Source: Acetobacter farinalis (GTDB lineage: Bacteria; Pseudomonadota; Alphaproteobacteria; Acetobacterales; Acetobacteraceae). From it: a stretch of DNA of 64,000 nucleotides. The stretch spans positions 248,001 to 312,000 of the forward strand of contig NZ_WOTF01000001.1 of NCBI RefSeq assembly GCF_011516935.1. Direction: 5' to 3'. Below the pieces are notes generated by a model. It had not been told where the DNA came from, made no database searches, and saw only the letters and a program-made list of their open reading frames with translations. This document shows, in pieces, positions 1-64,000 of the stretch; positions within the stretch are counted from its first letter, which is position 1, and each line of letters opens with the position of its first letter. Both the position numbers and the translations under genes were made by a program.

Positions 1-620
1 GAAACGCCCACCCGTAGAGGGCGACCCTGCAGGATGCTGGCAAAGGTGCGGTGCAGGCTGACCTTGCCCACGGCCACGGTGGGCTGGCGGCTCATGAAGA
101 CAGGCAGCCAGCGCTGGGCGTCATAATGCACGCGGGGGTCACCGGTCAGGGCCGCCAGAAGGGCTGTGCCGGGGGCCACCAGCCCGGAAGGGGGCGTGGC
201 CTGCTCCTGCTGAATGTCAAAAAGATTAGCACCGGTTACGCCGTCCCACCCGGTGGTCATGCGGAGGGGGAAGGGAGTTGTATAGCGCAGTTCGTCCGCC
301 AGAGCCGGGGCCAGAAGGGCAGCCCACTGGCCGCACAGGCTGTCTGACGTGCCAGCGACAATAAGCGGGGCTGGTGGTTGATCATCCACCGGTAAAGCCG
401 CGCGGGCGGGCCGGGAGGGGGCAAGACAGGCGGCAGCACTGCCCAGAAGGCCGCCCAGCAGCAGGCGGCGGGAGAGCGGTCTGGCGGAGGATGGAAGATC
501 CGGCTGATCAGTGCGCGGCAAGTGCGGAAAACTCCCTGTCGTCTTGTCTGTCCAAGAATCCTTGAAAGGCGGCCCGATAAAATCAGGGAGATCAATCTTA
601 CTGGACCAGCCTGATCGCAT
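1..620 (-). CDS. Exported protein with Tat-like signal, partial (runs off left edge)
   Basis: Incomplete gene; only the N-terminal part is present and the 3' end lies outside the window. The frame reads about 47 residues of polar sequence, then a twin-arginine-like stretch (SRRLLLGGLLG) and a small hydrophobic segment ending near an alanine-rich cleavage region, followed by a mature part beginning LPVDDQPPAPLIVAGTSDSL. This suggests export to the periplasm, possibly by Tat. I do not recognise the family; a periplasmic binding protein is possible but unproven. The ATG used overlaps the stop of a 12-codon frame just upstream. The long pre-signal extension makes the start uncertain, and an internal TTG nearer the signal is also possible. 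Confidence 0.55.
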   Translation of the reverse strand, partial: MRSGWSSKIDLPDFIGPPFKDSWTDKTTGSFPHLPRTDQPDLPSSARPLSRRLLLGGLLGSAAACLAPSRPARAALPVDDQPPAPLIVAGTSDSLCGQWAALLAPALADELRYTTPFPLRMTTGWDGVTGANLFDIQQEQATPPSGLVAPGTALLAALTGDPRVHYDAQRWLPVFMSRQPTVAVGKVSLHRTFASILQGRPLRVGV

Positions 621-658
621 CAGATTTCTGCGGCAAAATTACGGTCGTTCTGTTTCAT
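620..658 (-). CDS. Possible 12-codon leader ORF between hemF and the exported protein
   Basis: A short frame (MKQNDRNFAAEI then TGA) starts just downstream of the hemF stop. It is preceded by GAGGA overlapping that stop, at about 8 nt spacing. Its TGA overlaps the ATG of the next gene as TGATG, the geometry of translational coupling. It may be a real leader peptide, a re-initiation device, or the true 5' end of the downstream gene broken by a frameshift. No family can be assigned to 12 residues. Confidence 0.25.
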   Translation of the reverse strand: MKQNDRNFAAEI

Positions 659-670
659 GGCCTCGTTTCC

Positions 671-1585
671 TCAGGGCCATTTGACTTCGGGTGGCATGCT
701 CATGAGGATGGCTTCCGTATGGCCTCCGGTTTTCAGGCCAAAGGTTGTGCCGCGGTCATGCAGCAGGTTGAATTCCACATAGCGGCCACGGCGCACAAGC
801 TGGGCTTCACGCTGCTCGGGGGTCCACTCTTCCTGCATCCGGCCCCGGATAATTTCCGGGTAGGTTTCCAGAAAGGCCAGGCCGACATCTTTGGTGAACG
901 CGAAGTCCTGCGCGGTGGCCCCGCTATCCAGCCGATCATAAAAAATACCGCCCAGCCCGCGCGGTTCATTGCGGTGCGGCAGATAGAAATACTTGTCACA
1001 CCATGCTTTGAAGCGCGGATAATATTCCGGGTTATGGCGGGCGCAGGCCTGCTCGAACCCGGCATGGAAGCGCGCGGCATCCTCAATGGCTTCAGCACTT
1101 TCGGGGAACATGGGGGTGATATCCCCACCGCCGCCAAACCAGCCCTGCGTGGTGATGATCATGCGGGTGTTGAAATGTGCCGCGGGTACCAGCGGGCTGC
1201 ACAGATGCGCCACAAGGCTGATGCCGGTTGCAAAAAAGCGCGGGTCTTCCGAAGCTCCGGGAATGGTCGCGGCAAATTCGGGAGAGAAGCGGCCTTCCAC
1301 AGTGGAGACATTCACGCCCACTTTTTCAAAAACCCGGCCTCGCATCAGGCTCATGACACCGCCACCACCGGGGGTGCCATCTTCATTCTGGCGCTGCCAG
1401 CTTTTCCGTTCGAACCGGCCAGCGGCCTCATGGCCGGACAGGACGGGCGTATTCTGCTCTACGGCGTCTTCTTCAATCTGTTCAAAAGCGGCACAGATCC
1501 TGTCGCGCAGCGTTTCAAACCATGTCTGGGCGTCGGCCTTCAGGGCTGTGTGGGCGGGCACAGAATACGCTTTTGTGGGAGTCAT
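671..1585 (-). CDS. hemF: Oxygen-dependent coproporphyrinogen-III oxidase
   Basis: Catalyses the O2-dependent oxidative decarboxylation of coproporphyrinogen III to protoporphyrinogen IX in haem synthesis; cytosolic. At 304 aa it has the usual length for HemF. Family landmarks in order are [11 protein letters not shown] (73-83), the [10 protein letters not shown] stretch (149-158), [14 protein letters not shown] (204-217) and the C-terminal [15 protein letters not shown] region that continues to [14 protein letters not shown]. It is divergent from the cytochrome b/c1 genes, so a haem-making enzyme sits back to back with haem proteins. The start ATG gives the family N-terminus without extension. 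Confidence 0.96.
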
Positions 1586-1761
1586 AACCGGCTCTTTTTT
1601 CCTCTCACGCCCGGCTGGAAGCTCAGCCGGGCCTGCTAAAGCCTTTAGAGGTGCCCCTTCCTGGCGATCATTGCAAGATCATGCCGTTCATCGTTAAACA
1701 CGGGAACACTGGTCTGCATGGCGTTCGGGATGCCGTGTCGGGCAGGGGAGAGGGGAACCAG

Positions 1762-3063
1762 ATGGCGGAGATACCATCCAGCCGGGAGCAGGCGGATCAG
1801 GCTCACGGGGGGCTTGCGCCGGAGCCGCCGGGTGGGGCTGAGCCTGCATCCGCGCCCGAGGCCGCACCCATGCCCGCAGGGGTGGGAGTGGCAGCATTTG
1901 TGCGTGCATATGGTGCGTTTCCGCTGCCGCGAGACCTGAATTTTCTCTGGACCGTGGGGGCCATGCTGGTGGCCCTTCTGGCCCTGATGCTGCTGAGCGG
2001 CCTGACACTGGCGCTGACTTACACCCCGGATGCCTCACTGGCCTTCAGCTCTGTCGAGGCGCTGGAGCGGCGTGCGCCCTCCGGCTGGCTGTTGCGCAGC
2101 CTGCACATGACAGGGGCCACGTTTTTCATGGCTGCACTGTATCTGCATGTGTTCCGTGGGCTGTGTTATGCGTCCTACCGGGCGCCGCGTCAGGGTTTGT
2201 GGACGATCGGCACCCTGCTGCTGGTGCTGGTGATGGTCACGGCGTTCGCGGGCTATGTGCTGCCCTGGGGGCAGATGTCCTATTGGGGGGCGGATGTCGC
2301 CAGCAAGGCCGTGGGGGCTATCCCGCTGATAGGCGGCACGCTGGAGCAGGTTTTTCTGGGCGGAGATGCTCCGGGTTCCGCCACGCTGCACCGGATGTTC
2401 GTGCTGCATTTCACGCTGGCGTTCACCATTGTCGGCATGGTGGTTCTGCATGTGGCGGTGCTGCACGCCAAAGGCAGCACCAGCCCCAGTTATCGCCCCG
2501 GCTCTGGGGGCGCTTCCGGCGCGACACTCCCGGATGCTGCGGGGCGGAGCCGCATGCTGCCGTTTCATCCCTATTTTACCGTCAAGGACACGCTTGGCGT
2601 GGTGGTTCTGGCCATTCTGTTTACACTGGTGATGTGCTTCTGGCCGGGGCTGGTGAGCGAGGTGGAAAACTATCGCCCGGCCAACCCGCTGCACACACCC
2701 GCCAATATCGAACCGGAATGGTACTTCCTGCCATTTTACGGCATGTTGCAGGCTGTGCCCTCCAAGTTTGGCGGGCTTCTGGTGTCTGGCGGGGCGGTGG
2801 CTATCCTGTTTCTGGTGCCGTGGCTGGACCGTGGCACGGCGGCCACCTGTGCCGCGGGCCGGTGGGGAGGCCTGCGCTGGCTGCCGTGTGTGGCGTTGGC
2901 CGTGCTGGCCTGTTCCTTTGTGCTCTGCGGTCTTGCAGGGCGGCACCATGTGCAGGGGGGGTGGATGCTGGTGGGGCGTCTGGCAACACTGGGCTATTAC
3001 CTCTATTTCCTCGCGTTTCTGCCGTTTTATGCGCGGCTGGCACAGAAGGAGCTGCGGTCTTGA
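1762..3063 (+). CDS. petB: Ubiquinol-cytochrome c reductase, cytochrome b subunit
   Basis: Membrane core of the bc1 complex: oxidises ubiquinol at Qo and reduces quinone at Qi. The two haem-ligand pairs are H115/H129 and H216/H230, each 14 residues apart as the family requires. GYVLPWGQMSYWGA is the Qo/cd region and PEWYFLPFYGML (318-329) carries the PEWY loop. Hydrophobic segments continue to the C-terminus. The frame is open further upstream, but ATG 1762 has a strong GAGAGGGGA about 6 nt before it, giving 433 aa with a proline/alanine-rich N-terminal tail of about 45 residues. petC overlaps its stop. No Rieske iron-sulfur gene is present upstream, where hemF diverges. Confidence 0.95.
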   Translation: MAEIPSSREQADQAHGGLAPEPPGGAEPASAPEAAPMPAGVGVAAFVRAYGAFPLPRDLNFLWTVGAMLVALLALMLLSGLTLALTYTPDASLAFSSVEALERRAPSGWLLRSLHMTGATFFMAALYLHVFRGLCYASYRAPRQGLWTIGTLLLVLVMVTAFAGYVLPWGQMSYWGADVASKAVGAIPLIGGTLEQVFLGGDAPGSATLHRMFVLHFTLAFTIVGMVVLHVAVLHAKGSTSPSYRPGSGGASGATLPDAAGRSRMLPFHPYFTVKDTLGVVVLAILFTLVMCFWPGLVSEVENYRPANPLHTPANIEPEWYFLPFYGMLQAVPSKFGGLLVSGGAVAILFLVPWLDRGTAATCAAGRWGGLRWLPCVALAVLACSFVLCGLAGRHHVQGGWMLVGRLATLGYYLYFLAFLPFYARLAQKELRS

Positions 3064-3929
3064 GCGTGTGCCTTCCTCCGGCTTTGCGGCCGGTTGTGCA
3101 GCGGTGTGCGGGTGTTCTTGCTGCAGGCGGCCTGCTGTGGCCTGTGCTGACGGGGGTGAGTGCTGTCGTACCGGAGGGGCGCTGGAGCTTTACGCCCCCC
3201 GCGCAGGCTGAGTCCTTCGCGGGAGCACCGGCGCATGCGCCTGCGCAGGACTGGTCTTTCCGGGGGGCGCTCGGGCATTTTGATCTGGCCGCCGTGCAGC
3301 GCGGGTATGCGGTGTTTGCCGGGGTCTGTGCCTCCTGCCACAGCCTGACGCAGGTGCATTTTTCCGATCTTGGCGGCATGGGGCTGACACCGGAGCAGGT
3401 GTCGGCTCTCGCCGCATCCTGGCAGGTTGTGGCGGGGCGGGATGCGGAAGGGCGCCTCACGCACCGCAAGGCCCTGCCGGATGATGCGCTGCCCGCGCCC
3501 TATACCGGGCCGGAGGCCGCGCGCGCGGCAAACCGTGGTGCCGTGCCGCCTGACCTCTCCCGTATTGTGCAGGTTTACCCCGGCGGGGCAGACCGTGTGT
3601 ATGCGTTGCTGACCGGCTATGCCTCTTCAGCTTCCGCGCCGGGTGCCGGGGCGGCCAGAGCCGAGGCGGGCTTTGCCAACCCTTATGCAATCGGGCACCG
3701 CACGGCCATGCCGCCGCCCTTGCGGGAAAATGCCGTGGTGTATGCGGATGGCACCCGGCCCACCGCGCAGCAGGAAGCGCGGGATGTCACAACCTTTCTG
3801 GCGTGGATTTCCAGCCCGCATGCGGATGATAAACGCAGGTTGGGGGTTGGGGTTGTGCTGTATCTGTGTTTTCTCGCCTGTCTTCTCGTCATCCTGAAAC
3901 GGAGAATCTGGTCTCATGTCGAAAAGTGA
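3060..3929 (+). CDS. petC: Cytochrome c1 of the bc1 complex
   Basis: Haem-bearing electron carrier of the bc1 complex, exposed to the periplasm and tail-anchored. Covalent haem attaches at CASCH (residues 90-94). A methionine in the late GHRTAMPPPL segment is the candidate sixth ligand. The N-terminus is a hydrophobic signal sequence and the C-terminus has one membrane helix (VGVVLYLCFLACLLVIL) followed by basic residues. The start is TTG 3060, overlapping the petB stop (TTGA) with AAGGAG 8 nt upstream (3046-3051), so translation is probably coupled; this gives 289 aa. The 3' end overlaps mtnP by 14 nt. Maturation would need the ccm genes at 54.8-60.2 kb. Confidence 0.94.
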   Translation: MSVCLPPALRPVVQRCAGVLAAGGLLWPVLTGVSAVVPEGRWSFTPPAQAESFAGAPAHAPAQDWSFRGALGHFDLAAVQRGYAVFAGVCASCHSLTQVHFSDLGGMGLTPEQVSALAASWQVVAGRDAEGRLTHRKALPDDALPAPYTGPEAARAANRGAVPPDLSRIVQVYPGGADRVYALLTGYASSASAPGAGAARAEAGFANPYAIGHRTAMPPPLRENAVVYADGTRPTAQQEARDVTTFLAWISSPHADDKRRLGVGVVLYLCFLACLLVILKRRIWSHVEK

Positions 3930-4800
3930 ACTTGTGGAACCTGTCATCGGTCTTATTGGCGGGTCCGGCCTGTATGATATTGACGGGCTGGAAGACAAGG
4001 AATGGCGAACCGTTGAAACCCCGTGGGGTCTGCCCTCGGACCAGCTCATGTTTGGCAGGCTGGACGGCGTGCGCTGCGTGTTTCTGCCGCGCCACGGCCG
4101 GGGGCACCCCATCCCGCCGAGCCGCCTGAACTACCGCGCCAATATCGCCGCGATGAAGATGTCCGGCGTGACGGATATTGTGTCACTCTCCGCTGTCGGC
4201 TCCCTGAAGGAAGAACTGCCGCCGGGGCATTTTGTGATTGTTGACCAGTTTATCGATCGCACGGTCTGGCGGGAAAAGAGCTTTTTCGACACCGGCTGCG
4301 TTGCCCATATTTCCATGGCGGACCCGCTCTGCGCCCGCATTGGCGATGTGCTGGAAGAGCAGGCTAAAAAGCTCGGCCTTGAGGCCACACGCGGCGGCAC
4401 ATATCTGGTGATGGAAGGCCCGCAGTTTTCCACCCGTGCGGAAAGCGAGCTTTACCGGAGCTGGGGCTGCTCCGTGATCGGCATGACCAACATGCCCGAG
4501 GCCAGCCTCGCGCGTGAAGCCGAGATCTGTTACGCGACAGTCGCCATGGTGACGGACTATGACTGCTGGCACACAGAGCATGACAACGTGACAGTGGAAA
4601 GCGTGGTGAAAATCATGCAGGGCAATTCCGCCAGAGCCAAGGCGCTGGTCAAGGCCGTGATTCCCGCACTGGGCCAGCCGCGTGACCTGTGCTCCGCCGG
4701 GTGTGACCGGGCACTGGAATACGCCCTGATTACCGCCCCCGAAGCACGGGACCCTGCTTTGCTCACCAAACTGAAGGCCATTGCCGGGCGTGTGCTGTAA
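3916..4800 (+). CDS. mtnP: S-methyl-5'-thioadenosine phosphorylase
   Basis: Phosphorolysis of 5'-methylthioadenosine to adenine and 5-methylthioribose-1-phosphate in methionine salvage; cytosolic. At 294 aa it fits the PNP/MTAP family 2. Visible motifs are IGGSGLYDIDGL (14-25, phosphate loop), LPRHGRGH (57-64), NYRANI (72-77), SAVGSL (92-97), and later EGPQFSTRAES and GMTNMPEA, which line the nucleoside site. The ATG lies inside the petC 3' end, so it is likely translated from the petBC mRNA although its function is unrelated to respiration. A related purine nucleoside phosphorylase is the only realistic alternative. Confidence 0.94.
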   Translation: MSKSELVEPVIGLIGGSGLYDIDGLEDKEWRTVETPWGLPSDQLMFGRLDGVRCVFLPRHGRGHPIPPSRLNYRANIAAMKMSGVTDIVSLSAVGSLKEELPPGHFVIVDQFIDRTVWREKSFFDTGCVAHISMADPLCARIGDVLEEQAKKLGLEATRGGTYLVMEGPQFSTRAESELYRSWGCSVIGMTNMPEASLAREAEICYATVAMVTDYDCWHTEHDNVTVESVVKIMQGNSARAKALVKAVIPALGQPRDLCSAGCDRALEYALITAPEARDPALLTKLKAIAGRVL

Positions 4801-4847
4801 GGGGTGCCCCATACAGCCTCTCTTGCGTGTCTCGGCAAAACGGGCGA

Positions 4848-5696
4848 ATGCTAGCCAAAAGAATGAATGGCTTTGCACGCGTGACGATTCCTGACTACCT
4901 TCGCTCTTCAGCCCGCCCGCTGGCCCTTGTAACCGGGGCTGCGGGTGGCATTGGTGTACCGCTTGTCACCCGGCTGGTGGCGGCGGGCTACCATGTTCTG
5001 GCGCTCAGCCTGAGCGGGGGCGGTGAGGGGCAGCCGTTTGTCACCCCCCTTGCGTGTGATCTGACCAAGCCTGAACAGATTGAACAGGTTGTGGCGCAGG
5101 TTGTGGCGCTGGGCCGCCCTGTACAGGCTCTGGTGCATTGCGCGGGCGTGATTGTGCCGCAGCGCATGGGCGGGGGAGATACGGCCTCTGTTTCCAGCCA
5201 GATTATGGTCAATCTTGAAGCGCCCATTCTGCTGACCATGAGGCTGCTGCCCCATATTCCTTCCGGCGGGCATGTGGTGTTCGTGAACTCCATGGCGGCT
5301 CTGGTGCCGCTGGAGGGAAGCAGCATCTACACCGCCAGCAAGTTCGGGCTGCGCGGGTTTGCTCTTTCTCTGGCGCAGGATGTGCGGAAGAGCGGCATTC
5401 ATGTCTCTTCCGTGTTTCCCGGTGCGGTCGATACGCCCATGCTCCGGCGCGAGATTGAAAGCGGAGGCTCCCCTCTGAATTTCGTGACGGCTCCGGCCAC
5501 GGCGGATGGGATTGCCTGTCTGGTGATGGGCCTGCTGCGCCGCCCGCGGGCGGAAGTGTTCTGCCCCAGTGGTGGGGACGGCATTCTGGCGCAGCTCATG
5601 CTGATGATGCCCCGCGTCTGGCGGCTGATCCTGCCGATCCTGCTTAAAAAGGGCCGCAAGGGGTTACAGAAATATCTGGCGGGCCAGAAACGCTAA
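4848..5696 (+). CDS. Short-chain dehydrogenase/reductase
   Basis: NAD(P)-dependent Rossmann-fold oxidoreductase of unknown substrate. The cofactor motif TGAAGGIG lies near residues 29-36, the CAGV stretch corresponds to the NAG motif, and the catalytic Tyr/Lys occur in YTASKFG. A PGAVDTPM segment follows, as in classical SDRs. The C-terminal 40 residues are hydrophobic then basic (LMLMMPRVWRLILPILLKKGRK), suggesting membrane association. Starts at GTG 4827, ATG 4848 and ATG 4863 are all in frame and none has a clear ribosome site; 4848 is a compromise. It follows mtnP by 47 nt and may be co-transcribed. Confidence 0.85.
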   Translation: MLAKRMNGFARVTIPDYLRSSARPLALVTGAAGGIGVPLVTRLVAAGYHVLALSLSGGGEGQPFVTPLACDLTKPEQIEQVVAQVVALGRPVQALVHCAGVIVPQRMGGGDTASVSSQIMVNLEAPILLTMRLLPHIPSGGHVVFVNSMAALVPLEGSSIYTASKFGLRGFALSLAQDVRKSGIHVSSVFPGAVDTPMLRREIESGGSPLNFVTAPATADGIACLVMGLLRRPRAEVFCPSGGDGILAQLMLMMPRVWRLILPILLKKGRKGLQKYLAGQKR

Positions 5697-6013
5697 GTCC
5701 CGGCAGATGCTGAAACGCTGAAGTTCAGGAAACACGGAACTTCACGAAACCCTGAGCGACCAGAAACAGTGAATCAGAAATGCTGAACCGGCGTTCAGGT
5801 GGGTCCGCATTATGCGATCTGATGGGAACTTCGGGATTGGAAAGAAGCGGTCCGTGCCTGTGACAGATGCGGAATGAATGCACAGTCCTGCGGGCAGGCG
5901 GAACGCTCCGGTCAGACACTCTGCTCGGGCAGACTCTGAAACGGTGAAAGACGCTGAAACACACTTCGGATTTCCGAAAGGTTTTGCTTCTTATTTGAAA
6001 TTTGGGAAAATGG
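5697..6013. other. Gene-free interval with inverted repeat
   Basis: No convincing gene. It holds a 7-bp perfect inverted repeat (GAAGTTC 5720-5726, GAACTTC 5737-5743, 10-nt loop) right after the dehydrogenase stop; there is no T-run, so a role as terminator is uncertain. The rest is loosely repetitive in CTGAAAC/GTGAA words. The minus-strand frame that crosses it begins inside the tRNA and is judged an artefact. Confidence 0.5.
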
Positions 6014-6096
6014 TGGAGGGAGTTGGATTCGAACCAACGTAGGCGTACGCCAGCGGATTTACAGTCCGCCCCCTTTAGCCACTCGGGCATCCCTCC
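6014..6096 (-). tRNA. tRNA-Tyr (GTA anticodon)
   Basis: On the minus strand the sequence begins GGAGGGATGCCCGAGTGG and ends with the complementary TCCCTCC plus discriminator A. CCA is encoded immediately after (6011-6013). The anticodon loop CTGTAAA sits between GCGGA and TCCGC, giving anticodon GTA. A long variable arm (GGCGTACGCC) makes it a class II tRNA, as expected for bacterial tRNA-Tyr, and the T-loop GGTTCGAATCC is intact. Confidence 0.96.
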
Positions 6097-6111
6097 GGGT
6101 TGTTGAGGGAG

Positions 6112-6140
6112 GAATTAGAGGTCATGTGGCCCGTTGTCAA
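6112..6140 (-). promoter_or_regulatory. Probable sigma-70 promoter of tRNA-Tyr
   Basis: On the minus strand a perfect TTGACA (6135-6140) is followed after 17 nt by TAATTC (6112-6117), or after 15 nt by TCTAAT, placing transcription start a few bases before the tRNA 5' end at 6096. Position and spacing fit a stable-RNA promoter; the -10 box is imperfect. Confidence 0.5.
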
Positions 6141-6259
6141 CACTGTGTTTTCATTCTCTTTCCCTATTCAGGAAAAAACTTTTGGCCCGGTGGGTGGACA
6201 GCCCCATGTGTTGTCAGGGAAGGTGCGGCTCAGCAGCTTTTTGAGCAGGAGAGTAGTTC

Positions 6260-7081
6260 TTGAGCAAACATGTGATGGCCAGACGGCACACCCCGCGCTC
6301 ACTGGCGGCGCTCGATACACCCATTGTTGCCCTTACGGCCTATACAGCGCCTATGGCGCGCCTGATGGACCCGCATTGTGACCTGCTGCTGGTCGGGGAT
6401 TCTCTGGGGATGGTGGTTTACGGCATGGACTCCACTCTGGCTGTCACGCCCGAGATGATGATTGCCCACGGGCAGGCCGTTGTGCGCGGCAGCCAGAACG
6501 CCTGTGTGGCCATTGACCTGCCCTTTGGCAGCTACCAGCAAAGCCCGCAGCAGGCGTTTGCCGTCTCCGCCGAGATTATGGCCAAGACCGGCGCCGGGTG
6601 CGTGAAGCTGGAAGGCGGCGTGGAAATGGCCGAGACTGTGGCCTTCCTCACCCAGCGTGGCATTCCGGTTATCGGGCATATCGGGCTGAAGCCGCAATCT
6701 GTGCATACGCATGGTGGTTTTCGCACCGTGGGCCGTGGCAGTGAGGCAGAGCAGGTCATGCAGGATGCAAAAGCCATTGAAGAAGCAGGTGCTTTTTCAC
6801 TGGTGATTGAAAGTACCATGGAGCCGCTGGCGCGTGAGATTACGGAAGCGCTTTCTATCCCGACCATCGGGATCGGGGCCTCTCCGGCGTGTGACGGGCA
6901 GGTGCTGGTGGCGGAAGATATGCTCGGGCTTTTCCCTGATTTTACTCCACGTTTTGTCAAACGCTTTGCTAACCTTGGGGAGCAGGTGGACAAGGCCGTG
7001 GCAGAGTATGCCGAGGCCGTGCGCAACCGGAGCTTCCCCGGTCCGGAACAATGCGTTGGGATGCCAAAAAAAGACGCCTGA
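6260..7081 (+). CDS. panB: 3-methyl-2-oxobutanoate hydroxymethyltransferase
   Basis: First step of pantothenate synthesis: transfers the hydroxymethyl group of 5,10-methylene-THF to 2-oxoisovalerate, giving ketopantoate; cytosolic (beta/alpha)8 barrel. Landmarks are [10 protein letters not shown] (metal/substrate loop), [27 protein letters not shown] and [15 protein letters not shown]. At 273 aa it has standard length. The start is TTG 6260, with AGGAGAG 7 nt upstream at 6247-6253; no ATG fits the ribosome site as well. It is monocistronic here. Confidence 0.95.
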
Positions 7082-7373
7082 GTCGGGTATTTTCAAAAGA
7101 GTCTTTCTCTTGAAACTGGTGGCTGGTTTTCCCTTGCGTATGGTTGGGGGAGCCAGCCATTGGCCTCCTGTCAGTTGTTCTGGGGGGAGGCCTTGGCATG
7201 GAGTGGGGGCGGTTTGGAGGGTGGCGGCATAGCGGACGCAGGTGGAATAAAAAACCGCTGTGTGTTGCTTAACTCTCCGCGTTGACGCAAACCCCCATCA
7301 CCCGTAGAACACCTCCTCCCCAACCCGCGAGCCCCAACAGGCGCAGCCTTGAGTGAAGCGCCGGAGGCGCCGC
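7082..7373 (+). other. panB-helicase intergenic region with hairpin
   Basis: About 290 nt without a gene. A hairpin just after panB (TTTCAAAAGAG 7091-7101 pairing with CTCTTGAAA 7107-7115, one bulge) could end the panB transcript, though no T-run follows. The rest should contain the helicase promoter; I cannot point to convincing -35/-10 boxes. Confidence 0.4.
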
Positions 7374-8672
7374 ATGACCATGTCCATGACTTTTGCCGAT
7401 CTTTCTCTGGCACCGGCCCTGCTGAGCGCACTGGCTGAGGCCGGGTATGTCACCCCCACCCCGATTCAGGCACAGTCCATCCCGCTGCTGCTGGAAGGGC
7501 GTGACCTGCTGGGCATGGCCCAGACCGGCACGGGCAAGACGGCCTCCTTCGCGCTGCCGCTGCTGCATCGTCTTGCAGCGTCTCCTCGCCCGGCACCCAG
7601 GAACGGGGCGCGCGTTCTGGTGCTTGCGCCCACGCGCGAACTGGTCTCCCAGATTGCGGATGGGTTTGAAAGCTTTGGTCGCCATCTCAATATCAGTGTG
7701 ACGACAATCTTTGGTGGCGTCAGCCAGATGCATCAGACCAATGCACTCAGGGATGGGGTGGATATTATCGTGGCGGCACCGGGGCGGTTGCTGGACCTGG
7801 TCTCGCAGGGTCTGTGTGATCTGTCACAGCTTGAAGCGCTGGTGCTGGATGAGGCTGACCAGATGCTCGACATGGGCTTTGCCAAGCCGATCGAACGTAT
7901 TGTCGCAACGCTGCCCCAGGACCGGCACACCGTGCTGCTTTCAGCCACGATGCCGAAATCCATTGCGACACTGGCCGAAAGCCTGCTGCGTGACCCGGCA
8001 AAGGTCGAAATCGCTCCGCCCTCAACCACGGTTGACCGGATTGAGCAGTCCGTCATGTTTGTTGATGCCGCCAACAAAAAAACGGCCTTGCTGGAACTGC
8101 TGCGCACGCCCGGTATCGGGCAGGCGGTGGTTTTCACCTTGCAGAAGAATATTGCAAACGAAGTCTGCACTTTCATCACCGAGGCCGGCTTCACGGCGGA
8201 GGCCCTGCACGGGAACAAATCTCAGGGCCAGCGGGAGCGCGCGCTTGATGCGTTCCGTGCCGGCACGGCGCAGGTTCTGGTGGCAACAGATATCGCGGCG
8301 CGCGGCATAGATGTTGATACTGTCACGCATGTTTTCAATCATGATCTGCCCAGCCTGCCGGAAAGCTATGTGCACCGTATCGGCCGAACCGGCCGCGCCG
8401 GGCGCACCGGTTTTGCCATCACGCTGTGCGATGCCGAGCAGCGGGCGTGGCTGCGGGATGTGGAACGGGAAATTGGCCGCAGCCTGAGTGTTCATGAGGA
8501 CCATCCCTGGCACTCGGAAGAAGCACGCAACTCGACCATGCGCCCTCCCTTGCTGGGCGGCACACCCCCCAAGGAAGTCAAGCCGCAAGAAAAGCGCGTG
8601 CGAAAAGTCTGGACCGAGGAAGAAAAGCAGGCCGCGCGGGCCGCAGCCAAGGCGGCTGGCGGAGCCGCCTGA
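7374..8672 (+). CDS. DEAD-box ATP-dependent RNA helicase (RhlE-like)
   Basis: ATP-driven RNA unwinding or remodelling, cytosolic. All SF2 motifs are intact and in order: Q motif (FADLSLAP...PTPIQ), motif I AQTGTGKT, Ia PTRELV, Ib APGRLLD, II DEAD, III SAT, IV-V HGNKSQGQRERAL and VATDIAARGID, VI HRIGRTGRAGR. The C-terminal tail is short and Lys/Arg-rich (KPQEKRVRKVWTEEEK), typical of RhlE-type proteins. ATG 7374 has GGAGG 7 nt upstream; an in-frame GTG at 7353 lacks such a site. It converges on the oxidoreductase gene. Confidence 0.93.
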   Translation: MTMSMTFADLSLAPALLSALAEAGYVTPTPIQAQSIPLLLEGRDLLGMAQTGTGKTASFALPLLHRLAASPRPAPRNGARVLVLAPTRELVSQIADGFESFGRHLNISVTTIFGGVSQMHQTNALRDGVDIIVAAPGRLLDLVSQGLCDLSQLEALVLDEADQMLDMGFAKPIERIVATLPQDRHTVLLSATMPKSIATLAESLLRDPAKVEIAPPSTTVDRIEQSVMFVDAANKKTALLELLRTPGIGQAVVFTLQKNIANEVCTFITEAGFTAEALHGNKSQGQRERALDAFRAGTAQVLVATDIAARGIDVDTVTHVFNHDLPSLPESYVHRIGRTGRAGRTGFAITLCDAEQRAWLRDVEREIGRSLSVHEDHPWHSEEARNSTMRPPLLGGTPPKEVKPQEKRVRKVWTEEEKQAARAAAKAAGGAA

Positions 8673-8689
8673 GCCGTTACACTTTCAGG

Positions 8690-8714
8690 AGCGCCGAGCT
8701 TCGTGCCCGGCGCT
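8690..8714. terminator. Hairpin between convergent genes (first)
   Basis: AGCGCCG (8690-8696) pairs with CGGCGCT (8708-8714); TTTT follows at 8719-8722 on the plus strand. It lies 17 nt after the helicase stop, between convergent genes, so it probably ends the helicase transcript. Confidence 0.6.
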
Positions 8715-8750
8715 GACGTTTTCTGGCCGCGTTTGCCCCGTGCGCGCTCT

Positions 8751-8780
8751 GTGCCCGCCCCCAGATTGGACGGCGGGCAC
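8751..8780. terminator. Hairpin between convergent genes (second)
   Basis: A nine-base perfect stem, GTGCCCGCC (8751-8759) with GGCGGGCAC (8772-8780), 12-nt loop. It lies 21 nt beyond the stop of the minus-strand oxidoreductase and is a likely terminator for it, although it lacks a long U-tract. Confidence 0.5.
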
Positions 8781-8801
8781 ACAGTGTTTCAAGCGCAGGC
8801 T

Positions 8802-9893
8802 TTACTGGTAGCGGTTCAGCCACCAGCCATAGGGTGGCGGCAGCACATCGGCAGGCTGCTTTTTGTGCACGGCGCGGGCCGCCGCATAGGGCCAGTGCGG
8901 GTCAGCCAGCAGGGGGCGGCCCAGCGCTACGGCATCCAGTGTTCCGGTGCGGATCAGGGCATCGGCCTGCCGACCATCACTGATGTACCAGGATGTGGAA
9001 ACAGGCAGGCCGGTTTCCTGCTTCACCTGCTGCGCATAGGGGGCCATGAAGGCCGGACCCCACGGGATCTGTGCTTCAGGTGTGGAAAAACTGATGCTGA
9101 CATCAAGAAAATCCAGACCTGACTCTTTGAGTTTCTTGAGAAGGACGATGGAGTCACGCAGATTTTCATCGTCATGGCCGTTGAACTCAATCACGCCAAA
9201 ACGAATGCTCAGCGGCAGGTTTTCCGGCCAGACAGCGCGCACGGCCTGAAGTGTTTCCACCAGAAAGCGGCTGCGGTTTTCAAGAGAACCACCATACTGG
9301 TCCGTGCGTGTGTTGGAATTCGGCGCAAAGAAGCTCTGGGCCAGATAGCCATGCGCAAAGTGCAACATCAGCCACTGAAATCCGGCATCCCGTGCGCGTT
9401 CAACAGCTTTTACAAAATCGGCTTTCACACGGGCAATGTCGTCCAGTGTCATTTCCGTGGGCGTGCGGGGCAGGTTCGCGCCGAACGGAATGGCGGAAGG
9501 ACCGATGGGCTGCCAGCCACGCGGGTCTCCTTCCGGGATATGGTCATCACCTTCCCACGGTACGTTGGCGCTGGCCTTGCGGCCTGCATGGGCAATCTGG
9601 ATGCCCGGCACAGCGCCTGCCTTGCGAATGGACTCCACAATCGGGGCAAAGGCCGCGGCCTGTTCATCATTCCACAGGCCAAGGCAGCCGGGGGTAATGC
9701 GGCCTTCCGGGGAAACACCCGTGGCTTCCACAATCACCAGACCGGAGCCGCCACGGGCAAGGCTGGCATAGTGCACGTGGTGCCAGTCATTCGGCACGCC
9801 GTCCTGCGCCATATACTGGCACATGGGGGCCACAAGAATGCGGTTGCGCAGAGTGACATCTTTTAAGCTATACGGGTCAAACAGAGTTGGCAT
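8802..9893 (-). CDS. NADH:flavin oxidoreductase, old yellow enzyme family (YqjM-like)
   Basis: FMN enzyme that reduces activated C=C bonds or other electrophiles with NAD(P)H; cytosolic TIM barrel. At 363 aa from MPTLFDPYSL it matches the YqjM/XenA class. C25 in APMCQYMAQDG is where YqjM-type enzymes carry the redox-modulating cysteine, IAHAGRKAS holds the substrate-binding His region, and FAHGYLAQSFFAPNSNTRTDQYGG is the family signature. The frame is open upstream to 10154, but only ATG 9893 gives the family N-terminus. It is divergent from an ArsR-type gene across a palindrome, which suggests control by that regulator. The native substrate is unknown. Confidence 0.9.
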   Translation of the reverse strand: MPTLFDPYSLKDVTLRNRILVAPMCQYMAQDGVPNDWHHVHYASLARGGSGLVIVEATGVSPEGRITPGCLGLWNDEQAAAFAPIVESIRKAGAVPGIQIAHAGRKASANVPWEGDDHIPEGDPRGWQPIGPSAIPFGANLPRTPTEMTLDDIARVKADFVKAVERARDAGFQWLMLHFAHGYLAQSFFAPNSNTRTDQYGGSLENRSRFLVETLQAVRAVWPENLPLSIRFGVIEFNGHDDENLRDSIVLLKKLKESGLDFLDVSISFSTPEAQIPWGPAFMAPYAQQVKQETGLPVSTSWYISDGRQADALIRTGTLDAVALGRPLLADPHWPYAAARAVHKKQPADVLPPPYGWWLNRYQ

Positions 9894-9931
9894 GAACCAG
9901 GGCCCTTTTTTTGAGATGGTGCCGGTGAGCG

Positions 9932-9957
9932 AATAGTTCGACAATAATCGAACCATT
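9932..9957. promoter_or_regulatory. Palindromic operator candidate
   Basis: AATAGTTCGA (9932-9941), six-base spacer, TCGAACCATT (9948-9957): nine of ten positions pair. It lies between the divergent oxidoreductase and ArsR-type regulator genes, the usual place for an autoregulatory winged-helix operator. Binding by that regulator is inferred. Confidence 0.6.
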
Positions 9958-9991
9958 ATCGGATGCAAGAGGCAATGAGCAGAGACCCCGC

Positions 9992-10321
9992 ATGAAGCAG
10001 TACGAGCACCCCCCGGCAGAAGCATTCCTGCTGACCACCATCCTGCATGCGCTGTCAGACCCGTATAGGCTCTCCATTGTGCAGAAACTCGCGGTTTTGC
10101 AGCCTCAGCCGTGCGCCCCCTTGCAGGGCAACCGGCCGAAATCCTCTGTGTCACATCATTTCAATGTGCTGAGAAAAGCAGGATTGGTGCGCACCGTGGT
10201 GGAAGGCGTGTTGCACATGAACAGCCTGCGGAATGCTGAACTCGAATCCCGCTTTCCCGGCCTTCTGGACACGATTCTTGCCGCTGCGGCCCACAGTGCG
10301 GAGTGTCAGGGCGCGGAGTGA
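9992..10321 (+). CDS. ArsR-family winged helix-turn-helix regulator
   Basis: Small (109 aa) transcription factor. The N-terminal ALSDPYRLSIVQKLA segment is the typical ArsR first helix pair, and KSSVSHHFNVLRKAGLVRTVVEGVLHMNSL is the recognition helix plus wing. There is no ELCVC-type metal motif; the only cysteines are one in QPCAPLQG and one in the C-terminal AECQGAE, so an organic or redox signal is more likely than a metal. It probably represses the divergent old-yellow-enzyme gene through the 9932-9957 palindrome, as in known ArsR/OYE pairs. The ATG is 98 nt from the divergent start. Confidence 0.85.
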   Translation: MKQYEHPPAEAFLLTTILHALSDPYRLSIVQKLAVLQPQPCAPLQGNRPKSSVSHHFNVLRKAGLVRTVVEGVLHMNSLRNAELESRFPGLLDTILAAAAHSAECQGAE

Positions 10322-10374
10322 GGCTGGGGCGGCCGCGCGAAACGGCCAAGCGGATACAGTCGGGCAGTTCCAGC

Positions 10375-10434
10375 CAGATAGTTACAGGCAGATAGTTACA
10401 GTCAGGCAGTGACAGGCAGCAGACAGTGACAGGC
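10375..10434. repeat. Short imperfect direct repeats
   Basis: Two exact 13-nt copies of CAGATAGTTACAG start at 10375 and 10389, followed by two copies of CAGTGACAGGC at 10407 and 10424. They sit between the regulator stop and the convergent protease stop and suggest slippage-type expansion; no function is evident. Confidence 0.6.
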
Positions 10435-10518
10435 TGGCCGGGCGACAGGCGGGGATTACCCGCACTGGCAGACGAGGCAGGGCGGATGCCGCGCCCCCGA
10501 CACGCCCGTGTTCCTGCG

Positions 10519-11364
10519 TTACTGTGTTCCCGCCTGAGCGGGCACGGCGTTCGGGAGTGCGAGCAGGGGCACGGCCTTGCCGCCCGCATGGGCCGTGTTG
10601 GCCAGAACCTGCACGCCCAGCACATGCCAGCCTGATGCGTTCTGATAGAGCAGGGGCGCACCGCTGCTGCCATGGGTTCCCGCGCAGTCATGTGAGAGCA
10701 GGAGGTTGCCTGTGCCGTCCTGTGTCAGGCCCGTCATGTGGCAGTGCAGATCCGCCGTGATGACATCGGGCATATTCTGCTCATATCCCCCCAGTATCGC
10801 GGCCATGCCGGGCTTGATGTCCTCTGGTGTTGTGGTGATGTGAAAGACCTCATCCGGGCGGGCCACGGGGTGGTCCAGCACAAGGGTGGCGTGGTCCAGC
10901 CCGGCGCTCTGGGTTTCCCGATTGGGTGAGTAGTCGGGCGGCACAATAAAGCGGACAACACGGGCATGTGCGGTAAAGCTGTCACCACTGTAGGCGCGCA
11001 GGAAATGCACGCTGCCCGGCTGAATGAAGCGCTGGGGGTGGGCCAGCCAGAGGCAGTGCGCGGCGGTTTCCACCAGCACGGGGCTGATCAGGAAGCCGGT
11101 GCAGCGTGAGCCAAGCTCTGTCTGCACCCGCCCGATGGCGGACCACGGAGGGCGGGCGGTGGAGACACGCTGCCGTGGGTCCGCAAAGGGGGTGACCCCG
11201 GCCAGATGTGTGCGGTAGTCCGGCCCGACGGCTGCAGCAGGGTGCGGGGGAAGCGTAAGGCCGACCCCGGCCGCGAGGGCAAGTGCGCCTGCGCTCAGGC
11301 GGCTCTTCAGAAAAGAGCCACCCGCCCGCAGGGCGAAGAAACGGGCGGGCCGCTTAGTCTGCAT
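10519..11364 (-). CDS. Trypsin-like serine protease, secreted
   Basis: Periplasmic or secreted S1-type peptidase. From ATG 11364 (281 aa) the N-terminus is basic then hydrophobic (RLSAGALALAAGVGLTLPP...AAA), a signal peptide. The catalytic His lies in VETAAHCLW, a candidate Asp in LDHATLVLD, and the Ser in GTHGSSGAPLL. The paired Cys in SRCTGFL and AAHC match the family disulfide. The start overlaps the galE stop by 11 nt, so translation is probably coupled. The frame is open upstream into galE, but those residues would be cytosolic and unlike the family. The substrate is unknown. Confidence 0.82.
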   Translation of the reverse strand: MQTKRPARFFALRAGGSFLKSRLSAGALALAAGVGLTLPPHPAAAVGPDYRTHLAGVTPFADPRQRVSTARPPWSAIGRVQTELGSRCTGFLISPVLVETAAHCLWLAHPQRFIQPGSVHFLRAYSGDSFTAHARVVRFIVPPDYSPNRETQSAGLDHATLVLDHPVARPDEVFHITTTPEDIKPGMAAILGGYEQNMPDVITADLHCHMTGLTQDGTGNLLLSHDCAGTHGSSGAPLLYQNASGWHVLGVQVLANTAHAGGKAVPLLALPNAVPAQAGTQ

Positions 11365-12340
11365 AACCTTGTGGGTGGTTTTCGCGCCATGCAAAGGCGG
11401 TTTGCACAATGCGGTCAATATCCGTGAATTCCGGTGCCCAGCCTGTGGCGGCCATCAGGCGGGCCGGGCTTGCAACGAGGCAGGCCGGGTCACCCGGGCG
11501 GCGGTCACCCGCCTGCCACGGCACCTCAAGCCCGGTTACACGGGCCACGCTTTCAATGATTTCCCGGTTGGAGTTACCGCGCCCGGTGCCCACGTTGAAA
11601 GTCACGCTCTTTTCGTTCAGCAGCGGCAGAACGGCCAGATGTGCCCGCGCAAGGTCTGTCACATGCACATAATCCCGGATGCAGGTGCCATCCGGCGTGG
11701 GGTAATCCTGCCCGAACAGTGTCAGGGCCGGGCGGCGCTTCAGAGCGGCATCAATCACCAGCGGGATCAGATGCGTTTCCGGGCGGTGGTCTTCGCCCGC
11801 GCGGCCTGCGGGGTCGGCCCCGGCTGCGTTGAAGTAGCGCAGGCATGCGCTTTTCAGCCCGTGGATACGGTCTGCCCAGTACAGGGCGCGTTCCACCATG
11901 TATTTGCTCTCACCATAGGGAGAGCCGGGGTCAACGGGCGTATCCTCGCTGATGGGCGCATCTCCGGCGGAGCCGAACAGGGCCGCCGTGGAGGAGAACA
12001 CAAAGCGCTTTACGCCGTGGCGCACGCAGGCATCAATCAACCCGAACCCGATGCCCGCATTGGCGGACATATAGAGCATGGGGTCCTGCATGCTCTCTCC
12101 CACCAGTGAAAGGGCGGCAAAATGCAGCACGCCATCCCACGGGCCATCGGCCAGAACGCGGTTCAGGCATTCCAGATCAGCCAGATCTCCATGGATGAAG
12201 TGTGCCCCTTCCGGCACCGCAGCGCGATGGCCCGTGCGCAGGCTGTCAAACACCACAACGTCATGCCCATCGTCCAGAAGGGCAAGAACAACGTGGCTGC
12301 CGACATATCCGGCGCCACCGGTCACAAGAAAACGAGCCAT
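11354..12340 (-). CDS. galE: UDP-glucose 4-epimerase
   Basis: Interconverts UDP-glucose and UDP-galactose with bound NAD+; supplies UDP-galactose for polysaccharide and LPS. At 328 aa it is an extended SDR. The NAD+ motif GGAGYVGSH is at 8-16, the catalytic SST lies near 117-119 and YGESK holds Y142/K146. The HVTDLARAH and NVGTGRGNSNREI segments are typical of GalE. Downstream it overlaps the protease gene; upstream it is 89 nt from the TIGR02302 stop, so it may belong to the lysA transcript. Another UDP-hexose epimerase activity cannot be excluded. Confidence 0.93.
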   Translation of the reverse strand: MARFLVTGGAGYVGSHVVLALLDDGHDVVVFDSLRTGHRAAVPEGAHFIHGDLADLECLNRVLADGPWDGVLHFAALSLVGESMQDPMLYMSANAGIGFGLIDACVRHGVKRFVFSSTAALFGSAGDAPISEDTPVDPGSPYGESKYMVERALYWADRIHGLKSACLRYFNAAGADPAGRAGEDHRPETHLIPLVIDAALKRRPALTLFGQDYPTPDGTCIRDYVHVTDLARAHLAVLPLLNEKSVTFNVGTGRGNSNREIIESVARVTGLEVPWQAGDRRPGDPACLVASPARLMAATGWAPEFTDIDRIVQTAFAWRENHPQGYAD

Positions 12341-12429
12341 GAAAGCTGATACTCATCCAGTAAAAGATGGACGAGACCCTAGAGCGTTCAGGCGGCCCGG
12401 TGCAAGGCCGGGGCAGGGTTTTTCCTGAT

Positions 12430-15273
12430 TCAGAAGGGTTTGAGCAGGCGGTCCAGATAGTCCAGTTCCTGCTGGGGGCGAGTGCGATCTGAATCGCGGC
12501 GGCGGAGTTCCTGCTCGATCTCGCGGGCGCGCTGGCGGGCCACGTTATCAGGGATATGCGTGCCGTCATCCGGGGCCTGATCTCCCCCTTCGCCCATGCG
12601 GCGGCCCAGCGGGTCACGCTTGTCGTGGCTTTTGTCCCGGCCACCGGTTTCATCCGCGTCATCAGTGGGGGTGTTACCGTCATCCCCATCGTCCGCGCTG
12701 TCCTGCCCTTGCGAGGAGTCCCCCTGCGCGCCGTCCTGCGGGCTGCCGGACTGGCCACCGCTGTTGCCGCCAAAGGCAGGCAGGAAGCTGGGGGTGGCGC
12801 TCCTGCCGTTACCCTTCATGGTGTCCTGCATCTGCTGGCGGCCTTTGCTCAGGGCTTCCAGAGCTTTTTCTTCCGCAGTGGCGGCGGCGGCGTCATCCCC
12901 ATCCGCCAGAGCCTTGCGGGCGTCCTGCATGCTTTTCTGCGCATCGGCAAACGCCGCAGGGGCTTTGCCTGTCAGTTCCTTGAATTCATCTTTCAGCTCG
13001 TCCAGCGCGCGGCTCAGGGCGTGCTGGGTGGCGCGGTCCGTCCGCCGTGCGGCGGCCTGTGCTTCAGCCTTGGCCGGGTCCAGCGGGGGAGGCTGGTCAG
13101 GGGAGGCCGCGCCCGGAGGCGGAGGAGGGGCAGGCGGCGCATTCTGGTCCGCGCCGGGGGGGAGGGGCAGGCCCAGCCTGCGCAGCAGTTCAGGGGTGGA
13201 CATGGCGCCGTAATTGTCATCGCCGTCAGCGTCTTCATCGTCCATCGCGTTCTGCTGGCGGGACTGCGCCCGAAGCGTTTCATCCAGACGGGACTGGGCG
13301 TGGTCCAGCAGGGAGGTCTGCTTGCCTGTCAGGTCCCGCAGGGCGGCGGCCTGCTCACGGGCTTTCTGTTGCGCAATCATCTGCTGCGCCATGGCGGCCA
13401 TGTCCTGTGGCGTGGCGTTACGCATGCGCTCGGTGGCGTCTTCCATTTGCTGCAGGCGTTCCAGCGCATCGGCGGAATGGCCGTTGGCGGCATCGCGCTG
13501 CATCTGCTGCATCAGGCGGGAGAAGGCTTTATCTCCCGCTCTGGAAAAGCCGGGCAGATCAGGAATGGCCGTATGGTCCCGCAGGGCCTGCGCGGCCAGA
13601 GCCTGCATCTTGCGGGCAATGGCCTCCTTCAGGGTTTTCAGCCGGGCTTCCAGCTCTTCCCGCTCTTCCTGCGTGTGCTGGCCACTCTCGCGCATATGGC
13701 GCAATTGCTGGGCCACGGCGGCCTGCGCCGCGCGGACATCGAGAGAGGCCTGCGCGCTGGCATCATCCCCCTTGCGGCGGTCTTCAATATCCAGAGCCAG
13801 ATCCCACAGCAGGTTGGTGGCGCTGGCGCGGGCTGTGTCCGTATCCACATCCTTGTTATCCAGCATGGCGACAAGGCTGGTCAGGGCGAGGAACATACCC
13901 GTGTGTTCAGTGACCGGACCGGGTGTTTCACCAAGCGCGGCAAGCTCCGTTGCGGTGTCACTCCGGCTTTCACGCCCCAGTGCAAAGCGTTTGCGCAGGT
14001 CCAGCACGGCCCGGGCCACGGGGGAGTGGAATACGCGCGCCCCCAGCCGGAAGGTAACGGGCGCGCTCTGCCCCTCATGCCCGCTGACAGAGGTGGCCAC
14101 GACACGGGCCGTGACTTCTTCCCCCGCCCAGGGGTCTTCTGAAAGGTCGGGCGTTATCACGCCCTTGGTGGATTTGGGGTGCCCGCTGAGAGGCAGCGGC
14201 ACCGTGAGCGTGCGGGCAGGCCCGCGCCCCGGATGCACCAGATGCATCTGCACGGAGAGCGATGCCAGCCCGTAGGCATGCGCGGCCTCCCACGGCAGGC
14301 GGGTGCGCCAGTCTACCTTGTCCGCACCGGGGGATGGCCCCCATGCAACAGTGGGAAGGGTGTCGGGCACCACCGTAATCGGCCAGCGGGCGAGGGTGCG
14401 CCCGCGCCCGGCCACGCGCACCACACCGCTATGCTGGAGTGTGACATCCACCTTCCAGCTCTGCGGGTCCAGTGTCTGGCGGGTTTCATCCTGCATCACC
14501 AGCCCGTTCGCACTGCGCAGGACAGGGTGAGAGGACAGGCCGGTGACAATAACCGTCAGTTTCGCGCCCTCCGGCACGGAGGGCGGCGGCGCATTCGGGC
14601 TGAGAAACACCGGGGCTTCGGGCGCATAAGCCGGAGGGGTGATCCATGCTTCCACATGCGCCATCGGTACATCGGGGTCATCCCGCCCCGGAATGAAGGC
14701 GGCCAGAATTCGGCCGGGAGCGGAGGTGCCCGCCATTACACCGGTGCCGAGGCAGGCTGCCAGCAGGGCTACGGCGGCCCATCGCCGCACGGGGCTGGCG
14801 GGCAGAAGGTGGGGCCACCCGGCCCGCAATGCACCCAGAGAGGCCAGCACGCGCTGCTGGTGCGCCTGCCACAGGGGCTGGGCCGCCCCTTTCCGCGCTC
14901 CTGCCGGGTGGTCTGTCAGTGTTGCGAGCGGGCGGTTCTGCAGGCCGGAGGCATGCTCAATGCGGCGGTCCACCGCTTCCGGTGTGGGGGCGTTCAGGCG
15001 GGAGAGGTCAGTATGCAGCCGCCAGCCGCACAGGCTGAGCCACCCGGCCACAAGCACAAGGCGCAGCCCGTCCGGCAGATGCTGGGGCAGGCGCAGCAGC
15101 CCTGCCACCGCATAGAGGCCCAACAGGCCGAGTGTGGGCTGGAGAGCAGGCCAAAGCTGTTCGATATGCAGCACAAAAGCGGCATGCTGGCGGACGGTAG
15201 CCAGCCGTGCCGCCAGAGAGCCTCCCCCCGCAGTGGAGGAGGCCAGATCCTGTTTCAGATCTGCCGGGCTCAT
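12430..15273 (-). CDS. TIGR02302 family protein (DUF4175), membrane-anchored low-complexity protein
   Basis: Large (947 aa) alphaproteobacterial protein of unknown function. Two closely spaced hydrophobic segments occur near the N-terminus (LGLLGLYAVAGLL and LRLVLVAGWLSLCGW) and a third near residue 140 (WAAVALLAACLGTGV). A predicted periplasmic beta-rich middle follows, then long Gln/Ala/Glu coiled-coil stretches and a Pro/Asp/Gly-rich low-complexity tail ending DYLDRLLKPF. ATG 15273 overlaps the lysA stop (ATGA), which fixes the start; the argH-lptM-lysA-TIGR02302 order is common in alphaproteobacteria. A cell-envelope role is often guessed from this context but I see no catalytic motif. 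Confidence 0.85.
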   Translation of the reverse strand: MSPADLKQDLASSTAGGGSLAARLATVRQHAAFVLHIEQLWPALQPTLGLLGLYAVAGLLRLPQHLPDGLRLVLVAGWLSLCGWRLHTDLSRLNAPTPEAVDRRIEHASGLQNRPLATLTDHPAGARKGAAQPLWQAHQQRVLASLGALRAGWPHLLPASPVRRWAAVALLAACLGTGVMAGTSAPGRILAAFIPGRDDPDVPMAHVEAWITPPAYAPEAPVFLSPNAPPPSVPEGAKLTVIVTGLSSHPVLRSANGLVMQDETRQTLDPQSWKVDVTLQHSGVVRVAGRGRTLARWPITVVPDTLPTVAWGPSPGADKVDWRTRLPWEAAHAYGLASLSVQMHLVHPGRGPARTLTVPLPLSGHPKSTKGVITPDLSEDPWAGEEVTARVVATSVSGHEGQSAPVTFRLGARVFHSPVARAVLDLRKRFALGRESRSDTATELAALGETPGPVTEHTGMFLALTSLVAMLDNKDVDTDTARASATNLLWDLALDIEDRRKGDDASAQASLDVRAAQAAVAQQLRHMRESGQHTQEEREELEARLKTLKEAIARKMQALAAQALRDHTAIPDLPGFSRAGDKAFSRLMQQMQRDAANGHSADALERLQQMEDATERMRNATPQDMAAMAQQMIAQQKAREQAAALRDLTGKQTSLLDHAQSRLDETLRAQSRQQNAMDDEDADGDDNYGAMSTPELLRRLGLPLPPGADQNAPPAPPPPPGAASPDQPPPLDPAKAEAQAAARRTDRATQHALSRALDELKDEFKELTGKAPAAFADAQKSMQDARKALADGDDAAAATAEEKALEALSKGRQQMQDTMKGNGRSATPSFLPAFGGNSGGQSGSPQDGAQGDSSQGQDSADDGDDGNTPTDDADETGGRDKSHDKRDPLGRRMGEGGDQAPDDGTHIPDNVARQRAREIEQELRRRDSDRTRPQQELDYLDRLLKPF

Positions 15274-16613
15274 GCGGTCCCGGCCAGGTGGGCGGGCACA
15301 GTTTCCCCCTGCCACAGGGCTTCAAGCGACTGGCGGGGGCGGATGACGTGCCATGTGCCATCCTCCACCAGCACTTCCGCCGCCAGAGGGCGGCTGTTGT
15401 AGGTGGAACTCATCACCGCGCCATAGGCCCCGGTGTCCAGAATGGCCACACGCGCCCCGCGCTGCATGGGGGGTAGGTGGCGGTCACGAGCGAACGTATC
15501 TCCGCTTTCACATACCGGGCCAACCACATGGGCCGGGCCTGCGGGCAGGGTGGCCACATGCGGGCTGAGGGGAACAATACCATGCCAGGCATCATACATG
15601 CTGGGGCGCAGCAGGTCATTCATGGCGGCGTCCAGCACAAGGAAGGGGGCTTCGTTCCCACGGGCCTTGTTGAGGATCACGCTGCTGAGCAGCAGCCCGG
15701 CGGGGGCTGCCAGCCAGCGCCCCGGCTCAATGGCCAGACGCACGTCCAGCCCGCCAAGCTCGGCTTTCATGGCTCCGGCCAGAGCTTCCGGCTGGCCTTC
15801 GGGTTCCGTGCGATAGGAAATACCAAGACCACCGCCGCAATCCACCACCTCGACCGTCTGGCCTGCGGCGCGGACAGTCCGCACCAGATCAGCAATGCGG
15901 GCATATGCGGCGCGATAGGGGGCGACGGAGAGAATCTGGCTGCCGATATGGGTGGCAAATCCAACGGCCCGAATGCCCGGCAGGCTGGCGGCGCGGGCAT
16001 AAAGGGCGGCGGCATGGTCATAGGGAATGCCGAACTTGTTGGCGGCCAGCCCGGTGGTGATTTTGGCATGGGTTCCGGCATCCACATCCGGATTGACGCG
16101 CAGCGTGATGGTGGCCCGGGTGCCCAGCCTGCTGGCGATACTGGAAATAATGTCCAGCTCTTCAGCACTTTCCACATTGATCTGCCCGATGCCCAGACCA
16201 ATGGCGCGCTCCAGCTCCGCATCCGTTTTGCCCACGCCGGAAAAAACGATGTGCGCGGGGGCTATGCCCGCCTTCAGGGCGCGGGCGAGTTCTCCGCCGC
16301 TGACAATATCCGCCCCGGCCCCTTCCTCACGCAGAAGGGAAAGCACGGCCAGATGATCATTGGCTTTCACCGCATAATGCAGGGAAACATTCAGCCCGGC
16401 ATCCCGCATGGCCTGCTGCATGCGGCGCACGCGTGTGCGCAACGTATCACCGCCCATTACCCAGCAGGGTGTGCCCACGGCATCGGCAATGGCGTTCAGC
16501 GCCACACCGTCCAGCATCAGGCCGCACAGCGGGTCCATCTTCAGGGATGGGTGGCTGGCCAGCAGCTCGGCTACGGAGGGGTCCGGGTCAAGAAACGGTG
16601 TCGCGTCGGCCAT
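15270..16613 (-). CDS. lysA: Diaminopimelate decarboxylase
   Basis: PLP enzyme that decarboxylates meso-diaminopimelate to L-lysine, the last step of lysine synthesis. The PLP lysine is K83 in HYAVKAN; the phosphate-binding glycine stretch is CGGGLGISY, EPGRWLAAPAG follows, and the CESGDTFARD motif supplies active-site residues from the partner subunit. At 447 aa it has normal length for the alphaproteobacterial form. Its stop overlaps the TIGR02302 start by 4 nt. A 214-nt gap separates it from lptM upstream. Confidence 0.96.
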   Translation of the reverse strand: MADATPFLDPDPSVAELLASHPSLKMDPLCGLMLDGVALNAIADAVGTPCWVMGGDTLRTRVRRMQQAMRDAGLNVSLHYAVKANDHLAVLSLLREEGAGADIVSGGELARALKAGIAPAHIVFSGVGKTDAELERAIGLGIGQINVESAEELDIISSIASRLGTRATITLRVNPDVDAGTHAKITTGLAANKFGIPYDHAAALYARAASLPGIRAVGFATHIGSQILSVAPYRAAYARIADLVRTVRAAGQTVEVVDCGGGLGISYRTEPEGQPEALAGAMKAELGGLDVRLAIEPGRWLAAPAGLLLSSVILNKARGNEAPFLVLDAAMNDLLRPSMYDAWHGIVPLSPHVATLPAGPAHVVGPVCESGDTFARDRHLPPMQRGARVAILDTGAYGAVMSSTYNSRPLAAEVLVEDGTWHVIRPRQSLEALWQGETVPAHLAGTA

Positions 16614-16739
16614 GGGGCGTTTTGAGCCTTGAAATCACATACTGCTCCGGTACCACAGGGCAGGGCGGTGTCTGCCTGGCCCGGAGCCTCTCTGGTTCTG
16701 TTATACCGCCTGCCTGACACATTGCCACCCTTCATGCCA

Positions 16740-16769
16740 GCACCCGCCGCCCCCTGTGGGGCAGGGTGC
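16740..16769. promoter_or_regulatory. GC-rich hairpin in the lptM-lysA gap
   Basis: GCACCC (16740-16745) pairs with GGGTGC (16764-16769) and an inner GCCCC/GGGGC continues the stem around a CTGT loop. It lies after the argH-lptM unit and before lysA on the minus strand. It could end the first transcript or fold in the lysA leader; no U-tract is present. Confidence 0.4.
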
Positions 16770-16827
16770 GCGGCGGGGCTTTGGGGCGTGTGTCGGGCCT
16801 GATCTGCCGAGCCTGATTCGCCCGGAC

Positions 16828-16971
16828 TTAGTCTGCTGGCGGATAGGTCTGCGGGAAGGTGATTTTATCCTGCGGCCCCGGCGCGTGGGGCGAGCCCTTC
16901 TTGCCGCAGGCGGCCAGCGGCAGGGCCAGCAGAACCAGCGCCAGAAAACTGAGGGTCAGGCGGAGTGTCAT
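16828..16971 (-). CDS. lptM: LPS translocon maturation chaperone-type small lipoprotein
   Basis: A 47-residue lipoprotein: signal [22 protein letters not shown] with lipobox LAAC (Cys22), then [14 protein letters not shown] and a short tail. The CGxKG start of the mature part is the hallmark of LptM (YifL), which helps LptD oxidation in the outer membrane; that function is known from E. coli and inferred here. Its ATG overlaps the argH stop (ATGA), the usual argH-lptM arrangement. The longer frame upstream is argH sequence in another frame and is not used. Confidence 0.85.
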
Positions 16972-18467
16972 GCCGGGGTTCCTTTGCTTTGGGCGCACGG
17001 TTCGGCATTCAGTGCGGTAAGCCACCGGCGGGCTTCACGCTGCACATTGCTGCCTGCCGTGCCGCCCTCACTGGTGCGGGAGGCAATGGAGGCTTCCACC
17101 GTCAGCACGGAATAGATGTCTTCCGTAATGCCGGGTTCTTCCGCCTGCATGTCTGCCAGAGAAAGATCCGCCAGATCCACGCCTTTTTCTTCGGCCTTCG
17201 CCACAAGGCGGCCCGTAACATGGTGTGCTGTGCGGAATGGCACCTTCAGCACCCGTACCAGCCAGTCCGCAATATCCGTGGCGGTGGAGAAGCCTGACCC
17301 GGCCAGCGCGCGCATCCGCTCGGTGTTGGCAGTCATGTCCCGGATCATGCCATCACACGCCGCAAGAGAGAGGGCGGCGGCATCGGTTGCGGCAAAAACC
17401 GGTTCCTTGTCTTCCTGCATGTCCTTGGCGTAGGCCAGCGGCAGGCCTTTCATCACCGTCAGCAGGCCGACAAGACTGCCGTTCACGCGGCCTGTTTTGG
17501 CGCGGACCAGTTCGGCGGCATCCGGGTTGCGCTTCTGCGGCATGATGGAAGAGCCGGTGGTGAAGGCATCGGACAGCCGGATGAAGGAAAACGGCGAGGA
17601 ACACCAGATGACAATCTCTTCCGCCAGACGGGAGAGGTGCATGGCCATAATGGAGAGGGCCGAGAGATATTCCAGCGCGAAATCCCGGTCTGATACGGAA
17701 TCGAGCGAGTTGGCGGTCGGGCGGTCAAAACCCAGTGTGCTGGCTGTCATTTTCCGGTCGATGGGGAAGGACGTACCAGCAAGGGCGGCAGAGCCCAGCG
17801 GGCATTCGTTCAGGCGTTTGCGCGTGTCCGCCAGACGGCCGCGGTCCCGCGCCAGCATTTCCACATAGGCCATCAGGTGGTGGCCGAAGGTCACGGGCTG
17901 GGCTGTCTGCAGATGGGTAAAGCCGGGCATCGGGTCAAACGCATGCTCTTCCGCCCGATGGGCGAGGGCGCGCATGAGGGAGGCCACCTGCTGGTCCAGC
18001 CCGTCCAGCGCGTCCCGCGTCCACAGGCGGAAGTCCGTTGCAACCTGATCATTCCGGGAGCGGGCGGTGTGCAGCCGTTTGCCGGGCTCACCAATCCGTT
18101 CGGACAGGCGGGCTTCGATATTCATGTGAATATCTTCCAGCGCCTCGGAAAATTCAAAGCGGCCTGCTTCAATATCCTGCCCGATGGCCGTCAGGCCCGC
18201 GCGGATGGCGGCTTCATCTTCAGCGGAGATAATGCCGGTATGGGCCAGCATGGCCGCATGGGCGAGAGAGCCCGCAATGTCCTGCTTCCACATGGCTTTA
18301 TCAAACCCGATGGAGGCATTGATGGCCTGCATGATCTGGGAGGGGCCACCGGCAAAACGGCCACCCCACTGCATGTTGGCATCGGCCTTTGGCCGGGTTT
18401 CCGCTTTGGGGGCGGTGTTCGCGCTGCCGGTGTCCGTGCTGTTGGTGTTCGTGCTGCTCAGAGACAT
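16968..18467 (-). CDS. argH: Argininosuccinate lyase
   Basis: Cleaves argininosuccinate to arginine and fumarate. A member of the fumarase/aspartase superfamily with the mobile signature loop [18 protein letters not shown] carrying the catalytic Ser. [16 protein letters not shown] and [16 protein letters not shown] are the other two conserved regions. ATG 18467 gives 499 aa with an unusual Ser/Thr/Asn-rich N-terminal extension of about 30 residues before [12 protein letters not shown], where most homologues begin; translation from that internal ATG is an alternative. It overlaps lptM downstream. Confidence 0.95.
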
Positions 18468-18707
18468 GTCATGCCCCAACCCGTATCCTTGGTTATCCGT
18501 ATACCGCATCCGGCGGGTCAGGCCCCCCGATGCAGCGTGCAAGGCGGCACCCTACTGATGCACGCGCCATGGCGCAAACCATGAGGGCGCAGCAGGAGCG
18601 TTTTTCCTGCACTGTTGCGGGGGCGTGGCTGCCCTGCTGTGCGGCAAGGCTTTTCGTCAGCCCGGAACATCCCTATCTTTTAGAAAGAGAAACAGGAGTT
18701 CAAGAGT

Positions 18708-19025
18708 ATGAGTGTATCAGGCAAGCTCACCAGCTATGGCGTGATTGATCCCGGCCCGAACGCGCTGCTGGAAGTGCTGAGGGCCGCCAGCCCGATTGAA
18801 GCCGTGAAGAAAACGGAAGAGAAAATGCGTGGCGCTGACTATGTGGCCGCGCGCTCCTATGATCTGGGTGGTGAAGACTCGCTTGAAGGCACGGACCCCG
18901 TCTATCTGGTGTATGACCTGACAGACTCCGGGCTGGATGAAGAAGGCCTGACGGGGGATGATGCCGGTCAGGTGCGGGCCAAGGCGGATGAAGCCGGGAT
19001 TATCGTCTCTTCAGACAAAGCGTAA
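18708..19025 (+). CDS. Small acidic protein of unknown function
   Basis: A 105-aa soluble protein with no signal peptide or membrane segment. It is acidic, with runs such as DLGGEDSLEGTDPVYLVYDLTDSGLDEEGL, and ends GIIVSSDKA. AGGAG lies 9 nt before the ATG, and a strong hairpin terminator follows 36 nt after the stop, so it looks like a genuine single-gene transcript. I do not recognise the family. The nearest neighbours (argH divergent, amidohydrolase downstream) do not suggest a role. Confidence 0.8.
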   Translation: MSVSGKLTSYGVIDPGPNALLEVLRAASPIEAVKKTEEKMRGADYVAARSYDLGGEDSLEGTDPVYLVYDLTDSGLDEEGLTGDDAGQVRAKADEAGIIVSSDKA

Positions 19026-19061
19026 GGCACAGGATCTCTGGCGTAGAGCCGGAGCGCCGGA

Positions 19062-19114
19062 CGGGCACAGCCGGTTAGCCTTTGTCTGCCCGGCTGTGCC
19101 CGTGGCGGCCTTTT
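19062..19114 (+). terminator. Strong intrinsic terminator
   Basis: A perfect 13-bp stem: CGGGCACAGCCGG (19062-19074) with CCGGCTGTGCCCG (19090-19102), 15-nt loop, then TTTT at 19111-19114. It ends the small-protein transcript. Confidence 0.75.
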
Positions 19115-19215
19115 GCGTTTCAGGCAGGAATGCCTGAATGATGCGCGCAGAGCCGGGTGGTTAAAGTGACCAGCTCCAAAGATGGCGCGGGTAACAGGGG
19201 GATGAAGGGCGCAGG

Positions 19216-20061
19216 ATGACGGGCAGAAACGCGGAAGCAGCGTCAAGCTTTGCTGTCTATGGAACAGATCAGGGCGGGCCGTTTGTGCTGGTGAGTGATC
19301 ATGCCGGCCGTGCCGTGCCGCCTGATCTGGGGGATCTGGGCGTGAGTGCGGCGGACCGTGCGCGCCACATCGGCTGGGATATCGGGATTGACGGTGTGGG
19401 GCGGCATCTGGCGGCCCTGCTGCCTGCGGTGCTGATCGAGCAGGTTTATTCCCGGCTGGTGATTGATTGTAACCGCGCCCCCGGCCACCCGACCTCCATC
19501 GTGACGGTGAGTGACGGCACGCCTGTCCCTGCCAATGAAGGACTGACACCCGAGCAGATTGCCCGGCGGCATGAGTCCATCCTGCATCCCTATCACGCCC
19601 GCATCACGCAGGAGCTGGACGCCCGCCTTCAGGCTGGCCGCCCGACGGTGGTGGTGGCGCTGCACAGCTTCACCCCGGAAATGCGGGGGGTCAAACGCCC
19701 GTGGCATGCGGGCATTCTGCATAATCATGATTCGCGTCTGGCCCATATCATGCTTGATCTGCTGCGGGCCGAGGGCCTGACAGTGGGGGATAATGAGCCA
19801 TATGCGCTGACAGATACGTCAGACTACACCATTCCGCTCCACGGTGAAAAACGGCAGATTCCGCATCTGGAAATTGAAATCCGGCAGGATCTGATTGCCG
19901 GGGAGGAAGGGCAGAAAGCGTGGGCGGAGCGTCTGGCGCGGTTGCTGCCGGAAGCCTGGGCGCTGTTTTGTGCCACCCATGGCAGTGGGCAGACGGGCGG
20001 GAATTCCTGCAATGCTGCAGGGGCGGAGGCAGCCCACACACAGGGGCAGGCGCACGGTTGA
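19216..20061 (+). CDS. N-formylglutamate amidohydrolase family protein
   Basis: Probable zinc-dependent amidohydrolase (PF05013, HutG2-type) hydrolysing N-formyl-L-glutamate or a related N-acyl amino acid. At 281 aa it has family length. SDHAGRAVPPDLGDLG, IDCNRAPGHPTS and VVALHSFTPEMRG are conserved blocks; the His/Asp/Glu residues within them are expected metal ligands. No other histidine-degradation genes are adjacent, so the true substrate is uncertain. The C-terminal about 25 residues (GSGQTGGNSCNAAGAEAAHTQGQ) are low complexity. Confidence 0.87.
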   Translation: MTGRNAEAASSFAVYGTDQGGPFVLVSDHAGRAVPPDLGDLGVSAADRARHIGWDIGIDGVGRHLAALLPAVLIEQVYSRLVIDCNRAPGHPTSIVTVSDGTPVPANEGLTPEQIARRHESILHPYHARITQELDARLQAGRPTVVVALHSFTPEMRGVKRPWHAGILHNHDSRLAHIMLDLLRAEGLTVGDNEPYALTDTSDYTIPLHGEKRQIPHLEIEIRQDLIAGEEGQKAWAERLARLLPEAWALFCATHGSGQTGGNSCNAAGAEAAHTQGQAHG

Positions 20062-20170
20062 GAGCCACGCCGTGCCCGGTTTGAGCGGCCCGGAGCCGGG
20101 CGTTCAGGCTTCGGGGCCGCCGAGAGTTGGAAGACCCGAGAATTCAGAGAATGAGAACCAGAGAAACAGC

Positions 20171-21046
20171 ATGACCAAGAAACCCGAGTCCGCTTCAGCA
20201 CCGTGCCAACGTATTACGGGCAAGGCGCGTCTGGCCGGGGTGCTGGGCTGGCCTGTCTCGCACTCCCGTTCCCCCGCGCTGCATAACTACTGGCTGCGGC
20301 GGTATGGGATTGATGGCGCGTATGTGCCGCTGCCGGTGCGGCCGGAGCAGTTTGAAACCGCGGTGCGCGGGCTGCAGGCTGCCGGGTTCCGGGGGGCGAA
20401 TGTCACCATCCCGCACAAGGAAGCCGCCTGTGCGCTGGCGGATGATCTGGACCCGTCCGCCCGGCGGGCTGGCGCGGTGAATACGCTGGTTTTTGAAGAG
20501 GATGGCCGGATTCGGGGGCTTTCGACGGACGGTGATGGCTTTGTGGCCAGCATGGATGCCAAAGGCCTTACGCTTCCGGCGTCTGGCCGTGCGCTGCTGC
20601 TGGGGGCCGGAGGGGCGGCGCGGTCTGTCGCCGCGGCGTTGCAGGACCGGGGGCTGCATGTTGCCGTTACCAACCGCACGCCGGCGCGGGCAGAGAGCCT
20701 TGCGGAGGTTCTGCCGGGGCTGGAGGCGGTGCCCTGGGCTGCGTGGGAGGCCGGGCTGGGGGCGTATGACCTGCTGGTGAACACCACGTCTCTCGGCATG
20801 GAGGGCGGGCCGGACCCGATGTTCCGCCCCTCCCTGAAAGCCGCCGCCCGGCATCTTGTGGTTGCGGATATTGTGTATGTGCCACGCCTGACGCCCCTGC
20901 TGGCCGAGGCGGAACAGCGCGGACTGAAAACGCTGGGGGGGCTTGGTATGCTGCTGCATCAGGCGCGGCTCGGGTTTCGTGAATGGTTCGGGCAGGACCC
21001 GGAGGTGGATGCGGAAACAGAAGCGAGCGTGACAGCCAGCTTCTGA
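20171..21046 (+). CDS. aroE: Shikimate dehydrogenase
   Basis: NADPH-dependent reduction of 3-dehydroshikimate to shikimate in aromatic amino acid synthesis. Substrate-binding residues lie in GWPVSHSRSPALHN and NVTIPHKEAA (catalytic Lys), NTLVFEEDG follows, the NADP loop is LLGAGGAARSVAAAL with NRTPARAE, and NTTSLGM and GLGMLLHQA close the domain. ATG 20171 gives 291 aa; the frame is open much further upstream, but that sequence overlaps the preceding gene. The residues before LAGVLGWP form a short polar extension. Confidence 0.95.
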   Translation: MTKKPESASAPCQRITGKARLAGVLGWPVSHSRSPALHNYWLRRYGIDGAYVPLPVRPEQFETAVRGLQAAGFRGANVTIPHKEAACALADDLDPSARRAGAVNTLVFEEDGRIRGLSTDGDGFVASMDAKGLTLPASGRALLLGAGGAARSVAAALQDRGLHVAVTNRTPARAESLAEVLPGLEAVPWAAWEAGLGAYDLLVNTTSLGMEGGPDPMFRPSLKAAARHLVVADIVYVPRLTPLLAEAEQRGLKTLGGLGMLLHQARLGFREWFGQDPEVDAETEASVTASF

Positions 21047-21160
21047 GCTTCCCGGTTTTTGAGACAAATGGTGCGCGGATGTGCTTTGAAGTTCCACTCC
21101 GCCTGCGCGGTTTGCGCAGGTACGTTCACCACACGGAACCATGAAGGATAGAAACCGCAG

Positions 21161-21748
21161 ATGAAGGTCGTCGGGCTGACAGGGGGCATGGGCATGGGGA
21201 AAAGCACCGTGGCCGCCATGTTCCGGCAGGCCGGTATTCCCGTGTTTGATGCGGATGCCGTTGTCCGCCAGCTTCAGGCCGACCATGGTGCGGCCCTCGG
21301 GCGCATTGCGGAGCTGGTGCCGCAGGCTGTAACAGCCGGGCATCTGGACAGGGGAGTCTTGAGGCGCGCCGTGCTTGAGCAGCCGGGCCTGCTGCGCCAG
21401 CTTGAGGCCATTCTGCACCCTATGGTGCGGGCCGCGCGGACTGTCTTTCTGGCGCGGAACCGGCGGCAGGGCGCGCGGTGTGTGCTGCTGGATATTCCGC
21501 TCTTGTTTGAAACAGGCGGGCAGCGGGTGTGTGATCAGGTTCTGGTGGTTTCCGCCCCGGCCCGTGTGCAGGCCGAGCGGGTGGCGCGGCGGCGCGGGTT
21601 GCCCAGGGCGGAAGCCCGGCGGCTGATAGCCCGGCAGATGCCTGATGCCATGAAGAGACGGCTGGCGGATACGGTGATAGACACCGGGGTTTCTCTGGGA
21701 GCAACACAGCGGCAGGTCCGCTCTCTGATCAAGGCGCTGAAGGCATGA
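21161..21748 (+). CDS. coaE: Dephospho-CoA kinase
   Basis: Phosphorylates the 3'-OH of dephospho-CoA ribose, the last step of CoA synthesis. P-loop GGMGMGKST lies at 7-15, followed by FDADAVVRQL, HPMVRAA, VLLDIPLLFETG and the VARRRGLPRAEARRLIARQ lid. At 195 aa it has family length. The stop overlaps the dnaQ start (ATGA). aroE-coaE-dnaQ is a gene order seen widely in alphaproteobacteria. Confidence 0.95.
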   Translation: MKVVGLTGGMGMGKSTVAAMFRQAGIPVFDADAVVRQLQADHGAALGRIAELVPQAVTAGHLDRGVLRRAVLEQPGLLRQLEAILHPMVRAARTVFLARNRRQGARCVLLDIPLLFETGGQRVCDQVLVVSAPARVQAERVARRRGLPRAEARRLIARQMPDAMKRRLADTVIDTGVSLGATQRQVRSLIKALKA

Positions 21749-22422
21749 AACGATCCATCCTGTTTGATACGGAAACCACGGGGCTGGACCCGGCGACTGG
21801 GGACAGGGTGATTGAGATTGCCGCTCTGGAGCTGGTGAGTGACCTGCCAACAGGCCGGAGCTTCCGTGTGCTGATTGACCCGGAACGGGATGTGCCGGAA
21901 GAGGCCTCCCGCGTGCATGGCTTTACGGCGGCGGACCTTGAGGGGAAGCCTAAGTTTGCCGAGATTGTGGATGAATTTCTGGGGTTCATCGGGGATGATC
22001 AGCTTATAGCCCATAATGCCCGGTTCGATTTCGGGTTCCTGAACGCGGAACTCAAGCGGGCAGGGCGGCAGCCGCTGGACATGGCCCGCATGGTGGACAC
22101 GCTGGATATGGCGCGGGAGCGCTTTCCCGGCATGCCCAACAGCCTTGATGCGCTGTGCCGCCGCTTCGGGATCGATCTTTCTGCCCGAACCACCCATAAC
22201 GCGCTGCTGGACTGCAAGCTGCTGGCTGATGTGTATGTGGAGCTTATGGGCGGCCGCCAGCACGGGCTGGGGCTGATGGCTGATGGTAGCCACGGCCCGT
22301 CCGTGATGTATGAAGGCCCGGTAAACCGCCGCGCGGTGCGCGTGGAGCCCACGCAGGATGAACTGGTGCGGCACGGCGCTTTTGTGGAAAAACTGAAGGA
22401 CGCGGTGTGGAAGGCCGAGTAG
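21745..22422 (+). CDS. dnaQ: DNA polymerase III epsilon subunit (3'-5' proofreading exonuclease)
   Basis: Proofreading exonuclease of the replicative polymerase. DEDDh-type motifs are intact: Exo I FDTETTGLD (residues 6-14), Exo II HNARFDFGFLN and Exo III TTHNALLDCKLLADVY with the catalytic His and Asp. At 225 aa the C-terminal part that binds the alpha subunit is present but short. The start overlaps the coaE stop by 4 nt, so translation is likely coupled. Confidence 0.94.
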   Translation: MKRSILFDTETTGLDPATGDRVIEIAALELVSDLPTGRSFRVLIDPERDVPEEASRVHGFTAADLEGKPKFAEIVDEFLGFIGDDQLIAHNARFDFGFLNAELKRAGRQPLDMARMVDTLDMARERFPGMPNSLDALCRRFGIDLSARTTHNALLDCKLLADVYVELMGGRQHGLGLMADGSHGPSVMYEGPVNRRAVRVEPTQDELVRHGAFVEKLKDAVWKAE

Positions 22423-22568
22423 AAAAAAGGAAAAACTTTTTAACAAGGGTACGGTCTTTGTGGGCTTGCCGTGTTTCTTCTTTCGGTGAAACATGGCAAG
22501 ACGAAAAAGCGCTGCATCTGGATCCCCCGGACTTTGGCGGCCGCCATCCTGAAGCAAGGAGCCTTTTG

Positions 22569-23075
22569 ATGCGCTCTGCATCCCTTCACATTGCGACTGC
22601 CCTGGCCCTTTGCGGTGTATGGTCTCTTACAGCCTGCGCCCAGACTGTACTTGGGCCAGTCACGGGTACGGTTACATTTCACACAAGCTCGGCTGATCTG
22701 GGTGTCGGATATACGTGGGGCCACGGGGTTCTGACTTATGGCGGCCGCACCTACCCCTTCTCTGTGAGCGGTGCCTCCGCCGCGGCTGTGGGCTATTCCT
22801 CCGGGGATAGTGTCGGCAAGGTTTATAATCTCCAGCGGATTGAAGATTTTCCGGGCACATTCTGGGCGCTCTCGGGCGAGGCCACGGTGGGCCGGGGTGT
22901 GAGCGGCCAGCTCATGGAAAATGATAACGGCGTGCGGATCCGTCTGGATTACACGCGGGGCGGCGCGCGCATCGCGGCCTCTCCCTCACGCTTGACCATT
23001 CGCATGCTCAACAAGCCTGATCAGGCCGCCGCCAAGAGCGGTGACAGCGCAAAAGCAGGCGTAGCCGCACAGTAA
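22569..23075 (+). CDS. Conserved small lipoprotein of unknown function
   Basis: A 168-residue protein with a lipoprotein signal: MRSASLHIATALALCGVW then lipobox LTAC (Cys23). The mature part is Gly/Ser/Thr-rich and probably all beta: LGVGYTWGHGVLTYGGRTYPFSVSGAS, VGKVYNL, GTFWALSGEATVGRGVSG, GVRIRLDY. The pattern 'GxGxLTYxGxxYPFxVxG...VxxVYNL' is familiar from small periplasmic proteins of proteobacteria, but I cannot name the family safely. AAGGAG at 22556-22561 supports ATG 22569; the frame upstream lies in non-coding DNA after dnaQ. Confidence 0.8.
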   Translation: MRSASLHIATALALCGVWSLTACAQTVLGPVTGTVTFHTSSADLGVGYTWGHGVLTYGGRTYPFSVSGASAAAVGYSSGDSVGKVYNLQRIEDFPGTFWALSGEATVGRGVSGQLMENDNGVRIRLDYTRGGARIAASPSRLTIRMLNKPDQAAAKSGDSAKAGVAAQ

Positions 23076-23087
23076 GGACTTTGCGCG

Positions 23088-23118
23088 CGTCATCCGGTGT
23101 CTTGCGCACGGGATGACG
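23088..23118 (+). terminator. Candidate hairpin terminator
   Basis: CGTCATCC (23088-23095) pairs with GGATGACG (23111-23118) 13 nt after the lipoprotein stop. It has no T-run, so it may be a Rho-assisted or 3'-stabilising stem. Confidence 0.45.
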
Positions 23119-23206
23119 GGGGTAGGGGCTCGGTGCTCGGTGCAAAGCCCCCCGACATCTGCTGCCTCAGCGCGCTGGACGGATGTGCCTGCCCGCGTGA
23201 GAATGT

Positions 23207-23269
23207 GCCTGATGCCTGATGCCTGATGCCTGATGCCTGATGCCTGATGCCTGATGCCTGATGCCTGAT
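23207..23269. repeat. Heptanucleotide tandem repeat, nine units of GCCTGAT
   Basis: Nine uninterrupted exact copies of GCCTGAT (63 nt) lie between two convergent genes, ending 2 nt before the glycosyltransferase stop codon. Because the unit is outside the reading frame, copy-number change would not alter the protein, but it would alter the 3' region of a long minus-strand transcript. Confidence 0.9.
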
Positions 23270-23271
23270 GG

Positions 23272-24408
23272 TTACAGGGTGTGCGCGGCGTTGGGGCTGG
23301 TGGCGGTGAGCAGCCTGACGGTTTTCTGAATACTCTGTGTCTCTTCAAAAAGAGCAAGGGCGCGGCTGCGTCCCGCCTGTCCCATCTGCGCGCGCAGGGG
23401 AGCATCCTGCACCAGTCGCAGCAGTGCCTCCGCCAGAGGCGCGACGGTGGCGGGGGGCACCAGGAATCCGGTTTCCCCAGAGATAACCTGTTCACGCGGG
23501 CCGCTGATATCGGTGCTGACCACCGGCAGGCCAGTCATCATCGCTTCGATAATGGACATGGGCAGCCCTTCAAAATGGCTGGGCAGCGTGAAAATATCGG
23601 CCGCAGCCAGAACGGCTGGGGTATCCGCCCGGTAGCCCAGACATTTCAGCCGTGCGCCAAGATGGGCCTGTGCTTCCGTAAAGCAGGCATCCAGCGTGGC
23701 CCCGTGGTCTGAGGTCAGGCGTTCTCCCACCACCCAGAGTTCGGCATCGGGCACAAGGCGCATGGCCTCCAGCAGTTCCGGATACCCTTTGTGCCGCACC
23801 AGCCGGGAGACCACGACAATCACGGGAGTCTCTTCCGCCGTGCCCAGCTCCTGCCGGATACGGGCACGGGCGGCTGGGTCTGGCCGGAAGCGGGTGCTGT
23901 CCCGCCCATTGCCAATGGCAATGGGGTTGCGGGCGATGTGCAGCAGCCGGGCATCCTGTGCTTCCTCGCTCGAGACGGTGAGATACACATCCGTGATGCG
24001 CCCGCAGAGCACTTCCAGCACCAGCGCCAGCCCGCGCCGCAAGAGGGAGCCGGGCTGATTGAACAGAAAGCCATGGCAGGTGTAGGCAATACGCGGCACG
24101 CCACACAGTCTGGCCGCCAGCCGGGCCAGAATACCGCTGATGGGCATATGGGCATGCACCATATCGGGCTTTTCCCGCCGGATGAGCCGGACCAGCGCAC
24201 AAAACGCCCGTATCTGTGCCGGTGGGGAAAAGGAGCGTGCGAACGGCAGCGTTTCCACCCGGAAGCCGTCCCGGCGGGGCTGCGCGACCAGCGGACCATC
24301 GGCACAGACCCCTACGACCTCGTGCCCCTCGTCACGCAGGGCGTGCATCAGGGGCAGAAGGAAGTGGTTCAGTGAAAAATCGACGTTCGTGATTTCAAGA
24401 ATTTTCAC
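23272..24408 (-). CDS. Glycosyltransferase family 4
   Basis: GT-B retaining glycosyltransferase (378 aa), probably in surface polysaccharide synthesis. The N-terminal domain has VHAHMPISGILARLAA and the acceptor-side YTCHGFLFN. The C-terminal domain carries VVSRLVRHKGYPELLEA, LGYRADTPAVLAAADIFTLPSHFEGLPMSIIEAMMTGLPVV with the E-x7-E nucleotide-sugar motif, and GPREQVISGETGFLVPP. The start is GTG 24408 with AAGG about 6 nt upstream, 8 nt after the heparinase-like gene, so the two are co-transcribed. Donor and acceptor sugars cannot be read from sequence. Confidence 0.9.
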   Translation of the reverse strand: MKILEITNVDFSLNHFLLPLMHALRDEGHEVVGVCADGPLVAQPRRDGFRVETLPFARSFSPPAQIRAFCALVRLIRREKPDMVHAHMPISGILARLAARLCGVPRIAYTCHGFLFNQPGSLLRRGLALVLEVLCGRITDVYLTVSSEEAQDARLLHIARNPIAIGNGRDSTRFRPDPAARARIRQELGTAEETPVIVVVSRLVRHKGYPELLEAMRLVPDAELWVVGERLTSDHGATLDACFTEAQAHLGARLKCLGYRADTPAVLAAADIFTLPSHFEGLPMSIIEAMMTGLPVVSTDISGPREQVISGETGFLVPPATVAPLAEALLRLVQDAPLRAQMGQAGRSRALALFEETQSIQKTVRLLTATSPNAAHTL

Positions 24409-24416
24409 GCCCGGCC

Positions 24417-26669
24417 TTACTCGGTCATCAGGGTTAAGGCCCAGCGAACCGGCCGCATGGCAGGCTTGGGCGGAGGCCCGGCCTCCGGTGTGGTTTTGGA
24501 TGCCGCGCCAGAGGCGGGGCGGCCTGCTGCGGCCTGACCAGACGCGGCGTGAGCAGGGCCTGCCTCACCAGACCTCACCTGACCCTGCGCCGATTGACCG
24601 GGTGGAGTCTGGTGGGTGGGGTGCTGTCCGGCAGAGGGCTCGTGCTCGGCAAACAGGGCCTGCGCCATGGTGGGCGCGGCCTGTTCCGGCTGGCTGGGTC
24701 GTGCGGCCATATCCGCCTGCGCGGAGCCTGCGGTCTGATAGGGCCAGCTATCAGCAGGGGGGGCATCACGCAGCAAAGGCTCAAAGGCGTCTTCTTCGTG
24801 AGCGTGTGGCGCAGATGGCCCGGAGGGAGCCGTGTGCCCGGCTTCCTCTTCCGGGTAAGGCAGGCCGGAGGCAGGGTCATGATATCCGGGGGCGGAGGAG
24901 CTGTCATACCCGGCCTCGGCGCCCTCGGTCCGGTGCTGGTCCTGTGGCTGAGGCATGTCGGGGGAGTATGGGGCGTTGTCTTCCGCAGGCTGTTCAGAAG
25001 GATACGGGCTGCCCTCTCCATAGTCCTGCATGGCGTGTGAAGCGGCTTCAGCCTCCGCATCGGCTTCGGTGTAGAGGTCGCGTTCGGCATCCTCCTCGGC
25101 TTCCGCGGCAGGATCAGCTTCCGGCTCTGCCGGTGGGTCTGGCGGGTAGAGAACAATCTGGAGGGAGGGCACAGGCTGCCCGCTGCCCAGATAGATGCTG
25201 TCTTCCACACAGGCGGGAACGTTGGCCTGAAACAGCCAGCTTTCTTCCTGCGTATAGAGCAGAAAGCCGTGGGCGATTTCCTCCACCGTGATCTCGGGGT
25301 GCAGGTGAAACCGCACGCAGAAATTACGGGTGTCCGTGCCTTGCAAGGCATCTTCCCCGCGCAGGGTCTGGCCATCTTTCCCCAGATAGATCTGGCGGGA
25401 ATACACGCCCCCGCCCTGAGGTGTGTAGCCATCATGCGTCATATGCAGCCAGTGTGCGCCATCCTGCGAGGCATGTGCCCGTGTGACGGTGGGCCTGCGG
25501 AGAATAGTGCCGTTCTGGTCCCGCCGGAGGGGGCCGGCACCCCCCATCTCCAGCACGGAATGGGCGGCCGGGACATGCAGGGCCTCGGCCCAGGCGCGCT
25601 GGGTACTGGCACCGCAATTCACAATAATCCGCTGCCGGCCGGATGAAAATTCAAAGGAGAGCATGCCCGCATGAGCCGTCCTGTCATATCCGGCGGGGGC
25701 TGGGCCTGCGGCATCGGCAAACAGCATGGTGCGCCCGCTTGTCAGGCGCATATAGCCGCTTTCCGGCAGGCTGGAGGCCACCACGCGGCTGCGGGAGGCG
25801 CGGGTGAGCACCTGTTCAATCAACTGCGGGTCACGCTCCCGGCTGCCATTGAACAGCATCAGCCCGCCATCTCCATGGCGCATCGCGCGCAGGGCCGGGG
25901 CGGCGCGGTCTGCCGCTTCCATCAGGCGGGTGGGCAGCGGCAGGCGGGCGGTCTGGAGAATGCTGAGCATTTCCGCCAGTTCCCGCACGGCCTGAAACTG
26001 GTCTTCCGGGCACCGGGTAATGTGGCTGCCATCGGCCAGAAACTGCTGCTCGATCTCCTGATCAATCAGCCTGAGATAGCGGGAGAGAAATTCCTGATGG
26101 TCCGGAATGGCCACGGCCACGGCCAGCAGGCCCTTGAGAGCGGCAAGAGCGCGCCAGCCCTGTGCGGCCTCCGGCATGAGCGCCATGATGGAGCGGGCTT
26201 CCATGATCAGCGCGGCCATCAGGTTCTGCCGGAAATCATCATCCGCCGCGGCTGCGAAAAATTCGTAATAGGAGAGCCATGCGGCCAGACGGGTTCCGGT
26301 AATGGAAGGATCTGCCACCGGGCGGTCCGGCGCGGGCTGGCTGATCCATGTGGCCACCATGCTGCGGGCCTTGATGCGGGCCGATTCCGCACCCAGTTCA
26401 CGCAGGTCGCGCAGCCAGGTAAAGCCTTGCAACCAGCGCCGGTAGGCATCGGGCCAACCGGGGCTGTCCCACTGGAGGTGGTGCAGGGGGCGCACGGTGC
26501 CTTCAAACACACTCTGGTTCCGCACCAGCCGTTCCCCGACCATGGGGTTCCCCGGCCAGAGGTCTCGTAATGTCAGGGCCGGTGCGGCAGGCACACGGCT
26601 AAAACCGCCCAGCGGGTTACGCATGGCAAAGGTCAGACGGGCATCACGGGTCCAGCGGCGCAGGGGCAT
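24417..26669 (-). CDS. Heparinase II/III-family protein with long acidic low-complexity tail
   Basis: A 750-aa protein. The first part (about residues 1-300) is an alpha-helical barrel-like region with DLWPGNP near the N-terminus. About 300-520 matches the heparinase II/III C-terminal beta domain (SGRTMLFADAAGP, HAGMLSFEFSSG, IIVNCGAS, then YTPQGGGVYSRQIYL). The last 230 or so residues are unusual: Glu/Asp/Ala-rich (EPEADPAAEAEEDAERD), then Pro/Gln/Ser/Gly-rich, then a basic end (PAMRPVRWALTLMTE). No signal peptide is evident. Such proteins in alphaproteobacteria often lie beside polysaccharide genes, matching the glycosyltransferase 8 nt downstream. ATG 26669 avoids overlap with rpe; its ribosome site is weak. 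Confidence 0.82.
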   Translation of the reverse strand: MPLRRWTRDARLTFAMRNPLGGFSRVPAAPALTLRDLWPGNPMVGERLVRNQSVFEGTVRPLHHLQWDSPGWPDAYRRWLQGFTWLRDLRELGAESARIKARSMVATWISQPAPDRPVADPSITGTRLAAWLSYYEFFAAAADDDFRQNLMAALIMEARSIMALMPEAAQGWRALAALKGLLAVAVAIPDHQEFLSRYLRLIDQEIEQQFLADGSHITRCPEDQFQAVRELAEMLSILQTARLPLPTRLMEAADRAAPALRAMRHGDGGLMLFNGSRERDPQLIEQVLTRASRSRVVASSLPESGYMRLTSGRTMLFADAAGPAPAGYDRTAHAGMLSFEFSSGRQRIIVNCGASTQRAWAEALHVPAAHSVLEMGGAGPLRRDQNGTILRRPTVTRAHASQDGAHWLHMTHDGYTPQGGGVYSRQIYLGKDGQTLRGEDALQGTDTRNFCVRFHLHPEITVEEIAHGFLLYTQEESWLFQANVPACVEDSIYLGSGQPVPSLQIVLYPPDPPAEPEADPAAEAEEDAERDLYTEADAEAEAASHAMQDYGEGSPYPSEQPAEDNAPYSPDMPQPQDQHRTEGAEAGYDSSSAPGYHDPASGLPYPEEEAGHTAPSGPSAPHAHEEDAFEPLLRDAPPADSWPYQTAGSAQADMAARPSQPEQAAPTMAQALFAEHEPSAGQHPTHQTPPGQSAQGQVRSGEAGPAHAASGQAAAGRPASGAASKTTPEAGPPPKPAMRPVRWALTLMTE

Positions 26670-26754
26670 CAGGCAGGGGGTGCTCCGAAAATGGGGTGAA
26701 ATGATGTCTGTTAGCGGCGGAAGAAACCTGTTCTGAAGGAAAGGGACTGAAGAC

Positions 26755-27426
26755 TCACGCCAGAACAGGGGGGCGCAGAGCCTCGATTGCCGCAGCATAG
26801 TCCGGCTGGGCGTAAATGGCGCTCCCGGCTATGAGCACATCTGCGCCAGCGTCCAGCGCCAGCGGTGCCGTCTGCGGGTCTATTCCCCCATCCACAGCCA
26901 GACGGATGGAGCGGCCACTTTCCGTGATCATCTCCCGCAGGCGGCGGATTTTGGAGAGCTGGCTGGTCAGGAACTTCTGGCCGCCAAAGCCGGGGTTCAC
27001 GGTCATGACCAGAATGATGTCCACCATGTCCAGAATTTCGCTCACCGCTTCAGGCGGGGTAGCCGGGCACAGCACAATGCCGGGCTTGGCCCCCAGTGCG
27101 CGGATGATCTGGAGCGAGCGGTGGGAATGCGGCCCGGCCTCGATATGGATCAGGATATGGTCCGCCCCGGCCTTGGCGAAGGCTTCCAGATACGGGTCTG
27201 CGGGCTCAATCATCAGATGCACGTCAAACGGCAGCGTGCTGTAGGGCCGCAGGGCTTTGACAACCTGCGGGCCGAAGGAAATGTTGGGCACAAAATGCCC
27301 ATCCATCACATCCAGATGGAGCCAGTCTGCTCCGGCCTTGGCAATAGCCTCCACTTCTTCCCCCAGACGGGCGAAGTCAGCGGCAAGGAGGCTCGGAGCA
27401 ATAAGGGGGCGTGTTACAGGGCGCAT
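26755..27426 (-). CDS. rpe: Ribulose-phosphate 3-epimerase
   Basis: Interconverts D-ribulose 5-phosphate and D-xylulose 5-phosphate in the pentose phosphate pathway, which carries most sugar flux in acetic acid bacteria. TIM barrel of 223 aa from ATG 27426. APSLLAADFARLG, LHLDVMDGHFVPNISFGP (metal/catalytic Asp and His), DVHLMIEPADPY, MTVNPGFGGQKF and VDGGIDPQTAPL are all in place. It lies 63 nt after rsmB and 85 nt before the heparinase-like gene on the same strand, so a shared transcript is likely. Confidence 0.96.
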   Translation of the reverse strand: MRPVTRPLIAPSLLAADFARLGEEVEAIAKAGADWLHLDVMDGHFVPNISFGPQVVKALRPYSTLPFDVHLMIEPADPYLEAFAKAGADHILIHIEAGPHSHRSLQIIRALGAKPGIVLCPATPPEAVSEILDMVDIILVMTVNPGFGGQKFLTSQLSKIRRLREMITESGRSIRLAVDGGIDPQTAPLALDAGADVLIAGSAIYAQPDYAAAIEALRPPVLA

Positions 27427-27489
27427 AACAGCTGTTATCCGCAATCCCGCCGCCCGACGCAACTCTGGAGAGGTGGCTTGGCGGTATTA

Positions 27490-28818
27490 TTACGCAGGCA
27501 GGATGAAGCGGGCGGCGAAAAATCCGTCCATGCTGCCTTCATCCAGCCACATGCCGGGATGGGTGCGCAGCCAGCCTTCCGGTGTGAGCGCCTGCGGCAG
27601 GAAGGAGAGTTCTTTCGGCGTGAAGGGGGAGGGAATCAAGCCCATTTCCTGTGCCGCGCGGGCGCGGGCCGGACCTTCTTCCTCCTGCAGGGAGCACACG
27701 GCGTAAATCAGCCTGCCGCCGGGGCGGAGCATGGATTTTGCCGCGGCCAGAAGCTGGTCCTGCCCGGCTGTCAGCGCTGTGACATCCCGGGGGCGTTTGA
27801 CCCACAGCACATCGGGGTGGCGGCGCGCTGTGCCCGTGGCGGAGCAGGGGGCGTCCAGCAGAATGGCGTCAAACAGCGCCTCGGGCTTCCATGTGGTGGC
27901 ATCGTCCTGCACGGTGTGCACAGGGTAGGCCAGCCGCGCCATGTTTTCTTTCAGGCGCAGCATGCGGGCGGCATTCTGCTCCACAGCCGTCACATCCGCG
28001 CCGGCGGCGGCAAGCTGTGCGGTTTTTCCGCCGGGGGCGGCGCACAGATCAGCCACGCGCTCGCCCGGCTGGGCCGCCAGCAGGCGGGCAGGCAGGGTGG
28101 CGGCCGCATCCTGCACCCAGAACGCGCCGTCCTCATAGCCCGGAAGCTCGGCCACGCGGGTGCCCGCAGGCAGGCGGATGGACCCGTTGGGCAGGAGCAC
28201 GCCGCCTTCAGGGGCAGCGGCACCGGGGCGCAGGGTGATATCGAGCGGTGCCTCGTGGCTGATACCTTCTGCAATGGCGCGCGCGGTTCCCTTGCCCAGC
28301 ACGTTCCAGGAGCTCCACAGCCATGAGGGCACGTTCAGGCGGGCCTGATCCAGCCCCTCCAGCAGGGCCGGGCCCTGATCAGCCACCTTGCGCAGCACGG
28401 CATTGGCCAGACCGGCGAAGGGAGCAAGCTTGCGGCGGCGCAGCAGGGAAACCGTGGTGCCGACTGCAGCGTGCGGCGGCGTTTCAAGAAACAGCAGTTG
28501 TGCGCAGCCCATCATCAGCGCCACGCGCACAGGCTCCGGGGGTTCCTTGCGCAGGAAGGGTTCAAGCACAGTGCGCAGCGTGCCCATATGCCGCAGTGTG
28601 GCCGCTGCCAGACGGTGGGCCGCGGCGCGGTCCCGCACGGGGGCCTCATGCTCATTGGCGGAGCGGGAGAGGCTGTTTTCCAGCATGCGCCGGTGTTCCA
28701 CCACGCCGCAGAGAATATCAAACGCAACATCCCGCGTGGGGTCGGCAGGCTGGGGGGCGTTCTCCCTGCGGGATGCACTGCGTCTGGTATTACGGGGGCG
28801 GCGGGGTTCTGCTGTCAT
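27490..28818 (-). CDS. rsmB: 16S rRNA m5C methyltransferase (RsmB/NOP family)
   Basis: SAM-dependent RNA cytosine-5 methyltransferase; the best-known member methylates C967 of 16S rRNA. The N-terminal about 150 residues are the NusB-like RNA-binding domain (AFDILCGVVEHRRMLENSL). The catalytic domain has DLCAAPGGKTAQLAA (SAM motif I), LLDAPCSATGTARRHPDVLW (motif IV with its Cys) and the second catalytic Cys in YAVCSLQEEEG (motif VI). ATG 28818 is preceded in frame by TTG; either would be almost identical (442-443 aa). Confidence 0.92.
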   Translation of the reverse strand: MTAEPRRPRNTRRSASRRENAPQPADPTRDVAFDILCGVVEHRRMLENSLSRSANEHEAPVRDRAAAHRLAAATLRHMGTLRTVLEPFLRKEPPEPVRVALMMGCAQLLFLETPPHAAVGTTVSLLRRRKLAPFAGLANAVLRKVADQGPALLEGLDQARLNVPSWLWSSWNVLGKGTARAIAEGISHEAPLDITLRPGAAAPEGGVLLPNGSIRLPAGTRVAELPGYEDGAFWVQDAAATLPARLLAAQPGERVADLCAAPGGKTAQLAAAGADVTAVEQNAARMLRLKENMARLAYPVHTVQDDATTWKPEALFDAILLDAPCSATGTARRHPDVLWVKRPRDVTALTAGQDQLLAAAKSMLRPGGRLIYAVCSLQEEEGPARARAAQEMGLIPSPFTPKELSFLPQALTPEGWLRTHPGMWLDEGSMDGFFAARFILPA

Positions 28819-28912
28819 CAACTCACTATCTGTTCAGGCAATCTGGTCAGGCCAAAAGGTGGCGGGGGGTGGAGCGGCAGGCGGGGCCTGCCGGAAGATC
28901 AGGTCAGGTGCA

Positions 28913-29539
28913 TCAGGCAACCAGCAGGGCGGCATCCGCCGGGGTGGGGGCGGCGCTCTTGTCCAGATACCGGCGCAGCACATCCGGATAGAGCCGGTGT
29001 TCCTGCCGGAGCACCCGTGCGCCGAGCGCCTCGGTTGTGTCCCCCGGCAGAACCGGCACGGCCGCCTGCCCCAGAATGGGGCCTTCATCCATACCTTCCG
29101 TAACCAGATGCACGGTGCAGCCATGAATGCGCACCCCAGCTTCCAGCGCCCGCTCATGCGTATGCAGGCCGGGGAAGAGCGGCAGCAGGCTGGGGTGGAT
29201 GTTCAGCATTTTCCCGGCCCACTGCGTGGTGAGAAACGGGGTGAGCAGCCGCATGTAGCCTGCCAGACACACGGCCTGCGCACCGGCGTCCTGCAGAGCC
29301 GCATGCACGGCGCGTTCGTGCGCCTCGCGGTCTTTCTTGAATGGGCGATGATCAATCGCCTGTGTCCTGAGCCCTGCGGCGCGGGCCATATCCAGCCCCG
29401 GCGCGTCCGGCTTGTTGCTCAGCACAAGGCAGATACGGGCGGGGAAATCCGGCTGTTTGCAGGCTTCGATCAGTGCCGTGGCGTTACTGCCCCGGCCGCT
29501 GAGCAGAATGGCAACCGGGGTTTTAGGCGTCTCGCTCAT
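28913..29539 (-). CDS. purN: Phosphoribosylglycinamide formyltransferase
   Basis: Third step of de novo purine synthesis: transfers formyl from 10-formyl-THF to [18 protein letters not shown] opens the nucleotide-binding fold, [12 protein letters not shown] and [15 protein letters not shown] contain the catalytic Asn/His region, and [17 protein letters not shown] supplies the conserved His and Asp. At 208 aa it has standard length. Its ATG overlaps the purM stop by 4 nt, giving the common purMN unit. Confidence 0.95.
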
Positions 29540-30618
29540 GCTGCGTGAAAATCCGGGGAGGCTACCATGGTCAGGCCGGGCTTGGCTGTGGCGTCCGCCG
29601 CTTTGGCGATATGGCCGATCACGGTGCCTTCTTCCCCCAGATCTTTCAGGCGGGCGAGAACATCGTCCGGTTTGGGGGTGATCAGCACCATGCCCACGCC
29701 GCAGTTGAACACGCGCAGCATTTCCTCATTGGCGACATCGCCCGTGCGGGCCAGCCAGTTGAACACCGGCGGCACCGGCCATGTCCGGTCAATCACGGCA
29801 TCCAGCCCTTCGGGCAGAATGCGGGGCAGGTTGCCCGGCAGGCCGCCACCGGTAATGTGGGCTGCGGCATGCAGCAGGCCCGCGCGGTGCAGGTCCAGCA
29901 CCGTGCGTACATAGAGCTTTGTGGGCGTGAGCAGGGCTTCACCCAGATTTTTGCCCGGTGCGAAGGCAGCCGGGTCTGTCCATGCCAGATGGGCATCGGC
30001 CACAATACGGCGCACCAGAGAATAGCCGTTGGAATGCACACCGCTGGAGGGCAGGGCAATCAGCGTATCGCCTTCCGCAATGCCTGCGGGCAGCAGGGCG
30101 GAGCGTTCCGCCGCGCCGACGGAGAACCCGGCCAGATCATAATGCCCGTCCGCATACATGCCCGGCATTTCCGCTGTCTCACCGCCCACCAGAGCGCAGC
30201 CGGACTGTTCACAACCCTGCGCGATGCCGCGCACAACCTTGGCGGCGCTTTCAACAGAGAGGCGGCCCGTGGCGAAATAATCCAGGAAGAAAAGTGGCTC
30301 GGCCCCCTGAACAATCAGGTCGTTCACGCACATGGCAACCAGATCGATCCCCACGGTTTCATGCAGGCCGGTTTCAATGGCCAGTGTCAGCTTGGTGCCG
30401 ACACCATCGGTGCAGGAGACCAGAACGGGGTCTTTAAAGCCTGCGGCCTTCAGGTCGAACAGCGCGCCGAATCCGCCAAGCCCGCCCATGGTGCCGGGGC
30501 GATCCGTGGCCTTGGCGGCGGGTTTGATCGCGTCAATCAGGGCTTCTCCTGCTTCGATGTCCACGCCGGAATCCCGATAAGTGAGGCGGGAAGAGGAAGA
30601 ATTGGAAGAAGACGTCAT
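29536..30618 (-). CDS. purM: Phosphoribosylformylglycinamidine cyclo-ligase
   Basis: ATP-dependent ring closure of FGAM to AIR in purine synthesis. At 360 aa it begins at ATG 30618 with a Ser-rich leader ([23 protein letters not shown]). The conserved blocks are [57 protein letters not shown] and THITGGG-like [15 protein letters not shown] longer open frame upstream lies in hdaA antisense and is rejected. It is divergent from hdaA with about 100 nt between, a conserved alphaproteobacterial arrangement. Confidence 0.95.
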
Positions 30619-30720
30619 GACGGGTGCTCTTGGTCTGAAAGGGGTCGATGTAACGGATCGGGTAGGGTAGGAATCCCTGAGGACAGTCTTTACGGCAGGT
30701 GAAGCAACACGCAAAGCGGC

Positions 30721-31479
30721 ATGAAACGGAATATGGAAACAAATGAAGCCGCACGGCAGGCGGCGGAGGGAGTGGAGGGCGGCACCTCCGGGCAGATCGC
30801 CCTGCCATTCGCCTACCGCCCCCGATTCGGGCGGTCGGATTTTGTTGCGGCCCCTTCCAATGCCGCGGCCCGTGGCTGGGTGCTGGATGCGGAAGCCGTC
30901 TGGCGCTGGCCGGAAGGCCGCATGGCCCTGTGGGGGGAAGGTGGAACAGGCAAGACGCATCTGCTCTCCGTCTGGGCGGCGCGGCATGGCGCGCCTGTGG
31001 TGGAAGGCAGCCGCCTGAATGAGCGGGATGTGGCGGACCTGTTCAGTGAGGGCGGATTTCGCGCTCTGGCGCTGGATAATGCGGACAGGGTGCGGGAAGA
31101 GGCGGACCTGCTGCATCTGGTCAATCTGGTGCGGGAGCGGCGGATGGCCCTGCTCATGGCCGGGCGGGCGGCCCCGGCGCGGTGGCCGGTGCGCCTGCCC
31201 GATCTGGCCAGCCGCCTGCGGGCCACGGCCTCCGTGCCGATCGGGCAGGCGGAAGAAGACTTGCTGAGACGATTGTTTTTGCGTCTGCTGGCGGAACGGC
31301 AGATGGTGGTAGCCCAACCGGTGACAGAATGGGTGCTGCGGCGGCTGCCCCGGAACGCAGGCGCGATTCGGGAAATGGCCGCCCGGCTGGATCAGACGGC
31401 GCTGGCCTCGGGCGAAAAAGTGACACGGGCGCTGGCGGCCAGCGTGCTGGAAGCCCTGCTGGCGGAAGAGGCTCCTTAG
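30721..31479 (+). CDS. hdaA: DnaA-related chromosomal replication regulator HdaA/Hda
   Basis: AAA+ protein homologous to the DnaA ATPase domain; with the sliding clamp it stimulates DnaA-ATP hydrolysis to prevent re-initiation (known from E. coli Hda and Caulobacter HdaA). In this 252-aa protein GQIALPF near residues 24-30 is the clamp-binding motif position, [16 protein letters not shown] is the P-loop, [10 protein letters not shown] is a weak Walker B, and [18 protein letters not shown] covers the sensor/arginine region. There is no DnaA domain IV. Both ATG 30721 and ATG 30733 are possible starts. A terminator follows at 31521. Confidence 0.88.
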
Positions 31480-31520
31480 AGGCCGTATGCCGGGCGGGAG
31501 AGCTGGCGGAGGGGCCGGGT

Positions 31521-31557
31521 CTGATAAAGGGTCTGATAACCGCCTTTATCAGTCTTG
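31521..31557 (+). terminator. Intrinsic-type terminator after hdaA
   Basis: A perfect 10-bp stem, CTGATAAAGG (31521-31530) with CCTTTATCAG (31543-31552), 12-nt loop, followed by TCTTGCT. It lies 41 nt after the hdaA stop and separates it from the peptidase gene. Confidence 0.6.
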
Positions 31558-31595
31558 CTCCGCGGGCGCATCTGGGTCACTGTGCGCTGTCTTTT

Positions 31596-31610
31596 TGTTA
31601 TAGTGTAACA
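31596..31610 (+). promoter_or_regulatory. Peptidase promoter -10 with overlapping palindrome
   Basis: TATAGT (31599-31604) resembles a -10 box 33 nt before the peptidase ATG. It is embedded in TGTTA-tagtg-TAACA, a short perfect palindrome that could be an operator. The -35 is not convincing. Confidence 0.35.
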
Positions 31611-31636
31611 CCTAACCTGAAGGTGATTTCTACATC

Positions 31637-33736
31637 ATGAGCGGCTTCTTCAAGCGTTCCCTTCTTCCTCTGGCCGTGCTGGCCTGTGCTCCGGTGCTTC
31701 TGCCTCCTATTCCGTTCGCACATGCGGATGAAGGCATGTGGACCATGGACCACCTGCCTGTGGACCTCATGAAGCAGCGCTACGGCTTTACCCCCACCCC
31801 CGCCTGGACAGAGCGCGTGACCAAGGCTTCGGCCCGTCTGGCGCTGGGCTGTTCGGCCTCGTTCGTTTCTGCGGACGGGCTGGTGATGACAAACCACCAC
31901 TGCGCGAACGAATGCCTTCAGCAGCTTTCAGGGAAAGGGAAAAACTACTTTCAGGATGGCTACAGCGCGAAAACTCCGGCGGATGAGCAGCGCTGCCCTG
32001 CCATGGAGCTGGACCAGCTTGACCGCATTACCGATGTGACAGACCGCATGCAGCAGGCCCTGCGCGGCAAGGACGGCGCAGCCTACACCACAGCGCGTCA
32101 GGCTGAGGAAAGTGCGATTGAGAAGGAATGCGCAGGGGATGACGCCAAGAAATGGCGCTGCGATGTGATCAGCCTGTATCACGGCGGGCGCACGGCGCTG
32201 TATCGGTATCGCCGGTATCAGGATGTCCGCATGGTGATGGCACCGGACCAGAACGCGGCGTTTTTCGGGGGAGACCCGGATAACTTCAATTTCCCGCGTT
32301 ATGATCTGGATATGGCGTTCCTGCGTGTTTACGAAAACGGGAAGCCCGCGCGGGTTGAGGCGTTCCTGCCGTTTGATGCCGCCGGGCCGAAAGAGGGGCA
32401 GCTTGTGTTCACCTCCGGTAATCCGGGGTCAACGGAACGCGAAGTGCCTCTGGCTGATCTGGAATTTTCCAGAAACGTGATGGTGCCGTTCATTCTGGAT
32501 AATTATTCCGCGCTGGATGGTGCCCTGTGGCAGTATAGCCGGGAAAGTGCCGCGCACCGTCAGGAAGCGCAGGAACGTGTTTTCGGGATTGAGAACAGCC
32601 TGAAAGTCTATCGCGGGCGTGTGGCTGTTCTGTCCGACCCGAAGCTGCTGGAGGCCAAGGCGAAAAGCGAAGCCGACCTGCGCGACTGGATCAACGCAGA
32701 CCCCAAACGCAAGGAAACCTATGGGGACCCGTGGGCGAAAAACGCACAGGCGCTGGCTGTAAAAAATCGTATTTTCAAACAGTATGTGATGCTGGAAGGG
32801 TCTTTCGGCCTTCAGGGAGAGCTGTTCCAGTATGCAAAACTGCTGGTGCGTGCTGCCAATGAACGCCAGAAGCCCGATGCGGAGCGTCTGACCGCCTATC
32901 ATGATGCCAGACTGCCCGCGCTGGAGGCCGAACTTGGCTCTACGGCTCCGGTGTATCCTGATCTGGAAAAAACAGAACTCGCCTTTTCTCTGAGCAAGCT
33001 GCGGCAGGTGCTGGGCGCGGATGATGAGATGGTGAAGCTGGTTCTGGGCAAGGCCTCCCCGGATGATCTGGCGGAAACGCTGGTGAAGGGCACCAAGCTG
33101 GCGGACCCGAAGGTGCGCCTGACCCTGTGGAAAGGGGGCGTGCAGGCAATTGCCGCCTCGCATGATCCGATGATTGTGCTGGCCCGCAGTCTGGAACCGC
33201 AAACCCGCGCCCTGCGCAAGCAGATGGATGATGAGGTGGCCGCTCCTTCCCGTCAGGCAACGGAAGCCATGGCCAAGGCCCGCTTCGCGCGGGATGGTGT
33301 GTCCTCCTACCCGGATGCCACGTTTACGCAGCGCCTTTCCTTCGGGCAGGTCAAGGGATGGGATGAAAACGGGAAAGCTGTTCCGGCGTTTACATATTTC
33401 TCAGGCCTGTATGATCGGGCAACCGGGTCTGACCCGTTCCGGCTGACAAAGCCGTGGCTGGATGCCAAGGCGCATATTGCCATGCAGACCCCGTATGATT
33501 TTGTCACAACCAACGACATTATCGGCGGCAATTCAGGCTCTCCGGTGATTGATTCCCAAGGCCATGCGGTGGGGTTGATTTTTGATGGCAACATCCATTC
33601 TCTGGGGGGTGACTTCTATTATGATGAAAGCACCAACCGCGCCGTGGCGGTGGATGCCGCCGCCATTATGGAAGCGCTGAAGGTCGTTTATAAAAATCAG
33701 CCTCTGGCCAATGAACTTTCTCAGGGTCATCTCTGA
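31637..33736 (+). CDS. S46-family dipeptidyl-peptidase (DPP7-like)
   Basis: Periplasmic serine exopeptidase removing N-terminal dipeptides. The N-terminus is a signal peptide (KRSLLPLAVLACAPVLLPPIPFAHA). At 699 aa it has family length. The catalytic triad can be placed: His87/88 in MTNHHC, Asp225 in RYDLDMAFLRVY, Ser633 in GGNSGSPV. Gly651 in FDGN is 18 residues after the Ser, the spacing at which DPP11 enzymes have Arg673 after Ser655; Gly suggests a DPP7-like preference for hydrophobic rather than acidic P1 residues (inference). It sits between hdaA and ppk with its own terminators, so it is probably a separate unit feeding peptide uptake. Confidence 0.9.
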   Translation: MSGFFKRSLLPLAVLACAPVLLPPIPFAHADEGMWTMDHLPVDLMKQRYGFTPTPAWTERVTKASARLALGCSASFVSADGLVMTNHHCANECLQQLSGKGKNYFQDGYSAKTPADEQRCPAMELDQLDRITDVTDRMQQALRGKDGAAYTTARQAEESAIEKECAGDDAKKWRCDVISLYHGGRTALYRYRRYQDVRMVMAPDQNAAFFGGDPDNFNFPRYDLDMAFLRVYENGKPARVEAFLPFDAAGPKEGQLVFTSGNPGSTEREVPLADLEFSRNVMVPFILDNYSALDGALWQYSRESAAHRQEAQERVFGIENSLKVYRGRVAVLSDPKLLEAKAKSEADLRDWINADPKRKETYGDPWAKNAQALAVKNRIFKQYVMLEGSFGLQGELFQYAKLLVRAANERQKPDAERLTAYHDARLPALEAELGSTAPVYPDLEKTELAFSLSKLRQVLGADDEMVKLVLGKASPDDLAETLVKGTKLADPKVRLTLWKGGVQAIAASHDPMIVLARSLEPQTRALRKQMDDEVAAPSRQATEAMAKARFARDGVSSYPDATFTQRLSFGQVKGWDENGKAVPAFTYFSGLYDRATGSDPFRLTKPWLDAKAHIAMQTPYDFVTTNDIIGGNSGSPVIDSQGHAVGLIFDGNIHSLGGDFYYDESTNRAVAVDAAAIMEALKVVYKNQPLANELSQGHL

Positions 33737-33754
33737 GTTTTGAAGTCAGGTCTT

Positions 33755-33855
33755 CAGGCTCCCGCCGCCAGGCTGGCGCGGGGCCTGAATGGCAGGAATG
33801 CTGGATATCCGGTCCAGAAAACAGGCTCGCAGGGCGGAATGCCCTGCGGGCCTGT
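33755..33855 (+). terminator. Two successive hairpins after the S46 peptidase
   Basis: The first hairpin is CAGGC (33755-33759) with GCCTG (33783-33787) and inner CGCCAG/GGCG pairing. The second is stronger: ACAGGC (33821) through CCTGT (33855), containing CGCAGGGC/GCCCTGCG around GGAAT. Together they should end the peptidase transcript before ppk; no long T-run follows. Confidence 0.55.
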
Positions 33856-34023
33856 TGCATATTCGTGATGAGTCTCAGCAATTAAGGCAGACACAAAAGC
33901 GTAATATATGCCATTCTTTTCCTGCCAGATGCCTGTGCAGTATGGTGGTGGCCTGACGTCAAGAAGCAGGGCCGTTTGTCCGCAAGGGCTGATGCGGATA
34001 ACGGAACAAGATAAAAAGGGAGA

Positions 34024-36294
34024 ATGGGTGTGACGACGGTGCAGGACAAGAAAAAGGGCCAGTCAGCCAGTGCCAGCGTGCCCGCCCGCAAACGCCTCCC
34101 GGCCTCAGGCCGGACCCGGAAAAAATCTTCACAGAAAAGCATGACGCTGGAGATGCCCGAGCGGTTCATCAACCGTGAACTCTCCTGGCTGGCCTTTAAC
34201 CAGCGCGTGGTGGAGGAGGCGGATAACCCGCGAAACCCCCTGCTGGAGCGCCTGCGTTTTCTGTCCATCAGCGCCAGCAATCTGGATGAGTTCTATTCCG
34301 TGCGTGTTGCGGGGCTTGTCGGGCAGGTGCGGGAAGGGCTGGTGGCGCTTTCACCCGATGGCCTGACCCCCTCCCAGCAGCTTGATGCCGTGCGTGAACG
34401 CTGCGCCCAGCTCCTGCGTGAGCAGCAGCGTATCTGGGTGGAACTGCGTGATCTTCTGGCGCAAGATGATGTGGTTCTGTGTGAGCTGCCCGATCTGGAT
34501 GAAGCGGACCGCGTCTGGCTGCATGCCTGCTTTATGGACCGCGTTTTTCCGGTGCTCACACCTCTGGCGGTTGATCCTGCACACCCGCTGCCCTTTATTC
34601 CCAATATGGGTCTGGCGCTGGGCCTGCGCCTGCTTCTGGTGGAAAACGGCGCGTTTGCGATGAACGCGCTGATTCTGCTGCCTGCGCAGGTTGAGCGGTT
34701 TATCCGCCTGCCCGCACGGGATGCGGCAGGCAGCCGGGCCATCCGCTTCATTCGGCTGGAAGATCTGATCACCCTGTGCATGGACCAGCTTTTCCCCGGC
34801 CTGATGGTGGGGGAGAGCGGGATGCTGCGGGTGGTGCGCGATACCGATGTGGAATTTGAGGATGAGGCGGAAGATCTTGTCCGGTCCTATGAAAGCGCGC
34901 TGAAGCGCCGCCGCCGTGGCGTGGTGATTCATCTGGACATGGAAAAGCGCGTGCCGACGGAACTGGCGGATGCCATTGCCTCCGGTCTGGATCTGCCGCC
35001 GGAGGAAATAGCCGTCCATTCCGGCATGATCGGGGTGGTGGACCTCAAGCAACTGATTGTGGATGACCGGCCCGATCTGCTGTTCCCGCCCTATACGCCG
35101 CGTTTTCCCGAACGGATTCTGGATTTCAACGGGGACTGTTTCGCCGCCATCCGGGCGAAGGACCTGCTGGTTCACCACCCGTTTGAAAGCTTTGATGTGG
35201 TGGTGCAGTTCCTGCGGCAGGCAGCGCTCGACCCGAATGTGATCGCTATCAAGCAAACACTCTACCGCACCTCGCGCGACTCCCCCATCGTCAAGGCGCT
35301 GATCGAGGCGGCCGAGGCGGGGAAATCCGTAACCGCCATGGTGGAACTGCGGGCACGGTTTGATGAGGAAGCCAATATCCGCCTCTCCCGCGCGCTGGAA
35401 GCCGCCGGGGTGCAGGTGGTGTTCGGCTTTGCGGACCTGAAGACCCACGCCAAGCTCAGCCTTGTGGTGCGGCGGGAGGGCACGCAGGTGCGCTCTTACG
35501 CGCATTTTGGCACGGGGAACTATCACCCCATCACAGCCCGTATTTATACGGACCTTTCCTTCTTCACCTGCAAGCCGGAACTGGCGCGGGATTCCGCCCG
35601 GCTGTTCAATTATGTAACCGGCTACGCCATGCCCGCCAGAATGGAGGCCATAGCCTTTTCCCCCATCACCACCCGCAACACGCTGCGGGAGTTGATTGAG
35701 GAGGAAATGGCTCATGTCAAAGCCGGGCGTCCGGGCACCATCTGGCTGAAAATGAACGCGCTGGTGGACCCTGACCTGATAGATTGCCTGTATCGGGCGT
35801 CCTGCGCCGGGGTGCGGATTATCGGTGTCATCCGTGGCATCTGCTGCCTGCGTCCGGGGGTGCCGGGTCTTTCGGAAAATATCCGCATCAAATCCATTGT
35901 CGGGCGCTTTCTGGAGCATTCGCGCATCTTCGCGTTTGGGAACGGCCACCGCCTGCCGTCTCGCTATGCGAAGGTCTATCTCTCCTCCGCGGACTGGATG
36001 ACACGCAATATGGACTGGCGGGTGGAGAGCATGGTGCCGGTTACCAACCCCACCGTGCATGCGCAGATGCTGGGGCAGATCATGGTCTCTAACCTCAAGG
36101 ACAATCTCCAGTCCTGGGGGCTGGAAGCCAGCGGCGCATGGCGCAGGCTCACTCCGGGCAGCCGGCCCTTCTCCGCGCATGACTGGTTCATGACATATCC
36201 CTCCCTCTCCGGGCGGGGGTCTGCCGCGCATGAAACGCCTCTTCGCGCGCCGGCGTCCCTCCCGGCCTCGAAAACCCTGATGTTTGACGACTGA
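34024..36294 (+). CDS. ppk1: Polyphosphate kinase 1
   Basis: Reversibly builds polyphosphate from ATP at the membrane. In this 756-aa protein the core starts at [22 protein letters not shown], and the two catalytic histidines are H475 (KTHAKLSLV) and H632 (LEHSRIFAF). Their separation of 157 equals that of E. coli H435/H592. [21 protein letters not shown] and [21 protein letters not shown] are typical. The first about 45 residues are a basic Ser/Lys/Arg-rich extension. ATG 34024 has AAGGGAG very close; GTG 34030 is better spaced and may be used. ppx follows after 81 nt. Confidence 0.95.
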
Positions 36295-36375
36295 GCCCAG
36301 TGGCGCGCGCGTGAAAAACCGGGATGCCGTGTTCTGGCAGGTTCTCTGTTTTCGTGAACGGTTTTCAGGAGTAGA

Positions 36376-37869
36376 GTGCCGCTCATGCAGATAGATATGC
36401 CGCGCCGCTCGGCCGTTGTTGACCTTGGTTCCAATTCTGTGCGCCTCGTGGTGTTCGAGGGCGTCTCGCGGAATCCTGTGCCGATTTTTAACGAAAAGGC
36501 CGTTCTGCGTCTGGGGCGCGGCCTGACGGCAACGGGCCGCCTGAATGAGGAAGGCGTGCAGATGGCCATGGAAGTGCTCAGCCGCTTCCACGCCATTGCC
36601 CGGGCCATGAATGCCGAGCCGTTTGAAATTCTGGCCACCGCCGCCGTGCGGGATGCGTTGAACGGGCCTGAATTTGTGGAAGCCCTGCGGCGGAACATGC
36701 CGGGGGTGCCAATCCGTATCCTGAGCGGAGAGGAAGAGGCTGATCATTCCGCCATTGGCGTCATGTGCGGCATTCCCGGCGCGCATGGTCTGGTGGCGGA
36801 TGTGGGGGGAGGCTCTCTGGAGCTGATCCGCCTTGCCGAAGATGGGCGGCATGATGCCAATACCCTGCCTCTGGGGGTCATTCGCCTGAGTGACCGCGCA
36901 AATGGAGATCTCGGCGTTGCCCGCACGCTGGCGGATGAGGATATCGGCGCGGTCAAATGGCTTTCGCAGGTCAAGGGCGGCACGCTGTATCTTGTGGGCG
37001 GAGCCTTTCGTGCGCTGGCCCGGCTGCATATCGCCCGGATGCAGTATCCGCTGAACATCGTGCATTATTATACGCTGGGTTTGGAGGAAGCGCGGGAGAT
37101 GACCGGCTGGCTCCTGCACGCGCAGCGCCGCAGTCTGGAGCGCCTGCCCGGTGCTCCCAAAAAACGTCTGGATGATGTGCCGTTCGCGGCCACCGTGCTG
37201 CGTCGGCTGCTGCGCCGGGTGCAGCCCGAGCGCGTGGTGTTCTGTGTGGATGGCCTGCGGGAGGGGTGGTACATGCTGAATGTCGCCCCGGATTGCCTGC
37301 CGCAGGACCCGATGGATGTGGTCGCCCGGGATATGTGCGCCCGGCTGGGCCGCAGCAATACGCTACCCGACGTGCTCTGCCGCTGGACGGCGGACCTGTT
37401 TTCCAAGGAAAGTGCGGCCGAGCAGCATCTGCGGCGCATTGCCTGCTTTCTTTCGGATGTGGGGAGCCACGATCACCCGGAATACCGCGCGGAGCAGACC
37501 TACTGGCGTATCCTGCGGGTGCAGGGCGTGGGGTTTGACCACGAAGCACGGGCCTGGCTCGCGCTGGCGCTGGCCGTGCGGTATGGTGCGGAGCTTAATG
37601 CCGAATTCCTCTCCACATCCCGCATGCTGCTGAGTGATGCCGCCTGGCGGCGTGCCGTGGCGCTGGGGCATGCCTTGCGTCTGGCCTATTCCCTCTCCGG
37701 CGGGACGGCTGTCCTGCTCGAGGGCACAGCCCTGCTGTGGCAGAACAAGGAACTGGTTCTGAAACTGGTCTCCTCCCGCGTGGCCGTGCGGGGGGAAACC
37801 GTGGGGCGGGGCCTGTCCCGCCTTGGGCAGGCGTTGAATGTTCCCACCCGGTTTGAGGCTGATCTGTAA
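36376..37869 (+). CDS. ppx: Exopolyphosphatase / pppGpp phosphatase
   Basis: Hydrolyses terminal phosphates from polyphosphate (and possibly pppGpp), balancing Ppk. ASKHA-fold phosphatase of 497 aa with phosphate loop VVDLGSNSVRLVVFEG, ATAAVRDALNG, the catalytic Glu region LSGEEEADHSAIGV and second loop VADVGGGSLELI. The C-terminal part is the HD-like/PPX_C region (SDVGSHDHPEYRAEQ). The start is GTG 36376, with AGGAG 4 nt upstream; ATG 36385 is in frame but too far from it. It forms the ppk-ppx pair usual in alphaproteobacteria. Confidence 0.93.
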   Translation: MPLMQIDMPRRSAVVDLGSNSVRLVVFEGVSRNPVPIFNEKAVLRLGRGLTATGRLNEEGVQMAMEVLSRFHAIARAMNAEPFEILATAAVRDALNGPEFVEALRRNMPGVPIRILSGEEEADHSAIGVMCGIPGAHGLVADVGGGSLELIRLAEDGRHDANTLPLGVIRLSDRANGDLGVARTLADEDIGAVKWLSQVKGGTLYLVGGAFRALARLHIARMQYPLNIVHYYTLGLEEAREMTGWLLHAQRRSLERLPGAPKKRLDDVPFAATVLRRLLRRVQPERVVFCVDGLREGWYMLNVAPDCLPQDPMDVVARDMCARLGRSNTLPDVLCRWTADLFSKESAAEQHLRRIACFLSDVGSHDHPEYRAEQTYWRILRVQGVGFDHEARAWLALALAVRYGAELNAEFLSTSRMLLSDAAWRRAVALGHALRLAYSLSGGTAVLLEGTALLWQNKELVLKLVSSRVAVRGETVGRGLSRLGQALNVPTRFEADL

Positions 37870-38023
37870 GCCGGGGCTTTTCCGCGCCGTTAGGTGAGCA
37901 TGGGAGCCCTGCGTAGGCGCGCCGCTGTGACAGGGCTGGACAAGCCGGGGCGTTCTGGGCACCTTAAATTTCAGTCATCTGTCCGGACAGAGGCCGCGGC
38001 ACCTGCTTCTTCAGGCAGGCATC

Positions 38024-40402
38024 ATGAGCGCTTGTTCTGTGGGAGTGGGAATTTATGAGCAGTCATTCAGGGGAAAACGTGGCGTGTCTTCTGAAGAAAT
38101 AGTCGACCCGACCGTGCAGAACGATGCCTCTGTGCGGCGTGTTCTGCTGCATCTGGTTCTGCCGTTTGGCGCTCTGATTCTGGTTGTGGGGTCCATTGCC
38201 GCCATCGGCCTGCATTCCTACCGCTCCACGCGGGCAGGGGTTGTCGCTCTGACACATGAACTTCTGGGGGCTGTGCAGCGCAATATTTCTCAGGAAGTCT
38301 CGGATTACATCATGCCGGCCGTGGCGGGGAACACCATTGCCAGCGGCATGATCGCGCATGCCCCCACTCAGGTGGTGGACCGCGTTTTCAATTCCTACGG
38401 CGCGGCCATGCTGCAAAGCGTGCCCCAGTTGCAGTCCTTTTATCTGGGGGATGAAGAAGGCCATTTCCGCCTGATTACCCGTGGGCCGGATGGCACAAAT
38501 CAGGAGCGCACCACGTTTGAGGTGCATGATGGCAAGCAGGTCTATCATCGTGAATTTTTCACGGATGATGGTGTAAAAACCGGCGAGGAATATACGGACG
38601 CCACCGGATATGACCCGCGCAAGCGCCCCTGGTATACTGATACGGAAGACCAGACGGACACGCAGTGGACACAGCCTTACCTGTTCCCGGCGTCCCGCCA
38701 GTTTGTCATGACCAGTTCCCTGCGCTTTCAGGGCGCAAACGGCCATACCTATGTTTTTGCAACCAATATTTCCCTGAATGAACTCAGCACGTTTCTTGAC
38801 CACCTGAAGGTCGGGAAAACCGGTAACGCGATTATTCTGGACAGCAAGGGGCGCGTTATTGCCGGGCGTAACATCATGCAGCAGGCGGAAGCGGCAGGAT
38901 GGGACTCTGAAAAAATGGTGCTGGACCCCAAAACGCATCCTGTTTTTGCGCGTGGGTATGATCATTACCGGGTGCGCGGCTTTGGCCCCCACAGTTTTGA
39001 GCTGAATAACAAGCGTTACGTCACCATTGCCTCTCCGCTGAAAAATTCAGCAAAAGGCTGGATCCTCCTGCTGTCCGCCCCGGAAAATGATTTTGCAAGC
39101 TTTGCCCGGCAGAGCAGCCAGCAGAGCCTTCAGTTTGCGGGCATTATCATCGTGTTCTCTCTGGTGCTGGCCGGCTTCCTTGTGCGGCAGGTGCGGCGGT
39201 CTGAACGGATGGCCCGCAAGCTGACGCAGCAGGGGATGCAGATTGCGCATGAAAGTGCCGCGGTCCAGCAGGTGGCGTCCACGCCCAGCCTGTTTGATCC
39301 CACGGCGGAACCGCTCGTGCTGACAGAGCAGCTTGCGCATGTGACGAATGCCCGGCGGGCCAGCATCTGGCGCCTGCTGTATGACGGGGCCGCCATAATC
39401 TGCGAGGATTCGTACGATCAGAAAGAGGATACGCATTCCGGCGGATTTGAAATGTCCCGCACGGAGCTTGGCGGGCTGTTCAGCAGCATTGAATCCGGTG
39501 ATGTGCTGAATGTGCCCAATGCCGCCACGGATGAACGGACAACGCAGTTTGAGCGCCTCGTCATGCGTGAACTCGGGACACACATGCTGGCCGTATACCC
39601 CATTCAGGGGCCGAAAGGCATTGTGGGGGCGGTGGTGCTGGAAGATGCGGCCATGGTGCCGCATGTGGTCTATTTTGTGAGCCTGATGGCGTCCATTGCG
39701 GGGATCAGGCTGGTTGAAACCGGTCAGGATGCCGGAGGGGCGCTCACACTGCCGGCTGATGAGGTGCCCGGGGCAATGGCCATCGCAGCCCCCCGCGCCG
39801 AACCGAGTTTTGATAACATGCTGGTGCGTGCGCCAGGCGGCGCGGTCTCATCCGGCATTTATCCCTCCGTTGCCGTGCTGGTGATCACGTTCTCGGACCC
39901 GGTGGTGGATGGAGAGACGCAGACACACGCTCTGCTGGATCTGATCAATCAGCTTGCGACGGATGTTCAGCGCATTTCCAGAGAGCGCGGGCTGTTCGCG
40001 GTGGAAGTGGCGGGCCACCGGATGATCTGCATGGCAGGCTGCACGCAGGAGGAAGACCCCACGGCCATCATCCGCGTTGCGGATGCCGCGCTGACCATGC
40101 GGGAGACGTTCATGGCGGCTCTGGCTGCGGCGGATCTGGAGCCTGTGTTCGCCATGGGGCTGGATTACGGTGCGGCTTTTGGCGGGGCTGTGGGGGAAGA
40201 GCCCAAAGTGTTCAACCTGTGGGGGCAGACAGTCTCTCTGGCGGAACTCATGGCGCAGGGTGTGACAGAAGGCGGCACCATTCAGGTGACAGACCGTGTC
40301 TATCAGGCTCTGCGTGACCGGTATCTGTTCCGTTCCCGCGGGACATTTTATGCACCGCATCTCGGCCTTGGCCGGGCGTATGTTCTGGCAGCCCGGCGAT
40401 GA
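38024..40402 (+). CDS. Membrane sensor: dCache, GAF and degenerate class III cyclase domain
   Basis: A 792-aa inner-membrane protein. TM1 is about residues 42-64, the periplasmic dCache-like domain 65-360 (DPRKRPWYTDTE, GHTYVFATNISLNELS), TM2 about 367-388, a cytosolic GAF-like domain about 425-575, then a cyclase-fold domain about 615-785. In the last, all key positions are changed: the first metal Asp is T622 (VAVLVITFSD), the second is H665 (VAGHRM where IGDA is usual), and GDTVNLAAR reads GQTVSLAEL with Q735 and S738. It should bind but not cyclise nucleotides. The stop overlaps the MlaE gene (ATGA), tying this sensor to lipid transport. The start may instead be a downstream GTG near 38081. 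Confidence 0.85.
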   Translation: MSACSVGVGIYEQSFRGKRGVSSEEIVDPTVQNDASVRRVLLHLVLPFGALILVVGSIAAIGLHSYRSTRAGVVALTHELLGAVQRNISQEVSDYIMPAVAGNTIASGMIAHAPTQVVDRVFNSYGAAMLQSVPQLQSFYLGDEEGHFRLITRGPDGTNQERTTFEVHDGKQVYHREFFTDDGVKTGEEYTDATGYDPRKRPWYTDTEDQTDTQWTQPYLFPASRQFVMTSSLRFQGANGHTYVFATNISLNELSTFLDHLKVGKTGNAIILDSKGRVIAGRNIMQQAEAAGWDSEKMVLDPKTHPVFARGYDHYRVRGFGPHSFELNNKRYVTIASPLKNSAKGWILLLSAPENDFASFARQSSQQSLQFAGIIIVFSLVLAGFLVRQVRRSERMARKLTQQGMQIAHESAAVQQVASTPSLFDPTAEPLVLTEQLAHVTNARRASIWRLLYDGAAIICEDSYDQKEDTHSGGFEMSRTELGGLFSSIESGDVLNVPNAATDERTTQFERLVMRELGTHMLAVYPIQGPKGIVGAVVLEDAAMVPHVVYFVSLMASIAGIRLVETGQDAGGALTLPADEVPGAMAIAAPRAEPSFDNMLVRAPGGAVSSGIYPSVAVLVITFSDPVVDGETQTHALLDLINQLATDVQRISRERGLFAVEVAGHRMICMAGCTQEEDPTAIIRVADAALTMRETFMAALAAADLEPVFAMGLDYGAAFGGAVGEEPKVFNLWGQTVSLAELMAQGVTEGGTIQVTDRVYQALRDRYLFRSRGTFYAPHLGLGRAYVLAARR

Positions 40403-41292
40403 GTGGTACGAACGAACCGCGTGAGCCCGGAGGGGAGCTTGATCCCATTCTGGCGGCTGATGCCGCCAGCCACCCGCATCACGGGCAGAAATTTGCGCTG
40501 CGTCTGTGGGTGTACGAAAAACTTGGCCTGGTGGGGCGGCTGACACGCAGGCAGATCCGCTTTTTCCTCATCATGCTCGGGGCAAGCTGGGGCGTTATTT
40601 TTGAAAGCTTCCGCACGCATTCCTGGCGACGGACAGTCCGGTTCGAATTCGGGGCCACGCTGAACAGTGTTGTGGGCGGCGGGATGGTGGCCACCCTGTT
40701 CGCCGGCACGCTGACAGGCGTGGCGGCTGTCTCCCAAACCATTTACTGGCTGGGTCTGGCGGGCATGACCAAAATGACGGGCACCATTCTGGTGGACGTC
40801 GTTATTCGGGAAATTGCCCCCATTCTGGTCGGTATGCTGCTGCTGGGGCGGAATGGCATGCTCTCCGTCACGGAGCTCGGACTGCTGACCACGGGGGGAG
40901 AAATCCGCTCCATGCAGGCGCAGGGGCTGGACCCGTTCCTGCTGCTGGTCATGCCGCGTACGCTGGCGTTTACGGTCGGCGGGTTTACGCTGGGCATCCT
41001 GTTCTCCTTCGCGGCCTTGCTCACCGGCTATGTGATCAGCCGGATTTCCGGCGTGGTGACCAACCCTGTCTGGACGTTTTTTTATGATGTGATTACCGCC
41101 ATGTCCCGCGCGGATTATCTGGTGATCCCTCTTAAATTCATCGCGGTCGGGTTTGTCGTGGGGTTGGGTGGCTGCCTGACCGGGCTGACCGCAACCAACG
41201 AAGACAACCTTCGCACACTCCTGCCGCGCGGCTTCTCCCGTGGTATGCTGATTGTCATGGCTGTCAGCGTTCTGTTCAGTCTGGACCTGTAA
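40399..41292 (+). CDS. mlaE: MlaE-family ABC transporter permease
   Basis: Inner-membrane permease of an MCE-type phospholipid transport system, 297 aa. After a polar N-terminus and the amphipathic region (GRLTRRQIRFFLIMLGASWG) come about five hydrophobic segments: VVGGGMVATLFAGTLTGVAA, VVIREIAPILVGMLLLG, FTVGGFTLGILFSFAALLTGY, and FIAVGFVVGLGGCLTGL with a final LIVMAVSVLFSLDL. REIAPILVGMLLLGR with a following glutamate segment (TELGLLTTGGEIRSMQAQGLDP) is the signature coupling region. It overlaps the sensor gene upstream and is 4 nt from the ATPase-like gene. No MlaB (STAS) gene is present. Confidence 0.92.
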   Translation: MSGTNEPREPGGELDPILAADAASHPHHGQKFALRLWVYEKLGLVGRLTRRQIRFFLIMLGASWGVIFESFRTHSWRRTVRFEFGATLNSVVGGGMVATLFAGTLTGVAAVSQTIYWLGLAGMTKMTGTILVDVVIREIAPILVGMLLLGRNGMLSVTELGLLTTGGEIRSMQAQGLDPFLLLVMPRTLAFTVGGFTLGILFSFAALLTGYVISRISGVVTNPVWTFFYDVITAMSRADYLVIPLKFIAVGFVVGLGGCLTGLTATNEDNLRTLLPRGFSRGMLIVMAVSVLFSLDL

Positions 41293-41296
41293 AGCC

Positions 41297-41998
41297 ATGG
41301 AGACACGCACCGTCGGGCCATTGCTGGAACTGAACAAGGCTGTGCCCTCCTTTGAAGAAAGCGGCCTGCCGCCTTTGCCGTTCAGCATGAAGCTGATGCC
41401 GGGGGACTGCGTGGTGGTGGAGGCGCGTTCCGCCTCTCGCGCCACCATGTTTGCGGATCTGTGCTGCGGGCTGGTGCCGCTGGAAGAGGGCGCGGTAAAA
41501 TTCATGGGGCTGGACTGGGCTGAACTGCATGACAGGGAACTGAACGCTCTGCGCGGGCGCATTGGCCGTATGACCCGCAGGCCAAGCTGGCCGGAGTTCC
41601 TGAACACGCACCTTGCCATCACGCTCCAGCAACTGCACCATACCAACCGCCCGCTGGACGAGGTGGTGGCGGAAGCCGCCCGGCTGGGAGAACTGTTCGG
41701 CCTTCCGGGCCTGCCGGTGCTGCCCCCCAGCAGGCTTTCCGATGTAGACCTGCTGCGGGCAGGGTGTGTACGGGCATTTATGGGGCGCCCCCGGCTGCTG
41801 CTTCTGGAAGACCCGCTGGAAGCAAGCCCTGTGGACCTGCTCAATCCGTTTCTGAGTGCGATAACGGAGGCGCGGGACAGGGGAGCCGGTGTGATCTGGC
41901 TGGTGCGTGGCAATGCCGTATGGCAGGGCTACCGGCAGGGGATTACAAGTTTATGGCGCCTGGCTGATGACGGGCTTGTAGAAGTACGGACAGCATAA
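41297..41998 (+). CDS. ABC-ATPase-like subunit (MlaF position) lacking nucleotide-binding motifs
   Basis: By position and length (233 aa) this is the MlaF-type subunit, and the framework aligns well: LMPGDCVVVEA...ATMFADLCCGLVPLEEGAVKFMGLDWAEL...LRGRIGRM. Every catalytic element is altered, though. Walker A GxxGxGKST reads ARSASRAT with Lys replaced by R48 and Ser by A49; the Q-loop Gln is Arg; LSGGQ reads LSDVD; Walker B DE is inverted to E171-D172; the H-switch stretch reads VIWLVRGN. The frame is intact and its stop overlaps the MCE gene, so it is expressed and probably structural. ATP binding is unlikely on sequence grounds. Confidence 0.85.
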   Translation: METRTVGPLLELNKAVPSFEESGLPPLPFSMKLMPGDCVVVEARSASRATMFADLCCGLVPLEEGAVKFMGLDWAELHDRELNALRGRIGRMTRRPSWPEFLNTHLAITLQQLHHTNRPLDEVVAEAARLGELFGLPGLPVLPPSRLSDVDLLRAGCVRAFMGRPRLLLLEDPLEASPVDLLNPFLSAITEARDRGAGVIWLVRGNAVWQGYRQGITSLWRLADDGLVEVRTA

Positions 41999-42948
41999 TG
42001 TTCCAGATCCGCTTACGACAGAAGATCAAACCGCTTATTTCCCTGCGCTATGCGGATGAATGGGTCGGGTTCCTCGTACTGCTCAGCGTGGTGCTGTTTG
42101 CCGGTGCCGTGGTGGAGGCCGGTGTGCTGCGTGACTGGCTGACACCGCCTGCGCGCCTGCATGTCACACTGCCTGCCTCCGGCGTGGGCGGGCTGACCGT
42201 GGGGAGTGATGTGCAGTTGCTCGGCACCCATGCTGGCTCTGTTCGTGCGGTCAAACTCAACCCCTCGGGCGAGATGTATGCGCTGGTGGATCTGGACCCG
42301 CAGGCCAAACCCTTCATCCGGCGGGACAGCACGGCCATTATCCGCAAGCAGTTTATTGTCACCGGCTCCTCCTATCTGGAGCTGAGCCGTGGGCATGGTG
42401 ATGCCATGGACTGGAGCTATGCGGTGCTCAACGCCACACCGGCCCCCAATCCGGCGGATCAGATTACCGCCACGCTGAATGATATTCAGGACCAGATCAT
42501 GCCGGCCATTGCCAGCGCCCGACATATGATGGCGGAACTGGATGCCACCATGACAGATATGCATGCGGGCAAGGGCACGGTGGGGCAACTGCTGACCAAT
42601 GATGAACTGCTCAAACAGGCGCAAGCGGCGGTTGTTTCACTGAACACCGTGATTGATCGCCTCAAGCCGATTGAGCAGCAGGTATCCGGCATCATGACCA
42701 AAACGGATGGCACGATGAGCAATCTGCGCGCGTCCACGCATGATCTGAAAGGGGCGACACCCCATCTGCCAGCCATTGCCGCCAGTGTGGAAGCCAGCAC
42801 GGCCGATCTGCCAGCACTGCTCGCACAGGCCCAGACCACGCTGTATGGGCTGGAAAAACTGACGGAACAGTTACGCGGCATGTGGCTGCTGGGGGGGAAG
42901 AAAACAACACACGAGAACCTTCTGGCCCCCCGGCAGGTGCGGCCATGA
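41998..42948 (+). CDS. mlaD: MCE-domain protein (MlaD-like)
   Basis: Periplasmic lipid-binding ring subunit anchored in the inner membrane, 316 aa. One N-terminal membrane helix (VGFLVLLSVVLFAGAVVEAGV, about 23-43) leads to the MCE domain at about 50-135: GVGGLTVGSDVQLLGTHAGSVRAV, STAIIRKQFIVTGSSYLELS. A helical Ala/Gln/Thr-rich C-terminal half (about 160-300) with heptad-like spacing suggests a coiled-coil tunnel extension, longer than E. coli MlaD (183 aa). ATG overlaps the TAA of the ATPase-like gene (TAATG), and its stop overlaps the lipoprotein gene. Confidence 0.9.
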   Translation: MFQIRLRQKIKPLISLRYADEWVGFLVLLSVVLFAGAVVEAGVLRDWLTPPARLHVTLPASGVGGLTVGSDVQLLGTHAGSVRAVKLNPSGEMYALVDLDPQAKPFIRRDSTAIIRKQFIVTGSSYLELSRGHGDAMDWSYAVLNATPAPNPADQITATLNDIQDQIMPAIASARHMMAELDATMTDMHAGKGTVGQLLTNDELLKQAQAAVVSLNTVIDRLKPIEQQVSGIMTKTDGTMSNLRASTHDLKGATPHLPAIAASVEASTADLPALLAQAQTTLYGLEKLTEQLRGMWLLGGKKTTHENLLAPRQVRP

Positions 42949-43925
42949 GGCGCGGTGTGCACCAGCTCCGGCAGGCCCCGCGGCGTAAGGCGTCCCGCCT
43001 CCCGGCTTCCTTCCTTCTGCTCCCGCTTCTGCTGGCAGGGTGCGGCGGGCAGGCTGCGGATGCGCCTTCCGCGCGGGATGATGCCGCGTGGGATCAGGCC
43101 ATGACAGCCGGGCAGGATTCCTTCGAACTGGGTCGCTACAGCGTGGCCATCACCCAGTACCGCAAAGCGGCGGATCTGGCTCTGTTGCGGGATGATGGTG
43201 TGGCGGCCTCCGCCGCCGGGTATGATCTTGCCGTCTCCCAGCTTGCGGCGGATGATCCGGCGGGCGCTATTAAAACCGTGGGCATCACCCGGCAGGCAGC
43301 CGCTCTGCGGCGGACAGCGGCACAGCCGGAGTTTGATCTGGTTGAGGCCGCGGCTTACTACCGCCTGAAGCAGTATCCGCAGGCCATAACACTGGCGTCT
43401 GCCGGTATGGCTGCCCCCCAGCGGGCCGGTGTGGCGCGGGCCGCGCTTGTGCTGGGGCTTGCGGCGGATGCCGGGCAGGATAGCGTTGCCTTCCAGAAGG
43501 CTCTTGCGTTTTTTGACGGACTCAAGCCGCCGCTCTCCCTTACGGAGCAGGCTGACAAGGCGGAAATTCAGGCCCGCGCCCTGCTGGCGAGTAACCCCGC
43601 GCAGGCGGACATGCTGGCCGAACAGGCCGCCGACCTGCGGCGGCAGGAAGCCTCTTACCGGGATATGGCGCGCGCTCTGGCTCTGGCCGGGCAGGCGGCG
43701 GACCGCTCTGGAGACCGGCAGAAGGCGGCCAGCCTGTGGGCCCGGGCCGCGCAGAGTGCCTCCGTGCAGGCGAAGTTTGCCGATACGATGGATGCCGCCA
43801 CCGTGACGCAGGGCAACCATCTGACGCGGGGTGGGGCGGACACCTCCCGCAGTGATGCGGCGCAGTGGGGGCATCTGGCTGGCGGTGTTTCCCTGCATCC
43901 GTTTGAGGAAGAGAAAAAACCTTAA
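42945..43925 (+). CDS. TPR-like lipoprotein of the MCE operon
   Basis: A 326-aa lipoprotein: basic N-terminus, hydrophobic FLLLPLLLAGC with Cys33 as lipidation site. The mature part is nearly all helical and built of Ala/Tyr/Gln repeats such as DSFELGRYSVAITQYRKAADLAL, PEFDLVEAAAYYRLKQYPQAITLA and RALALAGQAADRSGDRQKAASLWARAAQ, the spacing of tetratricopeptide repeats. This is not the usual PqiC/DUF330-type auxiliary lipoprotein of MCE operons. The ATGA overlap with mlaD indicates coupled translation. It may bind an outer- or inner-membrane partner of the MCE ring; no homologue is recognised with certainty. Confidence 0.8.
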   Translation: MRRGVHQLRQAPRRKASRLPASFLLLPLLLAGCGGQAADAPSARDDAAWDQAMTAGQDSFELGRYSVAITQYRKAADLALLRDDGVAASAAGYDLAVSQLAADDPAGAIKTVGITRQAAALRRTAAQPEFDLVEAAAYYRLKQYPQAITLASAGMAAPQRAGVARAALVLGLAADAGQDSVAFQKALAFFDGLKPPLSLTEQADKAEIQARALLASNPAQADMLAEQAADLRRQEASYRDMARALALAGQAADRSGDRQKAASLWARAAQSASVQAKFADTMDAATVTQGNHLTRGGADTSRSDAAQWGHLAGGVSLHPFEEEKKP

Positions 43926-44064
43926 GAAACCGCCAGAAGAATCTCTGAACTGTGAAGCGGATTTGCCATGCGCAATTGACGTGAGAAGGCTGTCGTGAGG
44001 CCGTGTATGACCCTCTGGAGATACAGGCGCGCGGCAGGGCGGCCTTTCAGACCAGAAGGCAGAG

Positions 44065-45072
44065 ATGAGAAGTTTGTTGCGGCAGCTTAAGGAAAAGCGC
44101 GAGGCAAGACTGACGGCGCGCTATAACAAACTGGATGATGCCCCGCTTCAGAACACAAACGGCACTGGCAAAAAAGTCCATTTTACAACAAAGGAAGCCA
44201 TACGCCGGTTCCGCGCTCATGCGCTGGTGGAGGAAAAAAGCCATCGGGATATCGTGCGTGTGGGGCTGACAGACAGTGTCTGGACAGACCTGTACCATCA
44301 TGCGCTGACGATAAGCTGGCCTTCTTTTGCGGCGCTATCTGTCGTTTTCTATTTTCTGGTGAACCTGTTTTTCGCGCTGCTCTACCTGATCGTGCCGATG
44401 CAGGTAACCGGGACAGGGCAGCATGGCCTGTTGTCGTTGTTCTTTTTCAGTGTGCAGACCCTCTCCACCGTGGGGTATGGCGGCATGGTGCCGGTGGGGA
44501 CCACGGCCAATGTCATCGTGTCGTTTGAAGTGCTGGCGGGCATGATGATCAACGCTCTGGCAACGGGCGTGGTGTTTGCGCGCTTTGCCCGCCCGCGTGC
44601 CCGCATCATGTTCAGCAACAAAGCAGTTATCAGCAGTGAGAACGGAGTGCCTGCCCTGTGCATCCGCATTGCCAACATGCGGCTCAGTGTCATTTTATCC
44701 GTGGATGTGGAAGTCGCACTCTCCCGTCTGGTCATGAGTGAAAACGGGCATCTGGTGCGGCAGTTTGACCAGCTTCTGCTGGTGCAGTCTCATGTGCCGG
44801 TCCTGCGGTTTGCATTTGTCATGGCGCATGTGATCGGGCCGGAAAGCCCGCTTTACGGGAAGAGCATGGCGGAACTGGATAAGGAAACAGCCGAAATTGT
44901 CGTGACAGTGACCGGTACGGACGAAGCGTTGGGTCAGACCGTTTTTGCCCGAACAGCATACCGGTTTGACCTTGTGCACCATAATCACCGGTTTGTGGAT
45001 ATTGTCGCCCCTCGGCCGGATGGCCGAATTGCTGTGGATTACACGCGTTTTCACGATATTGAAAAACACTGA
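44065..45072 (+). CDS. Inward-rectifier-type potassium channel (KirBac family)
   Basis: Tetrameric K+ channel, 335 aa. A cytosolic N-terminus with amphipathic slide helix (DLYHHALTISWPSF), outer helix FAALSVVFYFLVNLFFALLYLIV (88-110), pore helix and selectivity filter TVGYG (135-139), inner helix NVIVSFEVLAGMMINALATGVVFARFARP (149-177), then the immunoglobulin-like Kir cytosolic domain (KAVISSENGVPALCIRIANMR). Eukaryotic and bacterial Kir channels are gated by phospholipids, which makes its position 139 nt after an MCE lipid-transport operon suggestive. Co-transcription is possible but unproven; it converges on the FUSC gene. Confidence 0.92.
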   Translation: MRSLLRQLKEKREARLTARYNKLDDAPLQNTNGTGKKVHFTTKEAIRRFRAHALVEEKSHRDIVRVGLTDSVWTDLYHHALTISWPSFAALSVVFYFLVNLFFALLYLIVPMQVTGTGQHGLLSLFFFSVQTLSTVGYGGMVPVGTTANVIVSFEVLAGMMINALATGVVFARFARPRARIMFSNKAVISSENGVPALCIRIANMRLSVILSVDVEVALSRLVMSENGHLVRQFDQLLLVQSHVPVLRFAFVMAHVIGPESPLYGKSMAELDKETAEIVVTVTGTDEALGQTVFARTAYRFDLVHHNHRFVDIVAPRPDGRIAVDYTRFHDIEKH

Positions 45073-45139
45073 AGCGCATCGGGGGGGGGAAGACCTGCCA
45101 GGACTGGCTGAAGCCCACGTTCAGGTCGCCTCCGGGCCA

Positions 45140-47350
45140 CTAGGCCGCAGCGGAGGGGAGGTGGAAGCGGCGCGTTGTATCCAGAAACGTGACATTATCC
45201 GCCAGCTCCCGCTTCATGACTTCCAGACTGCCCACGGCGCGGGTCAGGTCCATTTGCCGGGAGAGGTTGGGTTCCGCCAAAGCCGCGGGGCGGAGCAGTG
45301 CAAGCGCTCTGGCGGCTGTTTGCGCGGGCGTGGTGGTGCGACCGTGCAGGGTGGCGATGCTGTGCAGGACATCCTGCAACAGCTGCGTCTGTCCCGGCTG
45401 CAGAATCTTGTGTTCCAGAACATGCTGAATCCGTAAAACCAGAAGCCCTACCGTCATGACTCCCATGGCTCCCGCCAGATAGGCTTCTGTCAGTGTATCG
45501 GGGCTTTCACCCGCATGGTGGATAATCTGTGCAATGCGCCCGCAAGACTGCGCCATCCATTCCGCCGGGGTAAAGGCGCTCTGTCGTGCGGCTAGCCTGC
45601 GCAGGTCCCGCACCAGCTTGCGGCGCAGGCGCCAGCGCTCCGCCGCCGGGTCAAACGGCAGCACCAGCCGGAATGCCCACACACCCAGTGCAATACCCAG
45701 CACAACTGCCGGGGTGGTGTTGAACCAGACCAGTTCATTCAGGCGCGCATGGTTGGCTGGCCCCACCATGAACGGCATGAAATTGTTATAGGCCGCGGCG
45801 GTGCCAATAGTGCCGGGCGCGCGCAGCGCCAGCCCGCCCACCAGCATGGGAAAGAATAGTGAGGCCAGCAAGGTTTCATTACTGGCCTGCTCCGGCAGCA
45901 CCACAAAAACCAACACCCAGGACACCGCCGCCGCCCACAAGGCTCCCCTGAGAAAACCGCTCGAAGCCAGAACAGGATTCTCAAAGGCGGAAAAGCGTGT
46001 GCTGGTCACGGCTACAAACATGGCCAGTGTGGCACCGTTCGGCCACGCAGTAACCTCCCAGATCAATGCGCCAATGCAGATGGCGGCGGCCGCACGCAGG
46101 CCGTTGTTCAGAGCCAGAACGGGGTCTTTTTCAATATGCTGCTTAAAGCGGAAGCGGTCCGTGGGGGCTGGGTCATAAAGGGCAATAAAATGCAGCAGGG
46201 CTTCATCCAGTTCCAGGATCAGCTTTGCCAGAGCCGTTTCCAGAATACGGCTTTCCAGCAGATCCCGTATCAGGTCATCCGGGCAGGCGGGCTGGGCGCG
46301 GGCTTGCTCAAAAAGGATCAACGTATCTGTTGCGGATTGCAGGCAGTCCGTCCGGGCGCGGTACAGCGCTTTCCGGATCACGCGGGCGGCTTCAACCGGT
46401 GTGGTATTCTGAAGCTGTTCCGGTACGTGGTTCAAAATCGTGGTAAAACTGGAGAGGGTTTTTCTGAATGCCGAAGGCAGGGGAGAGGCGGCTTCCATGT
46501 GGATATGCAGGCTCAACCCACGCGCCAGAAAGGTGGAAATACTGGCCAGAACCGCGCGGGCATGGTCTCCGGCATGGGCATGCGGGCCGATCTCGATTTC
46601 ACTGAACTCAATCTGGTCTGCCAGAGAAGGGATGCTGCTCATCAGGGCGCGGGAGCGGAACAGGCCGTCCTTTTGCCCCAGAAGCAGTCCCGTCATGCTC
46701 TGGCAGGCACCGGACAGGGTTTCCTGCATGCGCCTGCGGAGTTCCTCCTGCGCAATGGTATCCAGCCGGGGTGCAAACAGGCCCGCCAGTGTGCTTTCGC
46801 ACACAATGCCCAGCGTGATGTATGTCGTGCGGGACAAGGCGATCATGAACACATTGTCCGGCTGGTTTGCCGCACTCAGCACAATAATCGTGCAGGTGAA
46901 GGCCACCAGCACCAGCGCGTAGGACCGGAAATTACGCAGGAAGGTGGCTTCCGCACAGCAGGCTCCGGCTCCCAGCGCCAGCAGGGGGAACAGCAGCCAG
47001 GGCTCCTGCGGGAAGGCTGCCAGAAAGGCCACACCGGCAATCGCTCCGGCACAGGTGCCTATCAGCCGCCATTTGGCTTTGGAGAGGCTTTGCCCGCGTG
47101 AGTTCTGGGCAACAATCCATGTGGTCATGGCGGCCCATTGCGGGCTGTCCATTTCCATCCATAACGCAATGCTCAGGGCGAGTAGGGCCGCGCAGGTTGT
47201 GCGCAGGGCAAAGCCGAGATTAGCGGGGGAGGGGGCAATCAACCAGGCCAGCGGCGCAGTTTCTGGAAGACCGGCTCGGCCCTGCACTGCACCGGTAACC
47301 CACGCAGGCAGGTGTCGAACAAGGCGTTCAGAGAATAAGGACAAGCGCAC
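45140..47350 (-). CDS. FUSC-family inner-membrane efflux protein, copy 1
   Basis: A 736-aa member of the aromatic acid exporter/FUSC family (AaeB, YccS/YhfK type). It has two sets of about five to six hydrophobic helices, one at residues 40-180 (LGFALRTTCAALLALSIALWMEMDSPQWAAMTTWIVA) and one at about 410-560 (GLRAAAAICIGALIWEVTAWPNGATLAMFVAV), separated and followed by cytosolic helical regions. The SRGQSLSKAKWRLIGTCAG stretch is the family signature. It is a clear paralogue of the gene at 48015-50198. No AaeA/HlyD periplasmic partner is adjacent. Substrate unknown; weak organic acids are plausible in this organism. Confidence 0.85.
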   Translation of the reverse strand: MRLSLFSERLVRHLPAWVTGAVQGRAGLPETAPLAWLIAPSPANLGFALRTTCAALLALSIALWMEMDSPQWAAMTTWIVAQNSRGQSLSKAKWRLIGTCAGAIAGVAFLAAFPQEPWLLFPLLALGAGACCAEATFLRNFRSYALVLVAFTCTIIVLSAANQPDNVFMIALSRTTYITLGIVCESTLAGLFAPRLDTIAQEELRRRMQETLSGACQSMTGLLLGQKDGLFRSRALMSSIPSLADQIEFSEIEIGPHAHAGDHARAVLASISTFLARGLSLHIHMEAASPLPSAFRKTLSSFTTILNHVPEQLQNTTPVEAARVIRKALYRARTDCLQSATDTLILFEQARAQPACPDDLIRDLLESRILETALAKLILELDEALLHFIALYDPAPTDRFRFKQHIEKDPVLALNNGLRAAAAICIGALIWEVTAWPNGATLAMFVAVTSTRFSAFENPVLASSGFLRGALWAAAVSWVLVFVVLPEQASNETLLASLFFPMLVGGLALRAPGTIGTAAAYNNFMPFMVGPANHARLNELVWFNTTPAVVLGIALGVWAFRLVLPFDPAAERWRLRRKLVRDLRRLAARQSAFTPAEWMAQSCGRIAQIIHHAGESPDTLTEAYLAGAMGVMTVGLLVLRIQHVLEHKILQPGQTQLLQDVLHSIATLHGRTTTPAQTAARALALLRPAALAEPNLSRQMDLTRAVGSLEVMKRELADNVTFLDTTRRFHLPSAAA

Positions 47351-47431
47351 GGACCAGTTTTCCTCCCCGCTTCTGTTATAACACAGAGGCGGGTCCGGTC
47401 CTTCCTAAAATTCTTTTTCAAAAAAAACGGC

Positions 47432-47692
47432 TTATTGCGCGTGTGTGAGCGGGGTGATGTCCCGTTGTGCTCTCTCAATGGCGGCTTTCATTGCTGCGCG
47501 GGACTGAGGACTGTTTTTCCAGCAGCTTGAACCTGCCAGGGCTGCCCCCAGAGCGCAGAGATCGTCCACATTACGCGTGGCCAGATCCGCAAACCCGTTG
47601 ATCTGCATTGCCTCAAGGCGCGCCACAACCCGTGGACCGATGCCCTTGAGCGCCAGCAGGGCGGCGCGTTCCGCATCATTGAAACCGGACAT
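47432..47692 (-). CDS. Small helix-hairpin-helix protein
   Basis: An 86-aa protein from ATG 47692, which is preceded by AGGAGGG 5 nt upstream, an excellent ribosome site. LLALKGIGPRVVARLEAMQINGFADLA is a helix-hairpin-helix unit of the kind used for sequence-independent DNA binding, followed by VDDLCALGAALAGSSCW. Two Cys and several basic residues occur near the end. It is similar in plan to small Cdd1/DUF4332-type proteins, but the exact family is not certain. It lies between two FUSC paralogues, all on the minus strand. A longer in-frame extension upstream is unlikely given the ribosome site. Confidence 0.82.
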   Translation of the reverse strand: MSGFNDAERAALLALKGIGPRVVARLEAMQINGFADLATRNVDDLCALGAALAGSSCWKNSPQSRAAMKAAIERAQRDITPLTHAQ

Positions 47693-48014
47693 TGTTCCCT
47701 CCTGTGCCTCTGTCACACGGCGTGTTAGACGCTCTTCTACCCAGCCCTGTGCGCATAATTGCTGAGGTTTTGTCACTATATCGGGTTGCGGGAAAATGTG
47801 CAGGTTTCGGGAAACAGGCCGCAGGGTGCGTGGCCTCTAAGTGTATGAGGGCCGCACTCATGCCGTGTCAGTCTTTGAGTTTTGTAATCACCGTTTCGGT
47901 GCGCTGGTGGCGCCAGTGCGAGGGCACTCGGGTAACACACCATGCATCCCGGGCCTTGCAGCGAGCCCTGCGGAAACAGCGCCACCGGGACGGGCTTTTA
48001 CAGGCTCTCCGGGC
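47693..48014. other. Intergenic region between FUSC copy 2 and the HhH gene
   Basis: About 320 nt with no supportable gene. A stem (GCGCTGG 47901-47907 with CCAGTGC 47913-47919, one mismatch) may end the copy 2 transcript on the minus strand. ACTATA at 47775-47780 is a TATAGT on the minus strand and could be the -10 of the HhH gene, but no good -35 is seen. Confidence 0.4.
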
Positions 48015-50198
48015 TCAAGCCGCCCGGTAAGGTTTGGAGGCGTCAAGGAACACGGCGTTTGCGTCCAGCTCGTGTGACACCACAATCAGATAGGCAATGG
48101 CGCGGGTCAGCTCGATACGGGTGCTGATGTTGGGCTCCATGGCCTCAATGCGGCGCAGGGTCTGGGTGGCAATGCGCGCACTCTGGGCCGTGCGGCCGTA
48201 TTTTCCGGTAAAGCGGCTCATACGCTTCATCACCACCTCAATCGGTTTGCGGGCGGAAGGCGGGATCTGGTTGCGCTCCAGCAGGGTGCGCAGGCGGATA
48301 ATGTTCAGGCCGATGGTCATGGCCGCCAGTGTGCCCTGAAGGCAGCCCTCAATGGTGGGGGAGGGCGTGGGGCCAGCATGGCGGATCAGGCGGGCGAAGC
48401 GGTCAATATTCCGGCCAATCCAGTTCTGGTTGAGCGGGATTTGCTCCGCGGAGGCCAGCGTGCGCAGGTCCCGTAGCAGGGTGCGGCGCATGCGCCAGCG
48501 TTCCGCCGCACTGCTGAAGGGCATGACAGCCCGGAACATCACAACGGCGAAAGCCACTCCCAGAAGAATGGCGGCGGTGGAGTTGAACCAGGCTATCTCG
48601 TTTTCTCGGCCCTGGTTCAACGGGTGCACGAAATTGGGGAGCAGCAGCGTATAGGCGGCAGCGTGCAGGGCTGTTGCCGGGTTGCGGCTGGCCAGCCCGC
48701 CCGCAATCATGGGGATGGCGAGGGTGGCTACCAGCATTTCATAATTTTCCTGTGTGGGCAGCACCACAAACACAAGAAAGAAGGAAACGAGCGCGGCCCA
48801 GAGGCTGCCCACCATGAACTGGGTGGTGGCCACCACAGGGTTTTCCCGCGTGGCGAACAGACCGCAGACAATGGCCACAAAGGTGATGAAGCCAAGACCC
48901 GCAGGCCATGCCGTGACTTCCCACACCAGCCCGGCGCAGGTGATGGCAACGGTCGCGCGCAGGCCGTTATAAAAGGCTTCGCGCTTGTCGACATGGGACT
49001 GAAGGCGGAAATGGAAATGGTCCCCGCGTATATAATGCTGGCTGGCATCATATTCCCGAATGGCCTGTTCCAACTCGCCCAGCAGTTCATCCAGCGCGTT
49101 ATGCAGGATACGCCCATCCAGCAGGGCCTGAATTTCCGGATTGTCCTGCACCTGAACCTGCTGGATGCTGATTTCCTTCGTCAGCGCATCCACAATCTGC
49201 TGTCGGCATTCGCCGCGCAGCAGGCGGAGGTTTTCCAGAAGCGTCTGGACCGTATCATCATTTTCAAGCTGGGGCGGCAAGGCGGTGAGAAAGGCGCTGA
49301 CACGGCTGGCGGTGGCGTGGAACACCGGCTGGTTGGTGTTCACATATTGCAGCCGCACCGCCATGCCCAGACCGCGTGAGAGCAGAACGGAAACCGCAGC
49401 AAGGGCGGCGCGGGCGTGGTCTCCCTCATGCCCGTGCGGGCCCATTTCCACTTCCGAGAATTCAATCTGGTCATTAATGGACAAAATGGGGCCGAACATC
49501 GCACGGGAGCGGACCAGCGCTTCCTCATCCCCAGCCAGAAGGCTGGAGACCGAGGCCGAGACATTGCTCAGCGCGGTGCGCAGTTTGTCGCGGATATTGC
49601 GGCGGGCGACATCCGCCAGATTATGCGCGAACAGGCCCGCCAGAACACTCTCACAGGCAATGCCCAGCACAATATAGGTCGCACGGGACAGGGCGGTAAG
49701 AAAGACGTTTTCAGGGTTTGGAATGGCCCCGATGGCAATAATGGCGCAGGTATAGCCCGCCAGCACCAGCGCGTAGGAACGGAAATTGCGGACAAGGGTT
49801 GCCAGCGTGCAGCACAGCCCCACCCAGATAGCCAGAGCCGGGAAAAACAGCCACGCCTGCTGGATAAAGGCGGATATCAGCGTAATGGACATCACCACGC
49901 CAACGGCGGTGCCGACCAGACGCCACCGCGCCTTCGAAAGGCTTTCCCCGCGTGATCCCTGCGCCACGATCCAGACGGTCATGGGGGCCCACTGCGGGTC
50001 ATCCAGCTCCATCCACAGGGCGATAACCAGCGAGATGAGGGCCGCCGCCGTGGTGCGCACGGCAAATCCCACAGCGGGGAGCGTGGGAGCAAACAGCCAT
50101 TGCAGATGGCTGCTTTTCTGCTCACCGGGGCGACGCAGGGGGCGCAGATGGCGCAATGGCCCGATACGCTCGAGAAGGAAAAGAGGGATGCTGGGCAA
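48015..50198 (-). CDS. FUSC-family inner-membrane efflux protein, copy 2
   Basis: A 727-aa paralogue of the 45140-47350 protein with the same layout. The N-terminal membrane block contains VGFAVRTTAAALISLVIALWMELDDPQWAPMTVWIVA and the signature SRGESLSKARWRLVGTAVG. A cytosolic helical middle comes next, then the second block (GLRATVAITCAGLVWEVTAWPAGLGFITFVAIVCG) and a long cytosolic C-terminus. The two copies share many identical stretches, so they arose by duplication but have diverged. The N-terminal 30 residues differ. Substrate unknown; no outer-membrane or adaptor partner is adjacent. Confidence 0.85.
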   Translation of the reverse strand: MPSIPLFLLERIGPLRHLRPLRRPGEQKSSHLQWLFAPTLPAVGFAVRTTAAALISLVIALWMELDDPQWAPMTVWIVAQGSRGESLSKARWRLVGTAVGVVMSITLISAFIQQAWLFFPALAIWVGLCCTLATLVRNFRSYALVLAGYTCAIIAIGAIPNPENVFLTALSRATYIVLGIACESVLAGLFAHNLADVARRNIRDKLRTALSNVSASVSSLLAGDEEALVRSRAMFGPILSINDQIEFSEVEMGPHGHEGDHARAALAAVSVLLSRGLGMAVRLQYVNTNQPVFHATASRVSAFLTALPPQLENDDTVQTLLENLRLLRGECRQQIVDALTKEISIQQVQVQDNPEIQALLDGRILHNALDELLGELEQAIREYDASQHYIRGDHFHFRLQSHVDKREAFYNGLRATVAITCAGLVWEVTAWPAGLGFITFVAIVCGLFATRENPVVATTQFMVGSLWAALVSFFLVFVVLPTQENYEMLVATLAIPMIAGGLASRNPATALHAAAYTLLLPNFVHPLNQGRENEIAWFNSTAAILLGVAFAVVMFRAVMPFSSAAERWRMRRTLLRDLRTLASAEQIPLNQNWIGRNIDRFARLIRHAGPTPSPTIEGCLQGTLAAMTIGLNIIRLRTLLERNQIPPSARKPIEVVMKRMSRFTGKYGRTAQSARIATQTLRRIEAMEPNISTRIELTRAIAYLIVVSHELDANAVFLDASKPYRAA

Positions 50199-50473
50199 AA
50201 GCGGCTACTTTATCGGGTGAAGCTGTTCAGGGCGATTCAGTCTCTCAAAATAGCCCGATTCCCTGAATTTTCCTTGAGGTGTCAGATGCATATCAGCTAT
50301 CGGTTCAGTCTGGCTGAGGTGCCCGGATATCAGAAAGACTGTTATTGATCTCGCATATGAGAGCGGTCTGGTCCATGGTCATCTCGTGTCTGATGGCTTC
50401 TGGTAAGGCGTGTATCGCTGTATGAACGTGAAACGTGCTCACCAGCTTAATGGAATAGCAGAGAGGCTTTAAT

Positions 50474-50845
50474 ATGTCCGACTTTATTCAGAATCTGGTA
50501 GGCAAGGTTGAAGGCGCTCTGGGCGTCGATCTTCAGGGGGGCGTGCAGGAACAGCTTCAGAAACTGCTTCAGCCGGAAATGATTCAGAACATTCTGACGC
50601 AGGCTGATCAGGCCGGGCTGGGTGACAAGGTGCGGTCCTGGATTGGTCAGGGCAGCAATGTTCCGGCCACGGCTGATGAAATCCGCAATATTCTGGGCAG
50701 CAGCACGGTGCATGATCTGGTAGAGCGCACCGGCCTGCCGGTGGATGCCGTGCTGGGCGCGCTGGCCCATTTCCTGCCGGACGCGGTGGACAAGAACACA
50801 CCGGAAGGCACGCTGCCTTCTGCCGGGCCGACCAAGGAAGCCTGA
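50474..50845 (+). CDS. YidB-family protein (DUF937)
   Basis: A small soluble protein (123 aa) of the YidB/DUF937 family. GLGDKVRSWIGQGSNVPATADEIRNILGS is the characteristic block, followed by LVERTGLPVDAVLGALAHFLPDAVDKNTPEGTLP. No signal peptide is seen. The function of the family is unknown. GAGAGG lies about 6 nt before the ATG. It is transcribed divergently from FUSC copy 2, with 275 nt between the starts, and 103 nt before a small membrane-protein gene. Confidence 0.88.
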   Translation: MSDFIQNLVGKVEGALGVDLQGGVQEQLQKLLQPEMIQNILTQADQAGLGDKVRSWIGQGSNVPATADEIRNILGSSTVHDLVERTGLPVDAVLGALAHFLPDAVDKNTPEGTLPSAGPTKEA

Positions 50846-50948
50846 TGCGGTTGAGCCCCCGGCCTGCGGGCCGGGGAGTTTTGCCTCCCTGCGGCACTGT
50901 GCAGGATTGAAACGTGCAACATGGCGGATAATCCGTTATGATACCCGC

Positions 50949-51476
50949 ATGACTCTAGGTGAGCGCATCACGCGCATTGATAGCTGGCTGCTGGATGAAC
51001 TCTGTCAGCCCCTTGCGGACAGGCTGCCCGAGCGCCTGCCTGCGCTTGAAGTGGGCATGAGCTGCCAGCTCGGCTCTCTGCTGCTCTCTGCTGTGTCCAT
51101 CATCGCCGTGTTTGTGATCGGCGGGATGGAAGATATTTCCAACATGATGTTCAACGTGCTGGTCTGGGGCCTGTGCGTCACATTTTTTATTGGCCTGAAC
51201 CGCATGCGCGTGCTGGTTCAGCCCGGCAGGCCCAACCCTTTGCGGTTCATGCTGGTGGGGGTGCGGCTGGTGTCCCTCCCGTTTACAGCCTATGTGCTGT
51301 ATCAGGCGTTTGATGCTCCCGCGCCGTTTCAACTCCCCATGTGGTTTAACGCGCTGTCCAATATCGTGTTTGCCGTGGGGCTGTATTTCATTTCCTGCCA
51401 GCCCCGCCCGCCCCAGCGCCGTGCGCGGGAGGATATCTGGGCGCGCACCCCGCTTCATGAAGTGGGCCGCAGTTAG
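50949..51476 (+). CDS. Small four-helix membrane protein, function unknown
   Basis: A 175-aa protein with four clear hydrophobic segments: LGSLLLSAVSIIAVFVIGG, MMFNVLVWGLCVTFFIGLN, FMLVGVRLVSLPFTAYVLYQ and WFNALSNIVFAVGLYFISC. Both termini are charged; the end (RPPQRRAREDIWARTPLHEVGRS) is basic and probably cytosolic. I do not recognise the family. The ATG at 50949 starts a plausible N-terminus (MTLGERITRIDSWLL); the frame is open upstream into the YidB-family gene but that part is out of frame with it. The ribosome site is weak. Confidence 0.75.
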   Translation: MTLGERITRIDSWLLDELCQPLADRLPERLPALEVGMSCQLGSLLLSAVSIIAVFVIGGMEDISNMMFNVLVWGLCVTFFIGLNRMRVLVQPGRPNPLRFMLVGVRLVSLPFTAYVLYQAFDAPAPFQLPMWFNALSNIVFAVGLYFISCQPRPPQRRAREDIWARTPLHEVGRS

Positions 51477-51508
51477 GCGCAGGCTTTAAACGCGCCGGGT
51501 GATGCGCC

Positions 51509-52477
51509 TTAAAATACGGTATTCACTGCAAATTGTGGGGCCATTTTCACGCCTGTATTATGCCCGGCATAGTAAATGGCGCAGCCGGCAATAACGCCCC
51601 ATCGCGCATTCCAGTTATATTCAACGGCCGGAGCAATCTGCCAGTCTGTTGAGGCCGCGCTGATTTTATCAACGCGGCTCCCGGTGCCAGTATGCCCCTT
51701 CAGGTGGGTGCCATTGGCCCAGTCCCGTGCAAGATCCATGGCCAGAACCCAGCGCTGGTTCAGCCCGTATTCCAGAGAAAATCCGGTCTGCCCACTCATG
51801 CCGGGGCGCGCCTGCCCGCGAAACCCGACGGCTGTGCCATAACTGCTGATATCCCGAAGATGCGCGCTGGTCAGGGCTCTGCGCCACCAGTTCCATACGC
51901 GCAGCCGCAGGGCGTGGTTGCCGGGCAGGGTGTAGGTGGATTGTTCCGTTATGGCCATGCGGAAAACAAAAGCCCCGGCGCCCGTGCCATCCTGTGCGGA
52001 GCGCAGGTGTGAATAAGCCCCGGTAGGCAGAACAACGCCGGCAAAAAGATTGAGGTCGGGAATAAACCGTTTGGCGTCCGGGTGGAGAAAGCGCCAGATG
52101 AAATCAACCGGAAAATCACCAAACTGTGGCCCGTGCGTGTGTCCGGCCGTGTGTTTCCACCCATAGCTGACAACGGTGTGGGCCTGAATGCTGATGTCAT
52201 CCGTAATGCCATACTTCCACAGGGTGGAATTGCTGATGGTTTGCTGGCGTGGATGCAACGGATGGCTGGTGCCGTTGGCCGCAAAGGTACCGATGGGTTG
52301 GCTATAGGAATAATAAGGCTCAACCCCGCCGTCTCCCGCATGAGACTTGGCGCCTGAGGGGGAGACCAGAGACCCGGTATACCACTGGGAGTCTGCTTGT
52401 GCCGTGTGCAGGGGGGATGTAAGGGCAGATCCGATCAACACTGCACGGAAAATGTGGGAGGACGACAGCCTGACCAT
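51509..52477 (-). CDS. Putative outer-membrane beta-barrel protein (phenol/MetA-degradation transporter-like)
   Basis: A 322-aa exported protein with a signal peptide (MVRLSSSHIFRAVLIGSALTSPLHTAQA). The mature part is rich in aromatic and alternating residues: SQPIGTFAANG, TLWKYGITDDISIQAHTVVSYGWKHT, PDLNLFAGVVLPTGAY, and it ends in Phe (PQFAVNTVF), typical of outer-membrane barrels. It resembles the 'transporter/MetA-pathway of phenol degradation' family, whose members are putative small-molecule channels. It is divergent from the dicarboxylate symporter, so the two could form an outer/inner uptake pair. Confidence 0.7.
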   Translation of the reverse strand: MVRLSSSHIFRAVLIGSALTSPLHTAQADSQWYTGSLVSPSGAKSHAGDGGVEPYYSYSQPIGTFAANGTSHPLHPRQQTISNSTLWKYGITDDISIQAHTVVSYGWKHTAGHTHGPQFGDFPVDFIWRFLHPDAKRFIPDLNLFAGVVLPTGAYSHLRSAQDGTGAGAFVFRMAITEQSTYTLPGNHALRLRVWNWWRRALTSAHLRDISSYGTAVGFRGQARPGMSGQTGFSLEYGLNQRWVLAMDLARDWANGTHLKGHTGTGSRVDKISAASTDWQIAPAVEYNWNARWGVIAGCAIYYAGHNTGVKMAPQFAVNTVF

Positions 52478-52802
52478 TGCCTTTAAAACAGCCTTTTTCT
52501 TTTTATTTTGGCTGAGAGAAAGCAGTAAAATCCCATGAAATCAACAAGAGGGGAAGATTTTTTTTAAAGATTTTTCTATTGTTTTTAAAACAAGAGGAGT
52601 CTTTGAGGCGAATAACGATATTTTTACTCTCTTTTTCCGCGACATCAAAAATCTATTGTTTCGATTGTTTATCTATTCTGGTGTCGTCACTTTGTGGAGA
52701 GGGAAATGGCGGTTGCCTGGCGGAGTACTCTTCAAATATTTCCGCCAGTGGCGTAAAAAACGCCCAAATAGTGGCGAAAAAACAGAACAAAGGAAGCACG
52801 CA
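52478..52802. promoter_or_regulatory. AT-rich divergent promoter region with nested leader hairpins
   Basis: The first about 200 nt are far richer in A/T than the rest of the window, with runs such as ATTTTTTTTAAAG and TTGTTTTTAAAAC. Such tracts bend DNA and attract IHF/H-NS-type proteins. Just before the symporter ribosome site are two nested stems: CGCCA (52743-52747) with TGGCG (52772-52776), enclosing GGCGT (52750-52754) with ACGCC (52760-52764). They could control translation of the symporter. No single -35/-10 pair stands out. Confidence 0.5.
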
Positions 52803-54059
52803 ATGGCTATCGGGACGCAGTCCGTCAACACAAGACGGCGGACTTATGCCATTTTGGCAGCTCTGGTTCTGGGGGTGTTGAGCGGCCTTTTCATTCATAC
52901 GCTCTCCCCTGCCGTCATTCATTTTTCCGAGCAGGCCGCTACCCTCATGACGGGGATTTTCCTGCGTCTGATCAAGATGGTCATTGCGCCGCTGGTGTTC
53001 GCCACGCTGGTGAGCGGCATTGGCAAGCTGGGGGATGATACGCAGGTTTTCCGCATCGGGGGTAAAATCCTGCTGTGGTTTGTCAGTATGTCCTTCGTGT
53101 CCCTGATGATCGGGCTGCTGGCGGGTAATATCCTTCAGCCGGGCGCGGGCTTTGTGCCTCCTGCCACGGGAGACCTCGGGTCGCTGAAGCACCCGTTCCA
53201 GCCGGTTGAATTCCTGCTGCATATTGTGCCCACCAGCGCGCTGGATGCCATGGCGCGGAACGATATTCTCCAGATTGTTGTCTTTGCCGTTCTGTTCGGC
53301 CTCGCCCTGCCTGCCGCGGGTAAGGCCGGAAAAACCATGCTCGGCTGGACGGAGGAGCTGGGGCACATCATGCTGCGGATGACAGATATGGTCATGCTGC
53401 TGGCCCCCATGGCGGTATTCGGGTCCGTAATGGGGAGTGTGGCCCAGAGCGGCGGCGGGATGCTGATTCAGTACAGCCGCTTTCTGGTGGAGTTCTACGG
53501 CACCATTCTGGTGCTGTGGGCGGTGCTCACCACGCTGGCTTTTCTGGTGCTGGGCCGCAGGATCAAAGATCTGATCCGTGAACTCATCCAGCCGCTCATT
53601 CTGGGGTACGCCACCGCCAGCAGTGAATCCGTCTATCCGCTGCTTCTGGAAAAGCTGGAGGATTTCGGTGTGCCCAGCCGCATCAGCGGGTTTGTGCTGC
53701 CGTTGGGCTACAGCTTCAATCTGGATGGCTCCATTCTGTTCCAGACCTTTGGGGCGCTGTTCATTGCGCAGGTTTATGACATCCATCTCTCCATGGCCCA
53801 GCAGTTTACCATGGTGATGGTCATGATGCTGAGCAGCAAGGGGATTGCCGGTGTGCCGCGCGCCTCCATCGTGACGCTGGTGGCCGTGCTCCCGCAGTTC
53901 GGCCTGCCGGAAGCCGGCATTACGCTGATCCTCGGGATCGACCATTTTCTGGACATGGCCCGCACCGCCACCAACGTGCTGGGCAATGGCTACGCCGCCG
54001 CCATTTCTGCCAAATGGGAAGGGGTTCTGTCCGATGGCCCGACGGATGATGTCATTTAA
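52803..54059 (+). CDS. Dicarboxylate/amino acid:cation symporter (DAACS family)
   Basis: Inner-membrane secondary transporter (418 aa) for C4-dicarboxylates or acidic amino acids, driven by H+ or Na+. Helical segments run from YAILAALVLGVLSGLFIHTL onward. The re-entrant hairpin motif SSKGIAGVPRAS and the helix-7 motif NLDGS are present, and FLDMARTATNVLGNG in helix 8 carries the Arg that binds the substrate side-chain carboxylate, as in glutamate/dicarboxylate members. AAAGGAAG before ATG 52803 supports the start. The frame is open upstream through the hairpin region but that stretch is not homologous. DctA or GltP cannot be decided by eye. Confidence 0.9.
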   Translation: MAIGTQSVNTRRRTYAILAALVLGVLSGLFIHTLSPAVIHFSEQAATLMTGIFLRLIKMVIAPLVFATLVSGIGKLGDDTQVFRIGGKILLWFVSMSFVSLMIGLLAGNILQPGAGFVPPATGDLGSLKHPFQPVEFLLHIVPTSALDAMARNDILQIVVFAVLFGLALPAAGKAGKTMLGWTEELGHIMLRMTDMVMLLAPMAVFGSVMGSVAQSGGGMLIQYSRFLVEFYGTILVLWAVLTTLAFLVLGRRIKDLIRELIQPLILGYATASSESVYPLLLEKLEDFGVPSRISGFVLPLGYSFNLDGSILFQTFGALFIAQVYDIHLSMAQQFTMVMVMMLSSKGIAGVPRASIVTLVAVLPQFGLPEAGITLILGIDHFLDMARTATNVLGNGYAAAISAKWEGVLSDGPTDDVI

Positions 54060-54568
54060 GGCGTATCCAGCCTGAGGCTGCGCCCCTGTTAACGGTGTCT
54101 GTGCAGCCAGCACACACCTGATCGCGTCTTCTGCTCAGCCGGTTCAGGCAGAGCCGGCCGGGCCGGAGGCGGGCTGCGAGGTTTTCAGTAAAGCGTGCTC
54201 CGTGAAAACGCGCATGCTCACGATGCGTCTCATTACAGCGCACGGAGCCAAAGCAGGGGCAGGCGAGACAGGCGGACGGGCCTGATTGCGCACCAGCCCG
54301 GACTGCCCGCTTGCTCCCGACTTTCCGCGTGATTGTAAAACTGTGTGCGGGGGTGTTTGTTCGCCTGCCTGCGTCTTGTCCGCTTGGCGGGGCAATCCGT
54401 GCTGCGGTTACGGAGACTGGGCTACCGTCACAGGCCGGATTTCTGCTTTGCCGAGCATCATGTGTGATCAGAATAAAAAGTCTCGGTGCAGGCTGTAAAA
54501 GCGCTCGGTACTGTATTGTCAGCACCTGCGTGTGACAGTTGACCATCCTGCTCCAGAAGGCCCATGCG

Positions 54569-54622
54569 TGCCAGTGCCAGTGCCAGTGCCAGTGCCAGTG
54601 CCAGTGCCAGTGCCAGTGCCAG
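54569..54622. repeat. Hexanucleotide tandem repeat, nine units of TGCCAG
   Basis: Nine perfect consecutive copies of TGCCAG (54 nt). As a multiple of three it would encode dipeptide repeats (for example Val-Pro or Ala-Ser) if translated, but no credible gene covers it. It lies 24 nt before a long inverted repeat. Confidence 0.92.
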
Positions 54623-54645
54623 ATTTTTGCGGGTCAGCAGTCAGA

Positions 54646-54698
54646 CGAACGCTGGAAAAGCCCTTCAGGCGGTATCAACCTTTTCTTTCCAGCGTTCG
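54646..54698. repeat. 13-bp perfect inverted repeat with 27-nt loop
   Basis: CGAACGCTGGAAA (54646-54658) and TTTCCAGCGTTCG (54686-54698). It lies about 90 nt beyond the ccmI stop on the minus strand and could serve as a terminator for the ccm operon or be the remnant of a small mobile repeat. No flanking target duplication was seen. Confidence 0.75.
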
Positions 54699-54788
54699 TT
54701 CTCCGTCACGCGCATGGGTAGTACGCGGCAGAAATCGGCCACGGCCTGAATTCGCCCGTTTGTTCTTCGTTGCGCGTGGGCAGCGTTC

Positions 54789-55520
54789 TCAGGGATTATC
54801 CTGCTCGTGCTCCCCTTCGGCGATACGGGCCTGTATGGCCGCGCGCCACGGGGCGTCCTTCGGGGCAGCATCAAGGGCCTTGCGGAACAGATCCAGCGCC
54901 TGCGGTGTGACGTGGCTTGCCGCCCGTGTCAGCGCCTCGCCCGTGCGGGCGGCCACTTCAGGGTCAAAACCCAGAGAAAGTGCATGGGTCCAGGCCTCGG
55001 CGGCTTCGGCATAGTGTTCGCGGCCTGCCTCGGCCTGCCCTAGAAGCAGGTAGCCCTGCCGCGCATTAGGGTCATCCGCCGGGATGGTGGCCAGTGCGGC
55101 TTTCAGGCGCTGGATGACGGCATCCCCACGCGTGTTTGCTTCATGCTGGCGCACCAGACGAGGGCCAAGCGGTTGCGCGGGCAGGGAGGGGTATCCGTTG
55201 GTCAGATACAGGGCAACGGAAGCCAGCGGGATGAGGGCCAGAGCACCCCATACGGCAAGGGGGGGAATGCTGTCATCCGCGCGGGTGGGGGCGGTATCCG
55301 CCACCAGAATGCGGCGCTGGATTTCCAGCCGGGCGATGTCATGCTCCGCCGGGGCAATCAGGCCGATATCCAGATCACGGTCAATTTCAGAAAGCTGGGC
55401 GTCATGCAGCGCCAGCGCGGCACTGCGCTCGTCCCGTACATGCCGGGTGCGTCGCCACAGGGGCAGGGCGGCCGGAACCAGAGCCAGGCCGCTTAACAGC
55501 ACGATGGAAAGCCAGATCAT
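54789..55520 (-). CDS. ccmI: Cytochrome c maturation protein CcmI
   Basis: Apocytochrome c chaperone of System I: membrane-anchored, presents apocytochromes to the CcmFH haem ligase. The N-terminus has a membrane segment (WLSIVLLSGLALVPAALPLW) and a CcmI-type basic/coiled region (RSAALALHDAQLSEIDRDLDIGLIAPAEH). A second hydrophobic segment follows (LAVWGALALIPLASVALYLTNG). The C-terminal TPR part includes PNARQGYLLLGQAEAGREHYAEAAEAWTHALSL. At 243 aa it is a short CcmI. It starts in a 4-nt overlap with ccmH and is the last gene of the ccm cluster. Confidence 0.88.
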   Translation of the reverse strand: MIWLSIVLLSGLALVPAALPLWRRTRHVRDERSAALALHDAQLSEIDRDLDIGLIAPAEHDIARLEIQRRILVADTAPTRADDSIPPLAVWGALALIPLASVALYLTNGYPSLPAQPLGPRLVRQHEANTRGDAVIQRLKAALATIPADDPNARQGYLLLGQAEAGREHYAEAAEAWTHALSLGFDPEVAARTGEALTRAASHVTPQALDLFRKALDAAPKDAPWRAAIQARIAEGEHEQDNP

Positions 55521-56065
55521 GCGCTTGGTCCTTTATCGGTGTGGCCATTATCGGGCTGGTCTGTGTCTGGTCGGCCGGTGTCGTGCTGGCCTGCGTTTTT
55601 GGCAAGGCTGGCCAGCCGGGCCTTTTCTTCCGCTGTCAGGGGCGGCGGAGCGGCAGGTGTTGTGCGTCTGGTGCGGTAGGAGAAAAACGCAATGCCCAGC
55701 CCCAGCAGCAGAGCCAGAACCGGCATGCTCCATAGCAGCAGGGTGCCGAGGGAGAAAGGCGGGCTGAGGCGAATGAAGTTGCCATAGCGCTGGACCATCC
55801 AGGCCATGATCTGGCTGTTGCTCTCGCCTTTGGCAACGTGCTCACGCACCACGCGGCGCAGGTCCCGTGCCAGCCCTGCGCTGCTGTCCTCAATAGATTC
55901 ATTCTGGCAGACCAGACAGCGGAGCTGGGAGCCAATGGCTTCGGCCCGCGCTTCTTCCTGCGGGTTGGGCAGCATTTCGGAAGGGTCATCCACTGCCAGA
56001 ACCAGTGCCGGAGCCACAAGCAGGGCGCAGCCCAGAAGCAGGGCGGACAGGCGGCGCAGCATCAT
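55517..56065 (-). CDS. ccmH: Cytochrome c maturation protein CcmH
   Basis: Thiol-disulfide oxidoreductase that keeps apocytochrome CXXCH cysteines reduced and works with CcmF in haem ligation. Signal or anchor helix at the N-terminus, redox motif LRCLVCQNESIEDS with C50 and C53, conserved ARDLRRVVREHVAKGESNSQIMAWMVQRYGNFI, and a second membrane helix (LLLWSMPVLALLLGLGIAFF). The C-terminal extension after it is polar and low complexity. At 182 aa it lacks the fused CcmI part of E. coli CcmH, which here is a separate gene. Start overlaps the ccmG stop. Confidence 0.93.
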   Translation of the reverse strand: MMLRRLSALLLGCALLVAPALVLAVDDPSEMLPNPQEEARAEAIGSQLRCLVCQNESIEDSSAGLARDLRRVVREHVAKGESNSQIMAWMVQRYGNFIRLSPPFSLGTLLLWSMPVLALLLGLGIAFFSYRTRRTTPAAPPPLTAEEKARLASLAKNAGQHDTGRPDTDQPDNGHTDKGPSA

Positions 56066-56637
56066 GATTTTTTCAGGCTTTCCAGCAGGGGCATCAGTGT
56101 GCCGCGGATGGTGTCTACATCCAGCGGGGCGGCGCTGTGCCAGCGGATCACGCCGCCGGGGCCGATCAGGAAGGTTTCCGGCACACCGGAAATACCCCAG
56201 TCGATCCCTACGCGGCCATCCCGATCACTTCCCAGACGGGTGAACGGGTTTCCGGAATGCTTGAGGAAACCAGCCGCGTTCTCCGGGCGATCCTTATAGG
56301 CAATGCCCCACAGGGGGAGGTCATCCTTCAGAGCCATCAGGGTTGGCATTTCCGCAAGGCAGGGGATGCACCATGAGGCAAAGAAATTGACCAGCACCGG
56401 CTGGGTGAGCGCCCGCAGATCCTGCGCGCCAAAGCCTTGACCAGGCGCCTGATCAGGCACGCTGAAATCCGGCACCGGGCGGTTGAGCACGGGGGCGTGG
56501 ATGTCATGCGGGTTGAAGGAGCCGCGCTGCATGCCGGACAGCATTTTCCAGAATCCCACACCCGCAACCGCCGCGGCGGCAAGGGGGGCGGCCATCAGCA
56601 GCCGCCGGCGCTTCATGTTTTCAGGAGGGGTGCTCAT
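56062..56637 (-). CDS. ccmG: Thiol:disulfide interchange protein CcmG/DsbE
   Basis: Membrane-tethered periplasmic thioredoxin of System I, reducing CcmH or apocytochrome c. A basic N-terminus and one hydrophobic anchor (LLMAAPLAAAAVAGVGFW) lead to the thioredoxin fold, with active site FFASWCIPCLAEMP (C90, C93) and the family cis-proline in GISGVPETFLIGPGG. At 191 aa it has normal length. ATGA overlap with ccmF upstream and ccmH downstream shows a coupled operon. Confidence 0.94.
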   Translation of the reverse strand: MSTPPENMKRRRLLMAAPLAAAAVAGVGFWKMLSGMQRGSFNPHDIHAPVLNRPVPDFSVPDQAPGQGFGAQDLRALTQPVLVNFFASWCIPCLAEMPTLMALKDDLPLWGIAYKDRPENAAGFLKHSGNPFTRLGSDRDGRVGIDWGISGVPETFLIGPGGVIRWHSAAPLDVDTIRGTLMPLLESLKKS

Positions 56638-58619
56638 GCTGCCGTCACCGTATTGGGGGAAGAGTGGGCACGGCGCGGTGCGCCCACACGCATGCGCCGG
56701 TCAGACAGGGAAAGCGCGCCGCCAATCGCCATGATCAGCGCGCCCAGCCACATCCAGGGGGCCAGAGGGTTGTAATGCAGGCGTAGTACATAGGTGGGCG
56801 CGGCATCCGTTCCGTGTTTATCCCCCAGCACGCCATACAGGTCCGCCAGCAGATTGGTGTGGATGGACACCTCCGTGGTGGTCTGGTTCTGGCTGTTAAA
56901 GCTGCGCTTGGAGGGATGCATGATGGTGATGAGCCTGCCGTTATGCCGCACCTCAAGAGTTGCGGTCAGGGCAGTATAGTTCGGGCCGGGTTCCTGCGTG
57001 ACGTTGGTGAGTGTCCAGTCATATCCCGCCAGATGTTCGGTGGTGCCAACCGGCACTTCCACAATCTTGTGCTGTGCCTGAGACATGGCGGCCAGCCCCA
57101 GAACCGTCACGCCCACACCGGCATGGGCAATGGCCGTGCCGAAAATGGAGCGGGGCAGCATGCGTGCCCGCTGGAGGCTGCCGGAAAGCGGCATGCGGAA
57201 CAGCCGCACGCGCTCCGTCAGATCCAGCACGGAGGCAAGGATCACCCACACGGCCAGAGCGCTGCACAGGATGGGCAGAATGCCGGACATGCCAAATGTT
57301 GCCACAGCAAAGGCCACCGCCGCCAGCAGGGCGGCAATCCACAGCCGTTGCAGCACCGGCCAGAGCTGTGCGCGCTTCCAGGGCAGCATGGGGCCAAAGC
57401 CCATGAAAATGAACAGCGGGATGGCCAGCGGAATGGTCGTGGCATCAAAGAACGGTTTGCCGACGGAAATGGTGCGGTCAAACAGCAGGGACATGAAGGG
57501 CGGGTACATGGTACCTGTCAGCACAACGGCGCACAGGGAGCACAACAGGATATTGTTGAGCACCAGCGCGCCCTCACGCGAGACAGGCGCGAACAGGCCG
57601 CCCGCCGTGAGGGAGGGCGCACGCCAGGCAAACAGGGCGAGTGACCCACCGATCACGATAGCCAGCAGGCCGAGAATGAAAATGCCGCGGGCCGGGTCAT
57701 TCGCAAAGGCATGCACGGAGTTCAGAATGCCCGAGCGCACAAGGAACGTGCCGGAGAGCGAGAACGAGAACGTGGCAATGGCCAGCAGCACGGTCCAGAT
57801 TTTCAGGCTTTCGCGCTTTTCCACCACAATGGCGGAATGGATGAGAGCCGTTCCCGTCAGCCAGGGGATGAGGGAGGCGTTTTCCACCGGGTCCCAGAAC
57901 CAGTAACCGCCCCAGCCCAGCACGTAATAGGACCACCAGGAGCCAAGGGCGATGCCGCAGGTCAGGAAGCACCATGCCGCCACGGCCCACGGGCGCACCC
58001 AGCGGCCCCATGCGGCATCCACCCGCCCTTCGATCAGCGCGGCAATGGCGAAGGCGAACGGCACCGCAAACCCGACATAGCCGGTGTAGAGAACCGGCGG
58101 ATGGAAGGCCAGACCGGGGTCCTGCAGCAGGGGGTTCATGCCCTGCCCATCCATCGGGGCGGGCCAGACACGGGCAAACGGGTCTGATGTGGTGAGGGAA
58201 AACAGCTCAAACCCGGCGGCCACAGCCCCCAGCACCGCAATCACCCGTGCGCGCAGGGCTGAGGGCAGATTGCGCCCGAACGCGGCCACTGCCGCCCCGC
58301 AGAACCCCAGAATAAGGGCCCACAGCAGAATGGAGCCTTCATGGTTGCCCCACACCCCGGTGATTTTATACAGCAGCGGCTTGGAGACAGCGCTGTTGGC
58401 CGCAACGTTCTGGACCGAAAAATCGTCCGTCACAGCGGCATTCACCAGACACAGGAAAGACGCCAGCAAAGCCAGCAACTGGCCGACAGCCAGCCCCGGG
58501 GCGAGCATCATCACCCGTCTGTCGCGCCGCTGCGCGCCGATAAGAGGCAGAATGCCCTGCGCGGCGGCAAGGATGCAGGCCATGGCCAGCGCATAATGTC
58601 CGAGTTCAGGGCTCAGCAT
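56634..58619 (-). CDS. ccmF: Cytochrome c haem lyase subunit CcmF
   Basis: Large polytopic haem ligase component, 661 aa, with about 15 membrane segments. It receives haem from holo-CcmE and attaches it to apocytochrome c. The WWD-type signature is WGGYWFWDPVENASLIPWL. GVWGNHEGSILLW, LQDPGLAFHPPVLYTGYVGF and FLVRSGILNSVHAFANDP are conserved, with His residues expected to ligate haem. It starts 119 nt after ccmE ends; that gap holds hairpins, so ccmFGHI may be partly uncoupled from ccmCDE. Confidence 0.95.
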   Translation of the reverse strand: MLSPELGHYALAMACILAAAQGILPLIGAQRRDRRVMMLAPGLAVGQLLALLASFLCLVNAAVTDDFSVQNVAANSAVSKPLLYKITGVWGNHEGSILLWALILGFCGAAVAAFGRNLPSALRARVIAVLGAVAAGFELFSLTTSDPFARVWPAPMDGQGMNPLLQDPGLAFHPPVLYTGYVGFAVPFAFAIAALIEGRVDAAWGRWVRPWAVAAWCFLTCGIALGSWWSYYVLGWGGYWFWDPVENASLIPWLTGTALIHSAIVVEKRESLKIWTVLLAIATFSFSLSGTFLVRSGILNSVHAFANDPARGIFILGLLAIVIGGSLALFAWRAPSLTAGGLFAPVSREGALVLNNILLCSLCAVVLTGTMYPPFMSLLFDRTISVGKPFFDATTIPLAIPLFIFMGFGPMLPWKRAQLWPVLQRLWIAALLAAVAFAVATFGMSGILPILCSALAVWVILASVLDLTERVRLFRMPLSGSLQRARMLPRSIFGTAIAHAGVGVTVLGLAAMSQAQHKIVEVPVGTTEHLAGYDWTLTNVTQEPGPNYTALTATLEVRHNGRLITIMHPSKRSFNSQNQTTTEVSIHTNLLADLYGVLGDKHGTDAAPTYVLRLHYNPLAPWMWLGALIMAIGGALSLSDRRMRVGAPRRAHSSPNTVTAA

Positions 58620-58670
58620 GTCAGAAGGGTGTCTCCGGGTGGCGGGCTGTCAGAACAGCGGAAGAGGGAT

Positions 58671-58690
58671 GGCAGGTGAAAAAACCTGCC
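58671..58690 (-). promoter_or_regulatory. Hairpin in the ccmE-ccmF gap
   Basis: GGCAGGT (58671-58677) and ACCTGCC (58684-58690) form a perfect 7-bp stem with an A-rich loop (U-rich on the minus strand). A second stem, GTGCCG with CGGCAC, lies near 58710-58725. They occupy most of the 119-nt gap between ccmE and ccmF and may tune the ratio of upstream to downstream products by partial termination or RNA processing. Confidence 0.45.
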
Positions 58691-58738
58691 ACGCCGGGGT
58701 CAGGAAAGGCGGGGTGCCGGGGCGGCACGGCATGGGGC

Positions 58739-59257
58739 TCAGTTGCCCGCGGGGAGCATCTTTTTCGCATCCTGCGCCGTCATGCTGTTCCAGCTTGCGG
58801 CACTCGGGGGCGGGCCGAAGCGCGGGTCCCATTTGCCGGATTTTTTCAGGGCTTCCGCTACTTCCTTCGGCATATAGGTTTCATCATGCTTGGCCAGAAC
58901 TTCACTGGCGACAAATCCATCCTTGTGCATGGTGCCCACCGCCACCACGCTCTGCCCCTCACGGAACAGATCAGGCAGGATTCCTTCATAGCGTACCGTA
59001 ATGGCGGCCTGTCCATCTGTCACATCAAAGCGGGCAATGGGGGTTTCCCCCTGCTTTTCCCGTTTGACGGAACCCGCCACCACCATGCCGCCCAGCCGCA
59101 CGGTGCGGTCTGCCGGAGGAGGGGAGGCCGCCACCTGAGAGGGGGTGACAAAGAAGACGATATCGGAGGAAAACGCCTTGAGCATAAGGGCGGCTGCGGC
59201 CCCGAGGCAGGCAACGCAGGCGATGACGAGCCAGAGGCGACGTGTCTTGCGGGTCAT
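58739..59257 (-). CDS. ccmE: Haem chaperone CcmE
   Basis: Periplasmic haem chaperone that binds haem covalently through a histidine and passes it to CcmF. N-terminal anchor (LWLVIACVACLGAAAALML), beta-barrel OB fold, then the haem-binding motif LAKHDETYMP with H124 and the conserved Tyr. A flexible C-terminal tail (KWDPRFGPPPSAASWNSM) follows. At 172 aa it fits the family. It overlaps ccmD by 4 nt. Confidence 0.95.
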   Translation of the reverse strand: MTRKTRRLWLVIACVACLGAAAALMLKAFSSDIVFFVTPSQVAASPPPADRTVRLGGMVVAGSVKREKQGETPIARFDVTDGQAAITVRYEGILPDLFREGQSVVAVGTMHKDGFVASEVLAKHDETYMPKEVAEALKKSGKWDPRFGPPPSAASWNSMTAQDAKKMLPAGN

Positions 59258-59415
59258 AGAGGTGAGGTGGCTCCTGTGGTGCGGTCAGATGGGCGTTCGA
59301 GAACGGCCAGCTGCGTACGAGCCTGCTTCAGGCGGAGGGCGGCTCCGATGGACAGAACCAGAGCGATGAGCGTGGCCAGACCATAGCTGGCCAGAATATA
59401 GGGCAGATGCGTCAT
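59254..59415 (-). CDS. ccmD: Haem exporter protein CcmD
   Basis: A 53-residue single-helix membrane protein (ILASYGLATLIALVLSIGAAL) that stabilises the CcmC-CcmE-haem complex. The basic stretch RLKQARTQLAVLE after the helix is typical of CcmD. ATG 59415 overlaps the ccmC stop (ATGA) and its own stop overlaps ccmE. The longer upstream frame is ccmC sequence in another frame and is not used. Confidence 0.88.
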   Translation of the reverse strand: MTHLPYILASYGLATLIALVLSIGAALRLKQARTQLAVLERPSDRTTGATSPL

Positions 59416-60212
59416 GCGGCGTCTCCCTGCAAGGTGGTCTGCGTGGCGTCCGCACGGCGGCGCGGGCTGGAGAGCAGGCTGCGGATGCGGCTTTCCATCA
59501 CGGCGGCCCGGGTGCGGGCCAGCACAATGGCGGCAAATCCGAGCGAAAACCCGAGGGTGGAGAGAGCAAGCGGCCACAGCATGGAAGAGGACATGGTGGG
59601 GGCCCCTGTCAGCGTAATGCTGTCCGGCTGGTGCAGGGTGTTCCACCATTGCACGCTGAACTTGATAACAGGCAGATCCACCGCGCCGGCCAGCGCCAGA
59701 ATGGCCGCGGCTTTGTAGCCCCGCTGCGGGTCATCAAACGCGCGGATAAGGGCGATATGGCCGAGATACAGGAAGAAGAGCACCAGAACGGAGGTCAGCC
59801 GGGCATCCCACACCCACCATGTGCCCCACATCGGCTTGCCCCACAGGGAGCCGGTGGCTAGACACAGCGCGGTAATGCAGGCACCCACAGGTCCGATTTC
59901 CACCGCAGCGAGATCCGCCAGCGGATGCCGCCAGACCAGCGAGAGCACGGCGCACACAGCAAGCCCCGCATAACCGGCAGAGGCCAGCATGGCAGCCGGG
60001 ACATGCACATACATGATGCGGACGGAATCTCCCTGCTGCCAGTCGGCAGGGGAGAAAAACAGCCCCCAGCCCAACCCCGCGAGGGTGAGCAGCAGAGCAG
60101 GCCAGGTCAGCCAGGGTTGCAGACGTGCGCCCAGCTTGAGAAACCGGCCGGGGTTGGCATACCGATGGAAAAAAGCCCCGGTACGCGCGACAAGGGTCGG
60201 TGTGGCGCTCAA
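59412..60212 (-). CDS. ccmC: Haem transporter/handling protein CcmC
   Basis: Six-helix membrane protein that loads haem onto CcmE. At 266 aa it has the tryptophan-rich signature GTWWVWDARLTSVLVLFFLYLG and histidine-bearing loops (MYVHVPAAMLASAGY, FSVQWWNTLHQPDS) on the periplasmic side, as in the family. It is the first gene of the cluster; ccmA and ccmB, which make the ABC part that releases holo-CcmE, are not present in this window. Confidence 0.94.
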   Translation of the reverse strand: MSATPTLVARTGAFFHRYANPGRFLKLGARLQPWLTWPALLLTLAGLGWGLFFSPADWQQGDSVRIMYVHVPAAMLASAGYAGLAVCAVLSLVWRHPLADLAAVEIGPVGACITALCLATGSLWGKPMWGTWWVWDARLTSVLVLFFLYLGHIALIRAFDDPQRGYKAAAILALAGAVDLPVIKFSVQWWNTLHQPDSITLTGAPTMSSSMLWPLALSTLGFSLGFAAIVLARTRAAVMESRIRSLLSSPRRRADATQTTLQGDAA

Positions 60213-60379
60213 ATGTCAGTCCGTTCCGTTATCTGAACAATCAGGTTGGCGTGCAGTGGCCTTATGCCGGATTTCCGGTTGGGGCATGCGCTCGCGCACC
60301 TTTTACATCATTCGAGCCATCTTGACACGAGGCAGTTATTCATGGGCGTCCTGTTCCGACAACACAGCGGAGAGAACAC

Positions 60380-60673
60380 ATGTTGTTTGCCATTATTTGC
60401 ACAGATCGCCCCGGCGCCCTCGAAATACGCAAGGCAACCCGTGAGAAGCATCTGGCTTTTCTGGAAACATATAAAAAGGCGATTCAGTTCGCCGGTCCTC
60501 AACTTGACGTGAGCGGCAACCCCTGCGGCAGTCTGGTGCTGCTGGATGTGCCCGACCGCGCGGCGGCGGAAGGCTTTGCCGCGGCGGACCCGTATGCGGA
60601 GGTCAACCTGTTTGAAAGCGTGATTGTGCGCCCGTTACGGACCGTGTTCCGTGATGGCGCTCTGGTGGAATAG
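60380..60673 (+). CDS. YciI-family protein
   Basis: A 97-aa ferredoxin-like alpha/beta protein of the YciI/YCII family. MLFAIICTDRPGALEIRKATREKHLAFLETYKKAI opens the fold with the conserved His in REKHLAFL. LVLLDVPDRAAAEGFAAADPYAEVNLFESVIVRPLRTVF holds the conserved Asp-Pro-Tyr (ADPYAE) that lines the putative active site. Function in vivo is not established. Its stop is 2 nt from the next gene, so the two form an operon. Confidence 0.9.
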   Translation: MLFAIICTDRPGALEIRKATREKHLAFLETYKKAIQFAGPQLDVSGNPCGSLVLLDVPDRAAAEGFAAADPYAEVNLFESVIVRPLRTVFRDGALVE

Positions 60674-60675
60674 CC

Positions 60676-61092
60676 ATGGCGTACTGGTTGATCAAAAGCG
60701 AGCCTGACGCCTTCAGTTGGGATGAGCAGGTGGCGAACGGGGTGGAACCCTGGACCGGGGTGCGGAACCATCAGGCCAAAAAAAATCTTGCCGGCATGAA
60801 GCTGGGTGACCGCGCCTTTTTCTACCACTCCAATATCCAGCGCGCGATTGTGGGCGTGGTGGAGATCGTGCGGGAAGCCTACCCGGACCTCACGGCAGAA
60901 AGTGGCAACTGGGTGTGTGTGGATGTCAAAGCCATCGGCCCCATGCCCAATCCTGTCACGCTGGCGGATATCAAGCAGGATGCCGCACTGGCTGACCTTG
61001 CTCTGGTTCGCCAGTCCCGCCTTTCCGTGTGCCCCGTCTCCGCGGAGCACTGGCGGCATTTATGCCAGATGGGCGGCTGGACGGGGGACTGA
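60676..61092 (+). CDS. EVE-domain protein
   Basis: A 138-aa PUA-like EVE domain (DUF55/thymocyte nuclear protein 1 type), implicated in binding modified bases. MAYWLIKSEPDAFSWDEQV and WTGVRNHQAKKNLAGMKLGDRAFFYHSN are the family blocks, followed by IVGVVEIVREAYPDLT. A YciI-EVE pair is a common alphaproteobacterial arrangement. It lies 2 nt after the YciI gene and is followed by a strong bidirectional terminator. Confidence 0.93.
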   Translation: MAYWLIKSEPDAFSWDEQVANGVEPWTGVRNHQAKKNLAGMKLGDRAFFYHSNIQRAIVGVVEIVREAYPDLTAESGNWVCVDVKAIGPMPNPVTLADIKQDAALADLALVRQSRLSVCPVSAEHWRHLCQMGGWTGD

Positions 61093-61124
61093 CAGCCTCC
61101 GGGTTGTGAAAAGCCTGAGTGCCG

Positions 61125-61164
61125 AAAAAAAAGGGAGCGGCCCGGCAAGGCTGCTCCCTTTTTT
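61125..61164. terminator. Bidirectional intrinsic terminator
   Basis: A-run, AAGGGAGC (61131-61138), loop, GCTCCCTT (61153-61160), T-run to 61164. The A- and T-tracts on each side make it work in both directions, between the convergent EVE and DUF442-type genes. Confidence 0.85.
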
Positions 61165-61196
61165 CATGCATCGTTTCCGTATGCCGGTTACGGTGT

Positions 61197-61532
61197 TCAG
61201 CCCTGTGTGGCGAGCATCCAGAGCTGGCCCGCGCGGTTGCCGGAGCGGCAATAGGCGAAGATCGGGCCGGGCAGGGTGTTGAGGGTTTCCTGCATGATGA
61301 TCACGGCATCAGAGGAAGGCGCCTGCCCGCCCTGAACAGGGATGGAGATAAAGGAGAGGCCAGCCTGCTTTGCGGCCTCTCCAATGGTTTCGGCTGTCGG
61401 CTGGCCGGGGTCTTCACCATCGGGGCGGGTGCAGACAATGGTTTTGAACCCGGCTTCCTTGATGGCGGGGATATCCGCAACGCTGATCTGCGGTGCGATA
61501 ACAAAATCGGGGGACAGGCTGCGATAAGTCAT
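61197..61532 (-). CDS. TIGR01244/DUF442-type sulfur transferase or phosphatase
   Basis: A 111-aa domain related to the N-terminal part of beta-lactamase-hydrolase-like proteins (Blh) and rhodanese/dual-specificity phosphatase folds. Opens MTYRSLSPDFVIAPQISVADIPAIKEAGFKTIVCTRPDGED and carries the active-site loop AYCRSGNRAGQLW, with C95 and R100. Often linked with sulfide oxidation or biofilm genes, but no Blh metallohydrolase part is fused here. The longer frame upstream runs into the dehydratase promoter and lacks homology. Confidence 0.88.
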   Translation of the reverse strand: MTYRSLSPDFVIAPQISVADIPAIKEAGFKTIVCTRPDGEDPGQPTAETIGEAAKQAGLSFISIPVQGGQAPSSDAVIIMQETLNTLPGPIFAYCRSGNRAGQLWMLATQG

Positions 61533-61707
61533 GGTCGGCAAAATCCTCACGAAAGCAACATGCTCATACGTATTTTTCCCTTTTAGGCCCGGAGGCTTCA
61601 GGCGGAAAGAGGTGGCAGCCCTGCGGTGGCGGTATTCCGGTATGCACGCTACTCTCTGATCCAAGCGCAAGAGTGTCTGGCGCGGAAAAGCAGGGGAGGC
61701 ATGAGAG

Positions 61708-62673
61708 ATGCAGGAAAGTCCGGATTTTTCAGATGTTGTTGCGGCCTCCATTCGCCTGAGAGGACACGCGCACCGCACACCGGTTCTGACCTCTCGGTAT
61801 TTCAATAACCTCAGCGGTGCTGAGTTGTTTTTCAAGGCGGAGAATTTTCAGCGTGTCGGGGCGTTCAAGTTCCGTGGGGCGCTGAACGCCATTTTGTCTC
61901 TGCCCGAAGAGGTGCGCCGGCGCGGTGTGGTGGCGTATTCTTCCGGCAATCATGCGCAGGGAGTCGCTTGTGCCGCGCAGCAGGCGGGTATTCCTGCCGT
62001 AATCGTAATGCCGGAGGATGCTCCCGCCGTGAAACTGGCGGCAACCCGAGGGTATGGCGCGCATGTGGTGACATATGACCGCTATACGCAGGACCGGCAG
62101 ACCATTGCCGCAGCCATTGCAGCGGAACGCGGGGCGACAGTGCTGCCGCCGTTTGACCACCCGGATATTGTTGCCGGGCAGGGCACCGCAGCACTCGAAC
62201 TGTTTGAAAAAACCGGCCCGCTGGATGCACTTTTCGTGCCGATTGGTGGCGGTGGCCTTGCGTCCGGCTGTGCGCTGGTGGCGGAGGCTGTCTCTCCGGG
62301 ATGCGCCGTGATCGGGGTGGAACCCGCCGCCGGAGATGATGCGCGGCAGTCACTTGCCGCAGGCCATATTGTGCAGATTCCCGTGCCGAAAACACTGGCG
62401 GACGGCGCGCAGACCACCGCCATCAGCCCGCTGACATTCGGAATTCTGCGCAGGCTTCTGCGTGAGATTGTCACGGTGGAGGACGCTGTTCTGGTGGAGA
62501 CCATGCGCACACTGGCGGAGCGGATGAAAATTATTGTGGAACCAACCGGCTGCCTTGGTGTGGCGGCTGCCCTTGCCGCAGCGCCGGAGTGGCAGGGCAA
62601 GCGCGTGGGTGTCATTATTTCCGGCGGGAATGTTGATATGACACAGTTTGCGCGGATGGTTGCTGGATTTTAA
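61708..62673 (+). CDS. Threonine dehydratase-like PLP enzyme
   Basis: Fold-type II PLP enzyme (321 aa) of the threonine/serine dehydratase, serine racemase or threo-3-hydroxyaspartate ammonia-lyase group. The PLP lysine is K54 in VGAFKFRGALN, the phosphate loop is GGGGLASG, and SSGNHAQGVA and SGGNVDM are conserved. There is no C-terminal ACT regulatory domain, so it is not the allosteric biosynthetic IlvA. RTPVLTSR near the N-terminus is typical. Substrate within the group cannot be decided by eye. Confidence 0.9.
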   Translation: MQESPDFSDVVAASIRLRGHAHRTPVLTSRYFNNLSGAELFFKAENFQRVGAFKFRGALNAILSLPEEVRRRGVVAYSSGNHAQGVACAAQQAGIPAVIVMPEDAPAVKLAATRGYGAHVVTYDRYTQDRQTIAAAIAAERGATVLPPFDHPDIVAGQGTAALELFEKTGPLDALFVPIGGGGLASGCALVAEAVSPGCAVIGVEPAAGDDARQSLAAGHIVQIPVPKTLADGAQTTAISPLTFGILRRLLREIVTVEDAVLVETMRTLAERMKIIVEPTGCLGVAAALAAAPEWQGKRVGVIISGGNVDMTQFARMVAGF

Positions 62674-62705
62674 AACTTCCAGACTGGCGTTATGATTTTG
62701 ATGCT

Positions 62706-62894
62706 GTGGAGTTCGAGGGTGCTACAGCGTTTGATCAGGCCTTAAAAACGCCGGGGCTGCATACGGTGCGTAAAAAAGTGGCGTATGTGCCTCGGCGGCC
62801 TGTGTTGCCGCCAGATGTGGTTGCGCGTCTGTCCGGTGAACTGTTCTGGAGAAACCCGGAACGAAACCCCGGACAGGCGACGGTTCTGGCGTAG
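62706..62894 (+). CDS. Uncertain 62-codon ORF after the dehydratase
   Basis: A frame of 62 codons starting with GTG; in frame, codons reading KLPDWRYDFDA precede it back to the dehydratase stop without an ATG. Its sequence (VRKKVAYVPRRPVLPPDVVARLSGELFWRNPE) has natural composition but no family I recognise, and no good ribosome site is seen. It could be a small gene, or the 3' remnant of a degraded one. Confidence 0.35.
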   Translation: MEFEGATAFDQALKTPGLHTVRKKVAYVPRRPVLPPDVVARLSGELFWRNPERNPGQATVLA

Positions 62895-62915
62895 GAGCGG
62901 GAGTGCCGCTCCGCC

Positions 62916-63620
62916 TTAACGGTGAATGAAATACAGGTCTGAATACAGGTCTTTCAGAGCCGCCTTGTTGGCCATGCAGCGGCGGACCAGATGCGCACGC
63001 AGGTCAAACGCGGCTTTTTGCACCATCGGGTCTTTGGAAGGGTTATCGAATGCCGGATAGCGCGCAATGCAGGCTTTCAGGTCCGGGTTGCTCATGTCCA
63101 GCCCGGCTTCGATCTGCTTCATGGTCGTGGCGTATTTCTGCGAAACTTCCGTATCGGAATGCCATTCGCTCAGGGCGGACTGCACATCCCCGTTGCGGAT
63201 CAGATAGGTGAAGGTCAGAAACCCGCTTTCTGGTGTGCCATCTGGTTTTTGCACGGTCAGGCGGCAGGCTCTCTGGAAATAGGGCGGCAGGCTGAGGTCC
63301 GGCATGGCGGAGGCCTGCGTAACGGTGACCGGCGCGGTGGGCTGGAAGGCCGTATCCGGCTTTTCAGCTTTGGGCGATGCGGTGTCGGCCTGTGCGGCCT
63401 GCGCACGCTGCATGGCTTCGGACAGGATGGTGTCATACCGGTGCGCGTAACAGAAGGCGGGGTCTGTCCGGGCCTGTGCCAGAGCAGAGTGATAAGCTTG
63501 CTGCTGCGGGGTTTCCGCACAGCCTGCGGCCCCCAGAACAGCCACAGCGCAGGCGGCGCGCAGCAGATGCTGCCAGTGAAGGGGGCGGGCCAGACGAGAA
63601 GGCGATGTGAAGCGCGGCAT
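62916..63620 (-). CDS. Lipoprotein of unknown function
   Basis: A 234-aa lipoprotein: basic N-terminus, hydrophobic core (HLLRAACAVAVLG) and lipobox AAGC. The mature part begins AETPQQQAYHSALAQARTDPAFCYAHRYDTILSEAM, then a Thr/Ala/Pro linker, then a helical region with Cys in RACRLTV, LKACIARYP and RRCMANKAALKDLYSDLYF. AAAGGAG before ATG 63620 supports the start; the frame upstream is non-coding. No homologue is recognised. It is divergent from the gene at the right edge. Confidence 0.75.
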   Translation of the reverse strand: MPRFTSPSRLARPLHWQHLLRAACAVAVLGAAGCAETPQQQAYHSALAQARTDPAFCYAHRYDTILSEAMQRAQAAQADTASPKAEKPDTAFQPTAPVTVTQASAMPDLSLPPYFQRACRLTVQKPDGTPESGFLTFTYLIRNGDVQSALSEWHSDTEVSQKYATTMKQIEAGLDMSNPDLKACIARYPAFDNPSKDPMVQKAAFDLRAHLVRRCMANKAALKDLYSDLYFIHR

Positions 63621-63956
63621 GGCGAACTCCTTTTGGCGCACATTCTGCGCCTGTGTGGTCTTGCGTTCTTTTGTGTTAAGCGCTCCCCGCGCGAGTGACA
63701 ATAGCGGGGGGCAGGAACCTGAACCTCGCGGAAGATATGGATAAACGTGGCAACTTCTGCGGTCGCCGGGCTTTGATGAAGGGCGGTAAGACGGATGCCC
63801 GGCAGATGGGAGGCATAGGCCAGACGGGGGGCGCATCGTGTCGCTTTTCGGGCGTCCTGTGTTACATACTTTTTTGTAGAACAGATTTTTGCGGGCGCTG
63901 GAATGCGCCCCGGCCCGCCTTTCGGGGTGTTGGGCAGAGCAGCAGAAAGGGCACAG
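63621..63956. promoter_or_regulatory. Divergent upstream region with hairpins
   Basis: About 335 nt without a gene, between the lipoprotein and a rightward gene. GGCGCA (63635-63640) with TGCGCC (63646-63651) forms a stem in the lipoprotein leader. GCGGGC (63891-63896) with GCCCGC (63913-63918), plus inner GCGC pairing, lies 38 nt before the rightward ATG and could be an attenuator. No leader peptide rich in regulatory amino acids was found. Confidence 0.4.
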
Positions 63957-64000
63957 ATGAGCACGCAGGACATGACGGGCAGCGAGATAGTGACGCTCAG
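63957..64000 (+). CDS. Start of a gene running off the right edge
   Basis: Only about 14 codons are visible: MSTQDMTGSEIVTL. GAAAGG lies about 7 nt before the ATG. The MTGSEIV start is reminiscent of the N-terminus of acetolactate synthase large subunits (MTGAE/SEIV...), but this is too short to name. The preceding hairpin region would fit an attenuated biosynthetic gene. Confidence 0.45.
   Translation, partial: MSTQDMTGSEIVTL

Follow-up and report, generated by a model that had tools for sequence, protein, structure and literature searches.

Among the described systems that most resemble the locus discussed here is MlaFEDB of Escherichia coli. ATP hydrolysis is reported to be essential for this transporter, and a K47A change, an E170Q change and a deletion of the C-terminal extension of MlaF each fail to complement (PMC7367683). 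A protein without all three features would not be expected to power the transporter, and an ATP-free relative would not be the default expectation. According to one study, phospholipid can pass from MlaD to MlaC without ATP, and ATP hydrolysis blocks this transfer; both the movement of lipid by MCE systems without ATP and its direction are disputed (PMC10212509). A direct route for lipids from the membrane to MlaC, without ATP, has also been argued (PMC11289387).

Other relatives are treated in one report (PMC12436622). It describes the Mpc system of Brucella and a Mla system of Veillonella with a long MlaD as bridges across the envelope; in Brucella, a complex of a long MlaD homologue and an outer-membrane lipoprotein is proposed to span the periplasm. 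The ABC ATPase of Mpc, MpcF, is well conserved; MpcE carries a STAS domain at its N-terminus, and the lipoprotein is PqiC-like. According to the same report, PqiA and LetA belong to MCE systems without an ATPase domain.

The analysis presented here shows that acetic acid bacteria keep, under strong selection, an operon for a lipid transporter whose ATPase subunit has lost its catalytic motifs, next to a sensor that also looks dead; this suggests an envelope machine without ATP of its own. The window (the whole stretch of DNA analysed, 64,000 nucleotides from Acetobacter farinalis) contains five genes in a tight row on the forward strand, with junctions that overlap or are 4 bases long. The first gene (38024..40402) encodes a 792-residue dCache-GAF-cyclase-like sensor with a degenerate class III cyclase domain, as identified by Pfam and alignment, and overlaps the next gene in an ATGA. 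The second (40399..41292) encodes a MlaE permease (Pfam MlaE, 2.1e-30) and the third (41297..41998) a 233-residue homologue of ABC ATPases that lacks the nucleotide-binding motifs. The fourth (41998..42948) encodes a protein with one MCE domain (Pfam MlaD, 9.5e-12) and a long C-terminal region that is predicted to be helical. The last (42945..43925) encodes a putative lipoprotein, with a lipobox, LLAGC, read from the sequence and a weak similarity to TPR proteins (Pfam TPR_11, 0.0016, below its cutoff). We mark the second, third and fourth proteins with a prime: MlaE′, MlaF′ and MlaD′. A MlaE permease and a MCE-domain protein together are the mark of a MCE-ABC lipid transporter, and they flank mlaF′. 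The mlaF′ frame is open and its stop codon overlaps the mlaD′ start by one base (TAATG); thus, the first-pass annotation was right in calling the frame uninterrupted and overlapping with the next gene. The closest named relatives found with the MlaF′ protein, each 90% identical to it, come from A. malorum and A. persici.

MlaF′ has the homology expected of an ABC-transporter nucleotide-binding domain (family profile against the PDB, best E 4e-20), and hhalign aligns the family with 19 canonical MlaFs over 204 columns (probability 99.1, E 6.6e-19). The window protein alone matches Pfam ABC_tran only below the cutoff (E 0.054), and among 44 relatives, 22 have a match to it with an E no higher than 0.01. 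NCBIfam gives DevA and FtsE as the best matches, with MlaF at E 0.22, and the PDB profile matches are headed by DppD, MacB, other DppD-like proteins, BceA and LolD, with the A. baumannii MlaF lower; DevA, FtsE, LolD and MacB score equal to or above MlaF. The first-pass annotation described a protein that aligns along its length with MlaF-type ATPases. The alignment stands, over the 204 columns, but sequence alone does not resolve the subfamily, since MlaF′ is about as close to other ABC ATPases as it is to MlaF. The name therefore rests on the position of the gene between mlaE and mlaD and on the profile match to canonical MlaF. An AF2 model of MlaF′ from 17 Acetobacter sequences has a mean pLDDT of 49.8; its top Foldseek matches are LolD, E. 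coli MlaF (6xgz) and FtsE, at an rmsd of about 10 Å, and it is too poor a basis for judging the pocket.

The central claim of the first-pass annotation, that every nucleotide-binding motif has been lost, is borne out for the window protein by alignment to E. coli MlaF and to other canonical MlaFs, and the individual motifs read as it gave them. The former Walker A (residues 43–50, 41423..41446) is ARSASRAT, in which R48 aligns on K47 of E. coli MlaF and the Lys is lost. A conserved RGRIGR segment runs up to and includes the position of the former Q-loop Gln (residues 86–94, 41552..41578), where R94 aligns on E. coli Q92. The former ABC signature (residues 147–151, 41735..41749) is LSDVD and aligns on LSGGM. 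The former Walker B (residues 167–172, 41795..41812) is LLLLED, in which E171-D172 aligns on E. coli D169-E170, i.e., the pair is swapped and a Glu occupies the Mg-Asp position. The former H-switch region (residues 199–206, 41891..41914) is VIWLVRGN and aligns on the region of E. coli H203; all five features are on the forward strand. The stretch downstream of the H-switch, about 18 residues in E. coli MlaF, is absent from MlaF′ in the alignment, as is the C-terminal extension (E. coli residues 247–269), and MlaF′ ends at residue 233. By the Walker A, signature, Walker B, H-switch and Q-loop, the window protein would not be predicted to function as an ABC ATPase. Probably it does not bind ATP in the normal way, an inference from the motifs alone.

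The losses are conserved in the orthologues, none of which was seen to be intact. A GxxxxGK[ST] Walker A is present in none of the 126 MlaF′ family sequences and in all 20 canonical MlaFs, which were taken from 14 genomes. The 126 sequences include same-genome duplicates (L108 and L109; L numbers denote loci and G numbers genomes) and two fragments (L093 and L095) without the Walker A region. With the P-loop in none of 126 sequences, a chance origin of the motif loss is excluded. Likewise, SGG is absent from the aligned signature columns of all 89 MlaF′ sequences scored and present in 20 of 20 canonical MlaFs; four of the 126 sequences (L028, its duplicate L108, L144 and L147) have a SGG off these columns. 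D151, which lies inside the former signature, is conserved in 87 of 89. The Mg-Asp position of Walker B is occupied by Glu (E171) in 84 of 89 and by Asp in three, and the catalytic-Glu position (residue 172) is D in 36, N in 18, E in 11, H in nine, Y in five, S and P in four each and I and G in one each. The Walker B Asp and the catalytic Glu never occur together in these 89 sequences. The H-switch column is Arg in the window protein and in 50 of 89 sequences, and His in two (L082 and L085). The replacement of the Q-loop Gln by Arg noted in the first-pass annotation holds for the window protein but not for the family, in which 27 of 89 orthologues have Gln. These residual Gln and His residues indicate that the catalytic residues faded at different times; the P-loop and the signature were lost before the sampled members split. 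The basal L082 and L085, which retain the H-switch His without a P-loop, may preserve a hint of the sequence in which motifs disappeared.

Orthologues of MlaF′ are present in 91 of the 299 Acetobacteraceae genomes sampled (two are partial) and, by hand count, in 35 of the 102 genera sampled. Ninety of the 91 match at E 5.1e-24 or better, including one that is truncated (G126); the remaining one is a fragment at a contig edge (G289, E 8.8e-12), and the next matches begin at 6.4e-14. In a sample of 250 genomes from the order, every matching genome among the matches listed is from the Acetobacteraceae, with a gap in E-values from 1.3e-47 to 1.1e-24. A class sample of 385 genomes has six matches at 1e-26, two of them outside the Acetobacteraceae (G421 and G736), and a phylum sample of 398 genomes has six at 1e-30, one of them outside (G421). 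In G421 and G736 the row of genes is the same, and their MlaF′ sequences have neither P-loop nor signature. A search of named genomes with the single protein found 21 loci, 17 of them Acetobacter members and four weak; L139–L142 were excluded as weak partial matches to other ABC proteins. Sampling at the level of family, order, class and phylum, which falls short of all genomes, turned up no intact close relative and no basal intermediate with intact Walker motifs; the basal members read (L082–L092 and L143–L148) are all without a P-loop. The presence of the five-gene row in other families of the class (L143 in G736 and L144 in G421) could reflect either old inheritance or transfer.

The gene row is also conserved. 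MlaE and MlaD matches lie beside MlaF′ in all 90 of the loci L004–L093, many of which are short, and the same loci have a cyclase-like match in 88 cases and a lipoprotein match in 85. The order sensor, MlaE′, MlaF′, MlaD′, lipoprotein on one strand occurs in 74 of the 82 loci with longer flanks. Four of the eight exceptions end at a contig edge (L073, L085, L088 and L137), two look fragmented (L092 and L093) and two from one genus (L086 and L091) have no cyclase-like gene next to mlaE′. Three upstream or nearby frames were checked in L086, two of which have unrelated Pfam matches, and none of three frames checked in L091 has a Pfam match. Within the 74, the cyclase-like frame is broken or short in L038, L057 and L059, as is the MlaE frame in L057. 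With its gene absent from two loci and damaged in three, the sensor is not strictly required. The small genome G126 (L093), with a truncated MlaF′, a fragmented operon and only weak MlaE matches, appears to be a case of MlaE-system loss.

MlaE′ is the third and most divergent MlaE paralogue of its genome, with the weakest of the three MlaE matches, and a tree separates 16 MlaE′ proteins from 21 other MlaEs on a branch with 100/100 support. It retains positions equal to E. coli R97, E98, R111 and P146 and replaces the canonical invariants A118, M123, P156, G169, F209, V239 and D250, of which A118 and M123 sit just before or in the coupling-helix stretch. The coupling helix of E. coli MlaE lies between TM2 and TM3 (PMC7790496), and the alignment has a recognisable MlaE′ segment at that site. 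MlaD′ weakly matches other MCE proteins in the PDB, and its AF2 model has helices between residues 152 and 298, with a mean pLDDT of only 46.6. A long helical tail and an outer-membrane lipoprotein would be features of a trans-envelope bridge; however, the tail of MlaD′ is a low-confidence prediction and the outer-membrane location of the lipoprotein is presumed.

The first-pass annotation did not recognise the upstream gene as one for a pseudo-cyclase sensor, nor did it see the spread of the trait over 35 genera or the canonical MlaE-MlaF pairs elsewhere in the genome. The sensor matches Pfam Guanylate_cyc (6.4e-15), GAF (4e-7) and dCache_1 (9.8e-9, below its cutoff) and aligns to solved adenylate cyclases (best E 2.2e-11). 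T622, E661, H665, N731, S738 and L742 occupy the sites of the catalytic Asp1, Lys, Asp2, purine Asp, Asn and Arg of class III cyclases. In a 59-row alignment, the canonical residue is found at Asp1 in 0 of 55 scored rows, at Lys in 17 of 55, at Asp2 in two of 56, at the purine Asp in 0 of 56, at Asn in six of 56 and at Arg in five of 55, and two or more of the six occur together in only one row of 59 (L051). Asp1 is an uncertain column, since in 23 rows an Asp stands three columns further along. The basal L083 and L084 retain the second metal Asp, which fits descent from an active cyclase. The domain match is thus shared with class III cyclases, but the metal-binding and other catalytic residues are missing from most members, for which an active cyclase was rejected on these grounds. 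The sensor looks dead and would be a second pseudoenzyme of the same operon.

To gauge selection, we estimated dN/dS by YN00, with NG86 as a fallback, between the genes of the window and those of 12 named Acetobacter species, chosen from the 17 Acetobacter loci. Eleven pairs have a defined dS and give 0.061–0.175 for MlaF′; in five of them dS is under 1 (0.072, 0.080, 0.084, 0.092 and 0.175) and the others are near saturation. MlaE′ (0.040–0.229) and MlaD′ (0.026–0.156) are similar, the cyclase-like gene gives 0.065–0.264, and the lipoprotein gene is the fastest evolving of the operon (0.18–0.58). These values for MlaF′ are the opposite of the relaxed selection that the first-pass annotation, if it came together with intact motifs in close relatives, would have accepted as a refutation. 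Constraint in MlaF′ has been relocated: the catalytic columns vary and other residues are near-invariant. For example, between 88 MlaF′ rows and 21 canonical rows, two sets of different spread, the mean entropy of the Walker A columns is 2.23 bits versus 0.39, that of the D-loop 3.17 versus 0.07 and that of the Q-loop Gln column (residue 94) 2.85 versus 0. Residues 86–93 (RGRIGR plus two more, just before the Gln) go the other way, with 0.86 bits in MlaF′ and 1.40 in canonical MlaF. The invariant or near-invariant residues are G36, G58, G65, W74, R86, G90, R91, W98, H115, P137 to P140, D151, R159 and L227, and the near-invariant stretches are the RGRIGR before the Q-loop and a FGLPGLP.

How these patterns are to be explained is less straightforward. 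Decay of mlaF′ would account for the lost motifs, and some loci do look damaged: the G126 protein is truncated to 169 residues among fragmented operon neighbours, the cyclase-like frames are short in L038, L057, L059, L092 and L093 and the MlaE frames are short in L025, L057, L092 and L093. However, only two of the 91 MlaF′ frames, L093 and the contig-edge fragment L095, are shorter than 220 residues, residues are invariant across the family and the low dN/dS means that the family is not decaying. We therefore agree with the first-pass annotation that this is not simple decay, a chance that we consider negligible; decay is rejected for the family, but not for G126 and perhaps not for G264 (L092). 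Another possibility is that MlaF′ binds a nucleotide or another ligand in an unorthodox way, e.g., a signalling nucleotide in a remodelled pocket. Charged residues are indeed common in the family (R44 and D45 each in 64 of 88 rows, with S45 in the window protein; D54 in 80, R86 in 88, R88 in 80, R91 in 85, R159 in 88 and D151 in 87), and a cyclase-like partner is encoded upstream. Nevertheless, MlaF′ has no phosphate-binding glycine-lysine motif, its P-loop columns are variable and the cyclase partner looks dead, so we consider such binding very unlikely.

The main rival to the pseudo-ATPase reading is that MlaE′ borrows a canonical MlaF and that MlaF′ is an assembly factor or the dead half of a mixed dimer. 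A search of the same genome for a second, canonical mlaF, which the first-pass annotation had proposed, found two canonical MlaE-MlaF pairs; its two best MlaF-like ATPases score 192.7 and 173.0 bits and the next 135.8 bits or less. Moreover, in a selection of 66 MlaF′ genomes every one has two or more MlaE matches; a strong canonical match is present in 65, and G126 has weak ones only. Given these canonical MlaEs, and the canonical MlaFs taken from 14 genomes, a shareable ATPase is at hand; sharing is possible, but it would need cross-talk between paralogues. Each canonical MlaF-like ATPase already adjoins its own MlaE, and MlaF′ lies beside MlaE′ in every one of the 90 loci, as expected of a cognate partner. 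In addition, neither Walker A nor signature survives in MlaF′, so that a mixed dimer would lack one half of each composite ATP site, which makes hydrolysis improbable by inference. Borrowing is thus unlikely in our estimation. The co-occurrence with canonical MlaE would also suit a regulator that competes for MlaE or titrates MlaD rings and so switches the ATP-driven Mla systems, and G126, the genome with weak MlaE matches only, is also one with a truncated MlaF′. A mere competitor, however, would have no need of a dedicated MlaE′, MlaD′ and lipoprotein whose gene order is conserved, or of a constraint on MlaE′ and MlaD′ similar to that on MlaF′, and we regard this role as decidedly improbable.

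The first-pass annotation left three options, namely a MCE system that works without ATP hydrolysis, one that borrows an ATPase encoded elsewhere or one that uses the subunit as a structural or regulatory pseudo-ATPase. The evidence does not decide among them, although we favour the first and the third combined: MlaF′ is probably, if far from certainly, a structural or regulatory pseudo-ATPase in a MCE complex that moves lipid without ATP hydrolysis of its own. Its suggestion of a pseudo-ATPase in a MCE system is supported by the lack of any intact orthologue in our samples and by the dN/dS of 0.06–0.18. The ATP-free reading rests on the missing P-loop and signature SGG, the low dN/dS, the inverted conservation and the coupling segment of MlaE′, together with the constant presence of MlaE beside MlaF′, the five-gene order and the degenerate cyclase neighbour. 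The published ATP-free transfer, the MCE systems without an ATPase and the failure of altered E. coli MlaF to complement also speak for it.

In this pseudo-ATPase model, MlaF′ would be descended from an ABC nucleotide-binding domain and would neither bind nor hydrolyse ATP in the normal way. Most likely, a MlaF′ dimer would dock under a MlaE′ dimer through the retained coupling-helix/Q-loop interface and serve as a platform, both structural and regulatory. MlaE adopts an outward-open state when ATP is absent; lacking a power stroke, MlaE′ would stay in this state or be switched around it. Diffusion or affinity would then carry lipid from MlaE′ through an elongated MlaD′ tube to the lipoprotein, which presumably sits at the outer membrane. 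The sensor, with a periplasmic dCache domain outside and the GAF and a dead cyclase dimer inside, may serve as a gate or scaffold that contacts MlaF′. The economical inference is that lipid flows passively or by affinity through a conduit of which MlaF′ is the scaffold and a docking site, perhaps for the sensor. The fuller proposal, a MCE conduit built around two conserved pseudoenzymes that is free of ATP hydrolysis and gated allosterically by a periplasmic signal, is tentative, and we hold it to be somewhat short of probable. That a complex forms, that transport is passive, which way it runs and that the sensor gates it are all inferences, as there are no structural, interaction or transport data. 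We also count against the conduit the low confidence of the MlaD′ tube, the replaced invariants of MlaE′ and the loci in which the sensor is missing or broken.

Compared with known systems, MlaF′ shares with E. coli MlaF the ABC-domain homology over 204 columns and a gene next to mlaE and mlaD; it differs in lacking the catalytic motifs and the C-terminal extension, which binds the neighbouring subunit, and neither mlaB nor mlaC is among the five Acetobacter genes. The likeness to Mpc and the Veillonella system lies in MlaE-MlaF-MlaD plus a lipoprotein and in a long helical MlaD, the latter being on the MlaD′ side a low-confidence prediction only, whereas in the Acetobacter row the ABC subunit is a pseudo-ATPase, the sensor a pseudo-cyclase and the lipoprotein TPR-like. 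PqiABC and LetAB share MCE transport and an inner-membrane part without an ATPase. PqiA and LetA, however, are of a different family and have no known ABC subunit, whereas the Acetobacter MlaE-type permease keeps a dead one. TAP, CFTR and SUR have a degenerate nucleotide-binding domain that is kept by selection, with a catalytic partner domain in the same complex, but no catalytic subunit is encoded in the Acetobacter operon. We found no published description of a pseudo-ATPase MCE system among the open-access titles and abstracts listed, and the first-pass annotation knew of none. A natural MlaE-MlaD system in which the ABC subunit is kept and the ATP site is erased would be a test case made by evolution, and it should reveal how MlaE and MlaD behave once they are no longer coupled to ATP. 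In it, an ABC domain would also have been put to new use, as a scaffold or in signalling, beside a second reused enzyme domain. The hosts are acetic acid bacteria, which are easily grown and of practical use.

Several other genes surround the operon in the window. Upstream is a Ppx/GppA phosphatase gene (36376-37869), to which a 922-residue frame on the reverse strand (34351-37119) is partly antisense; this frame is probably spurious. Just downstream is a gene for a prokaryotic inward-rectifier potassium channel (44065-45072; Pfam IRK_C, 3.5e-24), and a FUSC-family (fusaric acid resistance-like) membrane protein is encoded on the reverse strand at 45140-47350 (Pfam, 3.5e-144).
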